A model generated the notes under the pieces. That model searched no databases. It saw only the letters and a program-made list of their open reading frames with translations, and was not told the origin of the DNA. Shown here one piece after another: positions 1 through 64,000 of a stretch of DNA of 64,000 nucleotides. The DNA comes from Lachnospiraceae bacterium NK4A144 (GTDB taxonomy: Bacteria; Bacillota; Clostridia; Lachnospirales; Lachnospiraceae), in assembly GCA_000424365.1 (NCBI GenBank), contig AUJT01000001.1:372001-436000 (forward strand), written 5' to 3'. Position numbers and translations under genes: made by a program. The stretch's first letter is position 1, and each line of letters begins with the position of its first letter.

Positions 1-64
1 TAGAAATGCGAAACGTAAGTGTTTTTATACTACACGTTGTCTCATTCAAAGGAGCTATTTTATA

Positions 65-160
65 ATGGAATGGAAATATAATGGAAAATTTTCAAAAAAA
101 ATAAAAGAATACACTGAAATTGCTACGGAACTCTTTGGATCAAAGTCAAAGGACACATGA
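65..160 (+). CDS. Small ORF upstream of casA, 31 aa, unknown
   Basis: A 31-codon open frame starts about 8 bases after a good ribosome binding site (AAAGGAG). The product is lysine-rich and begins MEWKYNGKFSKKIKEY. I recognise no family. The 77 bases after its stop are open in another frame, so it could be the head of a frameshifted or deleted gene. It could also be a leader peptide for the cas operon. No function is assigned. Confidence 0.25.
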   Translation: MEWKYNGKFSKKIKEYTEIATELFGSKSKDT

Positions 161-237
161 CCTGACTTATAATTGCAGCCGTATGGTAGAAATGTTCAAG
201 AATCGTGTAACCCTCATTATCAAGAAAGCTGGAATAA

Positions 238-1836
238 ATGAAAAAAACTTACAATGTATTAGACGAACCGTGGATACCTGTTAAGTATCTTAATGGCAAG
301 AAATCAATCCTAAGTCTTATTGATGTTTTGGAACAGGCAGACAAAATAGAAGATATTCTTCCGCCGGTATTCAGAAATGACACTGTTTATATCTACTATG
401 TGGGCATGATCCGACTGCTGACTACCATAATTGAGGCAGCGTATTACAAAAAGGAGACAAAGTATGCTTCAAAAAATCTGAAATACCTTGATGTTTTGAA
501 TGAACAGGGGCTGAATTCCGAAGTTGTCAAAAACTATCTTGAAAAGTATCATGACCGCTTTGATGTACTTTCGGAAACTCACCCATTCCTACAAAATATT
601 AACCTTAAGCCGGAGCTTGAGACTGCTGATCATTCAAATAATGCTTTTCTAACATGGAACCCTATGGCACCGTCCGAAAACAACTTCATTTTCGGACGTA
701 CAAGGCGACAAATCGAAGGGTCAAAGAACAATACGTCTATTCTTTCTCAGTATCAGATAGTAAAAGAAGAATTCGTACATATACTTATCTATCTAGCGAC
801 TATGGGAAATTATCCGGCCGCTACAGTATCATTAGAAAGTTCTCTAGGAAAGAAGATAAGCATTTTTGCTGTAATAAAGGGTAGAAATCTTAAAGAAACT
901 ATTCTTGCAAACATTCTTCCTCTCGATGAAAGCTCAAGACCTTTGGAAGATGACGAAATTCCGGATATGCCGGTATGGGAAATGGAAAACATCCATGATA
1001 TCGAGAAATACGATAAAGATCAGTTCGTTCATAACCTTCTTTGTAGAGCGTTTTTTCCAGGCATATCAGTTTTAGGGGCAGGTTTTAATGAGGATGGTCA
1101 GCTTACGGGAATGGTTCGTAATCGTATAACCAAACGTATCGACCCAAAATATGGTCCTTCTTATGAAATGACGAACTCCATATCCGATCTTGTAGCAGAC
1201 CCATTTGCAATAGTGTCATATAAAGGTGATGATGGAAAGTTCGTAACGATTCCTTTTGATCCGATAAGGAATACTGCTCATGGCATTTGCATAATGGCTA
1301 CAAAGCATACTGATAAATGGAACAACTGTAAAATAATAAATAACCGAAAGATAGATAATGAATATAAGGTCCAAATATATTATCGGGAACTAGACGGAAT
1401 GAATGTTACTTTACGCAGTTGTGGCGCATTAAATAATTGTAATGGGGATATATGGGAAAAGCTAAAGGATACTGATAATCATATTCAGGCAGTAAAGTAT
1501 CAGGAAAACTACAGTAAAGCGAGAAGTCATCTTAAAAGAACACTTTCTACTGCACTGGCAGGATCAACTGTAATTTGTTCATCAGCAGAAAAAGAACTGT
1601 CTGACTGGATGGAACACGATTTCTTTACAAAGTTTTCAGAAGATCTTTCAAAAGAAGTCAGTAGTGCTGCATTAACGGCAACAGATCGGTTGGTTAAAGA
1701 GACAGTACATATTTTTGATAAATATACAGAAACTTCTGATTCCTTTTTTACTGTTGTAAGTGAAAGACGGGCTCTTGCTAGTCATCTTAAGAAAATAGCG
1801 CAGATCAAGGAGAAGGATAAAAATGGAAGAAAGTAA
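238..1836 (+). CDS. casA: Type I-E Cascade large subunit Cas8e (Cse1/CasA)
   Basis: Large subunit of the type I-E Cascade complex, which recognises the PAM and helps load Cas3 on target DNA. The 532-residue length fits the family. The N-terminus carries the LDEPWIPV signature (residues 8-15) seen in nearly all Cse1 proteins. A WNPMAPSENNFIFGR segment near residue 140 lies where the family has its DNA-contacting loop, and the C-terminal third is helical. It is the first gene of a tight casA-B-C-D-E run and overlaps casB by 14 bases. The ATG is preceded only by a weak GGAATAA site. Identity is secure from motif, length and neighbours; the PAM cannot be read from the protein. Confidence 0.96.
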   Translation: MKKTYNVLDEPWIPVKYLNGKKSILSLIDVLEQADKIEDILPPVFRNDTVYIYYVGMIRLLTTIIEAAYYKKETKYASKNLKYLDVLNEQGLNSEVVKNYLEKYHDRFDVLSETHPFLQNINLKPELETADHSNNAFLTWNPMAPSENNFIFGRTRRQIEGSKNNTSILSQYQIVKEEFVHILIYLATMGNYPAATVSLESSLGKKISIFAVIKGRNLKETILANILPLDESSRPLEDDEIPDMPVWEMENIHDIEKYDKDQFVHNLLCRAFFPGISVLGAGFNEDGQLTGMVRNRITKRIDPKYGPSYEMTNSISDLVADPFAIVSYKGDDGKFVTIPFDPIRNTAHGICIMATKHTDKWNNCKIINNRKIDNEYKVQIYYRELDGMNVTLRSCGALNNCNGDIWEKLKDTDNHIQAVKYQENYSKARSHLKRTLSTALAGSTVICSSAEKELSDWMEHDFFTKFSEDLSKEVSSAALTATDRLVKETVHIFDKYTETSDSFFTVVSERRALASHLKKIAQIKEKDKNGRK

Positions 1837-2365
1837 AAACACTGATATCGAATTTATAAAAGCACTGAGAACCAACCTCAACAAAGGACATCCGGCAGTA
1901 CATACGTTAAAAAGAGCCTTTGGGACAGGGTGTACAGATGACCTGCATAATTATATTTCTTTTTTAAGCCTTATACGTGAAGCTGATCTTCAGGATATCA
2001 AGTTTAACAGGGATTTATACTTTTTGATTGCATGTCTTTTCTGTGCGAATGAACGTCCGGAAGGCGAAACTGATGCTTCGAAAAAGAGTTACGTAAGGAC
2101 AGAGCAGCTATTCGGAAGATTTTATAACGATCCGGACACATCAGATACATCAAGAATGCTTATTCAAAGGTTTCTTGAGACACCTTACGACAAAAACGGC
2201 ACATTTGAAACAGAGTTTACAAAGCTGATGAAGAGAGCTTTATCGAAAAAGTGCTCAAATGAGGTTTTAGATTATATAAACCTAATTCGTGATTTCAAGT
2301 TTTGGAACAATAGAGAAAATAAAGTACAAAGAAAATGGGCAGAAACAATAATCTGTGCTAACTAA
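1823..2365 (+). CDS. casB: Type I-E Cascade small subunit Cse2 (CasB)
   Basis: Small, all-helical subunit present as a dimer along the belly of Cascade, where it contacts the displaced DNA strand. The 180-residue length is typical. The sequence is rich in Arg/Lys helices, for example RTEQLFGRF near residue 92, as expected for this poorly conserved family. The start has a strong AGGAGAAGG ribosome binding site inside the end of casA, so the two genes are probably translationally coupled. Position between casA and casC supports the call more strongly than sequence alone. Expressed with the rest of the operon; nothing looks broken. Confidence 0.93.
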   Translation: MEESKNTDIEFIKALRTNLNKGHPAVHTLKRAFGTGCTDDLHNYISFLSLIREADLQDIKFNRDLYFLIACLFCANERPEGETDASKKSYVRTEQLFGRFYNDPDTSDTSRMLIQRFLETPYDKNGTFETEFTKLMKRALSKKCSNEVLDYINLIRDFKFWNNRENKVQRKWAETIICAN

Positions 2366-2376
2366 AGGAGAAAAAT

Positions 2377-3591
2377 ATGAAGAATGCCTTGATCACAACA
2401 ATGATGCTTAAGTCTTATGGTCTTTCTCTCCTAAACCGTGGAGAAGACGGCTTTGGTAAGCAGGGAATATATGGCGGAGTTAACCGAGCTAGAGTATCTT
2501 CCCAGTGTCTAAAGAAAGCTCTTCGTAAGATGGGTGTATTCAATGAAAACATCAGGTCCGCACATCTGGAAGATCTTATTGAAAAGATTCTTTCAGAAAT
2601 GATACAGTCCGGTTCGATAGATGAAAAGGATGTTGATTCTTATGGTACAAAAATTTGCGAAGCTCTTGGCTGTGACTGGTCGAAGAAGGGTAATCAGGGA
2701 AAGGATGCAGAAAAGAAGAGGACTATCGCTGTTACTTCTTTTGCAGAGGTTTTGGCAGTCGTAAATGCAGCAACATCTGTTAAGACCACGGATGAAAAGG
2801 AGATAAAAAAGGCTATTACAGAAGCTCTTTCAAAGACACGTATTTCTGCTGAGAAGGCTATGTTTGGAACGATGGTTGCATCCAAAGACAGCGAACTGAA
2901 GACAGTAGATGGCGCAACACAGATTGGTCAGAGTTTTTCCATTGACGAATATGCTCCGGAAAATGACTTTATCGCCGCAACATTTGAAGGCGGTAAAGCC
3001 GATGATAGTGATCCGTTTTATGGTAGTCTTAATGATTTTATCGTTGAAAGAAAGACAGAATCCGGTTCCGAAACACTTACAAACTCTTGGATGAATGCGA
3101 ACGTAATGTTCACGCCGACCTGCATCAACGTTAATGAGTTGATCAGAAATCTTTCTCAGAGTACAAATCATACCGACTTAGAGATAGCCAAAGATATGGT
3201 ACTCGCTGATGCAAAGACATGTATCACTGATTTCCTTGAGAATCTGCCTATAACTGATCCTTCTGCAAAACAGAATAGCTGCTCATCGCATCCGGCTCCG
3301 TCTATTTACTACATTGAGTTTATCAAGAACGGTAATTGTCAGTATACAGATTTCGAAAAGGTTATACGTCGGAACAACAAAGGAATCACAGAACAAGGAA
3401 TTGAAAGAATCCTTGAATTTGCGCAGGACATGACCTTTAGAAGAGGCGAAATTGAAAGATACGTAATGCTTTCCGGACCATATAAGAACTACGAGAAAGA
3501 ATTTGAAGCCGTAGGGGTCAAGGTTGTTCATTCCCTAAACGATCTTAGTACGATCGTCAATACTGAAACAGAAAGACTGGTGTCTGAATGA
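2377..3591 (+). CDS. casC: Type I-E Cascade backbone subunit Cas7e (Cse4/CasC)
   Basis: Backbone subunit that polymerises (six copies in known I-E complexes) along the crRNA spacer. At 404 residues it is slightly longer than the E. coli protein. The diagnostic N-terminal motif is present: LNRGEDG followed by GGVNRARVSSQCLKKAL around residues 19-49, an RNA-binding signature of Cas7e. A clean AAAGGAG ribosome binding site lies 7 bases before the ATG. The stop codon overlaps the casD start as ATGA, so casC and casD should be coupled. The gene is intact and the assignment is secure. Confidence 0.96.
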   Translation: MKNALITTMMLKSYGLSLLNRGEDGFGKQGIYGGVNRARVSSQCLKKALRKMGVFNENIRSAHLEDLIEKILSEMIQSGSIDEKDVDSYGTKICEALGCDWSKKGNQGKDAEKKRTIAVTSFAEVLAVVNAATSVKTTDEKEIKKAITEALSKTRISAEKAMFGTMVASKDSELKTVDGATQIGQSFSIDEYAPENDFIAATFEGGKADDSDPFYGSLNDFIVERKTESGSETLTNSWMNANVMFTPTCINVNELIRNLSQSTNHTDLEIAKDMVLADAKTCITDFLENLPITDPSAKQNSCSSHPAPSIYYIEFIKNGNCQYTDFEKVIRRNNKGITEQGIERILEFAQDMTFRRGEIERYVMLSGPYKNYEKEFEAVGVKVVHSLNDLSTIVNTETERLVSE

Positions 3592-4121
3592 AATATATGG
3601 AACTCGAACTGAATGGTTTTATGCAACATTATCCATCGAGAAATCATGTTGTTGCAGTACCATCCAGCGGTTATTTCAAGACGGAAAAGGTTCCCACCAG
3701 AAATGCAGTCCTCGGTATGATCGGGGCTGCATTAGGGGTAACCCGGGAAAACAAAGAAACATTAAGAAAACTCGATGCTTCTCTTGAAATAAAGTACAAA
3801 CTTCTAAAAAAGGGTGTAGCCGATACTGATTTTCAGACGGCACATCCTCTTCATGATGGGGACAGATTTCTTTCTGTAAAAGGCAAGCCCAAGTCAGAGA
3901 AAGAAAATACAGTGATCAAACGTGTTGAGTATCTATATGATTATAAGTTTTCTGTTTTTGTAGGTGGAGAAGAGGACATTCTTAACGAAATAAGAGCTGC
4001 ATTCGAATGCCCTGTTTATCCGCCTGTTATGGGAAAAAGAAGCTGCATTGCTCCAAAAATGGAATTTAACGAAGGTTTTGTAGAGATAGGAGATATTGCT
4101 GATGTATATGACTGTCCTTAA
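3588..4121 (+). CDS. casD: Type I-E Cascade subunit Cas5e (CasD), short form
   Basis: Cas5e binds the 5' handle of the crRNA and caps the Cas7 filament. The N-terminus shows the expected glycine-containing start (MELELNGFMQHY), the VPTRNAVLGMIGAALG motif near residues 35-50 and the YPPVMGKRSC segment near residue 145 that matches YTPYLGRRSC in E. coli Cas5e. The protein stops about 25 residues after that segment. It has 177 residues against 224 in E. coli, so the usual C-terminal ~45 residues are missing. The casE start and its ribosome binding site lie inside the last codons, so the truncation is built into the operon and is not an obvious frameshift. Confidence 0.9.
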   Translation: MKYMELELNGFMQHYPSRNHVVAVPSSGYFKTEKVPTRNAVLGMIGAALGVTRENKETLRKLDASLEIKYKLLKKGVADTDFQTAHPLHDGDRFLSVKGKPKSEKENTVIKRVEYLYDYKFSVFVGGEEDILNEIRAAFECPVYPPVMGKRSCIAPKMEFNEGFVEIGDIADVYDCP

Positions 4122-4686
4122 GGTAAATTTCAACACATTGGAAAAGCAGGAATACTTTATGGACTTCGAAAACAGGGATTTTCTACATAAATGGCTGACT
4201 TCACAGGTAGACACTTCAAGAGAAGAAAGTCGTATGCTTTACTCATTACAGTATTCCGGTAATGAACTGTTTTTCTATATTCAGTCAGATAAGCCGTTTC
4301 CAAAGAAGAATATCGAAAAAGCAGGAATGGCATTCGTTAAGGAATTTGAACTACCCGCTGTTCACAATGGCGACCGCATAATGTTTAAGCTTTTCTGCAG
4401 TGCCCATAAAATTGACTCAAAGACCGGAAGACAACGATTTCTTCAATCAGATGAAGAAAGGCTGGATTGGTTATCAAGAAAAACGACGGGTATTTTAGGC
4501 GAAACAAATGCTAAAGAAATAAGGATAAGTAATATTATGATAAAAGACAAAATAAGTGTACCCGGAGTTGAATTTATGGGAATCGCTACTGTAACTAACG
4601 AAGATGCTTTTTGTGATATGGTAATAAAAGGTGTGGGAAAGTGTAAGAATTACGGCATGGGACTTGTAATGTATAAACAATTGTAA
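4102..4686 (+). CDS. casE: Type I-E crRNA-processing endoribonuclease Cas6e (Cse3/CasE)
   Basis: Cas6e cuts pre-crRNA at the base of the repeat hairpin and stays bound to the 3' stem-loop. The start is placed at the ATG lying 9 bases after AGGAG; an upstream in-frame TTG has no suitable spacing. The product is 194 residues, normal for the family. It begins MYMTVLKVNF like other Cas6e proteins and ends with a glycine-rich GKCKNYGMGLVMYK segment, the Cas6 G-rich loop. It overlaps casD by 20 bases. An AT-rich leader and the first CRISPR array follow directly. Confidence 0.94.
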   Translation: MYMTVLKVNFNTLEKQEYFMDFENRDFLHKWLTSQVDTSREESRMLYSLQYSGNELFFYIQSDKPFPKKNIEKAGMAFVKEFELPAVHNGDRIMFKLFCSAHKIDSKTGRQRFLQSDEERLDWLSRKTTGILGETNAKEIRISNIMIKDKISVPGVEFMGIATVTNEDAFCDMVIKGVGKCKNYGMGLVMYKQL

Positions 4687-4747
4687 AAATATCAAAATTT
4701 TGTAAAAAATGTATGCGAATCCCAGAGAAATGGCTTAAACACTGACT
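4687..4747 (+). promoter_or_regulatory. CRISPR leader of array 1
   Basis: AT-rich segment between the casE stop and the first repeat. It aligns base for base over most of its length with the segments before the other two arrays: AATTTT, AAAAAAT, TATG, GAGA, GGCTTAAA and ACTGACT occur in order. Such leaders carry the array promoter and direct Cas1-Cas2 integration to the first repeat. This is inferred from position and conservation. Confidence 0.75.
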
Positions 4748-5391
4748 CTCATCCCCGTGTATACGGGGGTTATCCTATCCGAGCGCTGCCCCTGACTCCT
4801 GCGTGAGCGCTCATCCCCGTGTATACGGGGGTTATCCTGTTAAAAGCCCGAAGAAACCGACGCCGTTTGTACTCATCCCCGTGTATACGGGGGTTATCCT
4901 AGGCAGATAGAGCAGCAGAGCTCTCTGGGAGCCTCATCCCCGTGTATACGGGGGTTATCCTGCGTATTCAAGCCGTCGAGGTAAATTTTATTTTCTCATC
5001 CCCGTGTATACGGGGGTTATCCTAAAGCAACGGCGACGGCGAAGCTTGCAAATCCTCTCATCCCCGTGTATACGGGGGTTATCCTAACTACGCTATGACC
5101 GGAACATCACGTTATGGCTCATCCCCGTGTATACGGGGGGTATCCTAAAAGAGCGGCCGCCGAAAAAAGTAAGCTCAAACTCATCCTCGTGTATACGGGG
5201 GTTATCCCACGGGCGGAGGACTAGCCATCCTTAACAAAGACTCATCCCCGTGTATACGGGGGTTATCCCTATGCGACAGTTGACGACATGGCGGCTCTTT
5301 ACTCATCCCCGTGTATACGGGGGGTATCCTGTTGTTGGTAAGTCTATGGTTTGCGCGTGGTGCTTATTCCCGTGCATACGGGGGATGTCTT
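4748..5391 (+). CRISPR. CRISPR array 1, type I-E, 11 repeats and 10 spacers
   Basis: Repeats of 29 bases recur every 61-62 bases, giving spacers of 32-33. Each repeat divides exactly as in E. coli I-E: 5 bases CTCAT, stem CCCCGT, loop GTAT, stem ACGGGG, 8-base handle GTTATCCT. Starts are at 4748, 4810, 4872, 4933, 4995, 5057, 5118, 5180, 5241, 5302 and 5363. Repeat 8 has a stem mismatch (CCTCGT). Repeats 7 and 10 have handle GGTATCCT. Repeats 8 and 9 end CCC. The last repeat is degenerate (TTATTCCCGTGCATAC core), marking the old end, so the leader side is casE-proximal. Spacers look unrelated to one another. Confidence 0.98.
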
Positions 5392-5407
5392 AATCTGAGG
5401 TATATGA

Positions 5408-6316
5408 ATGGACGAAATAAACAAAAAACTATTGACGAGAACAGAAGACAGAATTTCTTTTTTGTATATAGAAAAATCAAAAATATATCAAAGTGAATAT
5501 GGTGTAGAAATCATAAGAGGAAATGAACACATAGAAATTCCAATCACAACGATAAATGTTATCATTATTGGGCCAGGAGTATCTATTACTCACAAAGCAG
5601 TATGTAATATTGCTGCTGCGGGATGTACAATATGTTTTACTGGGGAAGAAATAAATTGTTTTTATTCTTATGGCGAACCAACTACTCATTCTTCTAAAAA
5701 TCTTCTTAAACAAGTATATTGCCATGAAAATAAACAAGAACATCTAAAGGTCGTGCACAGGATGTATGAAATTAGATATCCAAACGATCACTTAAAATCA
5801 AAAACAATTGATGAATTACGTGGCATTGAGGGACAGAAGGTTAAAAGTGCATATGAAAAAGCTGCAAAAATAAATAATCTGCAATGGAACGGCAGAGCAT
5901 ATAATGTAGATGATTTTTGTTCGCAGGATATTCCTAATCAGTATCTAACAGCAATAAATCACACGTTATATGCAATAGTAACAGCTATGGTAGTTAGTCT
6001 TGGATTTTCTCCGGCAATAGGTTTTATACATACTGGCCACATGAATTCATTTATATTCGACATAGCAGATTTATACAAAGAAAAATATATCATTCCTTTG
6101 GCATTTTCTTTGTCGATAAATGGCTATTATGATCGACACATGATGCTATCTGCTTTTCAATCTATGATAGTAGAAGAGAAGTTGATGAAAAAGATGGTCA
6201 ACGATCTATTAAGCTTATTTGTTGTCGAAAAATCGGTTTCTCCAGAAATTGAATTACAGTTATGGGGCGACAAACATTTTGGAATTTTTGGAAAAAATTA
6301 TGCTTCAAAGCCTTAA
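5408..6316 (+). CDS. cas1: Type I-E CRISPR integrase Cas1
   Basis: Cas1 with Cas2 inserts new spacers at the leader end of the array. The 302-residue protein aligns along its length with E. coli Cas1. The metal-binding residues are visible: Glu in ELRGIEGQKV near residue 140, His in IGFIHTGHMNSF near 208, and the two Asp of FIFDIADLYK near 218-221. The start is the ATG 8 bases after GAGG, just beyond the last degenerate repeat of array 1. The C-terminal codons (GIFGKNYASKP) lie inside a sequence homologous to the leaders of the other arrays. There is no separate cas2 after it; Cas2 is fused to Cas3 downstream. Confidence 0.95.
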   Translation: MDEINKKLLTRTEDRISFLYIEKSKIYQSEYGVEIIRGNEHIEIPITTINVIIIGPGVSITHKAVCNIAAAGCTICFTGEEINCFYSYGEPTTHSSKNLLKQVYCHENKQEHLKVVHRMYEIRYPNDHLKSKTIDELRGIEGQKVKSAYEKAAKINNLQWNGRAYNVDDFCSQDIPNQYLTAINHTLYAIVTAMVVSLGFSPAIGFIHTGHMNSFIFDIADLYKEKYIIPLAFSLSINGYYDRHMMLSAFQSMIVEEKLMKKMVNDLLSLFVVEKSVSPEIELQLWGDKHFGIFGKNYASKP

Positions 6317-6335
6317 AAATCGCTTAAATACGGAT
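6281..6335 (+). promoter_or_regulatory. Leader of the mini-array, overlapping the cas1 3' end
   Basis: The last ~35 coding bases of cas1 plus 19 bases beyond its stop align with the leader of array 2: AATTTT, GAAAAAAT, ATG, TTCAAAG, CTT, ATCG and TAAATAC appear in order before CTTTTCCCC. The leader is therefore partly coding. Activity as a promoter or integration site is inferred from the homology. Confidence 0.65.
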
Positions 6336-6425
6336 CTTTTCCCCGTATACACGAGGGTTATCCTGCATGGAATAAAGTCGGAACAGGCTCCTTTGCCTTT
6401 TCCCCGTATACACGGGGGTATCTCA
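6336..6425 (+). CRISPR. CRISPR mini-array, 2 variant repeats and 1 spacer
   Basis: Two repeats 61 bases apart flank one 32-base spacer between cas1 and cas2-3. The 5' bases (CTTTT) match array 2, but the hairpin loop is ATAC instead of GTAT, so the core CCCCGTATACACGGGG is the exact reverse complement of the core in the main arrays. Repeat 1 has a stem mismatch (ACGAGG) and keeps the GTTATCCT handle. Repeat 2 has a decayed handle (GTATCTCA) and abuts the ribosome binding site of the next gene. It is probably old and little used. Confidence 0.85.
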
Positions 6426-6440
6426 TAGAAAGGGCTATTT

Positions 6441-9137
6441 ATGAAAAGTCTTTGTGTTTTGGAATTTTATACTCCTTCCGATGAAGTACGAGGGAAAACA
6501 CGCAGATACCTTTATGAAATACGCCCAAATGTTTTTGTTGGCCGTATCTCTACAAGTGTCCGAGATACTTTATGGAGAGAAATTGAAAACTGTAACACAA
6601 AAGCAACCTTGATTTACACAAGTGCTACAGAACAGGGATTTTCTGTAAAAACTTCTGGAGAAACTAACAAATTTACGGATTTTGATGGTGTATTAATGCC
6701 TTCAGTGAAAAAATCTATTCTTTCTTTATCTAGCCTATATGCGAAACCTCAGAAAAAACTTGTTGATCACTTGACGGATGTTGGTGTTATAGCTGAAGCT
6801 CTTATGAAAAAAGGGAGGGCAAACCACATAATGCGTGTTTTATCTGAGAGATTTGAGATAGATCAGGATAAACTTATATCATCAATAAGTTTTTTATGCG
6901 CCCTTCATGACATAGGGAAGGCGCATCCCGGATTCCAAAAAGCTTTAGCCGAAAAGTCTGAGCTTATTGGTGATACTTTGGATAAGATGATGGATTCCGG
7001 GATGATTCTTTCTGAAGATGAGACTATTAGACATGAACGATATTCTAAAGAGATCGTTAAAGAGCATCTGTCACATCATGAAGGATGTTCCGAGGAAATA
7101 TCGGAGCTATTCTCCTGTATCCTTTTATTTCATCACCAAAATAAAGGCTCTGGAATCATAGATTCTATGAATGAAATTGGCATAGATCAGAAGCGGCTAA
7201 TCGAATGGCACCATGTTCAGCAAGAGATAATATCTATCATCGCAAAGAAATGGATATTTTACCCCGAGGTCGGAAGAATCAGCGGTAACATCGGTATTAA
7301 CGGGGCGTTATATATCTTTCTTTCAATTCTTGTAACTTCCGACTGGATCGCTTCAAGCAAAGAATGGAACGACTGCCTTAAGGAAAATGATAATGATCCG
7401 GTTAAGAGCGCAGAACAGTTCATTTGCAAGAATCTTCTTGACTACGTCCCAATAGGAGAGCAATTCAAGGGAATAAAATGGGAAGATGTTTTTGATTTTC
7501 CCATGAATGAACTACAAAAGACTCTTTCGACAATGGATATCCATGATTCAGATCTATTGCTCTTGGAATATCCCTGTGGATACGGAAAAACAGCATCCGC
7601 TTTATTAGCAATGTCTAAATTTTGGAAAAACTCAGGTGGCTGTATCTTTGTAACGCCTACTATGATCACAGCTAAAGCTATGCGAGATGAAGTAAAGGGA
7701 ATCGCAGAGAGAGCAGGCCTTGAAATAGAAATACCGGAATTTGACAGCAGCGTCATGTGGAATGAGGAAAAAGAAGGTATTATTCCTGGAGACCTTTGGG
7801 TAAACAGGTCCAGACATCAGATGCTCTACCCATTTGCAGTAGGCACTGTCGATCAGGTTCTTAAATGTATTCTCCATTACCGTTATTCCTGCATCGGTAC
7901 ACTAGGACTTTCTGATAAAGTCGTAATAATTGATGAAGTTCATGCATATGATGCTTATATGATAGAAGAGATAAAAAGCCTTATCAGATGGTGCAGATTC
8001 TTCAAAATCCCGGTGATATTGCTATCTGCAACATTGCCTACGGAAACAAAAAAGGAACTATTCAAGGCAGCGGGCATGAAATCCGGTCAAGATATCAGTA
8101 ATGAATATCCTTTAATCTCTGTAATAAAGGATAAGCAACTGATACAAAAAGTTACTGTTTGCAATGGAAGAACATTCCCTGTAAAGACAACTACTGTAAA
8201 TGATCTTCAGGAATATATGTTCCAAGAGGCACTAACCCATAAAAAAGGAAGCCTTGCTCTGATAGCCCCGACTGTGGATGATGCATTTGAGTTATACGAC
8301 AGGGTAAAGGAAAATGTACATGATTGCGAAGTAATCCTCTATCACGGAAGAGATACTATCTCACATAAAAGACAAAAAATTAGTAAATTACTGCACCTGC
8401 TTGGAAAAGACAAAAGTAATCGACCAGATAAAGTAATCGTTATAGCGACATCTATAATTGAGCAGTCGTTAAACGTGGATTTCGACAGGATGGTAACTGC
8501 ACTGGCTCCAGTAGATCTGCTTATACAGAGGCTTGGACGAGTTTGGCGTTTTTCAGAAAATAGTACAGAAAAAAATCCTTTTGTTATCGTTGTGCCGGAA
8601 GAATATAAAGCTCTACTGAAAATTTATAGAGAAAAGGAACTCTTAGACAAGACAGTGGATGCTTTTCGGAATACAGATACCATCAACACAGTATCTGATG
8701 TCCGTAACCTAATCGATGAAGTGTATAATGGTTTCGAGAGCAGCAAAGACGAAAGTTCTCGATGCTACGCCGGATATAACTGCCTGAGCAATCCATTTAT
8801 GGACGAAAGTATCATAGTAAAAGGTGAGGATGATGCGTATCGACAGTTTGACAAAAAACTTCCACAGACTAGGGAGACGACGTATCCTACGGTTCAGATC
8901 GCAATTCTGGATCATGAACCTATGGAAACAATAGATTATGACGCTGTCTGCAAGATAATGCAGAACAATGTTATAAATGTTGCTGAATACAAGATAAATG
9001 ATTTTGCTCCATATGAAAATAAGATAAATCCTTTGAAAAATGTAAAGGTTTTTATCGGAGATAAGAATTTATCTATAACAGGCATTACCGGAGAACAGAT
9101 GACCTTAACAGAAGACGGACTGAGATTTAAGGTATGA
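6441..9137 (+). CDS. cas3: Cas2e-Cas3 fusion: adaptation subunit joined to HD nuclease-helicase
   Basis: The 898-residue protein has two parts. Residues 1 to about 90 are a complete Cas2e: a first strand MKSLCVLEFY with the acidic residue at 8, then RGKTRRYLYEIRPNVFVG, VRDTLW near 40 and GFSVKTSGE near 66, matching E. coli Cas2 in order and spacing. The rest is Cas3. It has an HD nuclease with His110, His156-Asp157 (CALHDIGKAHPGF) and His231-His232. It also has an SF2 helicase with Walker A PCGYGKT (378-384), DEVH (498-501), SATLP (529-533) and QRLGRVWR (696-703). AAAGGG lies 6 bases before the ATG, so the fusion is translated from the Cas2 start. Cas2-Cas3 fusion is characteristic of type I-F; here every other subunit is I-E. 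It would tie spacer acquisition to target degradation. Confidence 0.93.
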   Translation: MKSLCVLEFYTPSDEVRGKTRRYLYEIRPNVFVGRISTSVRDTLWREIENCNTKATLIYTSATEQGFSVKTSGETNKFTDFDGVLMPSVKKSILSLSSLYAKPQKKLVDHLTDVGVIAEALMKKGRANHIMRVLSERFEIDQDKLISSISFLCALHDIGKAHPGFQKALAEKSELIGDTLDKMMDSGMILSEDETIRHERYSKEIVKEHLSHHEGCSEEISELFSCILLFHHQNKGSGIIDSMNEIGIDQKRLIEWHHVQQEIISIIAKKWIFYPEVGRISGNIGINGALYIFLSILVTSDWIASSKEWNDCLKENDNDPVKSAEQFICKNLLDYVPIGEQFKGIKWEDVFDFPMNELQKTLSTMDIHDSDLLLLEYPCGYGKTASALLAMSKFWKNSGGCIFVTPTMITAKAMRDEVKGIAERAGLEIEIPEFDSSVMWNEEKEGIIPGDLWVNRSRHQMLYPFAVGTVDQVLKCILHYRYSCIGTLGLSDKVVIIDEVHAYDAYMIEEIKSLIRWCRFFKIPVILLSATLPTETKKELFKAAGMKSGQDISNEYPLISVIKDKQLIQKVTVCNGRTFPVKTTTVNDLQEYMFQEALTHKKGSLALIAPTVDDAFELYDRVKENVHDCEVILYHGRDTISHKRQKISKLLHLLGKDKSNRPDKVIVIATSIIEQSLNVDFDRMVTALAPVDLLIQRLGRVWRFSENSTEKNPFVIVVPEEYKALLKIYREKELLDKTVDAFRNTDTINTVSDVRNLIDEVYNGFESSKDESSRCYAGYNCLSNPFMDESIIVKGEDDAYRQFDKKLPQTRETTYPTVQIAILDHEPMETIDYDAVCKIMQNNVINVAEYKINDFAPYENKINPLKNVKVFIGDKNLSITGITGEQMTLTEDGLRFKV

Positions 9138-9140
9138 GAA

Positions 9141-9203
9141 ATAATTTGTGAATTTTAAGAAAAAATATGTTTCAAAGTCTTGAGATCGGCATAAATACTG
9201 ACT
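9141..9203 (+). promoter_or_regulatory. CRISPR leader of array 2
   Basis: AT-rich segment directly after the cas2-3 stop. It is homologous to the leader of array 1 (shared ATAAATACTGACT-type end) and, more closely, to the leader inside the cas1 end (shared TTCAAAG and ATCG). It presumably carries the array promoter and the integration signals. Confidence 0.72.
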
Positions 9204-9663
9204 CTTTTCCCCGTGTATACGGGGGTTATCCCTGCGCGAACTGAAAGAGAAAGCACCAAACGAGACTTTTCCCCGTGTATACGGGGGTTATCCTACGTCG
9301 GGTCGCTCCTGGTCGGAACCAACAATCCTTTTCCCCGTGTATACGGGGGTTATCCTATATGATCTTGTCAATGAATCGACAGGTGAAACCTTTTCCCCGT
9401 GTATACGGGGGGTATCCCTGACGACGGTGGGCGCCGTCATGATCGGGGCGGCTTTTCCCCGTGTATACGGGGGTTATCCCGCGCCGTACTGGGAAAATAT
9501 CTCGCGGAAATGCTTTTCCCCGTGTATACGGGGGTTATCCCATCCCTGCATATCGTAAGAGCGGAACCATTCACTTTTCCCCGTGTATACGGGGGTTATC
9601 CTATCAGTGAACAGGCTATTGATGTTCAAAATGCCTTTTCCCCGTGTATACGGGGGCTCTAAA
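9204..9663 (+). CRISPR. CRISPR array 2, type I-E, 8 repeats and 7 spacers
   Basis: Repeats of 29 bases start at 9204, 9266, 9328, 9390, 9452, 9513, 9574 and 9635, with 32-33-base spacers. Stem, loop and handle equal those of array 1 (CCCCGT, GTAT, ACGGGG, GTTATCCT), but the first five bases are CTTTT rather than CTCAT. Repeat 4 carries the handle GGTATCCC. Repeats 1 and 5 end in CCC. The last repeat loses its handle (GCTCTAAA), marking the distal end. No spacer is obviously shared with array 1 by eye. Confidence 0.98.
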
Positions 9664-10310
9664 TAGAATTATAGATTGACAGAATCAGCTAACAGAAATA
9701 AAATATTTAAGGTTACAGGTCATTTTTCTAAAAACTGACCTGTAACATAATTCTGTTATCACTTATCATTTTATCTTTCATTTCTTTCTATTAAGTTTGT
9801 AAATATCACAGAGACATTGTTCAGCGAGAGCGTTATAAAATTATTCAAAAAAATGATCGTCTCTATTCCACGATTTACTCTTTGTTTTGTAATTTTCCCA
9901 TGATGCATTAATTGAAAATCGAACAGGAAGCGCTTCGGAAGGATAGGGATAAATATATTCGCATAATATAAATTATACGAATATATAGTACACGAATCAA
10001 AGAAGCGCGTGCTCAAATCATTTATTGGTTTACATAATCTATTTATGTAAACTGGTGCCATCAAATCGCAAAATTTCATAGAATAATCCATTTTCTGTAT
10101 TACCTTGTCAAGTTTTTCGATTAATTCAGTGTTGTGCTTTTGGATTTTCTATGATGCTGTCTTTGTACAATTTTCTTGATCATATTTACGATTTGTGGTT
10201 ACAAAGCAAAAATTTTATGCAAATTTATATGCATTGATTAATGAATAAAATAAAGTTAAAAACCGGATGCAAATTAATTCATCCGGTTCACAATCCGTTT
10301 TGGGACCAAG
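9664..10310. other. Intergenic region after array 2, no convincing gene
   Basis: About 650 AT-rich bases. It holds a perfect 11-bp inverted repeat GTTACAGGTCA / TGACCTGTAAC with a 13-base spacer at 9712-9746, without a clear T-run. It also holds one minus-strand open frame of 106 codons (9771-10091) with a weak AAGGT site and a sequence I do not recognise. That frame could be a decayed gene. Otherwise I see nothing supportable. Confidence 0.4.
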
Positions 10311-11117
10311 TTATACTCCTAAATCATTAAGTCTCTGTCTGGCGAGCTCCACACAACGCATCTTTCCGCCAAGTTTCTCAACGGTTTTGAAATAATACAC
10401 AGCATCCCATTTATTCTGCTTAATACTGGCGATTATGCCAAGTCTGAAAATACCTTCCACATAGCAGCTTCTTACAAGTGTTGGATAATAAATGTAGCTG
10501 TTAATGATATGCTCCGCATCATCGTATCTTTCCTCCAGCATCGCAAGCTCAGCTTCACCACGTCTAAGCTCGATTTCAGCATTTACCGTCCTGTTTTTAC
10601 TCGTCGTGAAAAGCTCATTCATTCTGTTCACATATTTCCTTAATTCATCTTTATTTCCGACGCTGAAGAAAAACAGTGCCAAAGCGCTTAAAATATCAAA
10701 ATTCTTTACCTTATACGGATTTATAGCCGCCAGTTCAGCAAGCTGCTTCCATGCATTCTGCGTATCACCAAGATAAAGAAATGCTCTGCCGAAAACTGCA
10801 CTACGGCGTTTCCTAAAAAAGTTTTTATTTAGCCCGTTTATGAGATATTTCTTTGTTTCGATATATTTTCCGGGATCACAGTCAAAGGTAAGGATCTGTC
10901 TTAACTTCGCACAGTTATTTCTCAAAAGTGCATAATAAAAAAACAAAACAAGAAATAAACAGACATAAGTAAGATACACATTACTAACACCAGATGCCGA
11001 TGTCAGGATGATTGCTACGCAGATAAAGAAAAATACTATTGCCAAAACCAATCTTGAGTGATTAAAATCCGCAGCACAGTCTTTTGCAGACAAATTTTTG
11101 TAAAAAACAGATTTCAT
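10311..11117 (-). CDS. Membrane protein with TPR-like C-terminal region, unknown function
   Basis: A 268-residue protein with two adjacent hydrophobic segments (about residues 24-41 and 46-66) forming a membrane hairpin. A soluble helical region follows with paired helices resembling tetratricopeptide repeats (FGRAFLYLGDTQNAWKQL near 109, ALALFFFSVGNKDELRKY near 145). Such proteins often scaffold complexes at the membrane, but no partner is evident. A GGGGAA site precedes the ATG. It stands alone, between the CRISPR locus and an Rpn-like gene on the other strand. No named family is recognised. Confidence 0.7.
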   Translation of the reverse strand: MKSVFYKNLSAKDCAADFNHSRLVLAIVFFFICVAIILTSASGVSNVYLTYVCLFLVLFFYYALLRNNCAKLRQILTFDCDPGKYIETKKYLINGLNKNFFRKRRSAVFGRAFLYLGDTQNAWKQLAELAAINPYKVKNFDILSALALFFFSVGNKDELRKYVNRMNELFTTSKNRTVNAEIELRRGEAELAMLEERYDDAEHIINSYIYYPTLVRSCYVEGIFRLGIIASIKQNKWDAVYYFKTVEKLGGKMRCVELARQRLNDLGV

Positions 11118-11521
11118 GATAATTCCCCAATCAACAAATATTTGAACATAATTTGATACATGCTCATATCAAATTATAATCAATTACTGTTGATTTTTAA
11201 TGAAGATATTCTTAATTTTACAAATTTCTGACTCAATTGCTGGTTCAGTCGGTCTGCACAACTTTTTTAACACTCTGTATTCGATTATTTTCAGTAATAC
11301 GATACATCTTTACATAATTACTCAAATAAATTTGAATACAAACGTTTTAATTATATAATCTACCCATTTTAATCGTGTTCCATCAGTCATTACAACCAAA
11401 TATCTTTAATTAATTGACATCATTTATCTCATACTGTATACTTCCCAAATGTTGTGCAACACATCTTGGCGAATCGCCATCAATTTCCCATCTATGTAAA
11501 TAATTGAAAGGAATTAAGCAA
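11118..11521. other. AT-rich divergent intergenic region
   Basis: Roughly 400 bases separate two divergently transcribed genes, so promoters for both must lie here. Base composition is strongly AT. I could not fix either promoter with confidence and saw no RNA gene, repeat or further coding sequence. Confidence 0.4.
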
Positions 11522-12427
11522 ATGATTTCTACAGATACATTCCACGTTTCTTTTGATGAAGCCAGAAAGAAACTCATGGAAATGAACCTTATAAATAATT
11601 TTCTCATGAACAGTGCTATGGAAGATCCAACTGACGCTAAAACCATTGCTCAAATTATATTATCTACTGTTCTTAATTCTACTTTCGAGATTCTCGAAGT
11701 TACCTCTGAAAAAGGTCTAACCGGCATAGATTCTATATACCATGGTATCCGTATGGATGCTCACTTAAAAGCACAAAAAAGGATAAAGGCAGCCTACGCC
11801 GACATATATGACCTAGAAATTGAAGACCGTGAAGCAGATAGACCTCTTATTCCCAAACGTACAAGGTATTACTCCGCGCTCAGCGATTCTAAGTGCCTAC
11901 CTTCCGGAAAAAGCTATGATGCTCTTCCGGATTATGTTTCTATAACGATATTGTCCTACGACCCATTTCTTCTTAACGACATGTATTATGAAGCTAGAAC
12001 TCATCTTGCAACACATCCAGATTATGACTATAGTGATGGTCGAATCAATATCTTTCTATATGCCGGCGGAAACCCTAATTTCACCGATTCAAATTATGGA
12101 AAAAAGGTTCAGGAATTGCTAAAATATATCGTATCAGGTAAGAAACCAGACACGTCGAATCCCGATATAGAGAAGCTTGAATCAATCGTATCCAGGATTA
12201 AAACAAAATCGGAGGTTACAAAAAAGCTTATGAAACAATGGGACAGAGAATTATCTATCAAACGAGAAGCAACTCTTGAAGAAAGCGAACGATCCGCTAT
12301 CAATTTGATTAAGTTTTGTCGCTCGCAAAATATTTCCGACGATATGATCAGAAACAATATTATGGAAAACTATAACTTTGACGAAGAAAAAATAGACTCT
12401 CTTTTCAAAGCATCCTTAGACCTATAA
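11522..12427 (+). CDS. Rpn-family PD-(D/E)XK nuclease-like protein (transposase-derived)
   Basis: A 301-residue protein matching the layout of the PD-(D/E)XK nuclease family transposases (Rpn/PDDEXK_2) common in Lachnospiraceae. It has GIRMDAHLKAQ (catalytic-type Asp, near residue 77), YDLEIEDRE (acidic pair, near 97), then PKRTRYYSALSD, a Tyr-Asp-Leu-containing turn, ITILSYDPF and RINIFLYAGG. A Lys/Glu-rich helical tail with the NLIKFCRSQNISDD-type end closes it. The usual E-x-Q of Rpn reads E-x-E here, which may alter activity. AAAGGA lies 8 bases before the chosen ATG; a TTG 18 bases upstream is rejected. It overlaps the 3' end of the next, convergent gene by 6 bases. Confidence 0.75.
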   Translation: MISTDTFHVSFDEARKKLMEMNLINNFLMNSAMEDPTDAKTIAQIILSTVLNSTFEILEVTSEKGLTGIDSIYHGIRMDAHLKAQKRIKAAYADIYDLEIEDREADRPLIPKRTRYYSALSDSKCLPSGKSYDALPDYVSITILSYDPFLLNDMYYEARTHLATHPDYDYSDGRINIFLYAGGNPNFTDSNYGKKVQELLKYIVSGKKPDTSNPDIEKLESIVSRIKTKSEVTKKLMKQWDRELSIKREATLEESERSAINLIKFCRSQNISDDMIRNNIMENYNFDEEKIDSLFKASLDL

Positions 12428-13843
12428 TATCGGCTTCCTTACAGACAAATATTTGTATGCGGCTATATGAACTGAGTTGTTTTTTGTACCTATGCTGATA
12501 TTATCTGTAATCTTCATAAGTATGATCCGATCAAGTCCATTTTCTTTATCTGCATCGTCCTCGGAATTCCAGAGCCATTTTTTATCTGAGTTTTTTCCGA
12601 GATTCTTAAAGCATGAATAAACACTGTACTTTATCTTATCTACAGCATTCATTTCCAGTTCATCACTTGATGATAATGCAGCAAGTTCATCAGCAACAAA
12701 ATTACTTACACTGATATTTTTAACAAGAATATGAACTTTGACCCTTTCCGCATTTCCCGAGATCCAGAAATCATATGCATAATCAGGGAACAACCTCCGG
12801 CTGAATGTGATCAGTTCTTCTATGATCAGTCTGAGCTTCATTGCATCATTCGTTGTAAGATCATAATACTCAGAAAAACGCTCTGATTTCTCAAAACAGT
12901 CCTTCAATCCCTTTTCTTCATCTGTGATCTCAACAATGTCCGTTCTTATTTTGACATTTCTTTTCCCGATATTGTTATTGTCCGGAATGTCCGGTGCTGT
13001 GATCATTTCCTTATTTGCATCCCTGTGTACTATATTTAAGTAATCATAAGGTATTTCGATATTGTTTTGCTTAAACTTTTCAACAACGGCGATTCTAACT
13101 TCACTACAAGCCAGGAAATTATCTGTATCATTCTTTGTCCAAATAGTGGTTTCCAGTTCATAGGCACTGCCACTAAACCCCATCAGATATACATCTCCGT
13201 ATCCATCGAGATCGTCATTCCGTGAATTATTCGGAAGTGTGTGCGGACAATTTTTTACCGCTTCACGAATAAGATGTATTGCAAGACGGATATCGCTTGA
13301 GTATGATATCTGAAATTTCAAAAAAGTGCCTCGGAGATCTCCGTGATTATAGCTGGTATTGAGTATGATCCGGTCATTAATCTCACTATTCGGGATAATG
13401 TAGCAGATATTATCCATTGTCTTCAGAACAACATGTCGACCGGTCATATCAGCTACCACACAGGGTTTATCAATATCAGCCATCAGCACTCTGTCTCCGA
13501 TATTAAACGGACGATAAATACTGATCATAATGCCGGCCAGCACGTCTTGAAAAATATCTTTTCCTATTATTCCAAGCACAGCCGTGATAACAACCGAACT
13601 TCCGAAAGCGACCCCATACAGTTTATCGAAACCCTTAAAGCCGGTAAATGCATAAATAATCGCAGTTATGATTATAAATCCGTTGAAAAGTCGCCTGAAA
13701 AACTGCAGATGTATCCTGTTTTTCCCATTATCGATCTTTTTGAAAACGTAATCGTTTATCCGGCATGCCAAAACTCCGGATATTACCGCGATCAGTACGT
13801 TCTTTACTAACGTACTACCTAAAAGAAATTCAACTACCCCCAT
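12422..13843 (-). CDS. MscS-type mechanosensitive channel fused to a GHKL ATPase-like domain
   Basis: The N-terminal ~280 residues are an MscS channel: three membrane helices, the pore-lining run VVITAVLGIIGKDIFQDVLAGI near residue 80 (here in pieces), then the beta domain with FNIGDRV near 113 and the mixed C-terminal domain. Residues ~330-473 are unlike any usual MscS tail. LRLIIEELITFSRR near 345 resembles the N-box of anti-sigma (RsbW-type) ATPases. The end (ILMKITDNISIGTKNN) aligns with the end of the separate ATPase-like protein at 40174-40806. The arrangement suggests a tension sensor wired to partner-switching signalling. Start follows a GGGGGG site. Confidence 0.85.
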   Translation of the reverse strand: MGVVEFLLGSTLVKNVLIAVISGVLACRINDYVFKKIDNGKNRIHLQFFRRLFNGFIIITAIIYAFTGFKGFDKLYGVAFGSSVVITAVLGIIGKDIFQDVLAGIMISIYRPFNIGDRVLMADIDKPCVVADMTGRHVVLKTMDNICYIIPNSEINDRIILNTSYNHGDLRGTFLKFQISYSSDIRLAIHLIREAVKNCPHTLPNNSRNDDLDGYGDVYLMGFSGSAYELETTIWTKNDTDNFLACSEVRIAVVEKFKQNNIEIPYDYLNIVHRDANKEMITAPDIPDNNNIGKRNVKIRTDIVEITDEEKGLKDCFEKSERFSEYYDLTTNDAMKLRLIIEELITFSRRLFPDYAYDFWISGNAERVKVHILVKNISVSNFVADELAALSSSDELEMNAVDKIKYSVYSCFKNLGKNSDKKWLWNSEDDADKENGLDRIILMKITDNISIGTKNNSVHIAAYKYLSVRKPIL

Positions 13844-13911
13844 TTTCCCCCCTGAAAATTCATTGAATCCGTACGCATCGCGTTCAATGCAATCGTTTCA
13901 CAACTACATTG

Positions 13912-14856
13912 CTATCTGGAAGCTCCTCCTCCGCCAAAGGAACCGCCGCCTCCGCTGTAACCGCCTCCGGATGAGCCTGAACTCCATGAACCGGATCCAC
14001 CGAAACCTCCTGATGAAGAGCCGCCGCGACCTGATCCATCCGGTAAAACGACCACGATAAATATAAACATCACCACAAACCCGATTAAGACAAGTATAGC
14101 ACCAAAAGCTGTTGCACACGCATCATATATTTGTTCTGCTACAGGCTTTTCATTTTTTATAAAATTCTTTTCAGGAAAAACTGCGTCTGCAAATGTCCCC
14201 TGTGTTATATCATCCTGCCCATCATGCCAGTCCGCATTAAAAGCCACTGTATCAGGTGCAGTCAGCCCATACTCCGAATATACTTTTTGCAGTACAGCTG
14301 TAAAAGTATTTCCGGCGCATTCATTCCATCTGCCGTTCTCCTTTGCATCAACCGCATGATCATCAAGTATCCGCCCTGCTAAACCATCAGGGATAGCTCC
14401 TTCCAAACCACGACCGATTTCAAGACGCACATGAGGATAGGTTTCATGCGTTTCTATTAAAAATAAGACACCATTATCAAGCTCTGCGTCGCCTATCCCC
14501 CATTTATTCGCAAGTTTATTGCTATAAGTTTCCAGATCATCTGCCTGTGTATTCGGTACGGTTACAACAACGATCTGAGCCTTTGTTTTGTGATACAGAG
14601 CAGCTGCTTCATTATAAATATACTGCTCAGTATATTCATTAAGGACTCCGCTGTAGTCTTCGACAAAGAAATAATTAGTAGGTTCCGGGTAATTGGTTAC
14701 CGCCAGTGTTTTATTATCAATATAAAAAAACACAGATAATATGATAAATGCGACGATGAATATTTTTACCCAGGTGCCGAACCCCGGCAGCTTATCCCAA
14801 ATTCGATCAGATAAGCTTTTCTTTCTTTTTCTGAAATCGTAATAATTTCTTCCCAT
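13912..14856 (-). CDS. TPM-domain membrane protein with Gly/Ser-rich tail (YgcG family)
   Basis: A 314-residue protein with a short basic N-terminus, a membrane helix near residues 31-47, an extracytoplasmic TPM domain (about 65-200; VVTVPNTQADDLETYSNKLANKWGIG cut around residue 95-120, then GRGLEGAIPD), a second membrane helix near 250-272, and a tail of Gly/Ser repeats. TPM proteins accompany LemA proteins in many bacteria; some bind metals or act in photosystem or envelope maintenance. Its start codon abuts the lemA stop, so the pair is an operon. The exact role is unknown. Confidence 0.85.
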   Translation of the reverse strand: MGRNYYDFRKRKKSLSDRIWDKLPGFGTWVKIFIVAFIILSVFFYIDNKTLAVTNYPEPTNYFFVEDYSGVLNEYTEQYIYNEAAALYHKTKAQIVVVTVPNTQADDLETYSNKLANKWGIGDAELDNGVLFLIETHETYPHVRLEIGRGLEGAIPDGLAGRILDDHAVDAKENGRWNECAGNTFTAVLQKVYSEYGLTAPDTVAFNADWHDGQDDITQGTFADAVFPEKNFIKNEKPVAEQIYDACATAFGAILVLIGFVVMFIFIVVVLPDGSGRGGSSSGGFGGSGSWSSGSSGGGYSGGGGSFGGGGASR

Positions 14857-15420
14857 TTAGAATTTCACCTCAGGTACTTCTTTTGCAGATTCCTTTGCCT
14901 CAAACAGATCTGACTTTTCAAAGCCGAACATATTGGCAAATATCGCTCCGGGAAAAGTGCGGATTGCCTTATTATAAGAAGTTACAGCTGCATTGTATTC
15001 TTCTCTTGCATAAGAAATACGATTCTCAGTTCCTGCGAGTTCATCCATGAGACTTACATATACTGTATCTGATTTTAATTCCGGATAGCTTTCTGCAATA
15101 GCTATGAGCTTACTAAGTGCACCAGATACTTCCTCATCTGCTTCTGATTTCTCTGCAACCGTATTTGCATTCATAAGCTTTTCACGGGCAGCGGTCACTT
15201 CACTGAAAACCTCATTTTCATGATCTGTATAACCTTTTACTGTGTTGATCAGATTAGGAATCAGATCTGACCGTCTCTGCAATTGTGTATCAATATTGGA
15301 ATACTGCTGCTCCACCGCTGCCTGTTTACTAACAAGCGAATTGTAACTACCGACAAAAAACAGTACACATATAGCTATAACACCTATAACCGCTAAGATT
15401 GATTTTGATCCGTTATTCAT
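14857..15420 (-). CDS. lemA: LemA family protein
   Basis: A 187-residue protein with an N-terminal membrane anchor (residues 7-24) and the classic LemA helix: YNSLVSKQAAVEQQYSNIDTQL, containing the RRSDLIPNLINTVKGY motif near residues 49-64. The C-terminal region has YNAAVTSYNKAIRTFPG and FGFEKSDLF, also standard. LemA proteins project a helical bundle outside the membrane and usually pair with a TPM protein, as here. Ribosome binding site AGAGGAG is strong. Biochemical function is not established for the family. Confidence 0.93.
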   Translation of the reverse strand: MNNGSKSILAVIGVIAICVLFFVGSYNSLVSKQAAVEQQYSNIDTQLQRRSDLIPNLINTVKGYTDHENEVFSEVTAAREKLMNANTVAEKSEADEEVSGALSKLIAIAESYPELKSDTVYVSLMDELAGTENRISYAREEYNAAVTSYNKAIRTFPGAIFANMFGFEKSDLFEAKESAKEVPEVKF

Positions 15421-15563
15421 ATCTCCTCTAAAACCTCCTTGCAGATCTCCTTTTAGCGCTATTATGATTAAATCTACAAAAAATATAACATATATCGAGG
15501 CTTTGTGCGATAAACATATTGATTAAATAGGACTGGCTATTTGTTACAGTTTAGAAAAGATCG

Positions 15564-15600
15564 AAAAAACCACCGGACAATGATTGCCCGATGGTTTTTC
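15564..15600 (-). terminator. Intrinsic terminator after the lipoprotein gene
   Basis: On the minus strand AAAAACCATCGGGCAA pairs with the inverted TTGTCCGGTGGTTTTTT, giving a long stem with one mismatch pair and a run of six T. It sits about 70 bases after the upstream lipoprotein stop and before the lemA promoter region. Confidence 0.7.
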
Positions 15601-15612
15601 CTTGAGTATTTA

Positions 15613-15653
15613 ATGATGTAAGGGGCAAAAGTACTTTTGACCCTGGCATCATT
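15613..15653. repeat. Empty copy of the GATGTAAGGGTC palindrome
   Basis: A near-perfect 41-base palindrome: ATGATGTAAGGGGCAAAAG is followed at once by the inverted arm CTTTTGACCCTGGCATCAT. The same arms bound larger inserts at 20774-20963 and 48672-48870. This is the minimal, cargo-free form. Confidence 0.75.
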
Positions 15654-15668
15654 TAATTAAATGCAGCA

Positions 15669-16919
15669 TCAATCAAGCGTACTGTAAAATGAATCTATAT
15701 TTTCTTCCGGCAAAGTAACCGGATCCCATCCATAGTCCTGATATGCTTTGATCGACAGGTTATTTGCGGCAACATAATTCGCTATTATCTGTGCCCTTGT
15801 TTTTTCGCGAAGTTCATCATCTTCTCCGTCTTTCATAAAAGAATCATAGTACTTTCCAAAGATCTTTTTGGCGCTCTCATCAAAGTCACTTCCATCCGCA
15901 ACGATGTCCATGCCTGTAACCTCATATCCAGCATCAGTAGACTTGACATGCATTACGCCCGGATATGAACCGCCGGATGTATTCTCCAGCGTATCGCCGT
16001 TCAGTTTATAATTGAAATACCAGAAATTGCCGTAAAGCAGTATATCATCCTTATTACTATCATCTTCCGCAATGATCACCGGACAAGGGATTCCCACATC
16101 AGCCGGCTCATAATGAAGACCAAATTCATCGATCATATACTTATAAACAACCGAATAGAAAAGCTCCGGTCCAGGATACTCATATGCCGGAAGTGCTGCT
16201 TCGGAAGATTTCTTGTCACCACCTACTGTTGAAAATCCGATAATTGTTGCCTTTTCGTATTCTTCAAACAGCTCGTTGTATCTGGACTCCGCCTTTGCAG
16301 CATCATCGATCATTCCATCCGTAGATTCAAGTGAATATGAATCGTTTCCATCCGTATCAAACTCTACAGAAGCCCTCTCTGTCATTACAAGCTGATTATC
16401 CTCAACCGTATAGGTGCTGATCCAGTGACCACCTGCTGCAAAGAGTTTTCCATCCTGTATTGCCAGCGGATAAGCCGTTCCGCCGCAGGCAACTTTTCCG
16501 ATCTCATACGGTCCTTCATCATTGTACACAAACATAGTTGCATCAATAGCTGCAATATTTCCATCGAGATTGTCATAGGTTCCGCTGCTCACAAAGAAAA
16601 CATCGGTATCCCCGATCTTTTCATTCGCATACCCCATTCCTGCAGAAAGCTTTCTGTCGACTATCTGTGTAAAAGTATCGCATCCCTCTATATCTATACT
16701 CGGTGCGGTTTCTCCCTCATCATCGACATCTGCTTCTGTAGAAGCAGCCTCTGTTTCTGTCTCCTTAGACTCTTCTGATCCATCTTCCGATGCTTCTGCG
16801 CTTGAGGCAGCTGCGACTGTCTCCACCGTATCAGTTTTTTTCGCAGTCGCCGCGCTGCATGCACTTGCAGAAACTACCATAACCCCGATCATAGCCAGTA
16901 CCAATAAACGATTTCTCAT
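15669..16919 (-). CDS. Secreted lipoprotein, unknown function
   Basis: A 416-residue predicted lipoprotein: basic start MRNR, hydrophobic core and a lipobox-like SASAC with the Cys near residue 21. A Ser/Glu/Thr-rich linker (about 30-72) then spaces a globular domain from the membrane. The globular part has repeated acidic turns (EDDSNKDDIL, EDGNDSY-type) and many aromatic residues but no motif I can name. A GAGGGGAG site precedes the ATG. It is flanked downstream by its own terminator and so is monocistronic. Confidence 0.75.
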   Translation of the reverse strand: MRNRLLVLAMIGVMVVSASACSAATAKKTDTVETVAAASSAEASEDGSEESKETETEAASTEADVDDEGETAPSIDIEGCDTFTQIVDRKLSAGMGYANEKIGDTDVFFVSSGTYDNLDGNIAAIDATMFVYNDEGPYEIGKVACGGTAYPLAIQDGKLFAAGGHWISTYTVEDNQLVMTERASVEFDTDGNDSYSLESTDGMIDDAAKAESRYNELFEEYEKATIIGFSTVGGDKKSSEAALPAYEYPGPELFYSVVYKYMIDEFGLHYEPADVGIPCPVIIAEDDSNKDDILLYGNFWYFNYKLNGDTLENTSGGSYPGVMHVKSTDAGYEVTGMDIVADGSDFDESAKKIFGKYYDSFMKDGEDDELREKTRAQIIANYVAANNLSIKAYQDYGWDPVTLPEENIDSFYSTLD

Positions 16920-17044
16920 TTTTTTCTCCCCTCATTATGGTCTTTTAGGGTCATGATATCACACCTGAAAAAATATTTCCATTTGCATACAAGTGCAAAA
17001 AAATGTCACAGGCTTACCCGGTAATAGTGATAACTTTTCAACCC

Positions 17045-18805
17045 TTAAGAATGAAAAATCTTTATATCTTCAAGAATCTGATCGGTTGTCATACCGACTT
17101 CTCTTAAAAGTGTTTCCGGATCGTAACGGTCATAAAATTCCTTATTTAAGCCATAATTTTTAACCATCATCTTGTCAGTACCATAGTAGGAAGCGATCTT
17201 TTCACCAAAACCACCGCTTAAGATACCGTCTTCCAAAGTGATAACGAGGCTGTGATCTGATTTGAGTCCATCAAGAACCGTAGAATCTATGCCGGATGCA
17301 AATCTCGGATTTATGAGTGTTGGCGTATATCCAAGTTCTTCCTTTATGCGTTCTGCGAGAACCTCGCCTCTCTGGTAGAAATCACCCAGTGCAATGATCG
17401 CCGTTTTTTCACCCTTCTGCTCAACTTTATAGCTGTCGATCCTGTCAAAGTTATCATCAGCTTCTCTGTGGCTTACCTGATTTCCGGGGATAAGTATCAT
17501 AACCGGATGCTCTTTCTGATCAACCGACCATGAAAGCATATTTTTGTATTCCTCCGCACTTGTGGGCGCAAGAACCACGAGATTTGGAATATTTGTGAAT
17601 GCTGCAAGACCAAATATACCTAAATGTGTAACATCAGTAAGCCCGTCAAAATTGCAGAAATTCATAACCATGGTAACAGGATTATTATTGATGCAGATAT
17701 CCTGTGAAATCTGATCATAAGCTCTCTGTATAAATGTCATATTGGTGACAACCAGAGGCTTAGCACCATTCTTTGCAACACCTGAAGCTATCGCAACTGC
17801 CGCTTCTTCTGCAATTCCTACATCCATGTACTGTGAGCCCAGCTTTTCGCGTTTTTCTGCCGAAAGACCGATCGCTCCAGGCATCGAGGGTGTTATAACC
17901 ACGAAGTCCTTATCTTTTTCAGCCTTTTCCATGATATAGTCAATGGTCATTCCGAGATAGTTCTCGCCATCGCCAAAGGAAACTGTCGGTGCTCCTGTCT
18001 CACGGTCAAAGGGCATTGTCCAGTGCCATGCTTCTTTATTTGTCTCTGCAAGAGCATATCCCTTTCCCTTCTGCGTATGAATATGAACTACGATCGGGTG
18101 GTCAATATCCTTTACCTTATTAAACAAAGAGATCATTGACTGAATATCATTTCCGTTTTCCTCATAAATATAGTCGAGTCCGTATGCCTTAAAGAGATTA
18201 TTTACAGCTTTGCCCTTTGTTTCCCTCAGTTCTGCAAGGTTTTTGTATATTCCGCCATGTGTCTCGGCGATAGCCATTTCATTGTCATTTACAACGATTA
18301 TGAAGTTTGAGGTCATTTCACCGGCAACATTCAATGCCTCCATTGCCTCACCGCCTGAAAGAGAACCGTCTCCGATAACTGCAATTATATTCTCCGTATC
18401 TCCCTTAAGATCACGTGCATTAGCAAGTCCCGCTGCCAGAGCTATTGAAGTAGAAGTATGGCCTACGTTAAAGAAGTCATGCTCACTTTCCTCAGGGTTT
18501 GTATATCCTGAATCCTCTGAAAACTTTTCGTCATCAATATAGCCGTTACGTCTGCCCGTAAGCATCTTATGCGGGTAGCTCTGGTGCGAGACATCAAAAA
18601 CAAATTTATCTTTTGGAGAATTAAAAACATAATGAAGTGCTATCGTTGCCTCAACCATACCAAAGTTAGGTCCAAAGTGTCCTCCGACCTTTGTAAGCCT
18701 GTTGAAAAGAGCCTCTCTCATTTCAGAAGCAAGTGACTCAAGCTCATCATTCTTTAATTTCTTTACATCATCCGGTGTATTGATACTTTTTAATAATTCG
18801 TACAT
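17045..18805 (-). CDS. dxs: 1-deoxy-D-xylulose-5-phosphate synthase
   Basis: Thiamine-diphosphate enzyme that joins pyruvate and glyceraldehyde 3-phosphate, the first step of the MEP isoprenoid pathway and a source for thiamine and pyridoxal. The 586 residues are somewhat short against ~620. Visible are DVSHQSYPHKMLTGR near 68, the thiamine-binding GDGSLSGGEAMEALN near 145, HIHTQKGKGYA near 243 and the catalytic-type Glu in GIAEEAAVAIASG near 325. The start has a GAGGAG site. It lies 56 bases after a truncated merR behind a MerR-type promoter and is probably co-transcribed with it. It could be a second, specialised DXS-like paralogue. Confidence 0.9.
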   Translation of the reverse strand: MYELLKSINTPDDVKKLKNDELESLASEMREALFNRLTKVGGHFGPNFGMVEATIALHYVFNSPKDKFVFDVSHQSYPHKMLTGRRNGYIDDEKFSEDSGYTNPEESEHDFFNVGHTSTSIALAAGLANARDLKGDTENIIAVIGDGSLSGGEAMEALNVAGEMTSNFIIVVNDNEMAIAETHGGIYKNLAELRETKGKAVNNLFKAYGLDYIYEENGNDIQSMISLFNKVKDIDHPIVVHIHTQKGKGYALAETNKEAWHWTMPFDRETGAPTVSFGDGENYLGMTIDYIMEKAEKDKDFVVITPSMPGAIGLSAEKREKLGSQYMDVGIAEEAAVAIASGVAKNGAKPLVVTNMTFIQRAYDQISQDICINNNPVTMVMNFCNFDGLTDVTHLGIFGLAAFTNIPNLVVLAPTSAEEYKNMLSWSVDQKEHPVMILIPGNQVSHREADDNFDRIDSYKVEQKGEKTAIIALGDFYQRGEVLAERIKEELGYTPTLINPRFASGIDSTVLDGLKSDHSLVITLEDGILSGGFGEKIASYYGTDKMMVKNYGLNKEFYDRYDPETLLREVGMTTDQILEDIKIFHS

Positions 18806-18861
18806 TTTTTTGCTCCTCTATAGTTGCCAAATTTTATCTTCCTAAACGTTGGCTCCTCTAT

Positions 18862-19080
18862 TTATTCCCAGGTAAGCTCGCCTGTTTTCTGTGCTATTTC
18901 ATATCTGCCAATCTTGTATTCGAGTTTTTCCAGTGCCGTATCATATTTTTTTCGTGTTTCAAGTATCTGTTCCCTGACTTCTTTTAATAAATTGGTTCTT
19001 GCCTCTATTGTCGAGTCTCCAATCTGAAACAGCTTCACATATTCGATCAGCATTTCCACCGGAACTCCGGCAGCTCTCAT
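18862..19080 (-). pseudogene. MerR-family regulator lacking its DNA-binding domain
   Basis: The 72-residue frame begins exactly where the central helix of a MerR regulator of the aldehyde-responsive type would sit (MRAAGVPVEMLIEYVKLFQIGD). It continues through the long dimerisation helix to a normal C-terminus. The ~55-residue winged helix-turn-helix that should precede it is absent; the upstream bases have no matching coding sequence. Only a weak AAGCGG precedes the ATG. A typical MerR-controlled promoter lies 40 bases upstream, so the original gene was probably autoregulated. It could be a decayed gene or a surviving dimerisation-only peptide. Confidence 0.75.
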
Positions 19081-19121
19081 ACATACCGCTTAAAACTAAT
19101 CAAAGAGCTCTTGACACGATC

Positions 19122-19152
19122 ATGTTACACCTTGGAGTGAACTCTAAGTCAA
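19122..19152 (-). promoter_or_regulatory. MerR-type promoter/operator
   Basis: On the minus strand TTGACT and TAACAT are separated by a 19-base spacer that contains the dyad CTTAGAGT / ACTCCAAGG. An over-long spacer with a dyad between -35 and -10 is the standard target of MerR activators. It points at the merR remnant and dxs. Confidence 0.75.
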
Positions 19153-19173
19153 TATATTTTTATATAATTATGC

Positions 19174-19213
19174 CAAAAAGAGCTGACAGAGATTGTTAGT
19201 CTCCATCAGCTCC
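19174..19213 (-). terminator. Intrinsic terminator after the adenylate-forming enzyme gene
   Basis: Minus-strand GGAGCTGATGGAGA pairs with TCTCTGTCAGCTC, followed by TTTTT. It closes the upstream gene before the MerR-type promoter. Confidence 0.7.
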
Positions 19214-19238
19214 GAATAATTTGATATCCACAGACCTT

Positions 19239-20717
19239 TCAAGCAAAAGATATCAATTTCTTCCTCTGCAGCTTTCCATTAGAGGTTCTCGGGATTTCAT
19301 CTATGAACTCGATGATCTTCGGAACCTTATTTCCATCCAGCTCTTTCTTCAGGAACTGTCTGTAACCGTCGAGATCAAAGCTGTCCTGTGTTCCGTTTAC
19401 TGCGATGAAAAGCTTCGGAACCTGTCCCTGAATATTGTCCGGTGCAGGAACAACTGCGCAGTCAGCAACTCCATCAAATTTCCTTGAAACACTCTCGATC
19501 TCATCAGGACTGATCTTTATTCCTGCACAATTTATGACATCATCTTCACGACCAAGGCAATAAACAAAACCAGCTTCATCACAGAATCCAAGATCGTTAG
19601 TATAAATGTACTTTCCATCGGAAGCCTGTGCTGTGAGATCCGGTGCGTTCAGATACTCTTTCATGTTCTGAGGACCGCCTGTTGCGATAAATCCGGGGTT
19701 CTCACGTGTTGCCTCTATCTTATTATGCTCTTTATCCACAAAGATAAACTCTGCATTTTTTGACGGATGACCGATACACTGAGGACGCTCAACACCATCA
19801 TTAAAGTTCAGTGCGCAGGTACGGCCGGATTCTGTAGATCCATAGAAATTGTAGAGTCTTGTATTCGGCAGCAGCTTACAGAGACGCTTCTTGTCTTCTT
19901 CTACAAGCGGTGCGCTTCCGAGCTCGATGTAATCAAGCTGATCCTTATATTCTCCAAGTGTATCATCCGTAAGCTGGAACAACGCACTAAGGATGGAAGG
20001 CGCCATGTCGATCGCTGTACATTTATATGTATCAAGAAGGTTGTAGAAAGCCTTTGCCATCAGCACGCCATTTGAGAATACGCATCCATTTCCATAGTAT
20101 GTATTGGAGTATACTGTACGGATACCGTGACTATGGGACAGCGGCATAGGGATAAGTTCTATATTTCCGGACTTCATTTCTGTATTAAGTCCGATATTTT
20201 CTGCAATCGCCACATTATTTCTGTGTGTGATAACTATTCCCTTTGATTTACCGGTAGTACCTGTAGAGAAAAGATACTCTGCTACATCATCAAGTTCCGG
20301 GAATACAGGGTCTGGAAGGGTCTCAGAAGGATCGATATCATATACTGTTTTAAGATCCATAAACGGCAATATACCTGTATTTGCTTTTTTATTGCCGATG
20401 ATCAAAGATGCCTTTGAATCTGCAGCTATTTCTGCAATCCTTGCTTCACTTGCGCCCTTTTCTATAGGAACTGCAATAAATCCTGCAAGCTGTATCGCAA
20501 AAACTGATGCCACATAAGCGCAGTCCTGTGTGCAATAAGCCATGATAGCGCTCTTTTCCGGTAGTTCAGGCATATTTTTCAGATGTCCTGCGATCTTTCG
20601 GATAAGCTCCCATCCCTCTTTATAAGTCAGGCTCTTTTTGCTGTCAGCCATCATCAGTCTATCGCAATGCTCTTTATCCGCTGCATATATAGAAATCTTT
20701 TCTAAAATCGTACTCAC
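19239..20717 (-). CDS. Class I adenylate-forming enzyme (acyl-CoA synthetase/AMP-ligase type)
   Basis: A 492-residue ANL-superfamily enzyme that activates a carboxylic acid as acyl-AMP, usually before transfer to CoA or a carrier protein. The P-loop FSTGTTGKSKGIVITHRN lies near residue 170. NFYGSTESGR near 289, YTNDLGF near 371 and CLGREDDVINCAGIKISPDEIE near 385 give the remaining core motifs, and the C-terminal catalytic lysine is in RTSNGKLQRKKL. The start is GTG, 6-7 bases after GAGG. Substrate cannot be deduced; no carrier protein or condensing enzyme is adjacent. Confidence 0.88.
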   Translation of the reverse strand: MSTILEKISIYAADKEHCDRLMMADSKKSLTYKEGWELIRKIAGHLKNMPELPEKSAIMAYCTQDCAYVASVFAIQLAGFIAVPIEKGASEARIAEIAADSKASLIIGNKKANTGILPFMDLKTVYDIDPSETLPDPVFPELDDVAEYLFSTGTTGKSKGIVITHRNNVAIAENIGLNTEMKSGNIELIPMPLSHSHGIRTVYSNTYYGNGCVFSNGVLMAKAFYNLLDTYKCTAIDMAPSILSALFQLTDDTLGEYKDQLDYIELGSAPLVEEDKKRLCKLLPNTRLYNFYGSTESGRTCALNFNDGVERPQCIGHPSKNAEFIFVDKEHNKIEATRENPGFIATGGPQNMKEYLNAPDLTAQASDGKYIYTNDLGFCDEAGFVYCLGREDDVINCAGIKISPDEIESVSRKFDGVADCAVVPAPDNIQGQVPKLFIAVNGTQDSFDLDGYRQFLKKELDGNKVPKIIEFIDEIPRTSNGKLQRKKLISFA

Positions 20718-20773
20718 GTTGAAACCTCTTTCATATTTATTCGGCGCGCATATTTCTCAAAATATGATCATAA

Positions 20774-20963
20774 GATGTAAGGGTCAAAAGTAAATTTTGC
20801 CCCTTACTGATGTCACGGATTGCTTCATTGCTACGCAATTCCCGCAATCCTAAAACACTCGCATTCCGCGTAATAACGCTACTTGCTCGTGTTTTGTGGG
20901 TCCCAAGGTCTCAATCCTCTTTGTGCAAGCACAATCGGATTTTGACCTTTTGACCCTGACATC
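20774..20963. repeat. GATGTAAGGGTC palindrome cassette with hairpin cargo
   Basis: The left arm GATGTAAGGGTCAAAAG at 20774 is paired with two inverted arms: a near one (TTTTGCCCCTTAC, ending ~20813) and the outer CTTTTGACCCTGACATC ending at 20963. Between them lie three more hairpins: GGATTGC/GCAATCC, AAAACAC/GTGTTTT and TTGTGC/GCACAA. There is no coding capacity. It fills most of the gap between two genes. Confidence 0.65.
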
Positions 20964-21018
20964 ATCATAACGCGCACAGCTTTTTAATTATACCATCAAA
21001 ATCCGGTCGCAGAAACCT

Positions 21019-21747
21019 TCAATCCATCCGAAAAGTTCTCTCCGGATCCGGGAAATCATAAAGCATCCTGTCGCACTCAGTAAACATGTGCTCAATTATC
21101 CTTTTTGTGCTCTCTTCTGTTATCATTTCCAGGTCATCCAGCGACGCTCTCGGTGCAGATCTGAAATCCTGGACCTGGACTACCATCTTATCTTTTAGGT
21201 TATGCAGCGAAAAATTCTCATCAAAACCAAAATGATGGATAATGTCCCCAAGATCAGGTTCATCCAGTGCACAAAAAATTGATTCCATGATCTCACGATT
21301 TTTAGGACAGGTCTGATACAAATAAAAGTCCTGCTCAAGACATTCACTTCGATATACCCGTCTGAAACCGGTCACATCGTCCGTACCGTACTTAATGAGA
21401 TTTGGTCCGTATAAAAGCTGACCATTAAAAATATCTGCCAGTATGTGCAAAAAATATCCCTTTAAGAACGAATCATCTTTTTCGTTTCTTACAATTTTTT
21501 GCTTTTCGGTATAGATACTCTTAAGTCGTGCATACCAGATATTCATGGGTACTTCCTCATATACTTCGCCCCATGTCTCCTCAGGCTGAAGGTAGTGACT
21601 CCCCGCCTTTATCTCACCACGGTAGTCTCGTCTGGCATGAACTGCATCCGGTGCGACGTTTGCCAATAAAAAAAGTTCTCGCTCCGGTATATTTCTCTTT
21701 TCTGCAAATCTATCTGCAATGATCAGATGTGTCATTGCGTAAGGCAT
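21019..21747 (-). CDS. Zinc-dependent phospholipase C-like protein
   Basis: A 242-residue protein starting MPYAMTHLIIADRFA, with the NVAPDAVHARRDYR motif near residue 31 and GYFLHILADIFNG near 93. The spaced His/Asp residues fit the Zn_dep_PLPC family of metal-dependent hydrolases. The start is set at the ATG 9-10 bases after AAAGGAG; a longer frame of 17 more codons has no ribosome binding site. No signal peptide, so it should be cytoplasmic. Natural substrate is unknown for this bacterial group. Confidence 0.75.
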   Translation of the reverse strand: MPYAMTHLIIADRFAEKRNIPERELFLLANVAPDAVHARRDYRGEIKAGSHYLQPEETWGEVYEEVPMNIWYARLKSIYTEKQKIVRNEKDDSFLKGYFLHILADIFNGQLLYGPNLIKYGTDDVTGFRRVYRSECLEQDFYLYQTCPKNREIMESIFCALDEPDLGDIIHHFGFDENFSLHNLKDKMVVQVQDFRSAPRASLDDLEMITEESTKRIIEHMFTECDRMLYDFPDPERTFRMD

Positions 21748-21891
21748 ATGAAAACGCTCCTTTCGCGCTAACCACGCATTATTTTCGCATTTGATCAATA
21801 TTATAACAGAGTTATTCTCTATGTTATAATGCTAATAATAAGTTCAAAATTAAAAATCCAATAATACTTACCAAACAAGGAACAAATAAAC

Positions 21892-22944
21892 ATGTCAGAT
21901 TACAAGAAAGTAAAGAATTACGAAGTACGTCAGAAAGCGAATAAGATAATAGAAAAACTGCCGGATTATGTTCATGATTACTTTCTGGAGCGAGAGATCC
22001 GTCTTAGTGCTATGTCGATCTATTCCTATGCAAATCAGCTCCAGACCTTCTTTAATTTTCTCATAGAACACAATCCTGCACTTTCAAACAAAAAGGCATC
22101 CGAGATCAGTCTTGATGATCTGAATATGCTTAATGACCGTGACGTTGTAGAATTTATGCACTATCTAAGGAATTACCCGGAGAAACGACCGGACGGTACA
22201 GTGCGTTTCGTTGAGTGCACACCTGTGACAATCCAGCATTATACCGTTGCTCTCAATACATTCTGGAAATATCTGGTTGTCCGCCACATGGTTGATTCCA
22301 ACCCTATCGAGCTCATTACCCGTGCCAAGCTTCCAAAGCAGGAAGTAATATACCTTGATAAAGAAAGGCGTGATCAGTTTTTAGATGCTGTGGAAAGTGG
22401 AGACGGACTTAATGACCGTCAGGCAAAGTTTCACGAAAAGAACGGGCCTCGTGACCTGGCGATCATGAACGTTTTCCTTTCGACCGGTATCCGAGTATCC
22501 GAGCTTGTGGGAATGGATATAAATGACATTGATTTCGGAAAACACAGTATCAATGTTTTTAGAAAAGGTGGAAATTTCGACAGAGTATTCTTCAGTGACA
22601 AGGCCGAATTCTATCTGAAACAGTATCTGGATGTGCGTGAAGAATTGTACGAACCTGACGAAAAAGAACGCGCTGTATTCTTAAACAGAAGCGGAAAGCG
22701 GATAAGTGTACGTTCTGTTCAATTAATGGTAAAAAAATACATAAACGCCTCAATGCCGTCAGAAGCTGAGCGGATAACTCCGCATAAACTTAGATCGACT
22801 TATGCAGAAACCATGCTAAAAGCGACCGGTGGAGACCTCGAAAAAGTCCAAAAGCTCCTCGGTCACTCCTCAATCACTTCTACGACCCATTACGTAGACA
22901 GTACAGAAGCAGAAAAAGCGTCTGTCAGAAATCTTTCTCAATAA
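21892..22944 (+). CDS. Tyrosine recombinase (XerC/XerD-like integrase)
   Basis: A 350-residue site-specific recombinase. The N-terminal SAM-like core-binding domain (about 24-140) precedes a catalytic domain with all active residues: Arg201 (STGIRVSEL), Lys225 (FRKGGN), His298 and Arg301 (PHKLRSTYA), His325 (LLGHSSITSTTHY) and nucleophile Tyr334. It stands alone with no excisionase or phage genes nearby. It could be a chromosomal Xer-type protein rather than a mobile-element integrase. Start follows AAGGA. A strong bidirectional terminator follows. Confidence 0.9.
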   Translation: MSDYKKVKNYEVRQKANKIIEKLPDYVHDYFLEREIRLSAMSIYSYANQLQTFFNFLIEHNPALSNKKASEISLDDLNMLNDRDVVEFMHYLRNYPEKRPDGTVRFVECTPVTIQHYTVALNTFWKYLVVRHMVDSNPIELITRAKLPKQEVIYLDKERRDQFLDAVESGDGLNDRQAKFHEKNGPRDLAIMNVFLSTGIRVSELVGMDINDIDFGKHSINVFRKGGNFDRVFFSDKAEFYLKQYLDVREELYEPDEKERAVFLNRSGKRISVRSVQLMVKKYINASMPSEAERITPHKLRSTYAETMLKATGGDLEKVQKLLGHSSITSTTHYVDSTEAEKASVRNLSQ

Positions 22945-22948
22945 CACG

Positions 22949-22982
22949 AAATGCGTGAGCTCTTTTCGAAGCTCACGCATTT
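22949..22982. terminator. Bidirectional terminator between convergent genes
   Basis: A perfect 13-bp stem AAATGCGTGAGCT / AGCTCACGCATTT with an 8-base loop sits within the 41 bases between the recombinase and the convergent glycosyltransferase-like gene. Confidence 0.8.
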
Positions 22983-22985
22983 CTA

Positions 22986-24434
22986 TTATACCTTCGGGAC
23001 TTTTCCATCCTTTATGGCTTTTATACCGGATACAATGTTTTCAAGAGCATTATGTCTCCAGAAATCATCTGTATACTTTAATTCTGTATCCATCTTTCTA
23101 TTTTTGATCAGCGCCGCAAGTTCTTCTGCATCATTAAAAAACTGTGCATGCCCGGATTCAACAAGCGGTTTCATACAGTATGCCTTAGGAATATCCCAAA
23201 TATAGGTTTCCAGTAAAAAGCTCTTTCCTTCATATATTGCTGTTGATTCTACACCAACCTGCATGCTGCATTCAGAAAAAAGCTTATAAAGAGATGTCGA
23301 ATTATCGGAAATCACTTCAACTCCCGAATCTTTAAGTGTTCCATATCTTTCACGCCAGATCGAATACTCCACCGGGTGAAGCTTAAATATCACTCGCAGA
23401 TCAGGGATCAACTCCTTTAGCTTAACAGCAACTTCCGACATCATCTTTCCATACTTGAGACTGGACAAGAATATGATGGAGTTTTTATCATGTTTCCAGT
23501 TTTCTATCGGAAATTCCTTCATCAGTATATCGTGATACGGAAATCCCATAGGACATAAATGATCTTCCGGAATAGGAAGCTGCCATGTCTCTGACCAGGA
23601 TCTGCCAAAGGTGAAATACCATTTGGGATATTGTTTCACTCTCGCATTCTTCGGGAACCATACCGTAGTTGTACCTATTCCATGCTGAAGCTCTATGGTT
23701 TCTATTCCACGATCAGCAGCAATCTCATTTATGATCTGTGTGTCAAAACTTCCGCCGACAACTTCGACAATGACCTTGGGATTTATCTTATCAAGCATCT
23801 TCTCGAAGGCTTTTTTTCTGTAACGATACATAAAATACAGAACAGTAGCTCTTTCAGAGAAAAGGTTGATATCCGGGTGCAGACCGTAATTCTCAATAAG
23901 ATCCTGAAAATATCCTGCCATTTCATTTCGGATCGTTCTTCGTACTCTTTTATACCAGCCCGGTCTGAAATACTTCATTAAATATCGGTAGATATAACTC
24001 AGATTGCTGATCCTGTCTGCATATATCAGATTCTTGGTATATACCTCATCTGCTTTATATTTTCCATATCCAAGACGCTGTAACGTGACTGAACCCGGGA
24101 AATGATCCGCAACCAGATCTGTATATATTGAAACAAACTTTCCATCGATCTTCTGACGCCTTGTATGACAGACAAACATGACATCAGAATGCTCTTTCGG
24201 AATTTTAGGCATTGGTGCAAAGATCATAAGAGCCTGCTTTATTTTATCTACGAAACTTGCCTTGGAAGAGTTTTTCATATTTGTATAAAAAACAGGTTCC
24301 ATCTCTGTTATCTCGTCTTCAAACGACTTAAACATATCCCGTCGCATAAAGTTCCAGTACTTAAATCCATCTATTTCCTGATTATTTAGGAGATCATGTT
24401 CTATCTCCCAGTCATTAAATCGTTCCTTACTCAT
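22986..24434 (-). CDS. GT-B-like surface polysaccharide glycosyltransferase, putative
   Basis: A 482-residue cytoplasmic protein. The C-terminal half has features of capsule/teichoic-acid type GT-B transferases: VEVVGGSFDTQIINEIA, the ELQHGIG motif near residue 250, FTFGRSW near 283, IFKLHPVE near 352 and a GVESTAIYEGKSFLLE segment near 405, where such enzymes bind the nucleotide donor. The sugar or polyol-phosphate donor cannot be told. It is followed 19 bases from a flippase gene transcribed first, and the two probably form a small polysaccharide operon. Confidence 0.65.
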   Translation of the reverse strand: MSKERFNDWEIEHDLLNNQEIDGFKYWNFMRRDMFKSFEDEITEMEPVFYTNMKNSSKASFVDKIKQALMIFAPMPKIPKEHSDVMFVCHTRRQKIDGKFVSIYTDLVADHFPGSVTLQRLGYGKYKADEVYTKNLIYADRISNLSYIYRYLMKYFRPGWYKRVRRTIRNEMAGYFQDLIENYGLHPDINLFSERATVLYFMYRYRKKAFEKMLDKINPKVIVEVVGGSFDTQIINEIAADRGIETIELQHGIGTTTVWFPKNARVKQYPKWYFTFGRSWSETWQLPIPEDHLCPMGFPYHDILMKEFPIENWKHDKNSIIFLSSLKYGKMMSEVAVKLKELIPDLRVIFKLHPVEYSIWRERYGTLKDSGVEVISDNSTSLYKLFSECSMQVGVESTAIYEGKSFLLETYIWDIPKAYCMKPLVESGHAQFFNDAEELAALIKNRKMDTELKYTDDFWRHNALENIVSGIKAIKDGKVPKV

Positions 24435-24452
24435 ATTTTTTCCTTACCCAAC

Positions 24453-25871
24453 TTAACGAAAATCTGCTCCCGGCTTAAAAGTTATGTAGAGTTTCCAAAG
24501 AAGTCCAACTCCTATGGCACCCAAAATAGCTATCGCACCATAACGCACCATCGTATTCAGATACAATATCTGTGATGCGATACCGACGATCATCATAATA
24601 AACATACATACAAACGTAAACACATTATCATACATGTGCACCAGATCTAACCGCTTTGATACAAAGTAGTGTATAAGAAGCAGCAATATGAAACTTGCTA
24701 AAGTCGTATATGCCGCTGCCTGATAGCCAAATATCGGTATAAATATCAGATTTGTAACGAAATTAAAGCCCGCTGAAACCAAGGTACCCACAGAAGCAAT
24801 ACCGGTCTTTTTCTCATACTGCTCTACATTGATGTAAATAGTATACGCAAACTTAAATCCATAACCGATCATTACCGGTGCAATGAGATAAACAGAACTT
24901 GCATACTCTTTTCCGCCGATAAATCTCACAAGCTCCGGCGCGATCAGGATCATTCCCTCAACAGCAACGGCAAAAGTCAAAATATATACTCGATTGACCT
25001 TTTTTATGATCTCATAGTCTTTAGTGTGCAATTTTTCATAAAGCCACGGGCACATGGCACTATTAAACGACGTCTGAAGTGTCGAAACAAGCATTCCCAA
25101 CGAATATGCAATCGTATATATCGCATTCGCCTCTGAACCTACGAGCTTCGTTATCATGATCTTATCAGAAGAACCAAGAATAACATTAGCTAAAAGATGC
25201 GGTATTATCGGCATCGTAAAAGTCAGAGCGAACTTCCAATATTCTTTATTATAAAAAGTTTTACCCTTAAACAGGATAACAAAGAAAAAGATGATGTAGA
25301 TCAATATATTGGGGACAAATGCACCGTAGATCCTACCCCAAAGCTTATCATCCAGATTGAGTACCAAAAGTACAGCGATCGCCGTAGATATAATTGTGGA
25401 TGACAATGAGACAAATACAAAGAATTTATATTTATACTCAAACCTGTGCTTTATCTGCATCATATCAAGTGCAGGTGAAAAGATCAGCACCCAAAAGATC
25501 ACGTGTATATACCGCATGTCCATATCAAATACGATTTCAAAAAAATGCGGAAATAATAATACTATCCCATAAAGAACAGCCGAATAAACCGACCCAAGAA
25601 ATACAACTGACGAAAGATATCCATCAAAGTCATCCTCAAATTCGTACTTTGCTCTGGCAACTGATGAATAAAGATGCAGTGTACCGACAATTGCCAGTAT
25701 ACTAAGCCAACTATTAAAATTACCAACTGTTCCGAAATCTTTTTTCAAAAGTAATCTGGAAAAAATAGGGGTTGTAAGGAAGCCAAGCCCCTTTATAAGG
25801 AAATTACAAACTGTATACCAAATGCCGGCCTTTAACGAATCTACAGAATTGTTTTTTACTTTCTGTGCCAT
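24453..25871 (-). CDS. Polysaccharide flippase (MOP/Wzx-like)
   Basis: A 472-residue integral membrane protein with about 12-14 hydrophobic segments. The N-terminus (VNNSVDSLKAGIWYTVCNFL ... FLTTPIFSRLL) is the usual entry of Wzx/oligosaccharide flippases, which move lipid-linked repeat units across the membrane. Ribosome binding site AAAGGA precedes the ATG. Its neighbour is a likely glycosyltransferase. No polymerase or other assembly gene is nearby, so the pathway is incomplete here. Confidence 0.85.
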   Translation of the reverse strand: MAQKVKNNSVDSLKAGIWYTVCNFLIKGLGFLTTPIFSRLLLKKDFGTVGNFNSWLSILAIVGTLHLYSSVARAKYEFEDDFDGYLSSVVFLGSVYSAVLYGIVLLFPHFFEIVFDMDMRYIHVIFWVLIFSPALDMMQIKHRFEYKYKFFVFVSLSSTIISTAIAVLLVLNLDDKLWGRIYGAFVPNILIYIIFFFVILFKGKTFYNKEYWKFALTFTMPIIPHLLANVILGSSDKIMITKLVGSEANAIYTIAYSLGMLVSTLQTSFNSAMCPWLYEKLHTKDYEIIKKVNRVYILTFAVAVEGMILIAPELVRFIGGKEYASSVYLIAPVMIGYGFKFAYTIYINVEQYEKKTGIASVGTLVSAGFNFVTNLIFIPIFGYQAAAYTTLASFILLLLIHYFVSKRLDLVHMYDNVFTFVCMFIMMIVGIASQILYLNTMVRYGAIAILGAIGVGLLWKLYITFKPGADFR

Positions 25872-25903
25872 TATTATGTCCTTTACTATGCTGAAATAAA
25901 ATA

Positions 25904-26170
25904 TGTTTTGCCCATCGCAGAAGGCGAATTAATAGTTACAGTTCAGACGCAAACGGAGCACTTTGCTGCGGATGCTACGAACACTTAGCGAACGAATGTG
26001 AGCTTAGTGAGAGTGTATGCTTTAGCTGTTTGTGGCCAATAAATATGAAAAGCCATATAGGTTTTGCCCATCGCCAAAGGCGATTTAATTGGCAAAACCT
26101 GTTACTGTCGCGAGCTGAAAGCGAGTGAACAGTAACAATTAATAAGTAAAACCAGTTACGTGAAAACACA
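25904..26170. repeat. Remnant of an older MITE copy split by a newer copy
   Basis: Outside the intact element lie TTTTGCCCATCGCAGAAGGCG on the left (shown here as one 20-base-scale block) and AAGTAAAACCAGTTACGTG on the right. Joined without the insertion, they rebuild the central hairpin and right part of the same MITE family. This is a nested insertion. Confidence 0.6.
25934..26136 (+). mobile_element. MITE copy 1, 203 bp, target duplication AATTAATA
   Basis: Ends are GTTACAGTTCA and TGAACAGTAAC. The 8 bases AATTAATA occur directly on both sides. It carries the family's central hairpin (GGTTTTGCC / GGCAAAACC around ATCGCCAAAGGCGAT) and ~57 extra bases, not found in the other copies, with their own inverted repeat. 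No coding capacity. Confidence 0.85.
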
Positions 26171-26213
26171 CGTAACTTATAAAATAACACAGAATAATGT
26201 TTTTATCCATCAA

Positions 26214-26253
26214 ATAAAGGCGCCCGTGAGAATTTCACCCCACTGACGCCTTT
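26214..26253 (-). terminator. Terminator of the EAL/GGDEF gene
   Basis: Minus-strand AAAGGCG and CGCCTTT arms enclose a second inverted repeat GTGAAATTCTCAC, followed by ATTT. It lies 5 bases beyond the stop codon. Confidence 0.6.
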
Positions 26254-26257
26254 AATT

Positions 26258-28243
26258 TCATTCTGATTTCTTAAGTGATTCTGAAAGCTTATAAGTTCCG
26301 TTATTTATCTTTTCGAGAATTTCTTCATAAGTCTGCGGTTTTCCGTAGTAATAACCCTGAAGTCTTTCGCAGCCGGCTTCCTTTAGGAATTCAACCGCCT
26401 CGCCGGTCTCTACACCCTCTGTCAGTGTTTCCATATGCAGCCTGTTTGCGAGCTGGATTATCGTCTTGATGATAGGTTTAGAATTTGCATTTCCGGCAAA
26501 ACCCTTGAGGAATACCATATCGATCTTTAAGAGATCAAAGTTAAAGTCCTTGAGAACATTCATTGATGAATAACCTGAACCAAAATCATCAAGCCATACC
26601 ACATATCCCTTTTCATGCAATTCATCTACAGCCTTATGGAGTCCCGCCTCATCTTCTGTAAGAGCGCTCTCTGTGATCTCCACATGGATAAAATGTTTAG
26701 GAATATCGTACTTTTTAATCAGCTGTTCAAGCTCATCAACCGCATCCATCAGCTCAAAATCCAGTCTTGAGAAATTGAGGGACACCGGAAATACCGGAAG
26801 TCCTGCATCCATAGACTCTCTAAGTCTCTTAAATACGCTCTCATAGATACATTTATCAAGTTTATGTATCTGCCTCGATTCCTCAAGTATAGGAATAAAC
26901 TGTCCCGGTGACAGGAATCCCATCTCAGGATCTATCCATCTGGCAAGAGCTTCGCAGCCGCAGATGCCGCCGTCCTCCGCGTCCATAACCGGCTGATAAA
27001 AAGCCTTTATGTATCCGTTTTTCACTGCATTTTCAAGACTGTTAAGTATAAAATGCCTGATCTCATAGCTTTCACGACATTTATCATCATATTCCGCAAT
27101 ATGAAATTCTTCTGTGTTCTTATTTAACTTCATTGCATAACGGGCACGATCCATTGCGTGCTGTGGTCCGAAATGCGAATTTCTGAGACTATATGCCCCG
27201 ACCGTCACATCAATATAAGTTTCATTCGGATGAGCATTTACCAGCCTGTCACGAACTATTTTTGCCTTTTCTTCATAGTTCTCACACCCTGTCAGAACCA
27301 TAAATTTATCTGCAGAATGTCTGGCATATGGTTCACCCCTAAACACATCACTGATGATCTTTGCCATTTCTCTAAGAAGATCATCGCCTTTTTTATGTCC
27401 GAACCGGTCATTAAAGGTCTGGAAATTTTTTATATTAAAAACCAAATATGTAGGGATCCTTACATCCTCATAGCACTCATCAATGTATTTTCCCGATAAT
27501 TCCTCAAGACGCATCATATTTGGCGCACCTGTTAGGTCATCAGTTATGGAAGCGAGCATCAGTTTATACTCTTTTTGAGCATCGCTGTATCGCTGAAAAT
27601 AGATGGTCATGTAAAGAACTGTAAGGATTATGAAGAAAGTGATGTAATTGATCAGATCTCCACTTTCCATCACTACATGATTTCCCTCTTTATCAACCGC
27701 ATACATATCGATGAGCCATATAAATCCAACACCTGACAACCCCATGAGAAACAGGGAGATATACGGCCGTACAACAAATATGAATGTCACATACATACTC
27801 ATTGATAGGAAACATATGATCATTTTCCCTCGGGAGAAATCCTTTAGTGAAGTTCTGATACCGAAATTAATGCCAATAAGAAAATACAGGAAAATAAGAG
27901 CCCGGCTGAATTTCCTTAAAACTCCCATTTTTCCTTTCATATATTGCACGCCGTAATAAAGCAGCAATATAGAACTTATGAGAAGTATCCAGTAAGTATA
28001 GGTATACTTAAAAAATATCCCCAATGTCGCACATCTGCCTGTTAGCACATATTTCAGACAGTAACGGATAAGCATCCATATCTCCATGCCTATAACCGCT
28101 GCCGTCAGTATTATGGAACTCCTTACATCCGCTTCCCTTAAACAGTCTTCGATATACTCAGGATTTTTATAAAACCCAAGTGCCTGTTTCAAAAGTTCGC
28201 CGATCCCCTGCTTTTTGCTATTCTCTCCCATTTGCTCACTCAT
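26258..28243 (-). CDS. Membrane protein with degenerate GGDEF and intact EAL domain (c-di-GMP phosphodiesterase)
   Basis: A 661-residue protein with about seven membrane helices in the first ~220 residues, then a GGDEF domain (about 235-390) and an EAL domain (about 405-650). The GGDEF signature reads SADKF, so cyclase activity is unlikely. The EAL domain keeps CEALARW, SLNFSR, EITESA, WLDDFGSGYSS, KIDMVF and LTEGVET, as in active phosphodiesterases that hydrolyse cyclic di-GMP. The membrane part may sense a signal and the GGDEF part may bind GTP to tune it. AAGGGG precedes the ATG. Monocistronic. Confidence 0.9.
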   Translation of the reverse strand: MSEQMGENSKKQGIGELLKQALGFYKNPEYIEDCLREADVRSSIILTAAVIGMEIWMLIRYCLKYVLTGRCATLGIFFKYTYTYWILLISSILLLYYGVQYMKGKMGVLRKFSRALIFLYFLIGINFGIRTSLKDFSRGKMIICFLSMSMYVTFIFVVRPYISLFLMGLSGVGFIWLIDMYAVDKEGNHVVMESGDLINYITFFIILTVLYMTIYFQRYSDAQKEYKLMLASITDDLTGAPNMMRLEELSGKYIDECYEDVRIPTYLVFNIKNFQTFNDRFGHKKGDDLLREMAKIISDVFRGEPYARHSADKFMVLTGCENYEEKAKIVRDRLVNAHPNETYIDVTVGAYSLRNSHFGPQHAMDRARYAMKLNKNTEEFHIAEYDDKCRESYEIRHFILNSLENAVKNGYIKAFYQPVMDAEDGGICGCEALARWIDPEMGFLSPGQFIPILEESRQIHKLDKCIYESVFKRLRESMDAGLPVFPVSLNFSRLDFELMDAVDELEQLIKKYDIPKHFIHVEITESALTEDEAGLHKAVDELHEKGYVVWLDDFGSGYSSMNVLKDFNFDLLKIDMVFLKGFAGNANSKPIIKTIIQLANRLHMETLTEGVETGEAVEFLKEAGCERLQGYYYGKPQTYEEILEKINNGTYKLSESLKKSE

Positions 28244-28362
28244 TTAGTTTGTCCCCTTTTTTCCAAACTATAATTTTGTGCAAAATGTACCACGAATAGT
28301 CTATCACGAGGGTGTGTATACAGCAATATGTCAGACAGATGTACGATTTTAGATGCATTATC

Positions 28363-28508
28363 GTAACAGTTCACACGTAAACGGAGCACTACGCTGCGGA
28401 GTTTACGACCAAGAAAGATGAAAAGCCATTGGATTTTGCCCATCGCCGGAGGCGATTTAATTGGCAAAATCCGTTACGTGAGCGAGCTGGAAGCGAGTGA
28501 ACAGTAAC
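28363..28508 (+). mobile_element. MITE copy 2, 146 bp, target duplication GCATTATC
   Basis: Ends GTAACAGTTCA and TGAACAGTAAC are flanked by the same 8 bases, GCATTATC, on both sides. The central hairpin is GGATTTTGCC / GGCAAAATCC. It sits upstream of the EAL gene, in a gap with nothing else recognisable. Confidence 0.88.
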
Positions 28509-28533
28509 GCATTATCGAAGTAACGTTTCAGAA

Positions 28534-31092
28534 TTATTTCCTGTACGCTGTGTGATCAAGCGGCAGTTTCGTACGGAAGATACCATCTCTCTTATAATAA
28601 GCAAGCTGCGCTGCCGGAGAGGTAGGGATCAGCGGTATCTCACCGACGCCCTTTGCTCCATACGCAAGTTCTGCATTATTTTTCTCAACAAGTATCGTTT
28701 CGATCTCAGGCACATCTGTTGCCCGCCATAAACCTAAACTTCCAAATTTTACGGTCGGATGACCGTCCTGCATCTTGAGACTTTCTGTGAGGCCGTATCC
28801 TAAACCGGTAACTATACCTCCTTCTATCTGACCCTCAACATTTGTAGGATTTACGGCTTTTCCAACATCATGAGCTGCTACGACCTTCTTTACCTTTCCG
28901 TCATCGTCAAGTATCACAACCTGAGTAGCATATCCGTATGCCAGGTGACTTACCGGATTTGGCTTATCAGCTCCCATAGGATCTGTTACGCCTTCAAACT
29001 CAGCATAAAATTCTTCGCCTTCCAGTTCTGCGAGACTCTTATTCTTAAGTGCTTCCTTGAGCTTTAATGAAACCCTTCTCGTAGTTTCTCCCGTGATAAC
29101 AGTCTGTCTGGAAGCGGTACTGGTTCCGGAATCCGGTGTATACTTTGTATCCGGCATCATGCAGATCACATCCTCCGCAGGAAGTCCCGTCGTTTCGCAG
29201 CATATTGCTCTCATCGTAGAGACAATTCCCTGTCCCATACAGGCAGCACTGGTTCTGAGGCTCACTTTTCCATCAACTATCTTTAACCTTACACGACCTA
29301 TATCCGGCACACCGACACCAACACCTGCGTTCTTAATAGCACAGGCGATACCGGCATGACTCTCATTAGCATAATAAACGTCCTTAACAGCTTCCAGTGT
29401 CTCTACTATACCGGTTCCTTCATCCGCGATCTGACCGTTTGGAAGCACCTGTCCCGGTCTCAAGGCGTTTATATATCGTATCTCAAACGGATCGATACCC
29501 ACCTTTTCAGCCAGTTCATTAAGCTGACATTCGGTCGCAAACATGGTCTGCACTACTCCGAAACCACGAAAAGCTCCGCAAGGGATATTATTCGTATAGA
29601 CTGCCGTACCTATGATATCGATATCCTGATAATTGTAAGGTCCCGCTGCGTGCGTACATGCTCTCTGTAGAACCGGCCCTCCAAGAGATGCGTAAGCACC
29701 TGTGTCAGAATAAAGGCGCAGCTTCATGCCTGTAAGCTTACCGTTTTTATCACATCCTGTAGTCATCTCCATCTTCATCGGATGACGCTTCGGGTGATAC
29801 CACATACTTTCTTTACGTGTAAATGACACTCTCACAGGAACTTTTGCGAGATAAGCCAGAAGTGCCGCATGATGCTGGACACTCATATCCTCTTTTCCAC
29901 CAAAACCGCCGCCGACATATGCGCTGATAATGCGAAGTTTGTCCGGATCTGTAATCCCGAGAAGCCTGCTGATCTCACGATGTTCATCGTAAATAGACTG
30001 TCCGCCGGTATAAACGGTAAGAGTATCTCCCTCAGGAACAGCAAGCGCACTTTCAGGTTCCAGAAAAGCATGTTCCTGCGCTTCTGTTTCGTATGTATGA
30101 GTAACCGTAAATGCAGACTCCGCAAGAGCTTTATCTGCATCTCCTCTTTGGATCTTTTCGATCCTGTATACGTTGCCGCTTTCATGTATAAGCGGGGCTC
30201 CATCCTTTAACGCATCCTCAGGACAAAGCACAGGCGTACGTTCTTCGTATTCAACTTCTATTAGCTCACGGATCTCATTAAGTGCTTTTTCCGTTTTAGC
30301 CGCGATAAGCGCTATCGCATCTCCTAGATAGCGTGTCTCCTCACCTACCGCGATAAGTGCCGGCCAGTCAAGCGTCAGATGTCCTATAACCCTTTCTCCC
30401 GGAACATCTTCAGCAAGGACTATCTTTACACAATCCGGATGCTGTAAGGCTTTCTCCAAATGGATAGCCTTTACGAGCGCTCTCGGGTATTTGCTGTGAA
30501 GCGCACCGCCGTAGACCATACCCGGAACCTTTATGTCTCCTGCAAACTTTGCAGTACCAAGTATCTTTGGTGACGCATCCTGTCTTACCGCTCTTTCCCC
30601 GACAAAGCCCTTTGCCTTAGAAATGACAGGTTCTATTTCACCCCTAAAGCATTTAGCCGCAAGAAAGATAGCATCCACGATCTTTTTATAGCCTGTGCAG
30701 CGGCAGAGATTTCCTTTTATAGCCTGACGTATATCTGCCTCTGTAGGATTTAAGTTTTTATCCAGTAAAGACTTTGCACTGATAACCATACCGGGCGTAC
30801 AATAGCCGCACTGTACCGCACCTGCCGTACTAAATGAATAATCGTAGATTTTTTTCTCTTTTTCAGTAAGTCCCTCGACTGTAATTATCTCGTGGCCGTG
30901 AGCCTTTTCTGCAGTAATAAGACAGGCTCTCTGCTTTACTCCGTCAACGAGTATCGTACACGCCCCGCACGCGCCCTCACTGCATCCGTCTTTCACAGAC
31001 GTGAGATCCATATCTTCTCGGAGAAAATGCAGCATTGTACAATTTTCTTCCGTCTCAACTTCAGTTCCGTTTACCTTGAATTTATATCCCAT
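28534..31092 (-). CDS. Selenium-dependent-type xanthine dehydrogenase, fused iron-sulfur and molybdenum domains
   Basis: An 852-residue molybdenum hydroxylase joining a 2Fe-2S part and a molybdopterin-binding part in one chain. The N-terminal ~155 residues have the plant-type cluster cysteines (GCSEGACGACTILVDG) and the second cluster (CGYCTPGM ... NLCRCTGY). The remainder has YVGGGFGGKED, AFRGFGVVQ and the catalytic-Glu motif GAKGVGEIPL near the C-terminus. It resembles the selenium-dependent xanthine dehydrogenase family that uses a labile selenium; it is not a selenocysteine protein. The ATG chosen has AGGG upstream; a 14-codon longer frame is possible. Last gene of a four-gene purine operon. 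Confidence 0.85.
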   Translation of the reverse strand: MGYKFKVNGTEVETEENCTMLHFLREDMDLTSVKDGCSEGACGACTILVDGVKQRACLITAEKAHGHEIITVEGLTEKEKKIYDYSFSTAGAVQCGYCTPGMVISAKSLLDKNLNPTEADIRQAIKGNLCRCTGYKKIVDAIFLAAKCFRGEIEPVISKAKGFVGERAVRQDASPKILGTAKFAGDIKVPGMVYGGALHSKYPRALVKAIHLEKALQHPDCVKIVLAEDVPGERVIGHLTLDWPALIAVGEETRYLGDAIALIAAKTEKALNEIRELIEVEYEERTPVLCPEDALKDGAPLIHESGNVYRIEKIQRGDADKALAESAFTVTHTYETEAQEHAFLEPESALAVPEGDTLTVYTGGQSIYDEHREISRLLGITDPDKLRIISAYVGGGFGGKEDMSVQHHAALLAYLAKVPVRVSFTRKESMWYHPKRHPMKMEMTTGCDKNGKLTGMKLRLYSDTGAYASLGGPVLQRACTHAAGPYNYQDIDIIGTAVYTNNIPCGAFRGFGVVQTMFATECQLNELAEKVGIDPFEIRYINALRPGQVLPNGQIADEGTGIVETLEAVKDVYYANESHAGIACAIKNAGVGVGVPDIGRVRLKIVDGKVSLRTSAACMGQGIVSTMRAICCETTGLPAEDVICMMPDTKYTPDSGTSTASRQTVITGETTRRVSLKLKEALKNKSLAELEGEEFYAEFEGVTDPMGADKPNPVSHLAYGYATQVVILDDDGKVKKVVAAHDVGKAVNPTNVEGQIEGGIVTGLGYGLTESLKMQDGHPTVKFGSLGLWRATDVPEIETILVEKNNAELAYGAKGVGEIPLIPTSPAAQLAYYKRDGIFRTKLPLDHTAYRK

Positions 31093-31172
31093 ACCTTTTT
31101 CCCTATACCCAATGATACTCATTACTGATAACACTATTTGATCCGCTTAATACAGCTCACGGAATTCTAAGA

Positions 31173-32024
31173 TCACTCGCATACATTATTAAGAAAATCC
31201 TCCAGCAGATTCAGGCATACCTTCTTTCTGTAGCCTTCCGTTGACCTCTGATCACTTATCGGATGGAGAACCTCGGCATATCGTGCCAGAATATCCGCTT
31301 TTTTCCCTTCCAGCTCCGAAACAGGAGTACCTGCGATCATTTCCTCTATATCCCGCTGCCGGAGAACCGTGATACCTACCGATCCAAATGCAATACGTAT
31401 GTCAGTAACCTTTCCGTTTTCAACTTTACAGATACCCGCAAAAGAAAGCTTTGCGATAGCTTCTGCCTTTCTTGCGCCAACCTTTGTATGACTGAGCTTT
31501 GTCATACCTTCGTAAGAAGAACGCGGTATCTCTATAGCCGAAACGATCTCATTATCTCTAAGATCTATCTTCCTGACTCCGATGATAAATTTATCTATAG
31601 GTATACGACGTTCAATTTTTTTACCATTGTCATCCAGTCCCGCTGCCACGACCACAGCATCCATTGCATAAAGAACCGGCAGTGTATCTCCTGCAGGTGA
31701 TGCGTTGCAGATATTGCCAACGACCGTTCCTACATTTCTGATAGCCGGAGAAGCGATCTCCCTCATGGTATCCCTTAAGATCCCGGGGACCAGCTCATCA
31801 TCTATCAGTTCATCATAAGTGCATCCGGCTCCTATGCGTAAATACTCTTCTGTCTGTTCCACATATTTAAGTCCTGCGATCGAATTTAGATAGATCACGT
31901 CAGGAGCAGTTTTATGTACAACCATCACATCACTTCCGCCCATTACGAGCAGTGACTGGTCTTTTTTTTCAGCTTTTATCGTCAAAGCTTCATTCAGAGA
32001 CTCCGGATAATGTGCTTTTACCAT
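31173..32024 (-). CDS. xdhB: Xanthine dehydrogenase-type FAD-binding subunit
   Basis: A 283-residue FAD subunit of a three-subunit molybdenum hydroxylase. It passes electrons from the iron-sulfur subunit to NAD. Visible motifs are LVMGGSDVMV near residue 26, IGAGCTYDELID near 63, and the FAD-binding NVGTVVGNICNASPAGD near 96. The C-terminal CO dehydrogenase-flavoprotein domain ends in RSTEGYRKKVCLNLLEDFL. The start overlaps the stop of the iron-sulfur subunit gene by 7 bases, so translation is coupled. Symbol is by family; pucC naming would also fit. Confidence 0.88.
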   Translation of the reverse strand: MVKAHYPESLNEALTIKAEKKDQSLLVMGGSDVMVVHKTAPDVIYLNSIAGLKYVEQTEEYLRIGAGCTYDELIDDELVPGILRDTMREIASPAIRNVGTVVGNICNASPAGDTLPVLYAMDAVVVAAGLDDNGKKIERRIPIDKFIIGVRKIDLRDNEIVSAIEIPRSSYEGMTKLSHTKVGARKAEAIAKLSFAGICKVENGKVTDIRIAFGSVGITVLRQRDIEEMIAGTPVSELEGKKADILARYAEVLHPISDQRSTEGYRKKVCLNLLEDFLNNVCE

Positions 32025-32485
32025 AAGCCATCTCCTTTCTCCGCTGCCATCTGCACTGCATTAATGATCATATTGTAACCGGTGCAGCGGCAAAGATTAC
32101 CGGAAAGACCCTCTCGGATTTCCTCCTCTGTAGGATGAGGCACACGAAGGAGAAGCGCCTCAGAAGCCATGATCATTCCGGGAATACAAAATCCGCACTG
32201 TACCGCGCCGGCATCAGCAAAACATTTCTCAAGAAGCTTGTACTCTTCACTGTCTCTAAAACCTTCAAGTGTGACCACCGTTTTTCCTCTTACATTTGCA
32301 AGCGGTGTGATACAGCTATTAAACAGCTTTCCGTCTACAAGGACTGAGCAGGCACCGCATTCACCTTCTCCGCATCCTTCTTTTGGTCCCGTAAGTCCAA
32401 ATTCTCCTCGGAGAACATCCAGCAGTCTCGTGTCCGGAGACATCTGACTGCGTATTTTTCTCCCATTCAAAGTAAATTCAACCAT
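32018..32485 (-). CDS. xdhC: Xanthine dehydrogenase-type 2Fe-2S subunit
   Basis: A 155-residue ferredoxin-like subunit carrying two 2Fe-2S clusters. The plant-type cluster is formed by GCGEGECGACSVLVDG (near residues 37-52) with a further Cys at NSCI. The second cluster is CGFCIPGM near 97 and NLCRCTGYN near 129. It relays electrons between the molybdenum and FAD subunits encoded on either side. AGGGAGAA precedes the ATG. Confident on family; pucE-type naming would also fit. Confidence 0.92.
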   Translation of the reverse strand: MVEFTLNGRKIRSQMSPDTRLLDVLRGEFGLTGPKEGCGEGECGACSVLVDGKLFNSCITPLANVRGKTVVTLEGFRDSEEYKLLEKCFADAGAVQCGFCIPGMIMASEALLLRVPHPTEEEIREGLSGNLCRCTGYNMIINAVQMAAEKGDGLW

Positions 32486-32505
32486 TATCCGATTTCTCCC
32501 TGTAT

Positions 32506-34611
32506 TTATTCTGCTAAAAGTATTTTTTCCGGTGTGAGAGGTATCTCCATAAAATGTCTGCCGGAAGCCTGTTCTACTGCTGCTTCATAAGCCGGTGCAG
32601 CGCCAACAAGAGTTAATTCACCTGCTCCCTTTGCGCCAAACGGCCCATCCTTATACAGATTGTCTATAAATGCGATACCGTTATTTACCGTATCCATAGC
32701 TGTCGGGATCATATAGTCCGTGAAACTGTTCTGACGTATCCGGCCCTTAAATGCTTCCATGTGTTCCATAGAGCCATAACCGATTCCCTGAAGTATTCCA
32801 CCCTGAGCCTGACCTTCCATGATCCGCTCATCTATCACGTGGCCTACATCATAAACGCCCCATACACCGAGGAGATCTGTATTGCCTGTAAGTGTATCTT
32901 CCTTCAGTTCCACTACATTTAACCCCCATGAAAAAGTGGGATACGCATCTCCGTGGAACTTTTCAATATCCCAAGGAACACACTCACGGTCTTCCTTGTA
33001 TTGTTCCATGATCTCTTGTTCTTTCCCCGGTTCCCATATAGCTTTAAGTCTCTCGGCTGCCCGTTCTATGAGTTTTCCGTCTATCATAAGAGATCTGGAC
33101 GCAACCGTCGGACCGGAGTTTGGAACCCTGTCTGTGTCGGGATTTTCTATGATTATCTGCTCATACGGTATATCAAGAACTTTCGCTGCGATCTTGCTGA
33201 AAGTTGTCTTAAGTCCCTGTCCCATATCTGTATTACTTGCAAGTATCTCTACACGGTCATCTGCATATTTATGAAGGGTAAGTTTAGACTTTATAAAATC
33301 CTTCTCGGCAGAACCTGTAAATCCGCATCCATGGAAAAAGATCGACATACCGATACCTTTTCTGTATCTTCCGGACTGAGGAAGCGCATATTCTGAATAT
33401 TTTCTGCTGTAATCGGACATTTCCTCAGCTTTTTCTATCATTTCCGGTATAGGTACATGATGCCAGAATTTTCCGCCGGTTCCCGTTTCATCGCCCTGTT
33501 TTACAAAGTGCATCTGCCTGTATGACAAAGGTGAGACTCCAAGCTTATCCGCTATATGGTTCATCAGTGTCTCTATGGCAAAAAATGCCTGAGGTGCACC
33601 GAATCCTCTGTAAGCCCCGTTATTTACGAGGTTTGTGGTCATGGCTCTGCCCTTTACGTCGAGATTATCGATTTTATATACGCCAAGGGCCGCAAGTAAT
33701 GTTCTCTGCATGACTACGCTGGTTAGTCCGGGATATGCGCCGGAATCCATACGGATATCGGCTCTTAAGCCTGTTATATGTCCTTCTTTATCAAGTGCCG
33801 CATCATATTTAAGGATGGCAGGATGCCGCTTTGTCGTAACCGACATATCCTCTCTGCGGTTCAAGATTATCCGTACCGGATGTCCACTCTTTCTGGCAGC
33901 GGCAACTGCCTGACATCCAAGTAATGACGGAAAGTCTTCCTTGCCGCCAAAACCGCCTCCTGTAACCTCCTGTACGACTCTTACATGGGATTCATCGAGT
34001 TCAAAGGAATGCATCAATGCAGAATGTACATAGTACGGACACTGCATGGATCCATACAATATGGCTTTTCCTTTATCCTTGTCCCAAACACCTACAGCGC
34101 TCTGTGTTTCGATATACGCCTGTTCCTGATAACCGGTACGGAATGTCTCGGAGATCACCTTATCCGCGTTATTGAACGCTGTTTCTGTATCACCTTTATG
34201 ATACTCATATCCCAGCGCAACCTCTGTTGCTTCATCCAGGCTCACAACAGCCGGAAGTTCCTCATAGATAACCTCTGTTTCAGCGCAGAGCTTTTTCACA
34301 GTTTTTTCATCCGGTCCACAGATAAGCAATATTGCCTCACCCACAAACATTACTTCCTTATCTGCAAATACCGGCTGTTCATCTGTGATACAGGCGCAAT
34401 GATTATTAGGAATGTCACTTCCGCTAACACTGAAATATCCATCCGGCAATTCAGGGAGTTTTATGTCCTTAATAAGAGCATGGGGAACTTCTGAACGGAC
34501 AAAAGATGAATAAAGCATTCCCGGAAGTTTCATGTCTGCCGTATACTCTGCCCTGCCGGACATTTTCATCCTGTGGTCTTTCTTCTCAACAGGTACGCTG
34601 ATATCTTTCAT
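32506..34611 (-). CDS. xdhA: Xanthine dehydrogenase-type molybdopterin-binding subunit
   Basis: A 701-residue catalytic subunit that hydroxylates a purine (probably xanthine or hypoxanthine) at the molybdenum centre. Motifs include VTGGGFGGKEDFPS near 220, GAYRGFGAPQAFF near 332, TDMGQGLKTTF near 468 and the catalytic Glu in GAKGAGELTLVG near 660. It is the first gene of the operon, behind a good promoter and a leader that folds into a terminator. AGGGAGG precedes the ATG. Together with the FAD and iron-sulfur subunits it makes a complete enzyme. Cofactor biosynthesis genes are not in this window. Confidence 0.9.
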   Translation of the reverse strand: MKDISVPVEKKDHRMKMSGRAEYTADMKLPGMLYSSFVRSEVPHALIKDIKLPELPDGYFSVSGSDIPNNHCACITDEQPVFADKEVMFVGEAILLICGPDEKTVKKLCAETEVIYEELPAVVSLDEATEVALGYEYHKGDTETAFNNADKVISETFRTGYQEQAYIETQSAVGVWDKDKGKAILYGSMQCPYYVHSALMHSFELDESHVRVVQEVTGGGFGGKEDFPSLLGCQAVAAARKSGHPVRIILNRREDMSVTTKRHPAILKYDAALDKEGHITGLRADIRMDSGAYPGLTSVVMQRTLLAALGVYKIDNLDVKGRAMTTNLVNNGAYRGFGAPQAFFAIETLMNHIADKLGVSPLSYRQMHFVKQGDETGTGGKFWHHVPIPEMIEKAEEMSDYSRKYSEYALPQSGRYRKGIGMSIFFHGCGFTGSAEKDFIKSKLTLHKYADDRVEILASNTDMGQGLKTTFSKIAAKVLDIPYEQIIIENPDTDRVPNSGPTVASRSLMIDGKLIERAAERLKAIWEPGKEQEIMEQYKEDRECVPWDIEKFHGDAYPTFSWGLNVVELKEDTLTGNTDLLGVWGVYDVGHVIDERIMEGQAQGGILQGIGYGSMEHMEAFKGRIRQNSFTDYMIPTAMDTVNNGIAFIDNLYKDGPFGAKGAGELTLVGAAPAYEAAVEQASGRHFMEIPLTPEKILLAE

Positions 34612-34658
34612 TATTTGTCCTCCCTATATAGTTTTTAACCCTGTCATCGATACTTTTG

Positions 34659-34701
34659 AAAAAAGGAGCTGTAAATGCAATTCCTACACCTACAGCTCCT
34701 T
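34659..34701 (-). promoter_or_regulatory. Leader terminator/attenuator of the xanthine dehydrogenase operon
   Basis: In the transcript AAGGAGCTGTA pairs perfectly with TACAGCTCCTT over 11 bp with a 17-base loop, followed by six T. This intrinsic terminator lies between the operon promoter and the first gene, about 48 bases before the ATG. Such placement suggests transcription attenuation, for example by a purine-sensing RNA or protein. I do not recognise a known riboswitch fold in the ~70 bases before it. Confidence 0.6.
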
Positions 34702-34775
34702 CGCTTGTCAATTCATCACGAGCAACGCAACATTCATATTTTTGCTCAAATATACGTCTTTTATATCTACAATTA

Positions 34776-34804
34776 ATAATAACATCAGTAATTTGATCAG
34801 TCAA
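34776..34804 (-). promoter_or_regulatory. Promoter of the xanthine dehydrogenase operon
   Basis: Minus-strand TTGACT and TATTAT are separated by exactly 17 bases, close to the sigma-A consensus. It lies just after the apt terminator and gives a leader of roughly 160 bases. Confidence 0.65.
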
Positions 34805-34817
34805 TCAAAAAAAACGG

Positions 34818-34851
34818 TAAAAAAAGGCAATCGTCTATGTTAACGATTGCC
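34818..34851 (-). terminator. Intrinsic terminator after apt
   Basis: Minus-strand GGCAATCGTT and AACGATTGCC-type arms (9 bp core GGCAATCGT / ACGATTGCC) followed by seven T, 18 bases beyond the apt stop. Confidence 0.8.
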
Positions 34852-34869
34852 TCTTTGCAAAATATGCTA

Positions 34870-35394
34870 TTATTTGCCTTCGTAAGATACAACACTACTT
34901 ACATCATATCCCTTAAGCTTTTCACGACCGTTAAGTCCTGCAAGCTCCAGAAGGAAGCTGATATGTACAACTTCACCGCCAAGTGACTCTACCATCTTTA
35001 CGATAGCTTCAATAGTGCCGCCTGTTGCGATAAGGTCATCTACAATAACTACCTTCTGTCCGGGCTTAATGGAGTCTTTGTGCATCTCTACTGTAGCCTG
35101 GCCATACTCAAGGTCATAGCTCTGCTCGATAGTCTCACGAGGAAGCTTTCCCTTCTTGCGAACCATTACAAATCCCTTATGCATGTTATACGCAATGGGC
35201 ATACCAAATACGAATCCCCTTGACTCTGCACCGACTACAACATCAAAATCGATACCTTCAAGCTGTCTCTGCATTTCATCTATAGCAAGCTTAAGTCCAT
35301 CCGGGTCCTGTACTACTGTAGTGATATCACGGAACATGATACCCGGCTGCGGATAATCAGGAATAGTTTTGATATAATCTTCAACTTTTTTCAT
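34870..35394 (-). CDS. apt: Adenine phosphoribosyltransferase
   Basis: Salvages adenine to AMP with phosphoribosyl pyrophosphate. The 174-residue length is normal. Motifs: IPDYPQPGIMFRDIT near residue 10, VVGAESRGFVFG near 55, VRKKGKLP near 77 and the PRPP-binding VVIVDDLIATGGT near 118. It has its own terminator, so it is transcribed apart from the xanthine dehydrogenase operon downstream, although both act on purines. GAGGTA precedes the ATG. Confidence 0.96.
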   Translation of the reverse strand: MKKVEDYIKTIPDYPQPGIMFRDITTVVQDPDGLKLAIDEMQRQLEGIDFDVVVGAESRGFVFGMPIAYNMHKGFVMVRKKGKLPRETIEQSYDLEYGQATVEMHKDSIKPGQKVVIVDDLIATGGTIEAIVKMVESLGGEVVHISFLLELAGLNGREKLKGYDVSSVVSYEGK

Positions 35395-35477
35395 GATAAT
35401 ACCTCATTTCTCATTTTCCAGCCTGTCTATTTTACACGCAAACAGCAAAAAGATAAAGACCTAAATTGATTTTTTTA

Positions 35478-35765
35478 TCAGAACTGGAAGTGTGAGATTG
35501 ACTCCTGCTGATCCTGAGCAAGCGTTGCAAGAGACTCGGAAGCTGCTGCAATTTCCTGATTTGTAGCCGCCTGCTCTTCTGCTGCCGCACTTACAATTTC
35601 CATATTATCAGAAATCTTGTCACTGTGCTTATTAATTGCCTGTACACCTGTAGCAATGAGTGTAGCTTCGCCTACAAGAGTATTTACAGAACCGGATACA
35701 TTTTCCATCTGACCGGAAACATTTTCAACCAGATGATTGATCTTATCAAATAAAAGACTGAATTG
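35478..35765 (-). pseudogene. Remnant of a methyl-accepting chemotaxis protein
   Basis: The frame is open for about 95 codons from a stop at 35766-35768. It encodes only the C-terminal signalling helix of a chemoreceptor: FDKINHLVENVSGQMENVSG, then ISDNMEIVSAAAEEQAATNQEI and a short end. The sensor, membrane and most of the methylation region are missing. The ATG inside has no clear ribosome binding site. The break lies 22 bases after the neighbouring lipoprotein gene, which suggests a deletion or insertion joined the two. Confidence 0.8.
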
Positions 35766-35787
35766 TTATTGTTAATTCGCTTTCAGC

Positions 35788-37197
35788 TCATCGATACATA
35801 AACTCTGAGAACGTTACATATCTAAATTTAAGATATGACCCCCTTGCCTTCTTTTGATAGGCATTATATTCGTCTTTTGTTATCGCCTCTGCTTTATCAT
35901 CATTATAAAAGCCCTTATCTGAATACAACCATTTTTCTTCTGAACCTTTTCCTCTATGGACTACATTGTCGATCGGCGTAGTAAACTTATATGATCCATC
36001 TATCTTATAATGCGTAATAGAGTTGCCGTCATCGTAAGAAATCTCACAGTAAATCGTTCCGTCTTTTGACAGATAATATTTCGTATCATCATAGGACATA
36101 AAGATCCTTGTCCAGGTACCTCTGTGAATGGAATAAGCATCATAGATCATATCTGTATATTTATCGTTATTTGCGCCTATTAAAAGCTCATCTATGCCAT
36201 CCCCATCAATATCCGTTAAGTAATAACCGATCACATTCATGGGATTTCCGGATGCTCCGGCATTACTATAAATATTTGCGCATTGTTCACTTAGGTTATT
36301 CGACCTGAGCGTTTCCGCATCCTGTCTCTCCGATACAGCATTTGCATACTTTTCTATTATGCCATCATATATTTCTTTAATGGCAGCTTCCTGTCCCTCT
36401 TCGGGCTTCCATAAATTTGATATAAATCTATAGCCGTCGTCGGTTTTATCCATCACGAGTTCATATTTTGTTTCATTGGGTTCAGGTTCATACTCAGAAT
36501 CGTCAAAACCTCCCAGTACATACTCAATGATATAATGACTGCCCTCTTTTGTTCCTGACAGACACTTTATACGTGTGTAGTTCGTATCACCATGCTGGCT
36601 TACATATACATCCAGATCATCTAAGTATGTCCATTCGATCGGATGGTTCATTGATGAGTATTCTTTACCTGTAGTGAACTCCACATATTTTTCAAGGTTC
36701 TCACTGCTGATATATGTCAGATCAGTATACAATTCTTCCTCATCATATGTTTTCAGGTATTCATTCATCACGGTCTCACGATCGATTTTCTGATCTTTGA
36801 TTCCTGCGCCATTATAAAGTACATCGTCCCACCATATGTTCTCTACGGAATCAAATTCTGCGGTCATAAATCCGTTAAACTTTACATCATTTAGATCATC
36901 CTCTATGGATTGCAGTTCCTTTTCAGTTAGTTCTTCAAGCTCTCCGGTGTTGTTTGTTTCTTCTGATGCTGTTGTTTCTGACGATTTATCACTTTCCTCT
37001 GTGGCAGCGGTATCGTTCGCAGATTCCTTATCTTTTTTCTTGTCCTCATCATTCTCGTCATCATCAGTATCCGCCTCGATACGTTCCGCCTTTTTATCAC
37101 TTTTCAGAATATCAGTCAGTTCACATCCCGTGATCATTCCGACTATTGAGATCACACTTATGATCATTCCTAATTTAGACAGAGATTTTATGTTCAT
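35788..37197 (-). CDS. Secreted lipoprotein with acidic linker, unknown function
   Basis: A 469-residue predicted lipoprotein. The start is the ATG 7 bases after GGAGG; ten further codons upstream are rejected. The signal peptide ends with GMITGC (Cys near residue 25). A linker of Asp, Glu, Lys, Ser and Thr follows (about 35-90), then a globular region. In it, LTDIDGDGIDELLIGANND resembles an FG-GAP/calcium-binding-type loop near residue 330. Function not recognised. Transcribed toward the chemoreceptor remnant. Confidence 0.75.
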   Translation of the reverse strand: MNIKSLSKLGMIISVISIVGMITGCELTDILKSDKKAERIEADTDDDENDEDKKKDKESANDTAATEESDKSSETTASEETNNTGELEELTEKELQSIEDDLNDVKFNGFMTAEFDSVENIWWDDVLYNGAGIKDQKIDRETVMNEYLKTYDEEELYTDLTYISSENLEKYVEFTTGKEYSSMNHPIEWTYLDDLDVYVSQHGDTNYTRIKCLSGTKEGSHYIIEYVLGGFDDSEYEPEPNETKYELVMDKTDDGYRFISNLWKPEEGQEAAIKEIYDGIIEKYANAVSERQDAETLRSNNLSEQCANIYSNAGASGNPMNVIGYYLTDIDGDGIDELLIGANNDKYTDMIYDAYSIHRGTWTRIFMSYDDTKYYLSKDGTIYCEISYDDGNSITHYKIDGSYKFTTPIDNVVHRGKGSEEKWLYSDKGFYNDDKAEAITKDEYNAYQKKARGSYLKFRYVTFSEFMYR

Positions 37198-37227
37198 TTT
37201 CAATCCTCCAAATGATTGTTCCTTCAT

Positions 37228-37545
37228 ATTTAAAACATTTATTAATAATCATCAAAAAATAACCATATCTATTCTACTATGATATAATTTTATAATGACA
37301 GGGTCAAAAGTAAAAAATCCAATTGTGCCTGTTGATCCGTGAAACGTTACAGTTCAGACGCAAACGGAGCACTTTGCTGCGGAGTTTGTGACCATAGAAT
37401 AAGGCGAGCCATTATGATTTTGCCCATCGCCGTAGGCGATTTAATTGGCAAAATCAGTTACTGGAACGAGCTGATAGCGAGTGAACAGTAACTGGATTTT
37501 TTTATTTGGGACCAGTGAAACACGATTCAAGGGGGACATGCTCAT
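37228..37545. other. Intergenic region with palindrome arm and MITE
   Basis: The gap between two divergent genes holds a single arm of the GATG...GGGTCAAAAG palindrome family (ATGACAGGGTCAAAAGTA, about 37295-37313) and one MITE. The remaining sequence is AT-rich. No gene seen. Confidence 0.6.
37346..37492 (+). mobile_element. MITE copy 3, 147 bp, no adjacent target duplication
   Basis: Ends GTTACAGTTCA and TGAACAGTAAC with the family hairpin GATTTTGCC / GGCAAAATC. The immediate flanks differ. GTGAAAC occurs just left of the element and again 22 bases to its right, so extra bases may separate the original duplication. Confidence 0.8.
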
Positions 37546-38787
37546 ATGAAATTTCATATCGATAAAAAATATATAATGTGGGCTATTACTGCATTTGCAG
37601 TTGTTGTTGCCAGTATTCTTTTTACATTTGCCCTATTTAACTATTCAATATTCTTCGGTTGGATCGGGTCTATACTCAAGGTTTTGACACCTGTTATTTA
37701 CGGGCTTCTGATCGCATATGTACTCTCACCCGTAATAAACTGGTTTGACATGAGTGTTTTTCCGCCTATATGTCAAAAGCTTAAATATACGCCCGGCTTA
37801 AAGGGAAAACGCAGATTACGTTATCTGTCAATTTTTTTCACATTGTCCATTCTTTTCTTCCTGTTGGGATTCTTTATAAACCTTATCATCCCTTCACTTA
37901 TCAGCAGTATTACAAGCATAGCAAATAACATTCCGACCTACGTAAACAATGTTATGGAATTTGCTAATAAAAAATTCGAAGACAATCCGGAAATAGTTCG
38001 TTATATAGACAGTTATTCTGATATGCTGACCGATTGGTCAAATAATCTGATAACCAATGTTATGCCTCATGTAAATCAGCTGATCACTTATATCACCTCA
38101 GGTATAGCACGCTCTCTGTCATTCATTTGGAATCTGATACTCGGGCTTATAATGGCAGTTTATATCCTTGCCACCAAGGAACATTTTATTGCTCAGATGC
38201 GAAAGATCATTTTCGCTCTTGCAAGAAAACGTACCGCATTTGAGATATTAGATGAGCTAAGTCATGTAAATCAGATTTTCAACAGCTATATCATTAGTTC
38301 TGTTGTGGACTCACTGATCATCGGAGTTATCTGTTTCTTTGCATGCGTGATCCTCAGGATCCCGTACCCTACACTTATTGCGGTTGTAGTAGGTGTTACA
38401 AATATAATTCCGTTTTTTGGTCCGTTCCTCGGTGCCATCCCCTGTACACTGATAATCCTGATGATAAAGCCTCTGTCCGCATTGACATTTGTGATAATGG
38501 TCCTTATTCTTCAGCAGTGTGACGGAAACATTATCAAGCCGAAGCTTTTTGGAAGTTCCACCGGTCTGCCGGGTTTCTGGGTTATCGTAGCGATCCTTGT
38601 CGGCGGCGGTCTGTTCGGTGTACCCGGAATGTATCTCGGAACCCCGGTGTTCTCTCTCATTTTCTACGCGATCAAGAAAAACATAAACGGACGTCTTACA
38701 AAGAAAGGTCTTCCAATTTCAACACTGCAATATGTTAGTGAAAATGAGCTTCCTTACGAGATATTAGATAAAACAGATGAAGAGTAA
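37546..38787 (+). CDS. AI-2E family transporter
   Basis: A 413-residue integral membrane protein with about eight hydrophobic segments in the family pattern: two at the N-terminus, an amphipathic middle (about 130-180), then four to five at the C-terminal half. The signatures are IPYPTLIAVVVGVTNIIPFFGP near 287 (given in part) and LFGSSTGLPGFWVIVAI near 338. Family members move small molecules; some export autoinducer-2, others exchange ions. Substrate unknown. AAGGGGG precedes the ATG by about 8-10 bases. Not in an operon. Confidence 0.9.
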   Translation: MKFHIDKKYIMWAITAFAVVVASILFTFALFNYSIFFGWIGSILKVLTPVIYGLLIAYVLSPVINWFDMSVFPPICQKLKYTPGLKGKRRLRYLSIFFTLSILFFLLGFFINLIIPSLISSITSIANNIPTYVNNVMEFANKKFEDNPEIVRYIDSYSDMLTDWSNNLITNVMPHVNQLITYITSGIARSLSFIWNLILGLIMAVYILATKEHFIAQMRKIIFALARKRTAFEILDELSHVNQIFNSYIISSVVDSLIIGVICFFACVILRIPYPTLIAVVVGVTNIIPFFGPFLGAIPCTLIILMIKPLSALTFVIMVLILQQCDGNIIKPKLFGSSTGLPGFWVIVAILVGGGLFGVPGMYLGTPVFSLIFYAIKKNINGRLTKKGLPISTLQYVSENELPYEILDKTDEE

Positions 38788-38913
38788 CGCAAGAAACTGA
38801 GATTTCTTCATTTCTCTGCCAACAAGTTACGCTAGACTCGATAAGACCTCGCCAAGCGAACTTGCATAGCACGCACTAAGCTCGAAAATACCTCGCTAAG
38901 TGCTCCGCATAAC

Positions 38914-38945
38914 AAAAAGAATCCGGAATTTCCGGATTCTTTTTT
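38914..38945. terminator. Bidirectional terminator
   Basis: AAAAAGAATCCGGAA and TTCCGGATTCTTTTT arms form a self-complementary hairpin with A and T runs on both sides, between two convergent genes. Confidence 0.8.
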
Positions 38946-38955
38946 CATCTTATCG

Positions 38956-40158
38956 CTATCTCATTTCCACAAGTTTGAGCGTTTTCCTACGCTTTTTGAA
39001 ATGTTCCGTGTCAAGAACGCCAAACCAAACATTTCCATCATTATCGATAAAACCTGCAGTTCCACTCTCGCACCAGTTAAAATCACATTTATGAAGACCA
39101 GTCTTCACACTGTAATCCTTATCAAAGGTAATTTCCTGCACTTCACTGCGATTTACCGGAAAATACATTTTTTCTTCCGAATCATCCGAGATCGCGGGAG
39201 CCGCTTCTCTTACAAAAGCTTCGAGACCTCTTATCTTTTTTATGATCGTTCCATTCCTGTCGATCAGAATGATCATTCCCTCTCCGGAAGTAGTTGTGAG
39301 ATTTATCACAAAGATTCCTCTGTGTTTTAAGTAACTCACATTATACGTGTAATAGCGCACATTAATGTCTTTTAATTCTTCTACGACCGAATTGCCGGAA
39401 ACCTTTTCAAGCTGACGCTTATCGGGATCATAAAGTGCATAACAAAGCCTGGAATACGTCTCCCCGACAACATATCGCTGCCACACAAGAAGAGCCTTTG
39501 AATCTGACGCAGCCAATATTGGCCACCAATCGCGGGTAGACTCGGATTTTGCAACAGGTATCGTCACCATATGGTCACCATCTGAGTCCATTGACGTCAC
39601 ATAGACATCATCACCGGTACCCAGATTATCTACGCCTCCGCCATCTACCCATCCTTCACTCCAGAAGACAACATGGTGATCATCCGTACTGGCAGCGTGA
39701 CCGGAATGCCCTCCAAGTGCAATGTCTGACGGATATTTCTTTATCCGTTTCATATGTTTACCGTAGAGCACAAAACGCTGAGCCAGTTCAAAGTCACCGG
39801 CATCATTTCCATCTTCAAAAGTCACGATCATTTTGCCGTCAGATGAATATGAAGCGCTGGAAGGTTCCTGCGCTTCATCTGCTTTAACTATTCTTTTTAC
39901 ACCGCCGATCTTTGGATTATTCAGATTTATTTTTGCTCTGTATACGTCGTGTGTCCAGCTTCCGTCAGAGGCGATGCCCAATTTACACGCATCAGACCAT
40001 ATCAGATAGCTTTTTTCCGTATACGGATCTTTTACATAGCTGATACCATGCGCATACTGCCTGAGATCATCTTCGCCAGCGTAAATAGTGCCGGACAATG
40101 CCTCAATTCCGCATAATACAAACAAACCAGCTATGATCCATTTTTTCATTAAACTCAT
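38956..40158 (-). CDS. Secreted protein with propeller-like repeats, unknown function
   Basis: A 400-residue protein with a Sec signal peptide (MKKWIIAGLFVLCGIEALSG, cleavage after about residue 27). The mature part has repeated strand-turn elements with Trp and Asp-Gly turns (LIWSDACKLGI, VVFWSEGWVDGG, LLVWQRYV, NVWFGVLD) like a beta-propeller. No catalytic motif is seen. An internal GGHSGHAASTDDHH segment is His-rich and might bind metal. The start has only a distant AGGATA; the internal ATG 3 codons on is an alternative. It lies downstream of the ATPase-like/STAS cassette but 15 bases apart, so it could be its last gene. Confidence 0.6.
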   Translation of the reverse strand: MSLMKKWIIAGLFVLCGIEALSGTIYAGEDDLRQYAHGISYVKDPYTEKSYLIWSDACKLGIASDGSWTHDVYRAKINLNNPKIGGVKRIVKADEAQEPSSASYSSDGKMIVTFEDGNDAGDFELAQRFVLYGKHMKRIKKYPSDIALGGHSGHAASTDDHHVVFWSEGWVDGGGVDNLGTGDDVYVTSMDSDGDHMVTIPVAKSESTRDWWPILAASDSKALLVWQRYVVGETYSRLCYALYDPDKRQLEKVSGNSVVEELKDINVRYYTYNVSYLKHRGIFVINLTTTSGEGMIILIDRNGTIIKKIRGLEAFVREAAPAISDDSEEKMYFPVNRSEVQEITFDKDYSVKTGLHKCDFNWCESGTAGFIDNDGNVWFGVLDTEHFKKRRKTLKLVEMR

Positions 40159-40173
40159 TACAACACAAATATC

Positions 40174-40806
40174 CTACTTCGCAATTATCGTCATCTCTAC
40201 ACGGTCTTTTTTTACACCGACCGTAACATCCTTTGCGATACTTGCGACAATTGATTTTTCCAACTCATCCCAAGCCTGTTTTGCAGGCTTGTCCTCATCA
40301 TCAGCATTTTCCAGCTGCTCTTTATAGCTGTTAAGTGACCATACAAGCTGCTGTCCCATGGCAGGTAATTCGCCCATGAGTCCAAAACCCATGTACGCAT
40401 AGGAAACGCTTCCGCCATCATATTTTTGCTGAAGTGACATTACTTCATCATAATTCAGCAGACCGTTTTCGATGATCTCACTGATTTTTCCCATAAAACC
40501 CTTTACTGACGCATTTTTACCGGATGAAGATACTGATAAGAGTTCATCCTTTTTGGTCATGTTCATGTCAGTTTTGGCACTAAGTCTGACCTTATATTCG
40601 TCGCCGTCCTGTTCGAGCCAGAAAAGAGCCTGAAACTCACCTGCCATTGCCCGAACCATTCCTATGGTTTCCTCGGCAATAAGGCGCAGATGGATCGCTT
40701 TTTTTCTGTCCAGACCCTGTTTACTGATAAATTCATCAGCCATTTTCAGGGCTTCTGAAGCCTTGGCATCCGAGTTATTAACAAATACCCTGCTGGTAGA
40801 TTCCAT
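40174..40806 (-). CDS. ATPase-like partner-switching protein, homologous to the MscS-fusion tail
   Basis: A 210-residue protein. LRLIAEETIGMVRAM near residue 41 resembles the N-box of GHKL anti-sigma ATPases. Its end, SIVASIAKDVTVGVKKD, aligns with the C-terminal end of the mechanosensitive-channel fusion at 12422-13843. It shares the same short operon with a STAS protein and an RsbW-like protein. Clear G-box motifs are hard to see, so it may bind ATP weakly or not at all. A role in serine-phosphorylation-based partner switching is inferred. GGGGGAG precedes the ATG. Confidence 0.6.
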   Translation of the reverse strand: MESTSRVFVNNSDAKASEALKMADEFISKQGLDRKKAIHLRLIAEETIGMVRAMAGEFQALFWLEQDGDEYKVRLSAKTDMNMTKKDELLSVSSSGKNASVKGFMGKISEIIENGLLNYDEVMSLQQKYDGGSVSYAYMGFGLMGELPAMGQQLVWSLNSYKEQLENADDEDKPAKQAWDELEKSIVASIAKDVTVGVKKDRVEMTIIAK

Positions 40807-40845
40807 AATACTCCCCCTTTTGCAATCAAATACCGCCAGATTTTT

Positions 40846-41142
40846 TTACTCTATGACCAATATATCTGCAAATCCTGTTACTTCAAAGATTTCCATTACT
40901 TCTTCAGAAACATTTTTTACGATCATACCGCCCTTTTTGCTCATTTTTTTCTGCGCAGACAGAAGAACCCTTAATCCCGCACTTGAAATGTACTCAAGTT
41001 TTTCCATGTCAAATGTAAGCTTTTCCTTATCCTCAAGCCCCGAAGCCAACTGTTCTTCGAGTTCAGGCGCTGTGATAGTATCAAGTCTTCCTGCCAAAGA
41101 GATCACTAATTCGTTTCCATTTTCCTGCTTATCAATTTTCAT
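40846..41142 (-). CDS. STAS-domain anti-anti-sigma factor (SpoIIAA/RsbV-like)
   Basis: A 98-residue single STAS domain. ELVISLAGRLDTITAPELEEQL near residue 10 and LEYISSAGLRVLLSAQKK near 51 are classic; the Ser in ISSAGLR is the phosphorylation site used in partner switching. The start is set at the ATG 5-6 bases after GGGGAG; a GTG six codons upstream is rejected. It lies between two ATPase-like genes, one of which is RsbW-like and the probable kinase. The sigma factor or other target is not nearby. Confidence 0.93.
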   Translation of the reverse strand: MKIDKQENGNELVISLAGRLDTITAPELEEQLASGLEDKEKLTFDMEKLEYISSAGLRVLLSAQKKMSKKGGMIVKNVSEEVMEIFEVTGFADILVIE

Positions 41143-41168
41143 ATGCTCCCCTTTCTGCACTTTGGACT

Positions 41169-41600
41169 TTATTTAATGCCAAATGCTTTAGCAATTGTTA
41201 ATATATTTTGACCATCTTTATGTTCATAATGAACTTCATCCATGGTCTGTTTGACAAGGAAGATTCCAAGTCCTCCAATTTCCCGTTCTTCTGCTGGTAA
41301 TGTAATATCAGGCTCTTTATTTTTCAACGGGTCATACGGAATCCCCTTATCTATGAAAGAGAGACTGATCTTATCAAGCTCTCTATTCATTTCAAGTTTT
41401 AAGATAACCATACCTGTTGCAGGTGCATAGGCATAACTCGCGATATTAACAAATATTTCTTCAACTGCAACATTTATCTGTTTTTGAATTTTTGACGGAC
41501 ACTTCGCATCATTAAGATGCTTATCAACAAAAAGTTGAACCGTTGGCAGATTTTCAACCTCTGCTTCCAGTTCCAGTTCATCAATATCTATACCGCACAT
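41169..41600 (-). CDS. RsbW-like anti-sigma serine kinase/ATPase
   Basis: A 143-residue GHKL ATPase of the HATPase_c_2 type. The N-box is NVAVEEIFVNIASYAY near residue 44. The G-regions are LSFIDKGIPYDPL near 83 and GGLGIFLVKQTMDEVHYE near 111. Such proteins bind a sigma factor or another partner and phosphorylate a STAS antagonist; the STAS gene follows 27 bases later. First gene of the cassette. AAAGGAAGG precedes the ATG. Confidence 0.92.
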   Translation of the reverse strand: MCGIDIDELELEAEVENLPTVQLFVDKHLNDAKCPSKIQKQINVAVEEIFVNIASYAYAPATGMVILKLEMNRELDKISLSFIDKGIPYDPLKNKEPDITLPAEEREIGGLGIFLVKQTMDEVHYEHKDGQNILTIAKAFGIK

Positions 41601-41827
41601 ACCTTCCTTTCCATAGGAACATCCTAATTAAAAATGGGAATTCAACAAAATTTCCTATAAGTCAAAAAAGTATCCAACCAAAACATACCCGATAAATATC
41701 AATAATGGTATTTATCAGATATGCCGGCTGAATACTTTCAGGTTATCTTATGTGATTTACTTATTTCGTTGATAACTCCCACTCAAACTCCCCCAAGTTA
41801 TATTGCTACGTCCAACAAAACTAAGAT
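41601..41827. other. Intergenic region with weak hairpin
   Basis: Contains GATAAATA / TATTTATC arms at about 41690-41717, which could end the cytidylate-kinase-like transcript weakly. The promoter of the partner-switching cassette should also be here, but I could not place it. No gene seen. Confidence 0.3.
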
Positions 41828-42484
41828 TTATTCTAATCCTTCAAACGATTTTTTTCCACCTGATTTTTCAAAATCTTCGATAAACTGGATAATAAGATTT
41901 ACTGTACCATCAATACCGAGAACGGATGAATCAACAGAAAGGTCATATGTACCTGTATGTCCCCATTTTCTTGAAGAATAGTAATCGTAATAACTCTTCC
42001 TCTGCTTATCCTTTTTGTTGATCATATTACGTGCTTTTTCAGGAGTCGTAATATCATCAAAACGCTTCATTATACGCTTTATCCTGGACTCTATCTTGCC
42101 GTAGATAAATATGTTCAGCACATTCGGCATATCCTGAAGAGCATAATCTGCACAACGTCCGACTATTACACAAGGACCATCCTTTGCAATATTCTTTATA
42201 GCATCAAACTGTGCCAAGAAAACCTTATGACTTACAGGCATATCCATATATGCGGAATTATTGTAGCCAAAAGAATATGTATCCATAACGAGATTATATA
42301 AAAATGAACTTGTTGGTCTCTCATCATGGTTTTCAAAGACCTCTTCGCAAAGTCCGCTTTCCTTTGCAACTCTTGCAAGCAATTCTTTGTCATAGCATTT
42401 TATGCCAAAGTGTTCTGCAAGCTTCTCGCCTATCTCACGTCCACCTGAACCGAACTCACGACCAATCGTTATAATAGTATTCAT
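41828..42484 (-). CDS. Cytidylate kinase-like family protein
   Basis: A 218-residue P-loop protein. ITIGREFGSGGREIGEKLAEHFG at the N-terminus (given here by its first 20 residues or so) is the nucleotide-binding loop of the cytidylate-kinase-like family. CVIVGRCADYAL near 115 and RIKRIMKR near 136 follow. These proteins are related to Cmk but their substrate is unproven. The chosen ATG has GGTGAG upstream; the two-codon-longer GTG is rejected. Confidence 0.85.
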   Translation of the reverse strand: MNTIITIGREFGSGGREIGEKLAEHFGIKCYDKELLARVAKESGLCEEVFENHDERPTSSFLYNLVMDTYSFGYNNSAYMDMPVSHKVFLAQFDAIKNIAKDGPCVIVGRCADYALQDMPNVLNIFIYGKIESRIKRIMKRFDDITTPEKARNMINKKDKQRKSYYDYYSSRKWGHTGTYDLSVDSSVLGIDGTVNLIIQFIEDFEKSGGKKSFEGLE

Positions 42485-42599
42485 AAGCACTCACCATGCC
42501 CTTCCTAATTTCCAAAACATCATTCCGGAAATTGATTTGTACATATTATACCATACATCGCTTGTTCTTTGTTGCCACTTTTGTACATTTTTATTCTAA

Positions 42600-43532
42600 T
42601 CAGCCTTTTCCTCGTAAACCATTAAGAATCTTCTCAAAATACTCCGGCAGCGGCGCATTTACTTCTACATACTCACCTGTTGTCGGCTGTGTGAATCCCA
42701 ATGTCATTGCGTGAAGAGTCTGGCCTTCTGTATGCCATGGCGACTTTCCACTGCTGTAAACATCATCACCAACTATCGGGTGGCCGATCTTTGCCATATG
42801 TACACGGATCTGATGCGTCCTGCCTGTTTCAAGTTCACACTCAACATACGTATGATTCTGAAACTGTTCGAGCACATGATAATGTGTAACTGCCCTCTTT
42901 CCGCCCTGCTGAACAACGGACATCTTTTTTCTGTCCTTTGGATTACGTCCGATAGGAGCATCAACAATACCGTCTTCGGATATACGTCCGTTTACGATCG
43001 CACGATAGCGGCGGGTGATCGAATGATCCTTTAACTGGGCCGCAAGTGATCGGTGGGCATTGTCATTTTTACAAATGATAAGTGATCCGGTCGTGTCACG
43101 ATCTATCCGATGCACGATACCGGGTCTTAGCACACCATTAATACCCGACAGATCACTGCAATGATACAGGATAGCATTCACAAGTGTTCCGCTGTAATGA
43201 CCGGGGGCAGGATGAACGACCATTCCCTTTGGTTTATTCACCACTATTACATCCTGATCTTCATAGAGAATAGAGAGCGGGATGTTTTCAGGCTTTATCT
43301 CAGGCGCCTCAGCCGGCGGCAGGATAAAGGAAACCTCATCATCCTCGTGTACCGCTGTTTTTGGTTTTTTAACAACTTCGGAATTGATCGTTACTCCGCC
43401 GTCGGCTATTATTTTTGAAATATAGCTTCTGGAAACGCGATCATATGCATTTGCTATGCATTTATCTACTCGCACACCGTCCTGTTCAGGTGTTACTGTA
43501 AACAGAAAAAGTTCTCCTGTTTTTTCTTCCAT
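42600..43532 (-). CDS. RluA-family 23S rRNA pseudouridine synthase (RluD-like)
   Basis: A 310-residue enzyme that isomerises uridine in RNA. The N-terminal S4 domain (RVDKCIANAYDRVSRSYISKII near residue 16) is followed by the catalytic domain with VNKPKGMVVHPAPGH near 96 and the active-site Asp in GIVHRIDRDTTG near 139. ETGRTHQIRVHM near 236 completes the family set. It is adjacent to lspA with only 3 bases between, a pairing conserved in many Gram-positives. AAAGGAAAA precedes the ATG. Confidence 0.93.
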   Translation of the reverse strand: MEEKTGELFLFTVTPEQDGVRVDKCIANAYDRVSRSYISKIIADGGVTINSEVVKKPKTAVHEDDEVSFILPPAEAPEIKPENIPLSILYEDQDVIVVNKPKGMVVHPAPGHYSGTLVNAILYHCSDLSGINGVLRPGIVHRIDRDTTGSLIICKNDNAHRSLAAQLKDHSITRRYRAIVNGRISEDGIVDAPIGRNPKDRKKMSVVQQGGKRAVTHYHVLEQFQNHTYVECELETGRTHQIRVHMAKIGHPIVGDDVYSSGKSPWHTEGQTLHAMTLGFTQPTTGEYVEVNAPLPEYFEKILNGLRGKG

Positions 43533-43535
43533 GTA

Positions 43536-44117
43536 TTACTTTTCCTTCTTTGAAGTTTTTTCAGCTTCTTCTTTCTCAGCCTCAGTAAGGAATGATGAGT
43601 GGATCTTGAATTTTCGTGCTTTTTTAAGATCCAGATCGTCGTCCTTATAGACAAAAAGAAATAGAACAACAAGCGCAGCGGCAGATACGGTCACATACAT
43701 ATCAGCCACATTAAATATCGGAAAATTGATGCAGATAACATATATGAAATCCACAACATAATTAAGATTTACCCTGTCGATCATATTTCCGGCAGCTCCG
43801 GCTGTCATAAGGCAAAGAAAGAATCTGAGAATACGATATTTCTTTGTAGCAGGGATAAGGAAAAGGAGTACCAGCATCGCCAGTATAAAAACTCCTCCTA
43901 TGATCACGAAAAAGAGTTTCTGATTCTGCAGCATTCCAAATGCCGCCCCTCTGTTTTCCAGATACTCCAAAACCAGATATCCGGGAACTATCTGAACCGG
44001 CGCATTACCCATGAGATTTGAGACAGCCATCTGTTTTGTAAACTGGTCAAGCCACACAAGTGCTCCCATAAAGATCATGTCCAAGATAAAAAATAATATG
44101 TTATGTGGTTTTTTCAT
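43536..44117 (-). CDS. lspA: Lipoprotein signal peptidase II
   Basis: Cleaves the signal peptide of prolipoproteins at the membrane. Four membrane helices are visible in the first ~165 residues, with LDQFTKQMA near 25, ENRGAAFGML near 54, and the two catalytic Asp in AAGNMIDRV near 112 and NVADMYVT near 136. The 193 residues include a charged, Lys/Glu-rich tail longer than usual. It serves the many lipoproteins in this window. Co-transcribed with the pseudouridine synthase gene. Confidence 0.95.
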   Translation of the reverse strand: MKKPHNILFFILDMIFMGALVWLDQFTKQMAVSNLMGNAPVQIVPGYLVLEYLENRGAAFGMLQNQKLFFVIIGGVFILAMLVLLFLIPATKKYRILRFFLCLMTAGAAGNMIDRVNLNYVVDFIYVICINFPIFNVADMYVTVSAAALVVLFLFVYKDDDLDLKKARKFKIHSSFLTEAEKEEAEKTSKKEK

Positions 44118-44127
44118 TTTACATCCC

Positions 44128-45231
44128 TCAATCTAATTTGATTATCATATTCTGCAATGCATCGAGCATTTCTTCATCTGTAACCGTCGTATCGATGACA
44201 GCCTTGCCCGGCTTTTTAAGCAGGATAAACTTAACCTTTTTTCCGTCCATTTTTTTGTCGGACTTTGATATTTCCAAAATCTTATTTACATCTGCATCAT
44301 CTGGGAGCGTTATCGGAAGACCGAACGGTACAAACATATCACGGATCTCATAAAATTCCATATCACTGAGATTCCCCCTCTTATATGAGATCCATGCTGC
44401 TGCGATAGATCCAAGCGCCACGCACTCTCCATGAGTAAATGAGAAATTCATATATTTCTCAATCGCATGTCCGAGCGTATGACCAAAGTTAAGGACCGCA
44501 CGAACGCCCTGCTCAGTGGGGTCCTCCTCAACAACAGCCGCCTTTATCTCACAGCTCCTTGCTATCATATGTTCAAGCACTTCCGGTTCTCTGTCTGTGA
44601 TCTCATTGAAATTATTTACGAGCCAGCTGTAATACTCCTCATCACGAATAAGACCATGCTTTAATATTTCTCCCATTCCGGAAGAAAACTCACGTCCGGG
44701 AAGAGTCTTTAACACAGACATGTTCATATATACCAGAGACGGCTGATGAAAGGCACCAACCATATTTTTGTAGGCATCAAAGTCTACACCTGTCTTTCCA
44801 CCTATGGAGCTGTCTGTCTGAGACAAAAGAGTGGTCGGAACCTGGATAAACTTTATCCCTCTAAGATAGACCGATGATGCAAATCCTGCAAGATCACCAA
44901 CCACACCACCACCAAGTGCAATTATGAAATCCTTACGGTCAAAGTGAGATGAAATGAGCTTTACAAGTACAGTTCTTACTGTATTAAGCGTTTTATTTTC
45001 CTCACCGGCCGGAATCTGCATTGCATATACTTCACTAAATACAGGAGTGATCTTTTCCGTAACTTCCTGTAAATACAATGGTCCTACATTTGAATCCGTG
45101 ACGATCAGGCACTTTCGTCCCTCAACCGGAAGCTTGGATATTTCTTCCGCAAGCTTCTCAAAATCAGATTCGATCACTATTTCATATGCATCACCTGATA
45201 CGGTTTTTGCAACGTTGACTCTCTCAGACAT
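44128..45231 (-). CDS. aroB: 3-dehydroquinate synthase
   Basis: Second step of the shikimate pathway, forming 3-dehydroquinate. The 367-residue length fits. NAD- and metal-binding motifs are ALGGGVVGDLAGFAS near 104, QVPTTLLSQTDSSIGGKTGVD near 131 (given in part) and the zinc-ligand segment NFGHTLGHAIE near 248. AAAGGA precedes the ATG. It sits 10 bases before lspA and likely shares its transcript, though the functions are unrelated. Confidence 0.96.
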   Translation of the reverse strand: MSERVNVAKTVSGDAYEIVIESDFEKLAEEISKLPVEGRKCLIVTDSNVGPLYLQEVTEKITPVFSEVYAMQIPAGEENKTLNTVRTVLVKLISSHFDRKDFIIALGGGVVGDLAGFASSVYLRGIKFIQVPTTLLSQTDSSIGGKTGVDFDAYKNMVGAFHQPSLVYMNMSVLKTLPGREFSSGMGEILKHGLIRDEEYYSWLVNNFNEITDREPEVLEHMIARSCEIKAAVVEEDPTEQGVRAVLNFGHTLGHAIEKYMNFSFTHGECVALGSIAAAWISYKRGNLSDMEFYEIRDMFVPFGLPITLPDDADVNKILEISKSDKKMDGKKVKFILLKKPGKAVIDTTVTDEEMLDALQNMIIKLD

Positions 45232-45257
45232 TTGAATATCCTTTCACGCTCTTTTGC

Positions 45258-45290
45258 CGAAAAAAGGCGGGGCTTTACGGCCCCGCCTTA
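45258..45290 (-). terminator. Intrinsic terminator after sepF
   Basis: Minus-strand AAGGCGGGGC pairs with GCCCCGCCTT around a 6-base loop, followed by TTTT. It separates sepF from aroB. Confidence 0.88.
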
Positions 45291-45311
45291 ACAGCGATTA
45301 CATTAACTGAA

Positions 45312-45821
45312 TTACATTCTGCCAACTACTGCCTGTAAATCAAAAGCTTCCTGCATTACATCGCCCTGATTTTCTCCGGAAAGCTCTACACTTCTGGGAG
45401 CTATAACAAAGATATAATTTGATATCTTCAAAATGTGTCCCTTAAGTGCATAGCAGGCACCGGATACCTGATCGATGATCTTCTGTGCAAGATCCTCATT
45501 GATTCCCTCAAGATTAAGTACAACCGTTCTATCTGAAAGAAGAGCATCCATGATATCGCATGATTCATCTGCTGTCTTAGGCTTAAACATGCAGATCTCA
45601 CGATCACTGCTGTCAGATCTCTTTCTTGCCTGACGTATCGGCATGATCTTGCTCTTGGAACTTCTCGGTTCCTCTTCCTTTATTTCATCCTTTTTTGAGA
45701 AAAAACGTCTGGGCTGTGCAGGCTCTTCATCCTCATCATAGAATTCATCATCATCGTAATCGTAATCTTCGTCCTCATCTTCAATATTCATTGCATGAAC
45801 AAGCTTGTCTAATAATCCCAT
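45312..45821 (-). CDS. sepF: Cell division protein SepF
   Basis: SepF binds FtsZ filaments and anchors them at the septum. The N-terminus MGLLDKLVHAMNI is the membrane-binding amphipathic helix. A strongly acidic linker follows (EDEDYDYDDDEFYDEDEE region, 16-35) and then the compact domain with DRTVVLNLEGIN near 96 and ISNYIFVIAP near 132. The 169 residues are typical. It follows yggS by 53 bases, the same pairing as in Bacillus and Clostridia. GAGGG precedes the ATG. Confidence 0.94.
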   Translation of the reverse strand: MGLLDKLVHAMNIEDEDEDYDYDDDEFYDEDEEPAQPRRFFSKKDEIKEEEPRSSKSKIMPIRQARKRSDSSDREICMFKPKTADESCDIMDALLSDRTVVLNLEGINEDLAQKIIDQVSGACYALKGHILKISNYIFVIAPRSVELSGENQGDVMQEAFDLQAVVGRM

Positions 45822-45874
45822 ACTTTTTCCCTCCTCGAAGCTCTTGTCACACCGGTGGGTCTTTTCCTGCCGGC

Positions 45875-46585
45875 TCAGATTCTGTAGTTACGTACGCCAA
45901 AAATACCGGTCCCAACACGAACCATTGTAGCGCCCTCTTCAATCGCTACCTGATAATCCCCAGTCATGCCCATTGACAATACGCTCATGTCAATATTATG
46001 ACCTTTATCCAAATTTATGTCAACAGCTTTCTGTCGCATCTTAGCAAAAAAATGTCTATTATCTTCGGGATTTTCCACGTTCGGAGCAATACACATAAGT
46101 CCATGTACAGAAATATTTGGTAAACTGATTATTTTGTCAACCAGTTCTGTCACCTTATCATATGGTATACCAAATTTTGTCTCCTCATCACCGATATTGA
46201 TCTCCACAAGGATATTTGCCGTACAGTTTTTCTTTACCGCCTGCTTACTTATTTCCTGAGCAAGTTCATATGAATCAACTCCATGGATCAGATAAGCCTT
46301 GTCAACAATATACTTAACCTTGTTTCTCTGCAGATGTCCTATCATATGCCAGTGAATATCTTTTGGCATCTGCTCGTACTTATCAACGAGCTCCTGCACT
46401 TTATTTTCGCCAAATTCACGTATCCCGGCATTATAGGCATCCATTAAGAGCGATACCGGTTTCGTCTTGCTGACTGCGATAAGAGTTACTTCACTCCTGT
46501 CGCGCCCGGCTTTTTCACAGGCTGACTGAATATTACTTTCAGTCAGTCTGAGGTTCTCGACTACATTTACTGCTTCGTCACTCAT
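45875..46585 (-). CDS. yggS: Pyridoxal-phosphate homeostasis protein YggS
   Basis: A 236-residue single-domain PLP-binding protein of the YggS/PROSC family. The PLP lysine lies in LIAVSKTKP near residue 38; GENKVQEL near 61, WHMIGHLQRNKVK near 80 and LSMGMTGDYQVAIEEGATMVR near 205 (in part) are also diagnostic. It buffers PLP and affects amino-acid metabolism. Located directly upstream of sepF in a conserved division-gene neighbourhood. AAGAGG precedes the ATG. Confidence 0.95.
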   Translation of the reverse strand: MSDEAVNVVENLRLTESNIQSACEKAGRDRSEVTLIAVSKTKPVSLLMDAYNAGIREFGENKVQELVDKYEQMPKDIHWHMIGHLQRNKVKYIVDKAYLIHGVDSYELAQEISKQAVKKNCTANILVEINIGDEETKFGIPYDKVTELVDKIISLPNISVHGLMCIAPNVENPEDNRHFFAKMRQKAVDINLDKGHNIDMSVLSMGMTGDYQVAIEEGATMVRVGTGIFGVRNYRI

Positions 46586-46959
46586 GTCAAGTCCTCTTTT
46601 CTGATCCTGCGGTGTTGTTGATCGATCTTTTGCTCATTATTGATGACACGGTTTCCAAATATTGAGTTACTGTTCACTCGCTTCCAGCTCGCTCACGTAA
46701 CGGATTTTGCCAATTAAATCGCCTACGGCGATGGGCAAAATCCAATGGCTTTTCATCTTTCTTGGTCGTAAACTCCGCAGCGTAGTGCTCCGTTTACGTG
46801 TGAACTGTTACAATATTGATCACTCTTATTCAGGCACATTCAGATTAATATTGTTCACCTGTCATCATCATATTGTTATACCGCATTTTTTTGTTTAATA
46901 CCACAAATTTTTGTTAAAGTAGTTATGAATACTTTCTTAAGATGCGGGTCTGTTCCGGT
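46586..46959. other. Intergenic region containing an inverted MITE
   Basis: Separates yggS from the HlyD-like gene. Apart from the MITE at 46666-46811, I see only AT-rich sequence, which must hold the yggS/sepF promoter. Confidence 0.5.
46666..46811 (-). mobile_element. MITE copy 4, 146 bp, target duplication AATATTGA
   Basis: Inverted relative to the other copies. Ends GTTACTGTTCA and TGAACTGTTAC are flanked on both sides by AATATTGA. The central hairpin GGATTTTGCC / GGCAAAATCC is intact. Sequence is almost identical to copy 2, suggesting recent movement. Confidence 0.9.
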
Positions 46960-48525
46960 TTATCTCACCTGTTCAAATACCAGATCATCATCGTTTACGC
47001 TTTCACCATCAAGCACGATATGGTCATAAACCCTCAATCCATATGCTGTTCCGGATTCGACGATTGAATACTCTTTATTTGAACACTTTACATCAACCTT
47101 TGCAAAGTCAGCATATCCGTTATTCATATTGTATACTCCGTGAAGTTTATCTTTTGAGCTCACCGTAAAGGTTTCCTCAGAATCCGGTTTCAGCAATATA
47201 TCTCCCGAATTAAAGACAGAGGTATCTATATATACCTGACCATCTTTTTTGTTATAAACTTCCGCTTCTACAAATTCAACGCTCTTTGAACCGTTTTCCA
47301 GATATGTTTCACGCATAAAACCATCTGCATCCGAATCTCCGCCCTTTGTCAGGAATTCCTCGGGGATCAGGTAAAATTCACGTGCAACAATAGATGAATT
47401 CGGTATCTTGAGTCCCGTCGTTGTATCTGTTAAAAGTTCCACATCTATATAGCGATCCGTTGCAAAAGTCAGCATTGAGTTGGTAAATGACAATTGCAGG
47501 TATCTGCCATCCTCATTTGTGAGGAATGTCATCTTTGCCCAGCTGGTAAGATTATTCTTAAGGAAACGGACATTGACGTAATCTCCATCCGTCAGCTTAT
47601 CTTCCCAGTCATCGTTAAAGGGCACTACGATCGACCAGTTTTCGTCCGTTACGAGTTTATACGCATCTTCACCTTCTGTAACAACCGAGTGTTCATCATG
47701 AATAGTCCTCTGATGCTTCTCCTCGTCAAAGGTATCCTTGTTTACTTCGGACGGAGACAGATTCTCCAGCCCATCAGTTCCGTACACGACAATACCGCTG
47801 TTTGAAGTATATCCCATGGCAACCGATCTGCCCATTGCCTCGTTTCCGGAAAGTGTCTGAAGAACAGCCATTACATTAGCATTTTTTAATCTGGCAACGA
47901 GACCGTTCAAAGAATACTTAAAGTCATATACCGATCTGAAATCAGAGTCATCAAAATTTTTCTGATGATTTTCAATCTCTGTTCTAAGCTCTGTCATATC
48001 ATTATCTGTAAAATTGCTGCTTACAGTATTCGACTCATTCAAAAGATCTGACAGCTGTCCGCTTTCATCTACAGAATAAACCAATGCTCCGTTTGACACT
48101 TTCTCCGCCTCACGGGCATAGTAATTCATATAACCGTTTGCAGTGGTCTTATACACTTCCTCAGCGCGTACTGCTACCCCTCTGGCCGTCGTATTTACCG
48201 CTAGAGATCCTAGTTTTACTTCATACCCTGTGATTGGTGTCGTACGAAAGTACATAGACAGATAAAAGACAATATACACGAAAATCCCGATAAAAATAAA
48301 CATTCCGAGATTAATATGGTGCAACTGGTGTTTATGATATCTGACGACCTTTTTTTGTTTCGGTCTGGTCTTTACTCTGCGTTTACGCCTGGTCTTTACA
48401 GAGGACCTTGTTCCCTTAGTGCTTCTGTTTTCCCTCATCCGGACAGAACGCTTACGGCTCATATTTTCAGAACGCTTGCGTCCCATATTTTTTCTTTTGA
48501 TCTTACTTCTTTTTCCTCTGTTCAA
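46960..48525 (-). CDS. HlyD-family membrane-fusion-type protein with long basic tail
   Basis: A 521-residue single-pass membrane protein. The first ~72 residues are extremely rich in Arg/Lys, followed by one helix (about 75-93) and an extracytoplasmic region. That region begins like a HlyD adaptor (VKLGSLAVNTTARGVAVRAEEVYKTTANGY). A coiled-coil segment near 175-210 and an adaptor-type beta domain follow. No transporter partner is adjacent. The gene is a usual neighbour of yggS/sepF in Clostridia, so a cell-division or envelope role is possible. Start is TTG, 8 bases after AGGGG; an ATG 13 codons in is an alternative with poorer spacing. Confidence 0.7.
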   Translation of the reverse strand: MNRGKRSKIKRKNMGRKRSENMSRKRSVRMRENRSTKGTRSSVKTRRKRRVKTRPKQKKVVRYHKHQLHHINLGMFIFIGIFVYIVFYLSMYFRTTPITGYEVKLGSLAVNTTARGVAVRAEEVYKTTANGYMNYYAREAEKVSNGALVYSVDESGQLSDLLNESNTVSSNFTDNDMTELRTEIENHQKNFDDSDFRSVYDFKYSLNGLVARLKNANVMAVLQTLSGNEAMGRSVAMGYTSNSGIVVYGTDGLENLSPSEVNKDTFDEEKHQRTIHDEHSVVTEGEDAYKLVTDENWSIVVPFNDDWEDKLTDGDYVNVRFLKNNLTSWAKMTFLTNEDGRYLQLSFTNSMLTFATDRYIDVELLTDTTTGLKIPNSSIVAREFYLIPEEFLTKGGDSDADGFMRETYLENGSKSVEFVEAEVYNKKDGQVYIDTSVFNSGDILLKPDSEETFTVSSKDKLHGVYNMNNGYADFAKVDVKCSNKEYSIVESGTAYGLRVYDHIVLDGESVNDDDLVFEQVR

Positions 48526-48671
48526 GCGAAAACCCCTGCGTACCCGGATATAAATTTAATCCTGTTTTTAATATTTGTATCTTTTAACATGATACCATGG
48601 TCTAAGAGTCCAATGAACTTTTGACCCTGCCATCATAATACCATTTTTTGCTCATAACTAATAGAACAAAA

Positions 48672-48870
48672 GATGTAAGGGTCAAAAGTAAATTTTTAGT
48701 TACAGTTCAGACGTAAACGAAGCATTTACTGCGGAGTTTACGACCAAGAACGATGAAAAGCCATTGGATTTTGCCCATCGCCGAAGGCGATTTAATTGGC
48801 AAAATCCGTTACGTGAGCGAGCTGTAAGCGAGTGAACTGTAACAATTTTTAACCTTTTGACCCTGACATC
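48672..48870. repeat. GATGTAAGGGTC palindrome cassette carrying a MITE
   Basis: Outer arms GATGTAAGGGTCAAAAG and CTTTTGACCCTGACATC bound the element. Removing the MITE and one copy of its 8-base duplication restores a ~46-base palindrome like the empty copy at 15613. The palindrome therefore predates the insertion. Confidence 0.8.
48699..48843 (+). mobile_element. MITE copy 5, 145 bp, target duplication AATTTTTA
   Basis: Ends GTTACAGTTCA and TGAACTGTAAC. AATTTTTA is repeated on both sides. Central hairpin GGATTTTGCC / GGCAAAATCC intact. It is inserted near the centre of a palindrome of the other repeat family. Confidence 0.9.
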
Positions 48871-48885
48871 AACAAAATACATTAC

Positions 48886-48928
48886 AAAGGGCTGACACTG
48901 ATCTTATCACTATCGTGTCAGCCCTTTT
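48886..48928 (-). terminator. Hairpin after the small P-loop gene
   Basis: AGGGCTGACAC and GTGTCAGCCCT arms form an 11-bp stem with a ~17-base loop. On the minus strand it is followed only by TTGTAA; the T-run is better on the plus strand. Probably the terminator of the gene to its right. Confidence 0.55.
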
Positions 48929-48979
48929 TATGTTCTTTTTTACGATCGGCACCGATATCTTGCGGATCCGACGGAGACT

Positions 48980-49408
48980 TTAGAGTGCAACAAGCACCTT
49001 TTCCTGCAGATCAGCTGGGAGCTGCTCCTTAGTCATAGAAAGGCTCACAGTGATCTTTACATCGGATTTATTACTGAGCTCCTCAATCTTTCTAAGAGAT
49101 TCAGCAACTTCATCTTTATCTTTATCTTTTTGATACGAAACAAGGAGGAAACGGTCTATGAACAAATCTTCAAGATCGTGGTCGGCAGACATGATACCAC
49201 TAATAAAACCTTTGAATTCATCAGGACTTGAAATGCCATAATCAGAACTGTTGATAAGTCGTACTGTATTCTTGACTTCATAAATATGAGACATATCCTT
49301 GTCAATGAATACGACATTACCCTTTGCGGAAGCGGCTGCTTCACCCACTTTCTCCAGAAGTACCTTTGTTTTGCCCTTACCCTTTTCTCCGACAATTAAC
49401 TGAATCAT
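48980..49408 (-). CDS. Small P-loop protein, unknown function
   Basis: A 142-residue protein starting MIQLIVGEKGKGKTKVLLEK, a Walker A motif (GEKGKGKT) at residues 7-14. VVFIDKD near 32 follows, and a Walker-B-like hydrophobic strand DLEDLFIDRFLLVSY lies near 82. Length is too short for a full ATPase with partners. The start is the ATG 8 bases after AAGGAGG; nine codons upstream are rejected. Standalone gene with its own hairpin. Twitching-motility or RecA-like relationships are possible but not shown. Confidence 0.7.
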   Translation of the reverse strand: MIQLIVGEKGKGKTKVLLEKVGEAAASAKGNVVFIDKDMSHIYEVKNTVRLINSSDYGISSPDEFKGFISGIMSADHDLEDLFIDRFLLVSYQKDKDKDEVAESLRKIEELSNKSDVKITVSLSMTKEQLPADLQEKVLVAL

Positions 49409-49574
49409 AGTTGTGTCCTCCTTCTCATTATGCATTTATAACTGTAGTGACAGATCTTATCCCTTGTATAGTGATGTGATTTTTCACAAAAAACCTGTAT
49501 TAGAAGGAAATTTTTACTACAGTTTGCCTAATTGAATTATATAATAAACAAGCAGAAAGCACAACTATGAGTTT

Positions 49575-50576
49575 TTAGAATTGTCCTATCAATGATAAAA
49601 GTGAATTTGTTTTTCCGTATGTCACATCAATATTATTGCCCTTCATGACACAGGTTATATAATCGCGGCCTGCTGAATCCCTTGCAAGCTGTACAAGGCA
49701 TGCACCTGCGGCGATAGTCGTTCCGGTCTTTCCTCCGACAACAGTTATATTAGAGGGAGAAACCACAAGTCCCTTAAGGTAACGATTAGTTGCATCGCAG
49801 CTGAACGTAATCTCCTTGCCCTCAGCGTCTTTGTATGTCGTAGTGTATGAATTCATTCCAATGATCTGGACAAAAGTATCATTCTTGATCGCCTCATTAA
49901 AAAGAAGATACATATCATACGCAGTCGTATAATGCTGTTCATCGTGAAGACCATGAGGGTTTATGAAATGAGAATTAGTAGCACCCAGTTCCTTCGCTTT
50001 CTCATTCATCATCGTGCTGAACCCATCTATACTTCCACCAATGTTCTCAGCGATCAATGCAGCCACATCATTTGCAGAATAGATCAGCAAAAGATGGAGT
50101 GCCTGATCAAGAGTCATTGAATCACCCGGCTTAAGACCTACCTTCTGCACATCCGGTTCTGTATAGACACAGTTTTCATTTGCAGTAAGAACCGTATCAA
50201 GACTTGCATTTTCAAGAGCAACAATAGCTGTCAGCACCTTTGTCATACTGGCAGGATAAAGCTTTGCTGTTGCATTTCTGGCATACATAACCTGATGGTT
50301 GTCTACATCAACAAGAATAGCCGAACCGTAGGAATCAGACCCAAAAGATATTTCTTCACCCGGTGTTTCATCACCACTGACCACTGCAAGCTTACTTGCA
50401 AAAGAATCTGCTATGTTGCTTGAGTTATTTGTCTCAAAGCGAAAAGCACTTTTTGTCGTATTAATATCAAAGGGAACAGAATAAGATTTGCTTCCACATG
50501 ATGTGAAAAGCATAACCGAAGCAATAAACAGTCCGGTCATTTTGACCGGACCTGAGATAAACTTATTTAGACTCAT
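49575..50576 (-). CDS. dacF: D-alanyl-D-alanine carboxypeptidase (class A PBP5/DacF type), lipoprotein-like
   Basis: A penicillin-binding serine peptidase that trims D-Ala from peptidoglycan stem peptides. The active-site set is complete: SMTK (YPASMTKV near residue 110), SAN (IYSANDVAAL near 167) and KTG (VGGKTGTTIAAG near 283). The N-terminus ends in a lipobox-like LFTSC near residue 27, so it may be lipid-anchored instead of using the usual C-terminal helix, which is absent. It is 2 bases after mgsA and co-transcribed with the elongasome-side genes. Confidence 0.92.
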   Translation of the reverse strand: MSLNKFISGPVKMTGLFIASVMLFTSCGSKSYSVPFDINTTKSAFRFETNNSSNIADSFASKLAVVSGDETPGEEISFGSDSYGSAILVDVDNHQVMYARNATAKLYPASMTKVLTAIVALENASLDTVLTANENCVYTEPDVQKVGLKPGDSMTLDQALHLLLIYSANDVAALIAENIGGSIDGFSTMMNEKAKELGATNSHFINPHGLHDEQHYTTAYDMYLLFNEAIKNDTFVQIIGMNSYTTTYKDAEGKEITFSCDATNRYLKGLVVSPSNITVVGGKTGTTIAAGACLVQLARDSAGRDYITCVMKGNNIDVTYGKTNSLLSLIGQF

Positions 50577-50578
50577 AA

Positions 50579-50974
50579 TTATTTATACATCTCACGCCAT
50601 TCAAGATCGCCTCTGTCAAGGGACTTGATCAGCAGCTCTGCAGTTGCAAGATTTGTAGCAAGCGGAATGTTATGCGTATCGCAAAGACGAACAATGTTAT
50701 TAACATCCGGCTCATGATTTTTTACTGTAAGAGGATCTCTTAAAAAGATTACCAGATCCATTTCATTGTGCTCGATCTGTGCTCCAAGCTGCTGCTCTCC
50801 ACCGAGATGACCTGCGAGGAACTTATGTACATTAAGATTTGTAACTTCCTCTATAAGACGACCGGTAGTTCCGGTAGCGTAAAGATCATTTTTGGCAAGG
50901 ATTCCTCTGTAAGCAATACAGAAATTCTGCATAAGTTTCTTCTTTGCATCATGTGCAATAAGACCAATATTCAT
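50579..50974 (-). CDS. mgsA: Methylglyoxal synthase
   Basis: Converts dihydroxyacetone phosphate to methylglyoxal, a bypass of lower glycolysis. The 131 residues contain LIAHDAKK near 5, [10 protein letters not shown] near 36, [10 protein letters not shown] near 58 and the catalytic-Asp region VIFLRDPLT near 76. Conserved next to rodA in Clostridia, as here. GAAGG precedes the ATG. Confidence 0.95.
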
Positions 50975-51126
50975 ATTTTACCTTCTTCCCTTTGTTTCCG
51001 ACTCAAATATATGAACCCCTATAGTCGATCCGGAAACGCCGTATTTTTTTCGCACAGTGCCCCATCACTCTGCGTAAAACCCTTTTTTTATAGAAAATCC
51101 AATTGAATTCCCTATGTTATCAAAAA

Positions 51127-52251
51127 TTAAAATCTGACATTATCTCTTTCGCGCAGTCTCAGAAGCCCTACGTTAAGAACTACACCTACTTCCATAAACA
51201 AACTGATAAGTGATGTCATTCCATAACTAACGAACGGAAGAGGTATACCTGTATTAGGCATTACACCCGTCGCAACCGCGATATTAAGAAATGTCTGAAA
51301 GCCGATGTGAGCTGCCACACCGGCACATATCAGTGTTCCTGAAAGCTCCGATGCATTCCGCCCTATACGCAGTGTTTCTACTACAACAAGAGAAACAAGT
51401 ATAATAACTGCTGCGCTTCCGATAAAGCCAAGTTCTTCGCCAATTATCGCAAAGATAAAGTCTGTCTGAGGCTCCGAAATGAAATTACCGTTTTTTACGG
51501 ATCCAACCTCATTATTCTTATAACCCTTACCTGTAAGCTGTCCGGAACCTATCGCAACAATTGAATTCTGCTGCTGATAACCCTCCTCATTTGAGTACTT
51601 ATCAGGCTGCAGCCAGGCAAGTATTCGAGTCTGCTGATAGTCTTTGATGATTTCCTGATCAGGCTGCAATACAAGCATAAGTCCTATAACAAGTACAGGT
51701 ATGGCAACCGCCAGTGTGCCGATTATTATCTTCCAGCTCAAACCGGCAATAAATATCATCGACAGGAAAATACAGATCAAAACTATACTGGTAGACAGAT
51801 CCGGTTCATCATAAACCAGATACCATGGAATAAAAAACAATCCCATAGTTAATAAAAGTGTACCAAACTTGCTTACTTTATCCCTGTGTATCATTATAAA
51901 ATTTGCAAAGAATAAAATCAACAGGAACTTGGCTGTCTCCGATGGCTGAAACTGGATACCGGCGAGTATTATCCAACGCTTCGCACCGCCTCTCGTAACA
52001 CCGAGAAAACGTACTGACAAAAGCAATATGATACTCGCCACATAATATATCCAGTAAAAATTCAGTATAGACCTATAGTCAATAAGCGACAGGATCACCA
52101 TGACCACAAGACCTATCACAAGACCAATAATCTGTCTTGACTGAACAGATTCCTTCGCGCTGCCAATAACAATAATACCGTAGATCGATATAGCTGCCGC
52201 AAACAGGACCAGGAAGAAATCGTAGTTTTTAAGGTGATAATTTTTTGGCAT
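51127..52251 (-). CDS. rodA: Rod-shape SEDS glycosyltransferase RodA
   Basis: A 374-residue polytopic SEDS protein that polymerises peptidoglycan with PBP2 during elongation. About ten membrane helices are seen. Signatures: VTRGGAKRWI near residue 92, QPSETAKFLLI near 105, YDEPDLSTSIV near 147 (catalytic Asp region), and PNTGIPLPFVSYG near 342. The ATG is chosen because GGAG lies 9 bases upstream; a GTG eight codons earlier overlaps the PBP2 gene and is rejected. Directly follows its partner PBP2. Confidence 0.94.
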   Translation of the reverse strand: MPKNYHLKNYDFFLVLFAAAISIYGIIVIGSAKESVQSRQIIGLVIGLVVMVILSLIDYRSILNFYWIYYVASIILLLSVRFLGVTRGGAKRWIILAGIQFQPSETAKFLLILFFANFIMIHRDKVSKFGTLLLTMGLFFIPWYLVYDEPDLSTSIVLICIFLSMIFIAGLSWKIIIGTLAVAIPVLVIGLMLVLQPDQEIIKDYQQTRILAWLQPDKYSNEEGYQQQNSIVAIGSGQLTGKGYKNNEVGSVKNGNFISEPQTDFIFAIIGEELGFIGSAAVIILVSLVVVETLRIGRNASELSGTLICAGVAAHIGFQTFLNIAVATGVMPNTGIPLPFVSYGMTSLISLFMEVGVVLNVGLLRLRERDNVRF

Positions 52252-52255
52252 AGCA

Positions 52256-55144
52256 TTAATCTCCGATTGCTGCACTATCAGGTAATACAGCTGCGCCCGT
52301 GATAATATCGTCCTTATCTTCCAGCTTAAAGTAATACTTCATCACTTCTCTGGAAACCTCTGCCGCATTGGAAGATGTATAACCATACGCAATACGCGTA
52401 GCTATGGCTATCTCAGGATCATTATACGGTGCAAATCCAATGAACAGCGCGTGGTTAGGACGGCTGGTTATCTGCTGCGCCGTACCGGTCTTTCCTGCTG
52501 CCGTCATCGGAAAATCTTCAAATGCATCATAATGAGCTACTGCTTCTTTCATGCCTTCGTGAATTGAGTTCCATGTAGAACTTGCGATATTAACCTCATT
52601 CCTTACCGACGGCGTATAGTCAGTTAAAACATTGCCGTTTGAATCGGTTAATTTATCTAAAAGGCTCAGATTATAGCATGTACCTTCATTAGCAACAGTT
52701 GTTACATATCGTGCAAGTCCTACCGTTGTATAAGCATGACGACCCTGTCCGATAGCAGAACGGACTGCATCAAAGTTTGATACTTCAGGCTCCGATTCAG
52801 CTATCTCTATTCCGGATTTATCCGATAAACCGTAGAGATCAACGTATTTAGCCAGTTTAGCAAGACCTGTATCAGAATCATATTTTCCATTTGCAAGGGA
52901 CAGGCGATAGCCCACCTCGTAAAAGAAGAAGTTACATGAATTCTGAATAGCACCAACAACATTCAGCAGACCATGCGTAGAATGAGGATAAACCCAACAC
53001 TTCGGTGACGGCGAGATCTTCTCAAAAATTCCTACACAGTCAATTGTTTCACCTGTGGAGATAACACCTTCCTCAAGTCCGGCTGTTGAACTTACAGGCT
53101 TAAATGTTGAACCTGGCGCAGTTTTCTGCTGTGTCGCGTAATTATAAAGCGGAAGCGCCTTATTGCTCTGCAGGCTCGCAAAATAAGCAGAATCAACAGA
53201 GTTTGCAAGACGACTGTTATCATAGCTCGGATAAGATACGACCGCGAGTACTTCACCGCTCTTCACATTTGTTACTACACAGGAACCTGAACAAGGATCA
53301 AGCGCCAGGTCTGCAGGTGTGATATCCAGAGATCTTATACGAGAACGCATGAAATTATATGCACTTACAGTTCCTGCATCCAGCTCGGTAAGCGCTCCTG
53401 TTTTATCAGATAATTTACCCTGTTCATAGGGGATATGACAGATCTGATAGCCGGAAATCTCATTATTTCTGATCATATATCTGTAGATTTCCTTGGCGAA
53501 TGACTGATCATCTGCCAGTTCCTCACACACATAGTCAACAAGAGCCTTATATACCTCCTCCGAATCCAGATACTTTTCATCTGTCTGGATCCTCGTAGTA
53601 TCGATCCAGTCCTGTGCAACAGCCTCTAAAAGATAGTCCTTTAAAGTACAGGTTCCTTCCTTCCATGCAAGATAAGTCTCGTTATCCGCATCGATCGCAC
53701 TCGTATCAAATACATCAACTGCAGATGACTGAAGCATGGTAACAACATATGCCTCATACGCCTGCATTTCCTGAACCTGATTATTATATGCAGTCGTACC
53801 GTTTAAGAGATCTTCCTTTAACTCCGAAAGAGCCTGCTGCTTCTGCGTTGTGAATACAGAATAAACCTGCTTCTCATTAGTACCTGCATTAGGAGAAGCG
53901 AGGTGTTTCAGATCGATATAATTGTTATCAAACAAAGCAAAGTAGACTTCATCAATAGAAATCCTGATGTCAGATGATGAAGACTGACCTGTAAGATCGC
54001 GTTCCTTGGTATCGGTGAGCTTTGAAACAACGATACCTGCGATCTTCTGCTCAAGTATCTGATAGATAGCTTTCTGTAGATCAGAATCAATTGTAAGATA
54101 AAGATTACTGCCGGCTACTGGATCTGTCTTTTCACCTGTCTCTGTCACGCGGCCAAGGTTATCAACAAAAATCGTTTGTTTTCCCTTTTTTCCCTGCAGT
54201 TTTGTCTCCATGACCTGTTCGATACCGGCCTTACCGACCATATCATTCAATTCATAATGATTAGCATCTGTGCTGTCACCGGAATTTGAATTATATGCCG
54301 CAAGTTCTTCATCTGATATCTTTCCTGTATAACCAAGAATATGAGAAAAGCTCGGATCATCGATATATTTTCTTATCGTGTCTTCCGCAATGTCAACGCC
54401 CTGCAACGAATCCTGATTTTCCAAAATTTCTGCAACGGTCTTTTTGTTAACATTTGTTGCAACGGTTGTAGCAATGTATTTCTGGAAACTGTTCAATCCC
54501 AGATTGTACCGAACAGTAATGATCTTAAGCAGTTCTTCGTTAGAATAGCCTTCCTCTGCCTTAAAGTCATATCCACCGCCGGCTTTTTCAGTATAAGATC
54601 CGATCCCATACTTTTTTTCACCGCAAAGATAAGCAACAACATCAGCTGCTGTAGCGTTTCTTTCTTTTGTTTTCAGATCATCTATCGACGTATGTCCATA
54701 AAGATCTGCCAGAAAACGAAGCTGCTGCTTTCCTTCAAGCGTAAACGCAAAACGTCCGCTTTGATCAACTATAATATTAAAATCACTGTTCAGACTGTCT
54801 CCGTTTTTCTCTACGATATCGATAAGTTTTTTTATCGTATCATTGAGTTTCATATTACGAGTACCGTCTGAATCGTAATTATCCTCAATGGTCACGGAAT
54901 ACGCCAGCTGATCGCTGGCGAGTACGTTACCATTTCTGTCGTAAATCGAACCACGGGTACTTTTGATCGTTTTTTCTCTTTCGATACGAAGTGTAAAATT
55001 GTCCTGATATGACTCTCCCTTTATTATCTGGAGAGTAAAGAGACGATATACCAGAACTGAAAAAAGGATAAATAGAACGGTGCCCAACAGAAACAATCTC
55101 GATGTGATAATACCGATCAGTTTATCTCGAATCTCACCAAACAT
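52256..55144 (-). CDS. mrdA: Penicillin-binding protein 2 (class B transpeptidase)
   Basis: Elongasome transpeptidase that crosslinks new peptidoglycan. At 962 residues it is in the long clostridial size class. One N-terminal membrane helix (about 15-37) is followed by a dimerisation domain (TRGSIYDRNGNVLASD near 60). The transpeptidase motifs are STFK (APGSTFKPVS near 677), SCN (IQNSCNFFFYE near 733) and KTG (AAGKTGTAQQ near 885). A long inserted region (about 370-600) is rich in Asp, Gln and Tyr. GGAGGAG precedes the ATG. Lies between mreD and rodA. Confidence 0.95.
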   Translation of the reverse strand: MFGEIRDKLIGIITSRLFLLGTVLFILFSVLVYRLFTLQIIKGESYQDNFTLRIEREKTIKSTRGSIYDRNGNVLASDQLAYSVTIEDNYDSDGTRNMKLNDTIKKLIDIVEKNGDSLNSDFNIIVDQSGRFAFTLEGKQQLRFLADLYGHTSIDDLKTKERNATAADVVAYLCGEKKYGIGSYTEKAGGGYDFKAEEGYSNEELLKIITVRYNLGLNSFQKYIATTVATNVNKKTVAEILENQDSLQGVDIAEDTIRKYIDDPSFSHILGYTGKISDEELAAYNSNSGDSTDANHYELNDMVGKAGIEQVMETKLQGKKGKQTIFVDNLGRVTETGEKTDPVAGSNLYLTIDSDLQKAIYQILEQKIAGIVVSKLTDTKERDLTGQSSSSDIRISIDEVYFALFDNNYIDLKHLASPNAGTNEKQVYSVFTTQKQQALSELKEDLLNGTTAYNNQVQEMQAYEAYVVTMLQSSAVDVFDTSAIDADNETYLAWKEGTCTLKDYLLEAVAQDWIDTTRIQTDEKYLDSEEVYKALVDYVCEELADDQSFAKEIYRYMIRNNEISGYQICHIPYEQGKLSDKTGALTELDAGTVSAYNFMRSRIRSLDITPADLALDPCSGSCVVTNVKSGEVLAVVSYPSYDNSRLANSVDSAYFASLQSNKALPLYNYATQQKTAPGSTFKPVSSTAGLEEGVISTGETIDCVGIFEKISPSPKCWVYPHSTHGLLNVVGAIQNSCNFFFYEVGYRLSLANGKYDSDTGLAKLAKYVDLYGLSDKSGIEIAESEPEVSNFDAVRSAIGQGRHAYTTVGLARYVTTVANEGTCYNLSLLDKLTDSNGNVLTDYTPSVRNEVNIASSTWNSIHEGMKEAVAHYDAFEDFPMTAAGKTGTAQQITSRPNHALFIGFAPYNDPEIAIATRIAYGYTSSNAAEVSREVMKYYFKLEDKDDIITGAAVLPDSAAIGD

Positions 55145-55175
55145 ATATACGGTTCACTCCTCCATAAACATCCGT

Positions 55176-55691
55176 TTATTCCATATCTTCCTGCTTTTCA
55201 CGCAATTCCATTGTTTCTTCAAAATAAAGGAGCAGTCGATATATAACAATCGTTACCACTATTGTATAGATTGCTTCCGGAAGGACGATATGAATCATAT
55301 AATAGCCAAGATCAAGTCTGGAGCGAAGCAGGAATGTCAGCACATAATAAACAAAACCATATACCAGATCACTCACACCTATCAGTACAATAGGGAATTT
55401 AATATCCTCAGGATAGAAAAGTGCATTGAATAAACCATTTCCAAATCCTATCCATACATATATAAGCGTATACAGACCTATAAGACCGCTTCCGAAAAGG
55501 ATATCCGTAAAAATCCCGCAGAAGAACCCGACAAACATGCCCTCTTTTTTTCCATTCATAAAACCGAAGGCACTTGTCAGGATTATCATCATATTGGGTA
55601 CGACATTTCCGAGTGAGATCAGTCTGAATACCGTACACTGCAGGATAAAAGCTATAAATATAATGATTACTTCAAGGATCTTTCTTCTCAC
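55176..55691 (-). CDS. mreD: Rod shape-determining protein MreD
   Basis: A 171-residue protein with five or six hydrophobic helices, a partner of MreC in the rod complex. The start is GTG, overlapping the mreC stop by 4 bases (GTGA), with GGAGCAG upstream inside mreC. Sequence features such as GFFCGIFTDILFGSGLIG near 51 match the family's Gly-rich first helices. Assignment rests on topology, size and its place between mreC and PBP2. Confidence 0.92.
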   Translation of the reverse strand: MRRKILEVIIIFIAFILQCTVFRLISLGNVVPNMMIILTSAFGFMNGKKEGMFVGFFCGIFTDILFGSGLIGLYTLIYVWIGFGNGLFNALFYPEDIKFPIVLIGVSDLVYGFVYYVLTFLLRSRLDLGYYMIHIVLPEAIYTIVVTIVIYRLLLYFEETMELREKQEDME

Positions 55692-56560
55692 TTCTGCTCC
55701 GATCCGCTGTTCTTAAGTTCCGTGATAACAAGCACTGTATTTATATGCTTAAAATCAACGGCGGGGGTCAGTGTCCCTGACTTTGTAAGGTTATTTGCAT
55801 CCTTATCAAGGGAACTGATATACCCGATAGTTATGTTGGGAAGAAATTTATTTGAAATATTACTCGTTACTATCTCATCTCCAACAACTACAGCGTCTTC
55901 ATCGTCTGTTAACTGGTCAAAACGGATCTCTCCGGATTCCATGAGCTTCAGATCACCGCTAACCATGCAGGTATCTGATGTAGACAGTACCATCGAAGAT
56001 ACATTACTTGCATCATCTATAACAGATCGTACTGTCGCCCAATTCGGTCCGACCTCTGTAATGATGCCTACAAGACCGTTTCCTGCAATGACATTCATGT
56101 CAACCTTTAGACCGTCATCCGTTCCCTTATCGATCAGGAATACAGAAAACCAGTTGCCGGGGTCCTTACCAATAACTCTTGCTCCCACTTTCTTGTAATC
56201 AGAGAACTTATCATCCAGATCATACAGATTTCTGAGCTCAGTAAGTTCGTATTTATCCTCTATGAGGTTATTTTTCTCCTGAGACAGTTCTTCAACCTGT
56301 TCTTTTAATGCTTTATTCTCTGAAAGTACTGCTTCTAAGGACTGGAAATTGTCCACGTGCTCCTTAAATCTCTCACCGATCGTATTTAATCCGCTTTCAA
56401 TGGGAACGATGGTGTATGCAGCTACATAGGAAAGCGGTCCCGACACCGCATCCGTGAAGTAAGTGAGAAGCATCATGGCTATGCAAAGAATAGTCAGGAT
56501 AAGTAATATATACCTTCCCGGCATGGAGAATTTTTTTCTTTTAAGTCGCACTCTGGCCAT
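55688..56560 (-). CDS. mreC: Rod shape-determining protein MreC
   Basis: A 290-residue bitopic protein that links the MreB filament to PBP2. A basic N-terminus and one helix (about 16-36) precede a coiled coil (about 75-115; ENKALKEQVEELSQEKN) and the beta-rich domain with ARVIGKDPGNWFSVFLIDKG near 128 and GLVGIITEVGPNWATVRSV near 163. The C-terminus ends normally. Overlaps mreD by 4 bases and follows mreB by 12. Confidence 0.94.
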   Translation of the reverse strand: MARVRLKRKKFSMPGRYILLILTILCIAMMLLTYFTDAVSGPLSYVAAYTIVPIESGLNTIGERFKEHVDNFQSLEAVLSENKALKEQVEELSQEKNNLIEDKYELTELRNLYDLDDKFSDYKKVGARVIGKDPGNWFSVFLIDKGTDDGLKVDMNVIAGNGLVGIITEVGPNWATVRSVIDDASNVSSMVLSTSDTCMVSGDLKLMESGEIRFDQLTDDEDAVVVGDEIVTSNISNKFLPNITIGYISSLDKDANNLTKSGTLTPAVDFKHINTVLVITELKNSGSEQK

Positions 56561-56572
56561 GAGCCGGCCTCC

Positions 56573-57595
56573 TTATTTACCGGATAATCCCTGAATAGAA
56601 TATGCAACAGACTTAAAGTTGTCGTCCTTGATCACACGTGCAAGACCGTTTGCAACCGTGCTGATGGGATCTTCTGTAAGGTTTACCTTAAGATTTGTTC
56701 CCTTATTGATCATGACATCCAGATTTTTAAGCTTTGCAGATCCACCTGTTACATAAATACCATGTCTGTAAATATCAGCAGCAAGTTCCGGTGGAGTTCT
56801 CTCAAGGATAACCTTAATGTTATCAATGATAGAATTAATATGTTCATTAAGCGCAGACTCGATAAGATCTGTGGGGATCTTTCTCTCAACTGGCAGACCT
56901 GTGACGATATCACGACCGTATACGATGGAATCTTCCTCTGCAGCTTCCGGATTTGAAAGCGCGATCTTTACCTTTTCTGCCGTCTTGCTTCCGATCATCA
57001 GATTGTATTCTCTGCGGACAGCATTTCTGATCGCCTCGTCAAACTTTCTTCCACCAACCTTGATAAGCTTTGAAAGAACGATACCGCCAAGAGAAAGGAT
57101 AGATATCTCTGTTGTGTCAAAGCCGACATTAACGATCATAACACCCTGGCTCGTCTTAACGTCAATATCAAGACCAAGTCCGTCAGCTATGGCCTTATCT
57201 ACCATAAGTACATTTTTCGCCTTAATATTGGCATCTTTTACAAGATCATAAAATGCACGCTTTTCAACCTCAGTAATATCCTTTGGTACTGAGATGTAGA
57301 AATCCGCTCCGTTGAACTTTGATTTTTCGGTCATGTCCGTGATGAAGCATTTAAGGACAGTCTGCATATCTTTTATATCGGCAATAACTCCGTTTGCAAG
57401 CGGAAAAGATGTACGAATATTTGCGGGTGCTTTTTCATACATATCAAAAGCTTCATCTCCATACGCAAAAAGCGTATTTTTGTTGATGACAGCTATCATG
57501 TTCTTCTCACGAAAAACAGTACCGTCCGTATTGTTATAAATTTTGATGTTTCCGGTACCGAGATCGATACCAAATGCAGTGCTGGTGTTTGGCAT
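56573..57595 (-). CDS. mreB: Actin-like rod-shape protein MreB/Mbl
   Basis: Bacterial actin that guides elongation. The 340 residues include the phosphate-binding loop AFGIDLGTGNIKIY near 8, PLANGVIADIKDM near 65, MIVNVGFDTTEISIL near 152 and the ATP-binding ITGGSAKLKNLD-type turn YVTGGSAKL near 287. Some sequence differences from canonical MreB suggest an Mbl-like paralogue. GAAAGGGG precedes the ATG. First gene of the mre-PBP2-rodA run. Confidence 0.93.
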   Translation of the reverse strand: MPNTSTAFGIDLGTGNIKIYNNTDGTVFREKNMIAVINKNTLFAYGDEAFDMYEKAPANIRTSFPLANGVIADIKDMQTVLKCFITDMTEKSKFNGADFYISVPKDITEVEKRAFYDLVKDANIKAKNVLMVDKAIADGLGLDIDVKTSQGVMIVNVGFDTTEISILSLGGIVLSKLIKVGGRKFDEAIRNAVRREYNLMIGSKTAEKVKIALSNPEAAEEDSIVYGRDIVTGLPVERKIPTDLIESALNEHINSIIDNIKVILERTPPELAADIYRHGIYVTGGSAKLKNLDVMINKGTNLKVNLTEDPISTVANGLARVIKDDNFKSVAYSIQGLSGK

Positions 57596-57643
57596 TTTCT
57601 TCCCCTTTCAGTAGATTAACACAGGATGTCTGCCATTATATGA

Positions 57644-58369
57644 TTATATCCCGGACCTGGGTGCATTATGAATATCCCAGGCGATCCTGCTGTCTTGACG
57701 GAGGCTTTTATAGACACCGTCTCCAATAATAATAGAATCAAGAAGTTTTATATTCATAATACTTCCTGCCATTTGAACCTTCTGCGTGATATGGATATCG
57801 TCCATACTTGCTTCCGGATCACCTGACGGATGATTATGCACCATAGCAAAAAGTGCAGCTTCCGCACGAACCGCTTCTATCATCAGTTCTCTTGTGGATA
57901 CCAGTGACGAATCAAGGGTTCCCTTCGTCATTATCTTCTCCGCAATGAACCTGCACTTTATATCAAGAAAAAGCACTCTGACTTCTTCATGTCTGAGATA
58001 GCGCATATCTTCCATAAAATAAGCGGCAATATCTTCCGGATGACGGAAATAAAGCCGTTCTTTGGTTCGGGATTTCCATAAACGCCTTGAAAACTCTGAT
58101 AATGCCTTGAGCTGGATCGCCTTGACACGTCCTACCCCCGGAACCTTTTGAAGCTCACTGATACTCAGTCTCTCAAGTCCGGCTATTGATGGATCATTTC
58201 CGGTAAGGCTAAGAATTTCATGAGCAAGTTCAACAGAATTTTTTTCTCTTGAACCGGTACGCAGGATCACTGCAAGCAGTTCCGCGTCCGTAAGGACCTC
58301 AGGTCCCTGAGCCAAACATCGCTCGTAAGGTCTCTCTCCTTCAGGCATCTCTTTCATTTTATGTATCAT
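57644..58369 (-). CDS. radC: RadC family JAB-domain protein
   Basis: A 241-residue protein with an N-terminal helix-hairpin-helix part (LQKVPGVGRVKAIQLKAL near 73) and a C-terminal JAB1/MPN-type metal motif HNHPSGDPEASMDD near 187. The family was once tied to DNA repair, but its true role is unsettled. The ATG 6 bases after AAAGGAG is chosen; 26 codons upstream lack support. Its place just upstream of mreB is conserved in many Firmicutes. Confidence 0.94.
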   Translation of the reverse strand: MIHKMKEMPEGERPYERCLAQGPEVLTDAELLAVILRTGSREKNSVELAHEILSLTGNDPSIAGLERLSISELQKVPGVGRVKAIQLKALSEFSRRLWKSRTKERLYFRHPEDIAAYFMEDMRYLRHEEVRVLFLDIKCRFIAEKIMTKGTLDSSLVSTRELMIEAVRAEAALFAMVHNHPSGDPEASMDDIHITQKVQMAGSIMNIKLLDSIIIGDGVYKSLRQDSRIAWDIHNAPRSGI

Positions 58370-58481
58370 ATCCACTCCTTTGTAACCAAAGGAATAAATA
58401 CAACAAAACCCGAAATGCGTCCGGACAGACTTCCGCCCGGACAACATTTTTTATCTTAACACATAATCCCGATAAAGTACA

Positions 58482-59777
58482 TTATGATAATACATCTTCG
58501 GATATAACCTTATCCCTGAGAAGATACTCTACAGTATTCATGATTCCATACTTTGCATGCTGCCAGGTAAGACCGCCCTGGAAATAAACGGAATAAGGCG
58601 GCTTTATAGGGCCATCCGCACTAAGTTCGATAGATGAACCGGAAACAAAATTTCCCGCTGCCATGATCACATCGCTGTCATAGCCGGGCATCGGCCAGGG
58701 TTCCGGTGTTGCAAAACTGTCAACAGGTGATGCCGCCTGAATTCCCTTACAAAAAGCGATAACCCCCTCCGGCTTTCCAAAAGTAACCGCCTGAATAATA
58801 TCATGACGCGGTTCTGTACCGTTTGGAAGAACAGAAAATCCCAGCTTTTCATAAAGATTAGCTGCAAAAATGGCGCCCTTTAATGCTGAAGCGGTTACAG
58901 TAGGTGCCATGAATAATCCCTGATAGAACTGAGGAAGTATTCCAAGTGAAGCACCGACTTCTTTTCCAAGTCCCGGAGAAGTCAGGCGATGCGCAGCGTT
59001 TTCAACACACTCTTTCTTTCCTACTATGTAACCACCGATAGGTGCGAGTCCGCCGCCCGGATTTTTAATAAGTGAACCGACGATCATATCCGCACCGACA
59101 GAAAGCGGCTCTTTCTTTTCCACAAATTCTCCGTAGCAGTTATCTACCATGATGATAACGTCAGGCTTAATGGAACGGATAAATTTAACAGCTTCTCCGA
59201 TCTCATCAACGGAAAGCGTGGGTCTTGTCTGATATCCCTTTGATCTCTGAATGGTGACGAGCTTTGTGCGATCATTTAAATTCGCGCGGATCGCCTCAAA
59301 GTCAAATCCTCCCTCCGGCTTAAGATCAGCCTGTGCATAAGTAATTCCATATTCTGCAAGAGATCCCTGAGAAGGACGTATGCCGATAACTTCTTCAAGC
59401 GTATCATACGGCTTACCTGCAGCACTTAAAAGTTCATCTCCGGGACGGAGATTTGAAAAAAGCGCAAGTGCAAGTGCATGTGTTCCGCAAGTGATCTGCG
59501 GGCGTACAAGAGCATCTTCTCCTTCAAAAAGATCTGCGTACACCTTTTCCAGAGTATCTCTGCCTATATCGTTATATCCATAACCGGTGGTTCCCGAAAG
59601 GCATGCTTCACCAACATTATTTTTATGCATGGCATGTACGACCTTTAGCTGATTGTACTCTGCTGTTTCATCAATACTGCGAAAGCGTTCTTTAAGACTC
59701 TCAGCTATCTTTTCACCAAATTCATATACAGCGGGGCGAATCCCCATTTCTTCATAAAGCTTTTTTGTTTCCTGCAT
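58482..59777 (-). CDS. Methionine gamma-lyase-like PLP enzyme (aluminium-resistance family)
   Basis: A 431-residue fold-type I PLP enzyme. PQITCGTHALALALFSNLRPGDE near 85 (in part) and VDNCYGEFVEKKEP near 205 are present. The PLP lysine motif GSLIKNPGGGLAPIGGYIVG lies near 231. The aluminium-resistance/methionine-gamma-lyase family is placed next to miaA in many Firmicutes, as here. The reaction is inferred from relatives. Start is the ATG after AAAGGAAA; longer frames overlap miaA and are rejected. Confidence 0.88.
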   Translation of the reverse strand: MQETKKLYEEMGIRPAVYEFGEKIAESLKERFRSIDETAEYNQLKVVHAMHKNNVGEACLSGTTGYGYNDIGRDTLEKVYADLFEGEDALVRPQITCGTHALALALFSNLRPGDELLSAAGKPYDTLEEVIGIRPSQGSLAEYGITYAQADLKPEGGFDFEAIRANLNDRTKLVTIQRSKGYQTRPTLSVDEIGEAVKFIRSIKPDVIIMVDNCYGEFVEKKEPLSVGADMIVGSLIKNPGGGLAPIGGYIVGKKECVENAAHRLTSPGLGKEVGASLGILPQFYQGLFMAPTVTASALKGAIFAANLYEKLGFSVLPNGTEPRHDIIQAVTFGKPEGVIAFCKGIQAASPVDSFATPEPWPMPGYDSDVIMAAGNFVSGSSIELSADGPIKPPYSVYFQGGLTWQHAKYGIMNTVEYLLRDKVISEDVLS

Positions 59778-59802
59778 CAGATTTCCTTTCATTCCGGCAG
59801 TG

Positions 59803-60759
59803 TTATTTAATACTCTGTCCGGCGAAGACAGCTTCTGCCGTTTCCTGCAAATAAGCACAAAGTGCATTATTGTCCGTAAACTGCTGTCTGTCAACCCAGA
59901 TTACATTTTTTTCACGTCTAAACCAGGTAAGCTGCCTCTTTGCAAAATGCCTGGTTTCTTTTTTTATGTCATCGACAGCCTTTTCGAGACTGCACTTTCT
60001 CTGAAGATAATGCACTATCTGGCGATAGCCGAGTCCCTGCATGGCTGTCATTTCTTCTGTCACTCCCATTTCGAGGAGTTTCTTTGTCTCTTCTAAAAGT
60101 CCTTCTTCCATCATTTGATCCACTCGCAGATTTATCCTCTCGTAAAGGATATCCCGTGGCATGGTCAGTACAAAAAAGGAAGCGTTATATGCAGGTTCTT
60201 TCTTACGTTCTTCTTCATTATGTACAGAAATCTGCCGTCCTGTGGAATGATAATATTCGAGTGCCCTGATCACACGCTTCATATTTCCGGCAGGAATCGC
60301 GTCCGCCGATGCAGGATCCACCTCTCGAAGCTTTGCATGCAAAAACTCTTTTCCATGTGCAAGCCCTTCTTTTTCAAGCTCTTCACGATATGCCTCGTCA
60401 ATTTCCGTAGTCTTGAAATCTATATTATACAGCACCGACTGTATATAAAAACCGGTTCCGCCCGCAAGGATAGGTATCGAACCCTCCGAATATATCTTAT
60501 CCATGGATTCAAATGCCATTTCCTGAAAACGAGTCACGTTAAAGTCTTCTGTAGGCTCCAGACAATCAATAAGATAATGCGGTATACCTTCCATTTCATC
60601 CGGACGTATTTTTGCTGATCCTATATCCATATACCGGTAAACCTGCATAGAATCAGCAGAGATCACCTGTCCGTTAATCCTTTTCGCAAGTCCGACCGAT
60701 GAGGCAGTCTTTCCTACCGCTGTAGGTCCTGCAATTATGATCAAAGGCTTTTTTTCCAT
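59803..60759 (-). CDS. miaA: tRNA dimethylallyltransferase
   Basis: Adds a dimethylallyl group to A37 of tRNAs that read U-starting codons. The 318 residues contain the P-loop GPTAVGKT near 11, SADSMQVYRYMDIGSAK near 35, GGTGFYIQSVLY near 99 and QLTWFRREKNVIW near 285. AGAGGATCG precedes the ATG. It starts 1 base after mutL ends, giving the conserved mutS-mutL-miaA order; its substrate comes from the isoprenoid pathway that dxs starts. Confidence 0.96.
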   Translation of the reverse strand: MEKKPLIIIAGPTAVGKTASSVGLAKRINGQVISADSMQVYRYMDIGSAKIRPDEMEGIPHYLIDCLEPTEDFNVTRFQEMAFESMDKIYSEGSIPILAGGTGFYIQSVLYNIDFKTTEIDEAYREELEKEGLAHGKEFLHAKLREVDPASADAIPAGNMKRVIRALEYYHSTGRQISVHNEEERKKEPAYNASFFVLTMPRDILYERINLRVDQMMEEGLLEETKKLLEMGVTEEMTAMQGLGYRQIVHYLQRKCSLEKAVDDIKKETRHFAKRQLTWFRREKNVIWVDRQQFTDNNALCAYLQETAEAVFAGQSIK

Positions 60760-60760
60760 C

Positions 60761-62803
60761 TTATACGATCCTCTTAAATTTCTTTTCCATTTCTTTTTTT
60801 GACATCTGGATCACTGTCGGGCGTCCATGTGGACAATTATACGGATTTTCGCAGGACAACAGTTTATCGATAAGTACTTCCGCTTCCATAAACGATAATC
60901 TATTATTTCCCTTTACCGCTGCCTTACACGCCATTGTTGCGATCCTGTCGTGGATCAGACTTACTTCCGAAAGTTTTGTTCCGTCCTGAAGTTCATCAAG
61001 AAGAGAAATAAAAACGTCTTTCTCCTGAAGTCCATACATATCTTCCGGTACGGCACGTATTGCGTATTCATTTCCTCCGAAATCTTCTATCTGAAATCCC
61101 ATTTCTTCAAACTTATCCATGTATTTTTCGAGGACAAGCCTGTGTGCACCGTCCAGTGTGACGATCTGAGGCGGCTGACAGATCTGTGTCGTAACCTCAT
61201 GCTTTTCAAACTGCTTCATGAAATGCTCGTAATTAACTTTTTCGTGGGCCGCATGCTGATCGATCATCATCATAGTATCCCTATACTCGATGATCCAATA
61301 GGTATCAAAAACCTGTCCGACGATCCTGAATTCCTGTGAAGCCTTGCGTGTGAGTATCTTTTCCTCGAATAGATCAAGCTGTTTAGGGTTCTCCGTAACA
61401 GTATCCGGTTCCTGCCTTATTTCCGGTTTTATTTCAGACTTAATATCCGCTTCCAGTTTTACTTCATTCGATTCTTGAGCTATCTCTTTTTCAGCAACCT
61501 GAGCCTGCACAGATTTTGTTTCTAAATTAAAATCCGTTTTATCTTCGACAACCTTATTAATTACAGGTGCCGGCGTTATCGATGACATTTCCTTAAGCAC
61601 AGCCCGTGACGTTGCCATTTCTGACGCAAAAGTACGCTCGGCAGATCTGTTTTCCTGTACTCTGTCTGTATTATTTATTTCCGGAACATAAGAAGCCGGC
61701 TTTACTATAGGAGCCTGCTTTGGCCTCTGGAAAGGTTCAGGCGCATGCTTCGGGGCAGCGGGCGGAGGTGCCGGACGTGCAGGCTCTTTTCCAAAAGAAA
61801 AATGATTTATAAGTTCACGTCCGCCAAGCACTGTACGTACATTTTCCCTTATAAATTCATAAACTTCCGCGGTCTCAGAAAACTTGATCTCCATTTTTCT
61901 GGGATGAACATTAACATCCAGTTCATCCGGTGGAACTGTCAGAGAAAGAACACAAAACGGAAATCTATGCTGCATTAGAAATCCCGCATAACCATCTTCC
62001 AGCGCTTTTGAAAATGTCTTATCCTTCACATAACGACCATTTACAAAATAGTTTTCCATTGTTCGGCTGTTTCTGGCTACAACAGGTTTTGCAAGAAATC
62101 CTGCAAGATGCATTCCTGACCTTTCTGCATCTATAGGCAGGAGTGAGTCTGCTATATCACGTCCGTATATTCTGTATATTACTTCCTTAAGGTCCCCATT
62201 TCCCTGAGTTACAAGCTTATTGCTGCCGTTCACTGTGTACTTAAATGATATATCAGGACGGATCATGGCTATTTCTTCCACAAGCGCCGTCACATATCCT
62301 GCCTCAGTCATGGGGCTTTTCAGGAATTTACGTCTCGCCGGAGTATTATAGAAAATATTACGTATAACAAAAGTCGTTCCGTCCGGCACACCTGCTTCAT
62401 CGAGCGACACTTCCGTGCCCCCGTTTATCACATATCTGGCACCGGTCAGAGCCTCTTCCGTCTTTGTCATTATCTCGACTTCAGAAATGGACGCTATACT
62501 CGGAAGCGCTTCTCCTCTGAACCCAAGGCTGCTTATGGACATGAGATCTTCTATTTTTCTAAGCTTACTCGTTGCATGAGGCAAAAATGCTGTGCGGACC
62601 TGATTTAAGGGAATACCGCATCCATTATCTGTTACCCGGATGAGATCGATACCGCCATTTTTTATTTCTACAGAAATAGCCGTAGCCCCTGCATCCAACG
62701 CGTTTTCCAGGAGTTCCTTTACGACGGAAGCCGGCCTTTCTATTACTTCTCCGGCTGCGATCCTGTCTATCGTTTTATCATCAAGAACTTTAATTTCACT
62801 CAT
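60761..62803 (-). CDS. mutL: DNA mismatch repair protein MutL (endonuclease type)
   Basis: Mismatch-repair ATPase that couples MutS to strand cutting. The 680 residues begin with the GHKL ATPase: KELLENALDAGATAI near 36, TDNGCGI near 62 and SLGFRGEALPSI near 96. A Pro/Glu/Lys-rich linker (about 335-470) leads to the C-terminal domain. Its endonuclease motif MIDQHAAHEKVNYE lies near 515, with ACKAAVKGN near 627 and CPHGRPTV near 660, as in MutH-less bacteria. ATG with GGTGAT chosen; it begins 6 bases beyond the mutS stop. Confidence 0.96.
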   Translation of the reverse strand: MSEIKVLDDKTIDRIAAGEVIERPASVVKELLENALDAGATAISVEIKNGGIDLIRVTDNGCGIPLNQVRTAFLPHATSKLRKIEDLMSISSLGFRGEALPSIASISEVEIMTKTEEALTGARYVINGGTEVSLDEAGVPDGTTFVIRNIFYNTPARRKFLKSPMTEAGYVTALVEEIAMIRPDISFKYTVNGSNKLVTQGNGDLKEVIYRIYGRDIADSLLPIDAERSGMHLAGFLAKPVVARNSRTMENYFVNGRYVKDKTFSKALEDGYAGFLMQHRFPFCVLSLTVPPDELDVNVHPRKMEIKFSETAEVYEFIRENVRTVLGGRELINHFSFGKEPARPAPPPAAPKHAPEPFQRPKQAPIVKPASYVPEINNTDRVQENRSAERTFASEMATSRAVLKEMSSITPAPVINKVVEDKTDFNLETKSVQAQVAEKEIAQESNEVKLEADIKSEIKPEIRQEPDTVTENPKQLDLFEEKILTRKASQEFRIVGQVFDTYWIIEYRDTMMMIDQHAAHEKVNYEHFMKQFEKHEVTTQICQPPQIVTLDGAHRLVLEKYMDKFEEMGFQIEDFGGNEYAIRAVPEDMYGLQEKDVFISLLDELQDGTKLSEVSLIHDRIATMACKAAVKGNNRLSFMEAEVLIDKLLSCENPYNCPHGRPTVIQMSKKEMEKKFKRIV

Positions 62804-62808
62804 GGTAA

Positions 62809-64000
62809 TCACCCGTTTTTCCATCTGTTATTCAGGTTATTCTGAAGCTTATATAAAGTATTTAGCGCATCCATAGGCGTCATATGCGCGAGATCCAGTT
62901 CTTTCAACTCATTAAGGACGTCATTATCACTTATCGTATCAAAAAGAGACATCTGTCCCAGATCAACTTCATCAAGTTTTCTCTGCTTCTTTGCCTTTGT
63001 CACAACATTTTCAGCGCTTTCCTCTGCGATTGCCTGGATATTATATGTGATGTCATTGTCGGAAAGCTCTGCTACGATATCATTTGCTCTGGCAATAACG
63101 GATTCCGGTACTCCTGCAAGTCGAGCCACATGGATACCATAGGATTTGTCTGCGCCACCGGAAACGATCTTTCTCAAAAATACAACATCATCTCCGTTTT
63201 CTTTTACTGCGAAACAGAAATTATTGATACCGGGCACTTTACCCTCAAGCTCTGTGAGCTCATGATAATGAGTAGCAAAAAGCGTCTTTGCACCCAGTCG
63301 TTTTTTATCCGCTATATGTTCCACAACGGCCCATGCTATGCTAAGTCCGTCAAAAGTTGATGTTCCGCGGCCTATCTCATCGAGGATCAGAAGTGACCTC
63401 TTTGTTGCATTTCGTAAAATGTTTGCAACTTCATTCATCTCGACCATAAATGTCGACTGTCCGCTCGCAAGATCATCGGACGCGCCTACACGTGTGAATA
63501 TACGGTCAACGATACAGATATCTGCCTCATCTGCCGGTACAAACGATCCAAGAGCAGCCATCAGCACGATAAGCGCACACTGACGCATATAGGTGGATTT
63601 TCCTGCCATATTCGGACCTGTGATGATAGAGATCATGTTCTTATTCTGATCGAGCATCACGTCATTTGGAACAAAGATACCCTGATCAAGCATCTTTTCA
63701 ACCACCGGATGGCGTCCGTTCTTTATCTTTAACGTACCCTTGTTATTGATCTTCGGACGAACATACTGATTATGCTCTGCCGTATACGAAAGAGACTGGA
63801 GTACATCTACCATTGCCACTGCCTTTGCAGTCGTAAGGATCCTCTCAACATTCTTTCCGATCTCCCTGCGGACTTCATCGAAAAGTTCATATTCCAGCGA
63901 TGTCAGGCGTTCTTCTGAATTAAGTATCGTGTCTTCCATCTGCTTCAGTTCATCAGTGATAAACCTTTCGCTTCCGGTAAGAGTCTGCTTACGAACATAA
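62809..64000 (-). CDS. mutS: DNA mismatch repair protein MutS, C-terminal part (runs off the window)
   Basis: Recognises mismatches and signals to MutL. The frame is open to the window edge, where YVRKQTLTGSERF continues upstream, so only the C-terminal ~395 residues are seen. Present are the end of the lever/clamp domain, Walker A GPNMAGKSTYMRQ, Walker B LLILDEIGRGTSTFDG, the ATPase His in FATHYHELTEL, and the helix-turn-helix dimer region. The C-terminal tail ends in a normal-looking MTPMDALNTLYKLQ. Followed by mutL. Confidence 0.97.
   Translation of the reverse strand, partial: YVRKQTLTGSERFITDELKQMEDTILNSEERLTSLEYELFDEVRREIGKNVERILTTAKAVAMVDVLQSLSYTAEHNQYVRPKINNKGTLKIKNGRHPVVEKMLDQGIFVPNDVMLDQNKNMISIITGPNMAGKSTYMRQCALIVLMAALGSFVPADEADICIVDRIFTRVGASDDLASGQSTFMVEMNEVANILRNATKRSLLILDEIGRGTSTFDGLSIAWAVVEHIADKKRLGAKTLFATHYHELTELEGKVPGINNFCFAVKENGDDVVFLRKIVSGGADKSYGIHVARLAGVPESVIARANDIVAELSDNDITYNIQAIAEESAENVVTKAKKQRKLDEVDLGQMSLFDTISDNDVLNELKELDLAHMTPMDALNTLYKLQNNLNNRWKNG

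What the first reader, a model, noticed from the sequence alone, without database searches (positions are those of the whole stretch)
6441..9137. Cas2-Cas3 fusion inside a type I-E locus
The first ~90 residues of this Cas3 align in order with E. coli Cas2 (acidic residue at 8, RGKTRRYLYEIRPNVFVG, VRDTLW, GFSVKTSGE), and there is no separate cas2 in the locus. Fusion of Cas2 to the Cas3 N-terminus is the defining trait of type I-F. Here Cas8e, Cse2, Cas7e, Cas5e, Cas6e, Cas1 and the repeats are all I-E. This looks like a convergent fusion that would place the interference nuclease in the Cas1-Cas2 integration complex and could favour primed adaptation.
Basis: partly seen in the sequence, partly recalled or inferred. 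Interest (0 to 1): 0.92.

Follow-up and report, generated by a model that had tools for sequence, protein, structure and literature searches.

The report
Natural Cas2-Cas3 fusion in type I-E
In this bacterium's CRISPR immune system the part that files away new virus DNA (Cas2) and the enzyme that shreds invading DNA (Cas3) are one protein, a fusion thought special to another CRISPR subtype, and it turns up again in a giant phage and in two unrelated bacteria.

Summary
ORF 6441-9137 (898 aa) is a complete Cas2e (residues ~1-90) joined almost without linker to a complete I-E Cas3 (~91-898). Profiles, PDB sequence matches and a predicted structure agree, and no other Cas2e was found in the genome. 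It is not a sequencing error: a ~467-kb phage-like contig (L179) carries a 40%-identical full-length fusion without an ATG/GTG/TTG at the junction. It is not I-F: its other cas genes and its Cas3 are I-E, though divergent. Two bacteria of one other class (G1449, G1550) carry a second fusion clade; the Cas3 tree and an AU test (p 0.0003) reject one origin. Fusion therefore arose at least twice in I-E, besides I-F. 64 of 67 Cas2e-bearing genomes sampled showed no fusion. Most likely it builds an I-F-like Cas1-Cas2/3 complex that couples target destruction to spacer capture (inferred). A complication: the phage record keeps the Cas2 domain but shows no cas1 and a decayed array, so the domain may serve Cas3 without Cas1, or use host Cas1. 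I found no I-E Cas2-Cas3 fusion in the papers searched.

The parts
238..1836 (+). cas8e (cse1)
   Evidence: Pfam PF09481 85.8 bits, cut-off 24.7; NCBIfam casA_cse1 50.1, below its cut-off 70.05
1823..2365 (+). cse2 (cas11e), weak profile match
   Evidence: Pfam PF09485 E 4.8e-4, 21.0 bits, below cut-off 24.6; right place and size
2377..3591 (+). cas7e
   Evidence: Pfam PF09344 153 bits; NCBIfam casC_Cse4 118.5, below its cut-off 178.05
3588..4121 (+). cas5e
   Evidence: Pfam PF09704 71.9 bits; NCBIfam casD_Cas5e 71.2, cut-off 68.95
4096..4686 (+). cas6e
   Evidence: Pfam PF08798 71.9 bits; NCBIfam casE_Cse3 35.9, below its cut-off 45.2
4748..5390 (+). CRISPR1: 11 repeats of 28 nt, 10 spacers of 33-34 nt; degenerate last repeat, so leader on the left
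5408..6316 (+). cas1e (302 aa), motifs that hold the catalytic residues present (RGIEG 138, HTGH 208, DIADLYK 218)
   Evidence: NCBIfam cas1_ECOLI 283.8 bits, cut-off 215.6
6336..6424 (+). mini array: 2 repeats, 1 spacer, between cas1 and cas2-cas3; its leader overlaps the end of cas1 and resembles that of CRISPR2
6441..9137 (+). cas2-cas3 fusion gene (898 aa)
6441..6710 (+). Cas2e domain, residues 1-90
   Evidence: PF09707 and TIGR01873; model residues 2-89 on E. coli Cas2 5dqt_M, Z 13.9, 2.2 A over 88 residues
6711..6755 (+). junction, residues ~91-105, no added domain
   Evidence: alignment with separate Cas2 and Cas3 of three relatives
6756..7367 (+). Cas3 HD nuclease domain, residues ~106-309 (H110, HDIGK at 156)
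   Evidence: PF18019 87.9 bits
7554..9134 (+). Cas3 helicase and C-terminal region, residues ~372-898 (GYGKT 380, DEVHA 498, SAT 529, QRLGR 696)
   Evidence: TIGR01587 205.2 bits, cut-off 102.45
9204..9662 (+). CRISPR2: 8 repeats of 28 nt, 7 spacers

Best explanation
[quoted passage not shown] Shown: intact sequence, predicted folds, Cas1e alongside, fused homologues, two origins. Inferred: the Cas2 domain dimerises, four Cas1e join it, and the complex carries two Cas3 arms, as in I-F Cas1-Cas2/3. Cascade recruits a Cas3 arm to a target; Cas3 cuts and reels DNA; fragments pass to the attached integrase, and the bound Cas1 restrains Cas3 until a target is found. The fusion would make permanent the Cas3/Cas1-Cas2 contact that ordinary I-E systems make in passing. 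It probably arose after cas3 moved next to cas2 and the stop codon between them was lost.
For: Cas2e and Cas3 profiles in one ORF. AlphaFold2 model pLDDT 84, pTM 0.82: residues 2-89 fit Cas2 from E. coli Cas1-Cas2 structures, residues 91-896 fit T. fusca I-E Cas3 (Z 31.7). Cas1e present with the motifs that hold its catalytic residues. Full-length fused homologue at 40% identity, with no ATG/GTG/TTG in codons 60-118, so its Cas3 cannot start separately at those codons. A second fusion clade, G1449 and G1550, each with cas1 directly upstream. Unfused loci with cas1-cas2-cas3 next to each other, L129 and L191. The I-F linker is also ~10 residues (95-104), and Cas1-2 is stated to affect Cas3 in the absence of fusion (PMC12259127, passages seen).
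Against: No experiment, and no complex was modelled. The phage fusion has no cas1 detected in its 467-kb record (the record may be a fragment), so Cas1 binding cannot be the only reason to keep the domain unless host Cas1 is used. The model is poor at the end of Cas2 (residues 76-90, pLDDT < 50), where E. coli Cas2 contacts Cas1 (recalled). The window gene has in-frame ATG86 and GTG89, so some separate Cas3 could be made. No protospacer was found for the spacers tested, so activity of the arrays is unshown.
Confidence: 0.62

Rival explanations
1. The fused Cas2 domain mainly serves Cas3 (dimerisation, DNA contact or restraint of the nuclease) and not spacer capture; adaptation in the host is secondary or lost.
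For: The phage locus keeps the Cas2 domain at the same identity as the Cas3 part (35/90 vs 313/785 identical) with no cas1 found in the record and a decayed array; its Cas2 differs at three positions kept in the other 7 of 8 compared Cas2 (G18 to V, G34 to S, acidic 82 to N).
Against: The window locus has an intact cas1e next to the fusion and three arrays with mostly uniform repeats; both clade-B bacteria have cas1 directly upstream. The phage record may be a fragment and could use host Cas1.
Confidence: 0.25
2. Both products exist: the full fusion and a shorter Cas3 started inside the gene at ATG86 or GTG89.
For: In-frame ATG86 and GTG89 at the junction; G1449 has ATG100 in its linker.
Against: The phage homologue has no ATG/GTG/TTG in codons 60-118; no clear ribosome-binding site before ATG86 in the window, by eye.
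Confidence: 0.1
3. Sequencing or assembly error joining two adjacent genes.
For: There is an A6 run at codons 90-91; and one-base shifts at some other positions near the junction would leave a start codon for Cas3 (73 of 168 simulated shifts).
Against: Independent full-length fused homologue in another contig and two more fusions in other genomes, one a single contig. Neither a gained nor a lost base within the A6 run leaves an ATG/GTG/TTG start for Cas3 before H110.
Confidence: 0.02
4. A type I-F Cas2/3, or an I-F gene captured by an I-E locus.
For: Same domain order as I-F Cas2/3.
Against: I-F Cas3f profile 34.8 bits against a cut-off of 565.95; the best whole-Cas3 profile is the general PRK09694 Cas3 model (216.1 bits, itself below its cut-off of 569); Cas2e profile above cut-off. 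T. fusca I-E Cas3 Z 31.7 versus 14-17 for I-F chains.
Confidence: 0.01

Closest known systems
Type I-F Cas2/3 (Pseudomonas aeruginosa Cas1-Cas2/3, PDB 9p11, 8flj; PMC12259127)
   Same: Cas2 at the N-terminus of Cas3, short linker, Cas1 encoded alongside
   Different: Cas2 and Cas3 here are of the I-E families, as are the Cascade genes, Cas1 and repeats; the fusion arose separately
Type I-E of E. coli and Thermobifida fusca (separate Cas2 and Cas3)
   Same: All gene families; Cas2 and Cas3 folds
   Different: There cas2 and cas3 are separate; cas3 lies upstream of cas2 in 56 of 57 related loci that hold both, whereas here cas3 lies last and is fused
Type I-E Cas2-DEDDh (DnaQ) fusion (PDB 8fy9)
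   Same: Cas2e fused to a C-terminal partner; seen in the window's own family (L002, Cas2 + RNase_T)
   Different: Partner is an exonuclease, not Cas3
Type I-E Cas3-Cse1 fusion (actinomycetes; recalled, and seen in L108)
   Same: Cas3 fused to another I-E protein
   Different: Partner is the Cascade large subunit, and Cas3 is the N-terminal part
I-E variants I-E2, I-E3, I-E5 of the 2025 classification (PMC12669027, passages)
   Same: Rare I-E derivatives
   Different: Defined by HNH-Cas5, PD-(D/E)xK-Cas11 or a transposon; no Cas2-Cas3 fusion in the passages seen

Membership tests
Type I-E CRISPR-Cas | Cas8e (Cse1) large subunit | tested here: met
   PF09481 85.8 bits, cut-off 24.7; NCBIfam below cut-off
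Type I-E CRISPR-Cas | Cse2 small subunit | tested here: inconclusive
   PF09485 21.0 bits, below cut-off 24.6; position and size fit
Type I-E CRISPR-Cas | Cas7e, Cas5e, Cas6e | tested here: met
   Pfam above cut-off for all three; of the three NCBIfam I-E models only that of Cas5e passes
Type I-E CRISPR-Cas | Cas1e | tested here: met
   TIGR03638 283.8 bits, cut-off 215.6
Type I-E CRISPR-Cas | Cas2e sequence family | tested here: met
   TIGR01873 and PF09707 above cut-off
Type I-E CRISPR-Cas | Cas2 and Cas3 as separate proteins (usual, not strictly defining) | tested here: not met
   One ORF; no other Cas2e found in the genome
Type I-E CRISPR-Cas | 28-nt palindromic repeats, ~61-nt period | tested here: met
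Type I-F CRISPR-Cas | Cas2 fused to the Cas3 N-terminus | tested here: met
Type I-F CRISPR-Cas | Cas3f family | tested here: not met
   TIGR02562 34.8 bits, cut-off 565.95
Type I-F CRISPR-Cas | Cas1f | tested here: not met
   TIGR03637 64.5 bits, cut-off 150
Type I-F CRISPR-Cas | Cas8f, Cas5f, Cas7f, Cas6f | tested here: not met
   The effector genes match I-E families; no I-F effector model was reported for them at E 0.001
Cas1-Cas2/3 integrase-nuclease complex | Physical Cas1 binding and hexameric assembly | not testable with these tools
   Single chains only could be predicted

The most novel reading that the evidence does not exclude
Cas2-Cas3 fusion is a recurrent solution in type I-E, reached at least twice apart from I-F, and in one lineage it has entered a jumbo phage that threw out cas1 yet keeps the fused Cas2: either a Cas1-free, Cas2-regulated Cas3, or a phage effector that borrows the host's Cas1 to write spacers into the phage's own array.
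Probability: 0.35. Interest if true: 0.85.

Novelty: new variant of a known kind. Interest (0 to 1): 0.73.

Why it matters
Whether Cas3 and the Cas1-Cas2 integrase work as one machine outside type I-F has been argued from biochemistry and models (PMC12259127, passages). Two independent natural fusions inside I-E are evolutionary evidence that they do, and supply single-gene proteins on which interference-coupled adaptation can be tested. The phage version, apparently without Cas1, separates the roles of the Cas2 domain and could show what Cas2 does for Cas3 itself.

Tried and rejected
Sequencing artefact: tested by in-silico one-base shifts at each position from codon 81 to 108. Within the A6 run neither kind of shift leaves an ATG/GTG/TTG for Cas3 before H110, but 73 of 168 shifts elsewhere near the junction do, so this test alone was not decisive; the independent homologue L179 is.

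Homologues: the genome-contig scan with P0001 alone found none. In the PF09707 counts, frames are stop to stop; a few matches lie near a contig end and could be cut (for example G1214). G786, a PF09707 match in an 814-aa frame, was dropped as a low-complexity false hit. tblastn of P0001 in plasmids gave 216 records, none covering 80% of the query; tblastn of the G1449 fusion in plasmids gave 223, and the 10 rows shown start after the Cas2 part. tblastn of P0002 in the phage collection gave 3 records, none covering the Cas2 part. Two further viral scans found only the same contig.

Protospacers: CRISPR1 in 48 genomes of the genus, matches only to the arrays of the own genome (CRISPR2 and the mini array were not searched there); CRISPR1 (no match) and CRISPR2 against the phage collection (the single weak CRISPR2 record was taken for repeat similarity because it also carries a Cas3-like match, not checked further); exact cores of 3 of 18 spacers in IMG/VR, 0 matches. 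Phage array against the genus, 0 of 48, without a positive control.

Tree: 46, then 47, Cas3 rows picked by hand from 99 for nearness and spread; L191 left out as cut off. Quick IQ-TREE search, SH-aLRT only; many rows fail the letter make-up check; no I-F row was included, so the case against I-F rests on profiles and folds, not on a tree. The AU test was run on the 46-row set (three fused rows) only, on a group named (fused) before the tree was seen. One wrong-strand row (L004) was dropped from the Cas2 profile. In the structure look-up the I-F rows lie in about the same Z range as unrelated helicases.

Literature: 8 searches of open-access full text. Passages only were seen in PMC3150331, PMC7162821, PMC12259127 and PMC12669027; other papers only as search listings. 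Most subscription papers are not in the library and supplements were not open to me, so a listing of such a fusion elsewhere cannot be excluded.
Full report
What is there. The window opens with a type I-E locus on the + strand: cas8e, cse2, cas7e, cas5e, cas6e, an array of 11 repeats, cas1e, a two-repeat mini array, the 898-aa ORF of the finding, and an array of 8 repeats. In the 10 kb upstream of the window no cas3 was found by tblastn of the window's Cas3. The Cas proteins are I-E by Pfam, but divergent: Cse2 is under its Pfam cut-off, and Cse1, Cas7 and Cas6e are under their NCBIfam cut-offs.

The fusion. Residues 13-85 match the Pfam Cas2e family and 15-85 the NCBIfam one, both above cut-off; residues 106-309 match the Cas3 HD domain; the Cas3 core helicase covers 373-742. 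Residues 1-95 alone retrieve E. coli Cas2 (E 1e-7). Compared with separate Cas2 and Cas3 of three relatives, the join is almost seamless: Cas2 ends near residue 90 and the Cas3 alignment begins within a few residues of that. Motifs of the HD nuclease, the helicase and the Cas1 active site are present. An AlphaFold2 model from 39 sequences has mean pLDDT 84 and pTM 0.82; residues 2-89 align to Cas2 of an E. coli Cas1-Cas2-DNA structure (5dqt_M, Z 13.9, 2.2 A, 88 residues) and 91-896 to T. fusca I-E Cas3 (4qqx_G, Z 31.7, 3.2 A, 746 residues), while I-F chains score 14-17, little more than unrelated helicases in the same list. Residues 76-90 are modelled poorly.

Not an artefact. A scan of IMG/VR brought L179 (contig IMGVR_UViG_3300021431_002946, 467,383 bases), which encodes a 903-aa fusion aligned from end to end (40% identity). 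Its Cas2 part passes the Pfam cut-off (34.5 vs 24.7 bits) but gives no TIGR01873 hit at E 0.001. Between codons 60 and 118 it has no ATG, GTG or TTG, so its Cas3 cannot be started separately at those codons. The window gene has ATG86 and GTG89, so internal initiation is not excluded there.

Not type I-F. The I-F Cas3 profile scores 34.8 against a cut-off of 565.95 and Cas1f 64.5 against 150. The five Cascade proteins, the Cas2 part and the Cas3 part of the window all have their best match in L179 among 85 loci compared, two of which overlap on one contig (Cas8e 177 vs 71.6 bits, Cas7e 206 vs 94.4, Cas3 529 vs 323; for the Cas2 part the lead is slight, 67.0 vs 66.2). Window and L179 thus share a deep, separate I-E branch.

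A second origin. PF09707 searches of 397, 371, 378, 8 and 154 genomes (overlapping samples) gave 67 distinct genomes with a Cas2e above cut-off, after one false hit (G786) was dropped. Three are Cas2-Cas3 fusions: the window genome, G1449 and G1550. The rest have frames of 92-342 aa; the one frame of ~300 aa that I tested is a Cas2-exonuclease fusion (L002). In G1449 (single contig of 3,566,135 bases; from memory that is the size of the Symbiobacterium thermophilum chromosome, not verified) the order is cas1, cas2-cas3, then an ORF that looks like cas8e by eye, and its Cas2e part scores 73.8 bits by TIGR01873. G1550 likewise has cas1 directly upstream of the fusion. In a Cas3 tree the window and L179 pair with support 100, G1449 and G1550 with 99, and strongly supported branches lie between the two pairs. 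Holding window, L179 and G1449 together costs 76 log-likelihood units, p-AU 0.0003. Two loci have cas1, cas2 and cas3 in a row but unfused: L129, near clade B in the tree though with low support (about 640 nt between the cas2 and cas3 frames), and L191 from the same order as G1449 (about 185 nt). They are plausible forerunners. Among the 80 best Cas3 relatives from the genome collection 0 of 80 are fused, and cas3 lies upstream of cas2 in 56 of the 57 that hold both. In the window's own genus 3 of the 47 other genomes searched have any match: G742 is nearest (E 1e-77), with a separate cas2 and the order cas3-cas1-cas2-cas8e; G732 has a more distant Cas3 (E 5e-41) with a 300-aa Cas2 frame on another contig; G725 has a weak one (E 2e-9).

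The phage. In four 20-kb pieces of the contig, 61 of 62 ORFs of 150 aa or more lie on one strand, and GC is 26-30%. Of 10 proteins tested, 8 match phage families with a named function: DNA polymerase, PhoH-like, clamp loader, two RNA polymerase beta subunits, DnaB-like helicase, primase, anaerobic ribonucleotide reductase. I did not test structural genes. Its locus is cas8e-cse2-cas7-cas5-cas6e-array-cas2-cas3, and no Cas1 was found anywhere in the record, which may be a fragment. The array is decayed: five sites 58-61 nt apart (four with an exact GTTTTTCT handle, the fifth a variant), each directly after a 6-7-bp hairpin, but with differing stems; a sixth handle-like site before them has no hairpin. 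Such stems occur at 3.7% of positions in that locus; the sites were first noticed by eye, so this is not a blind test. Loss of repeat renewal without Cas1 would explain this; the 2025 classification reports the same pairing of missing adaptation genes and substituted repeats in type VII (PMC12669027, passage), and a survey of huge phages reports that almost all their CRISPR systems lack acquisition genes, Cas2 among them (PMC7162821, passage). Against that background, retention of a Cas2 domain as conserved as the Cas3 part (39% and 40% identity) is notable.

How it most likely works. Inferred from I-F: a Cas2 dimer core, Cas1 on its flanks, Cas3 arms on short tethers. In I-F the ~10-residue linker (95-104) lets Cas3 cover and uncover DNA-binding sites of the integrase (PMC12259127, passages); the junction here is of similar length. 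The fusion would tie every Cas3 to an integrase and so favour spacers from DNA being degraded. The phage case warns that the domain may also act on Cas3 alone, or through a host Cas1.

Known or new. The 2025 Cas1-2/3 structure preprint states that in type I-F Cas2 is 'uniquely fused' to Cas3 (passage). The 2025 classification lists I-E variants but no such fusion in the passages I saw. Eight searches of open-access papers found none in their listings; most subscription papers and all supplements were out of reach. I file it as a new variant of type I-E, convergent in architecture with I-F, not as a member of I-F.

Noticed in passing
window 6290-6440: A two-repeat mini array lies between cas1 and cas2-cas3; its leader overlaps the cas1 stop and resembles the CRISPR2 leader, and its last repeat ends 16 nt before the cas2-cas3 start, so Cas6e processing could set the 5' end of the cas2-cas3 message. 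cas1 is thus bracketed by arrays and could be lost by recombination, which would give the phage arrangement (inference).
   Followed up: partly
L179:5660-5960: Decayed CRISPR array in a 467-kb phage-like contig: five hairpins at 58-61-nt spacing with differing but paired stems and a mostly constant GTTTTTCT handle; missed by the repeat finder.
   Followed up: partly
L074:8927-12631, L078:9017-12709, L088:345-4052, L091:8957-12703: Type I-E-like Cas3 frames of Chloroflexi with about 330-360 residues before the HD domain that match a WCX domain (4 of 4 above cut-off), WYL (3 of 4 above cut-off) and, mostly weakly, helix-turn-helix domains (3 of 4): a regulator apparently fused to Cas3 (frames are stop to stop).
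   Followed up: partly
L131:9173-12628: Cas3 frame with ~250 residues before the HD domain that match no Pfam family at E 0.001.
   Followed up: no
L108:9818-14572: Cas3-Cse1 fusion (1585-aa frame) in Actinacidiphila alni, the kind recalled from actinomycetes.
   Followed up: no
G000:C12:216-7100 and G000:C27:12383-12580 (own genome): Two further Cas2 of family PF09827 and a distant Cas3-like protein (808-aa frame) on C12: probably other CRISPR systems in the same genome.
   Followed up: no
L055 (G742, same genus): I-E locus with the unusual order cas3-cas1-cas2-cas8e-cse2-cas7-cas5-cas6-array (42 repeat copies found) (cse2, cas5 and cas6 named by position and size).
   Followed up: no
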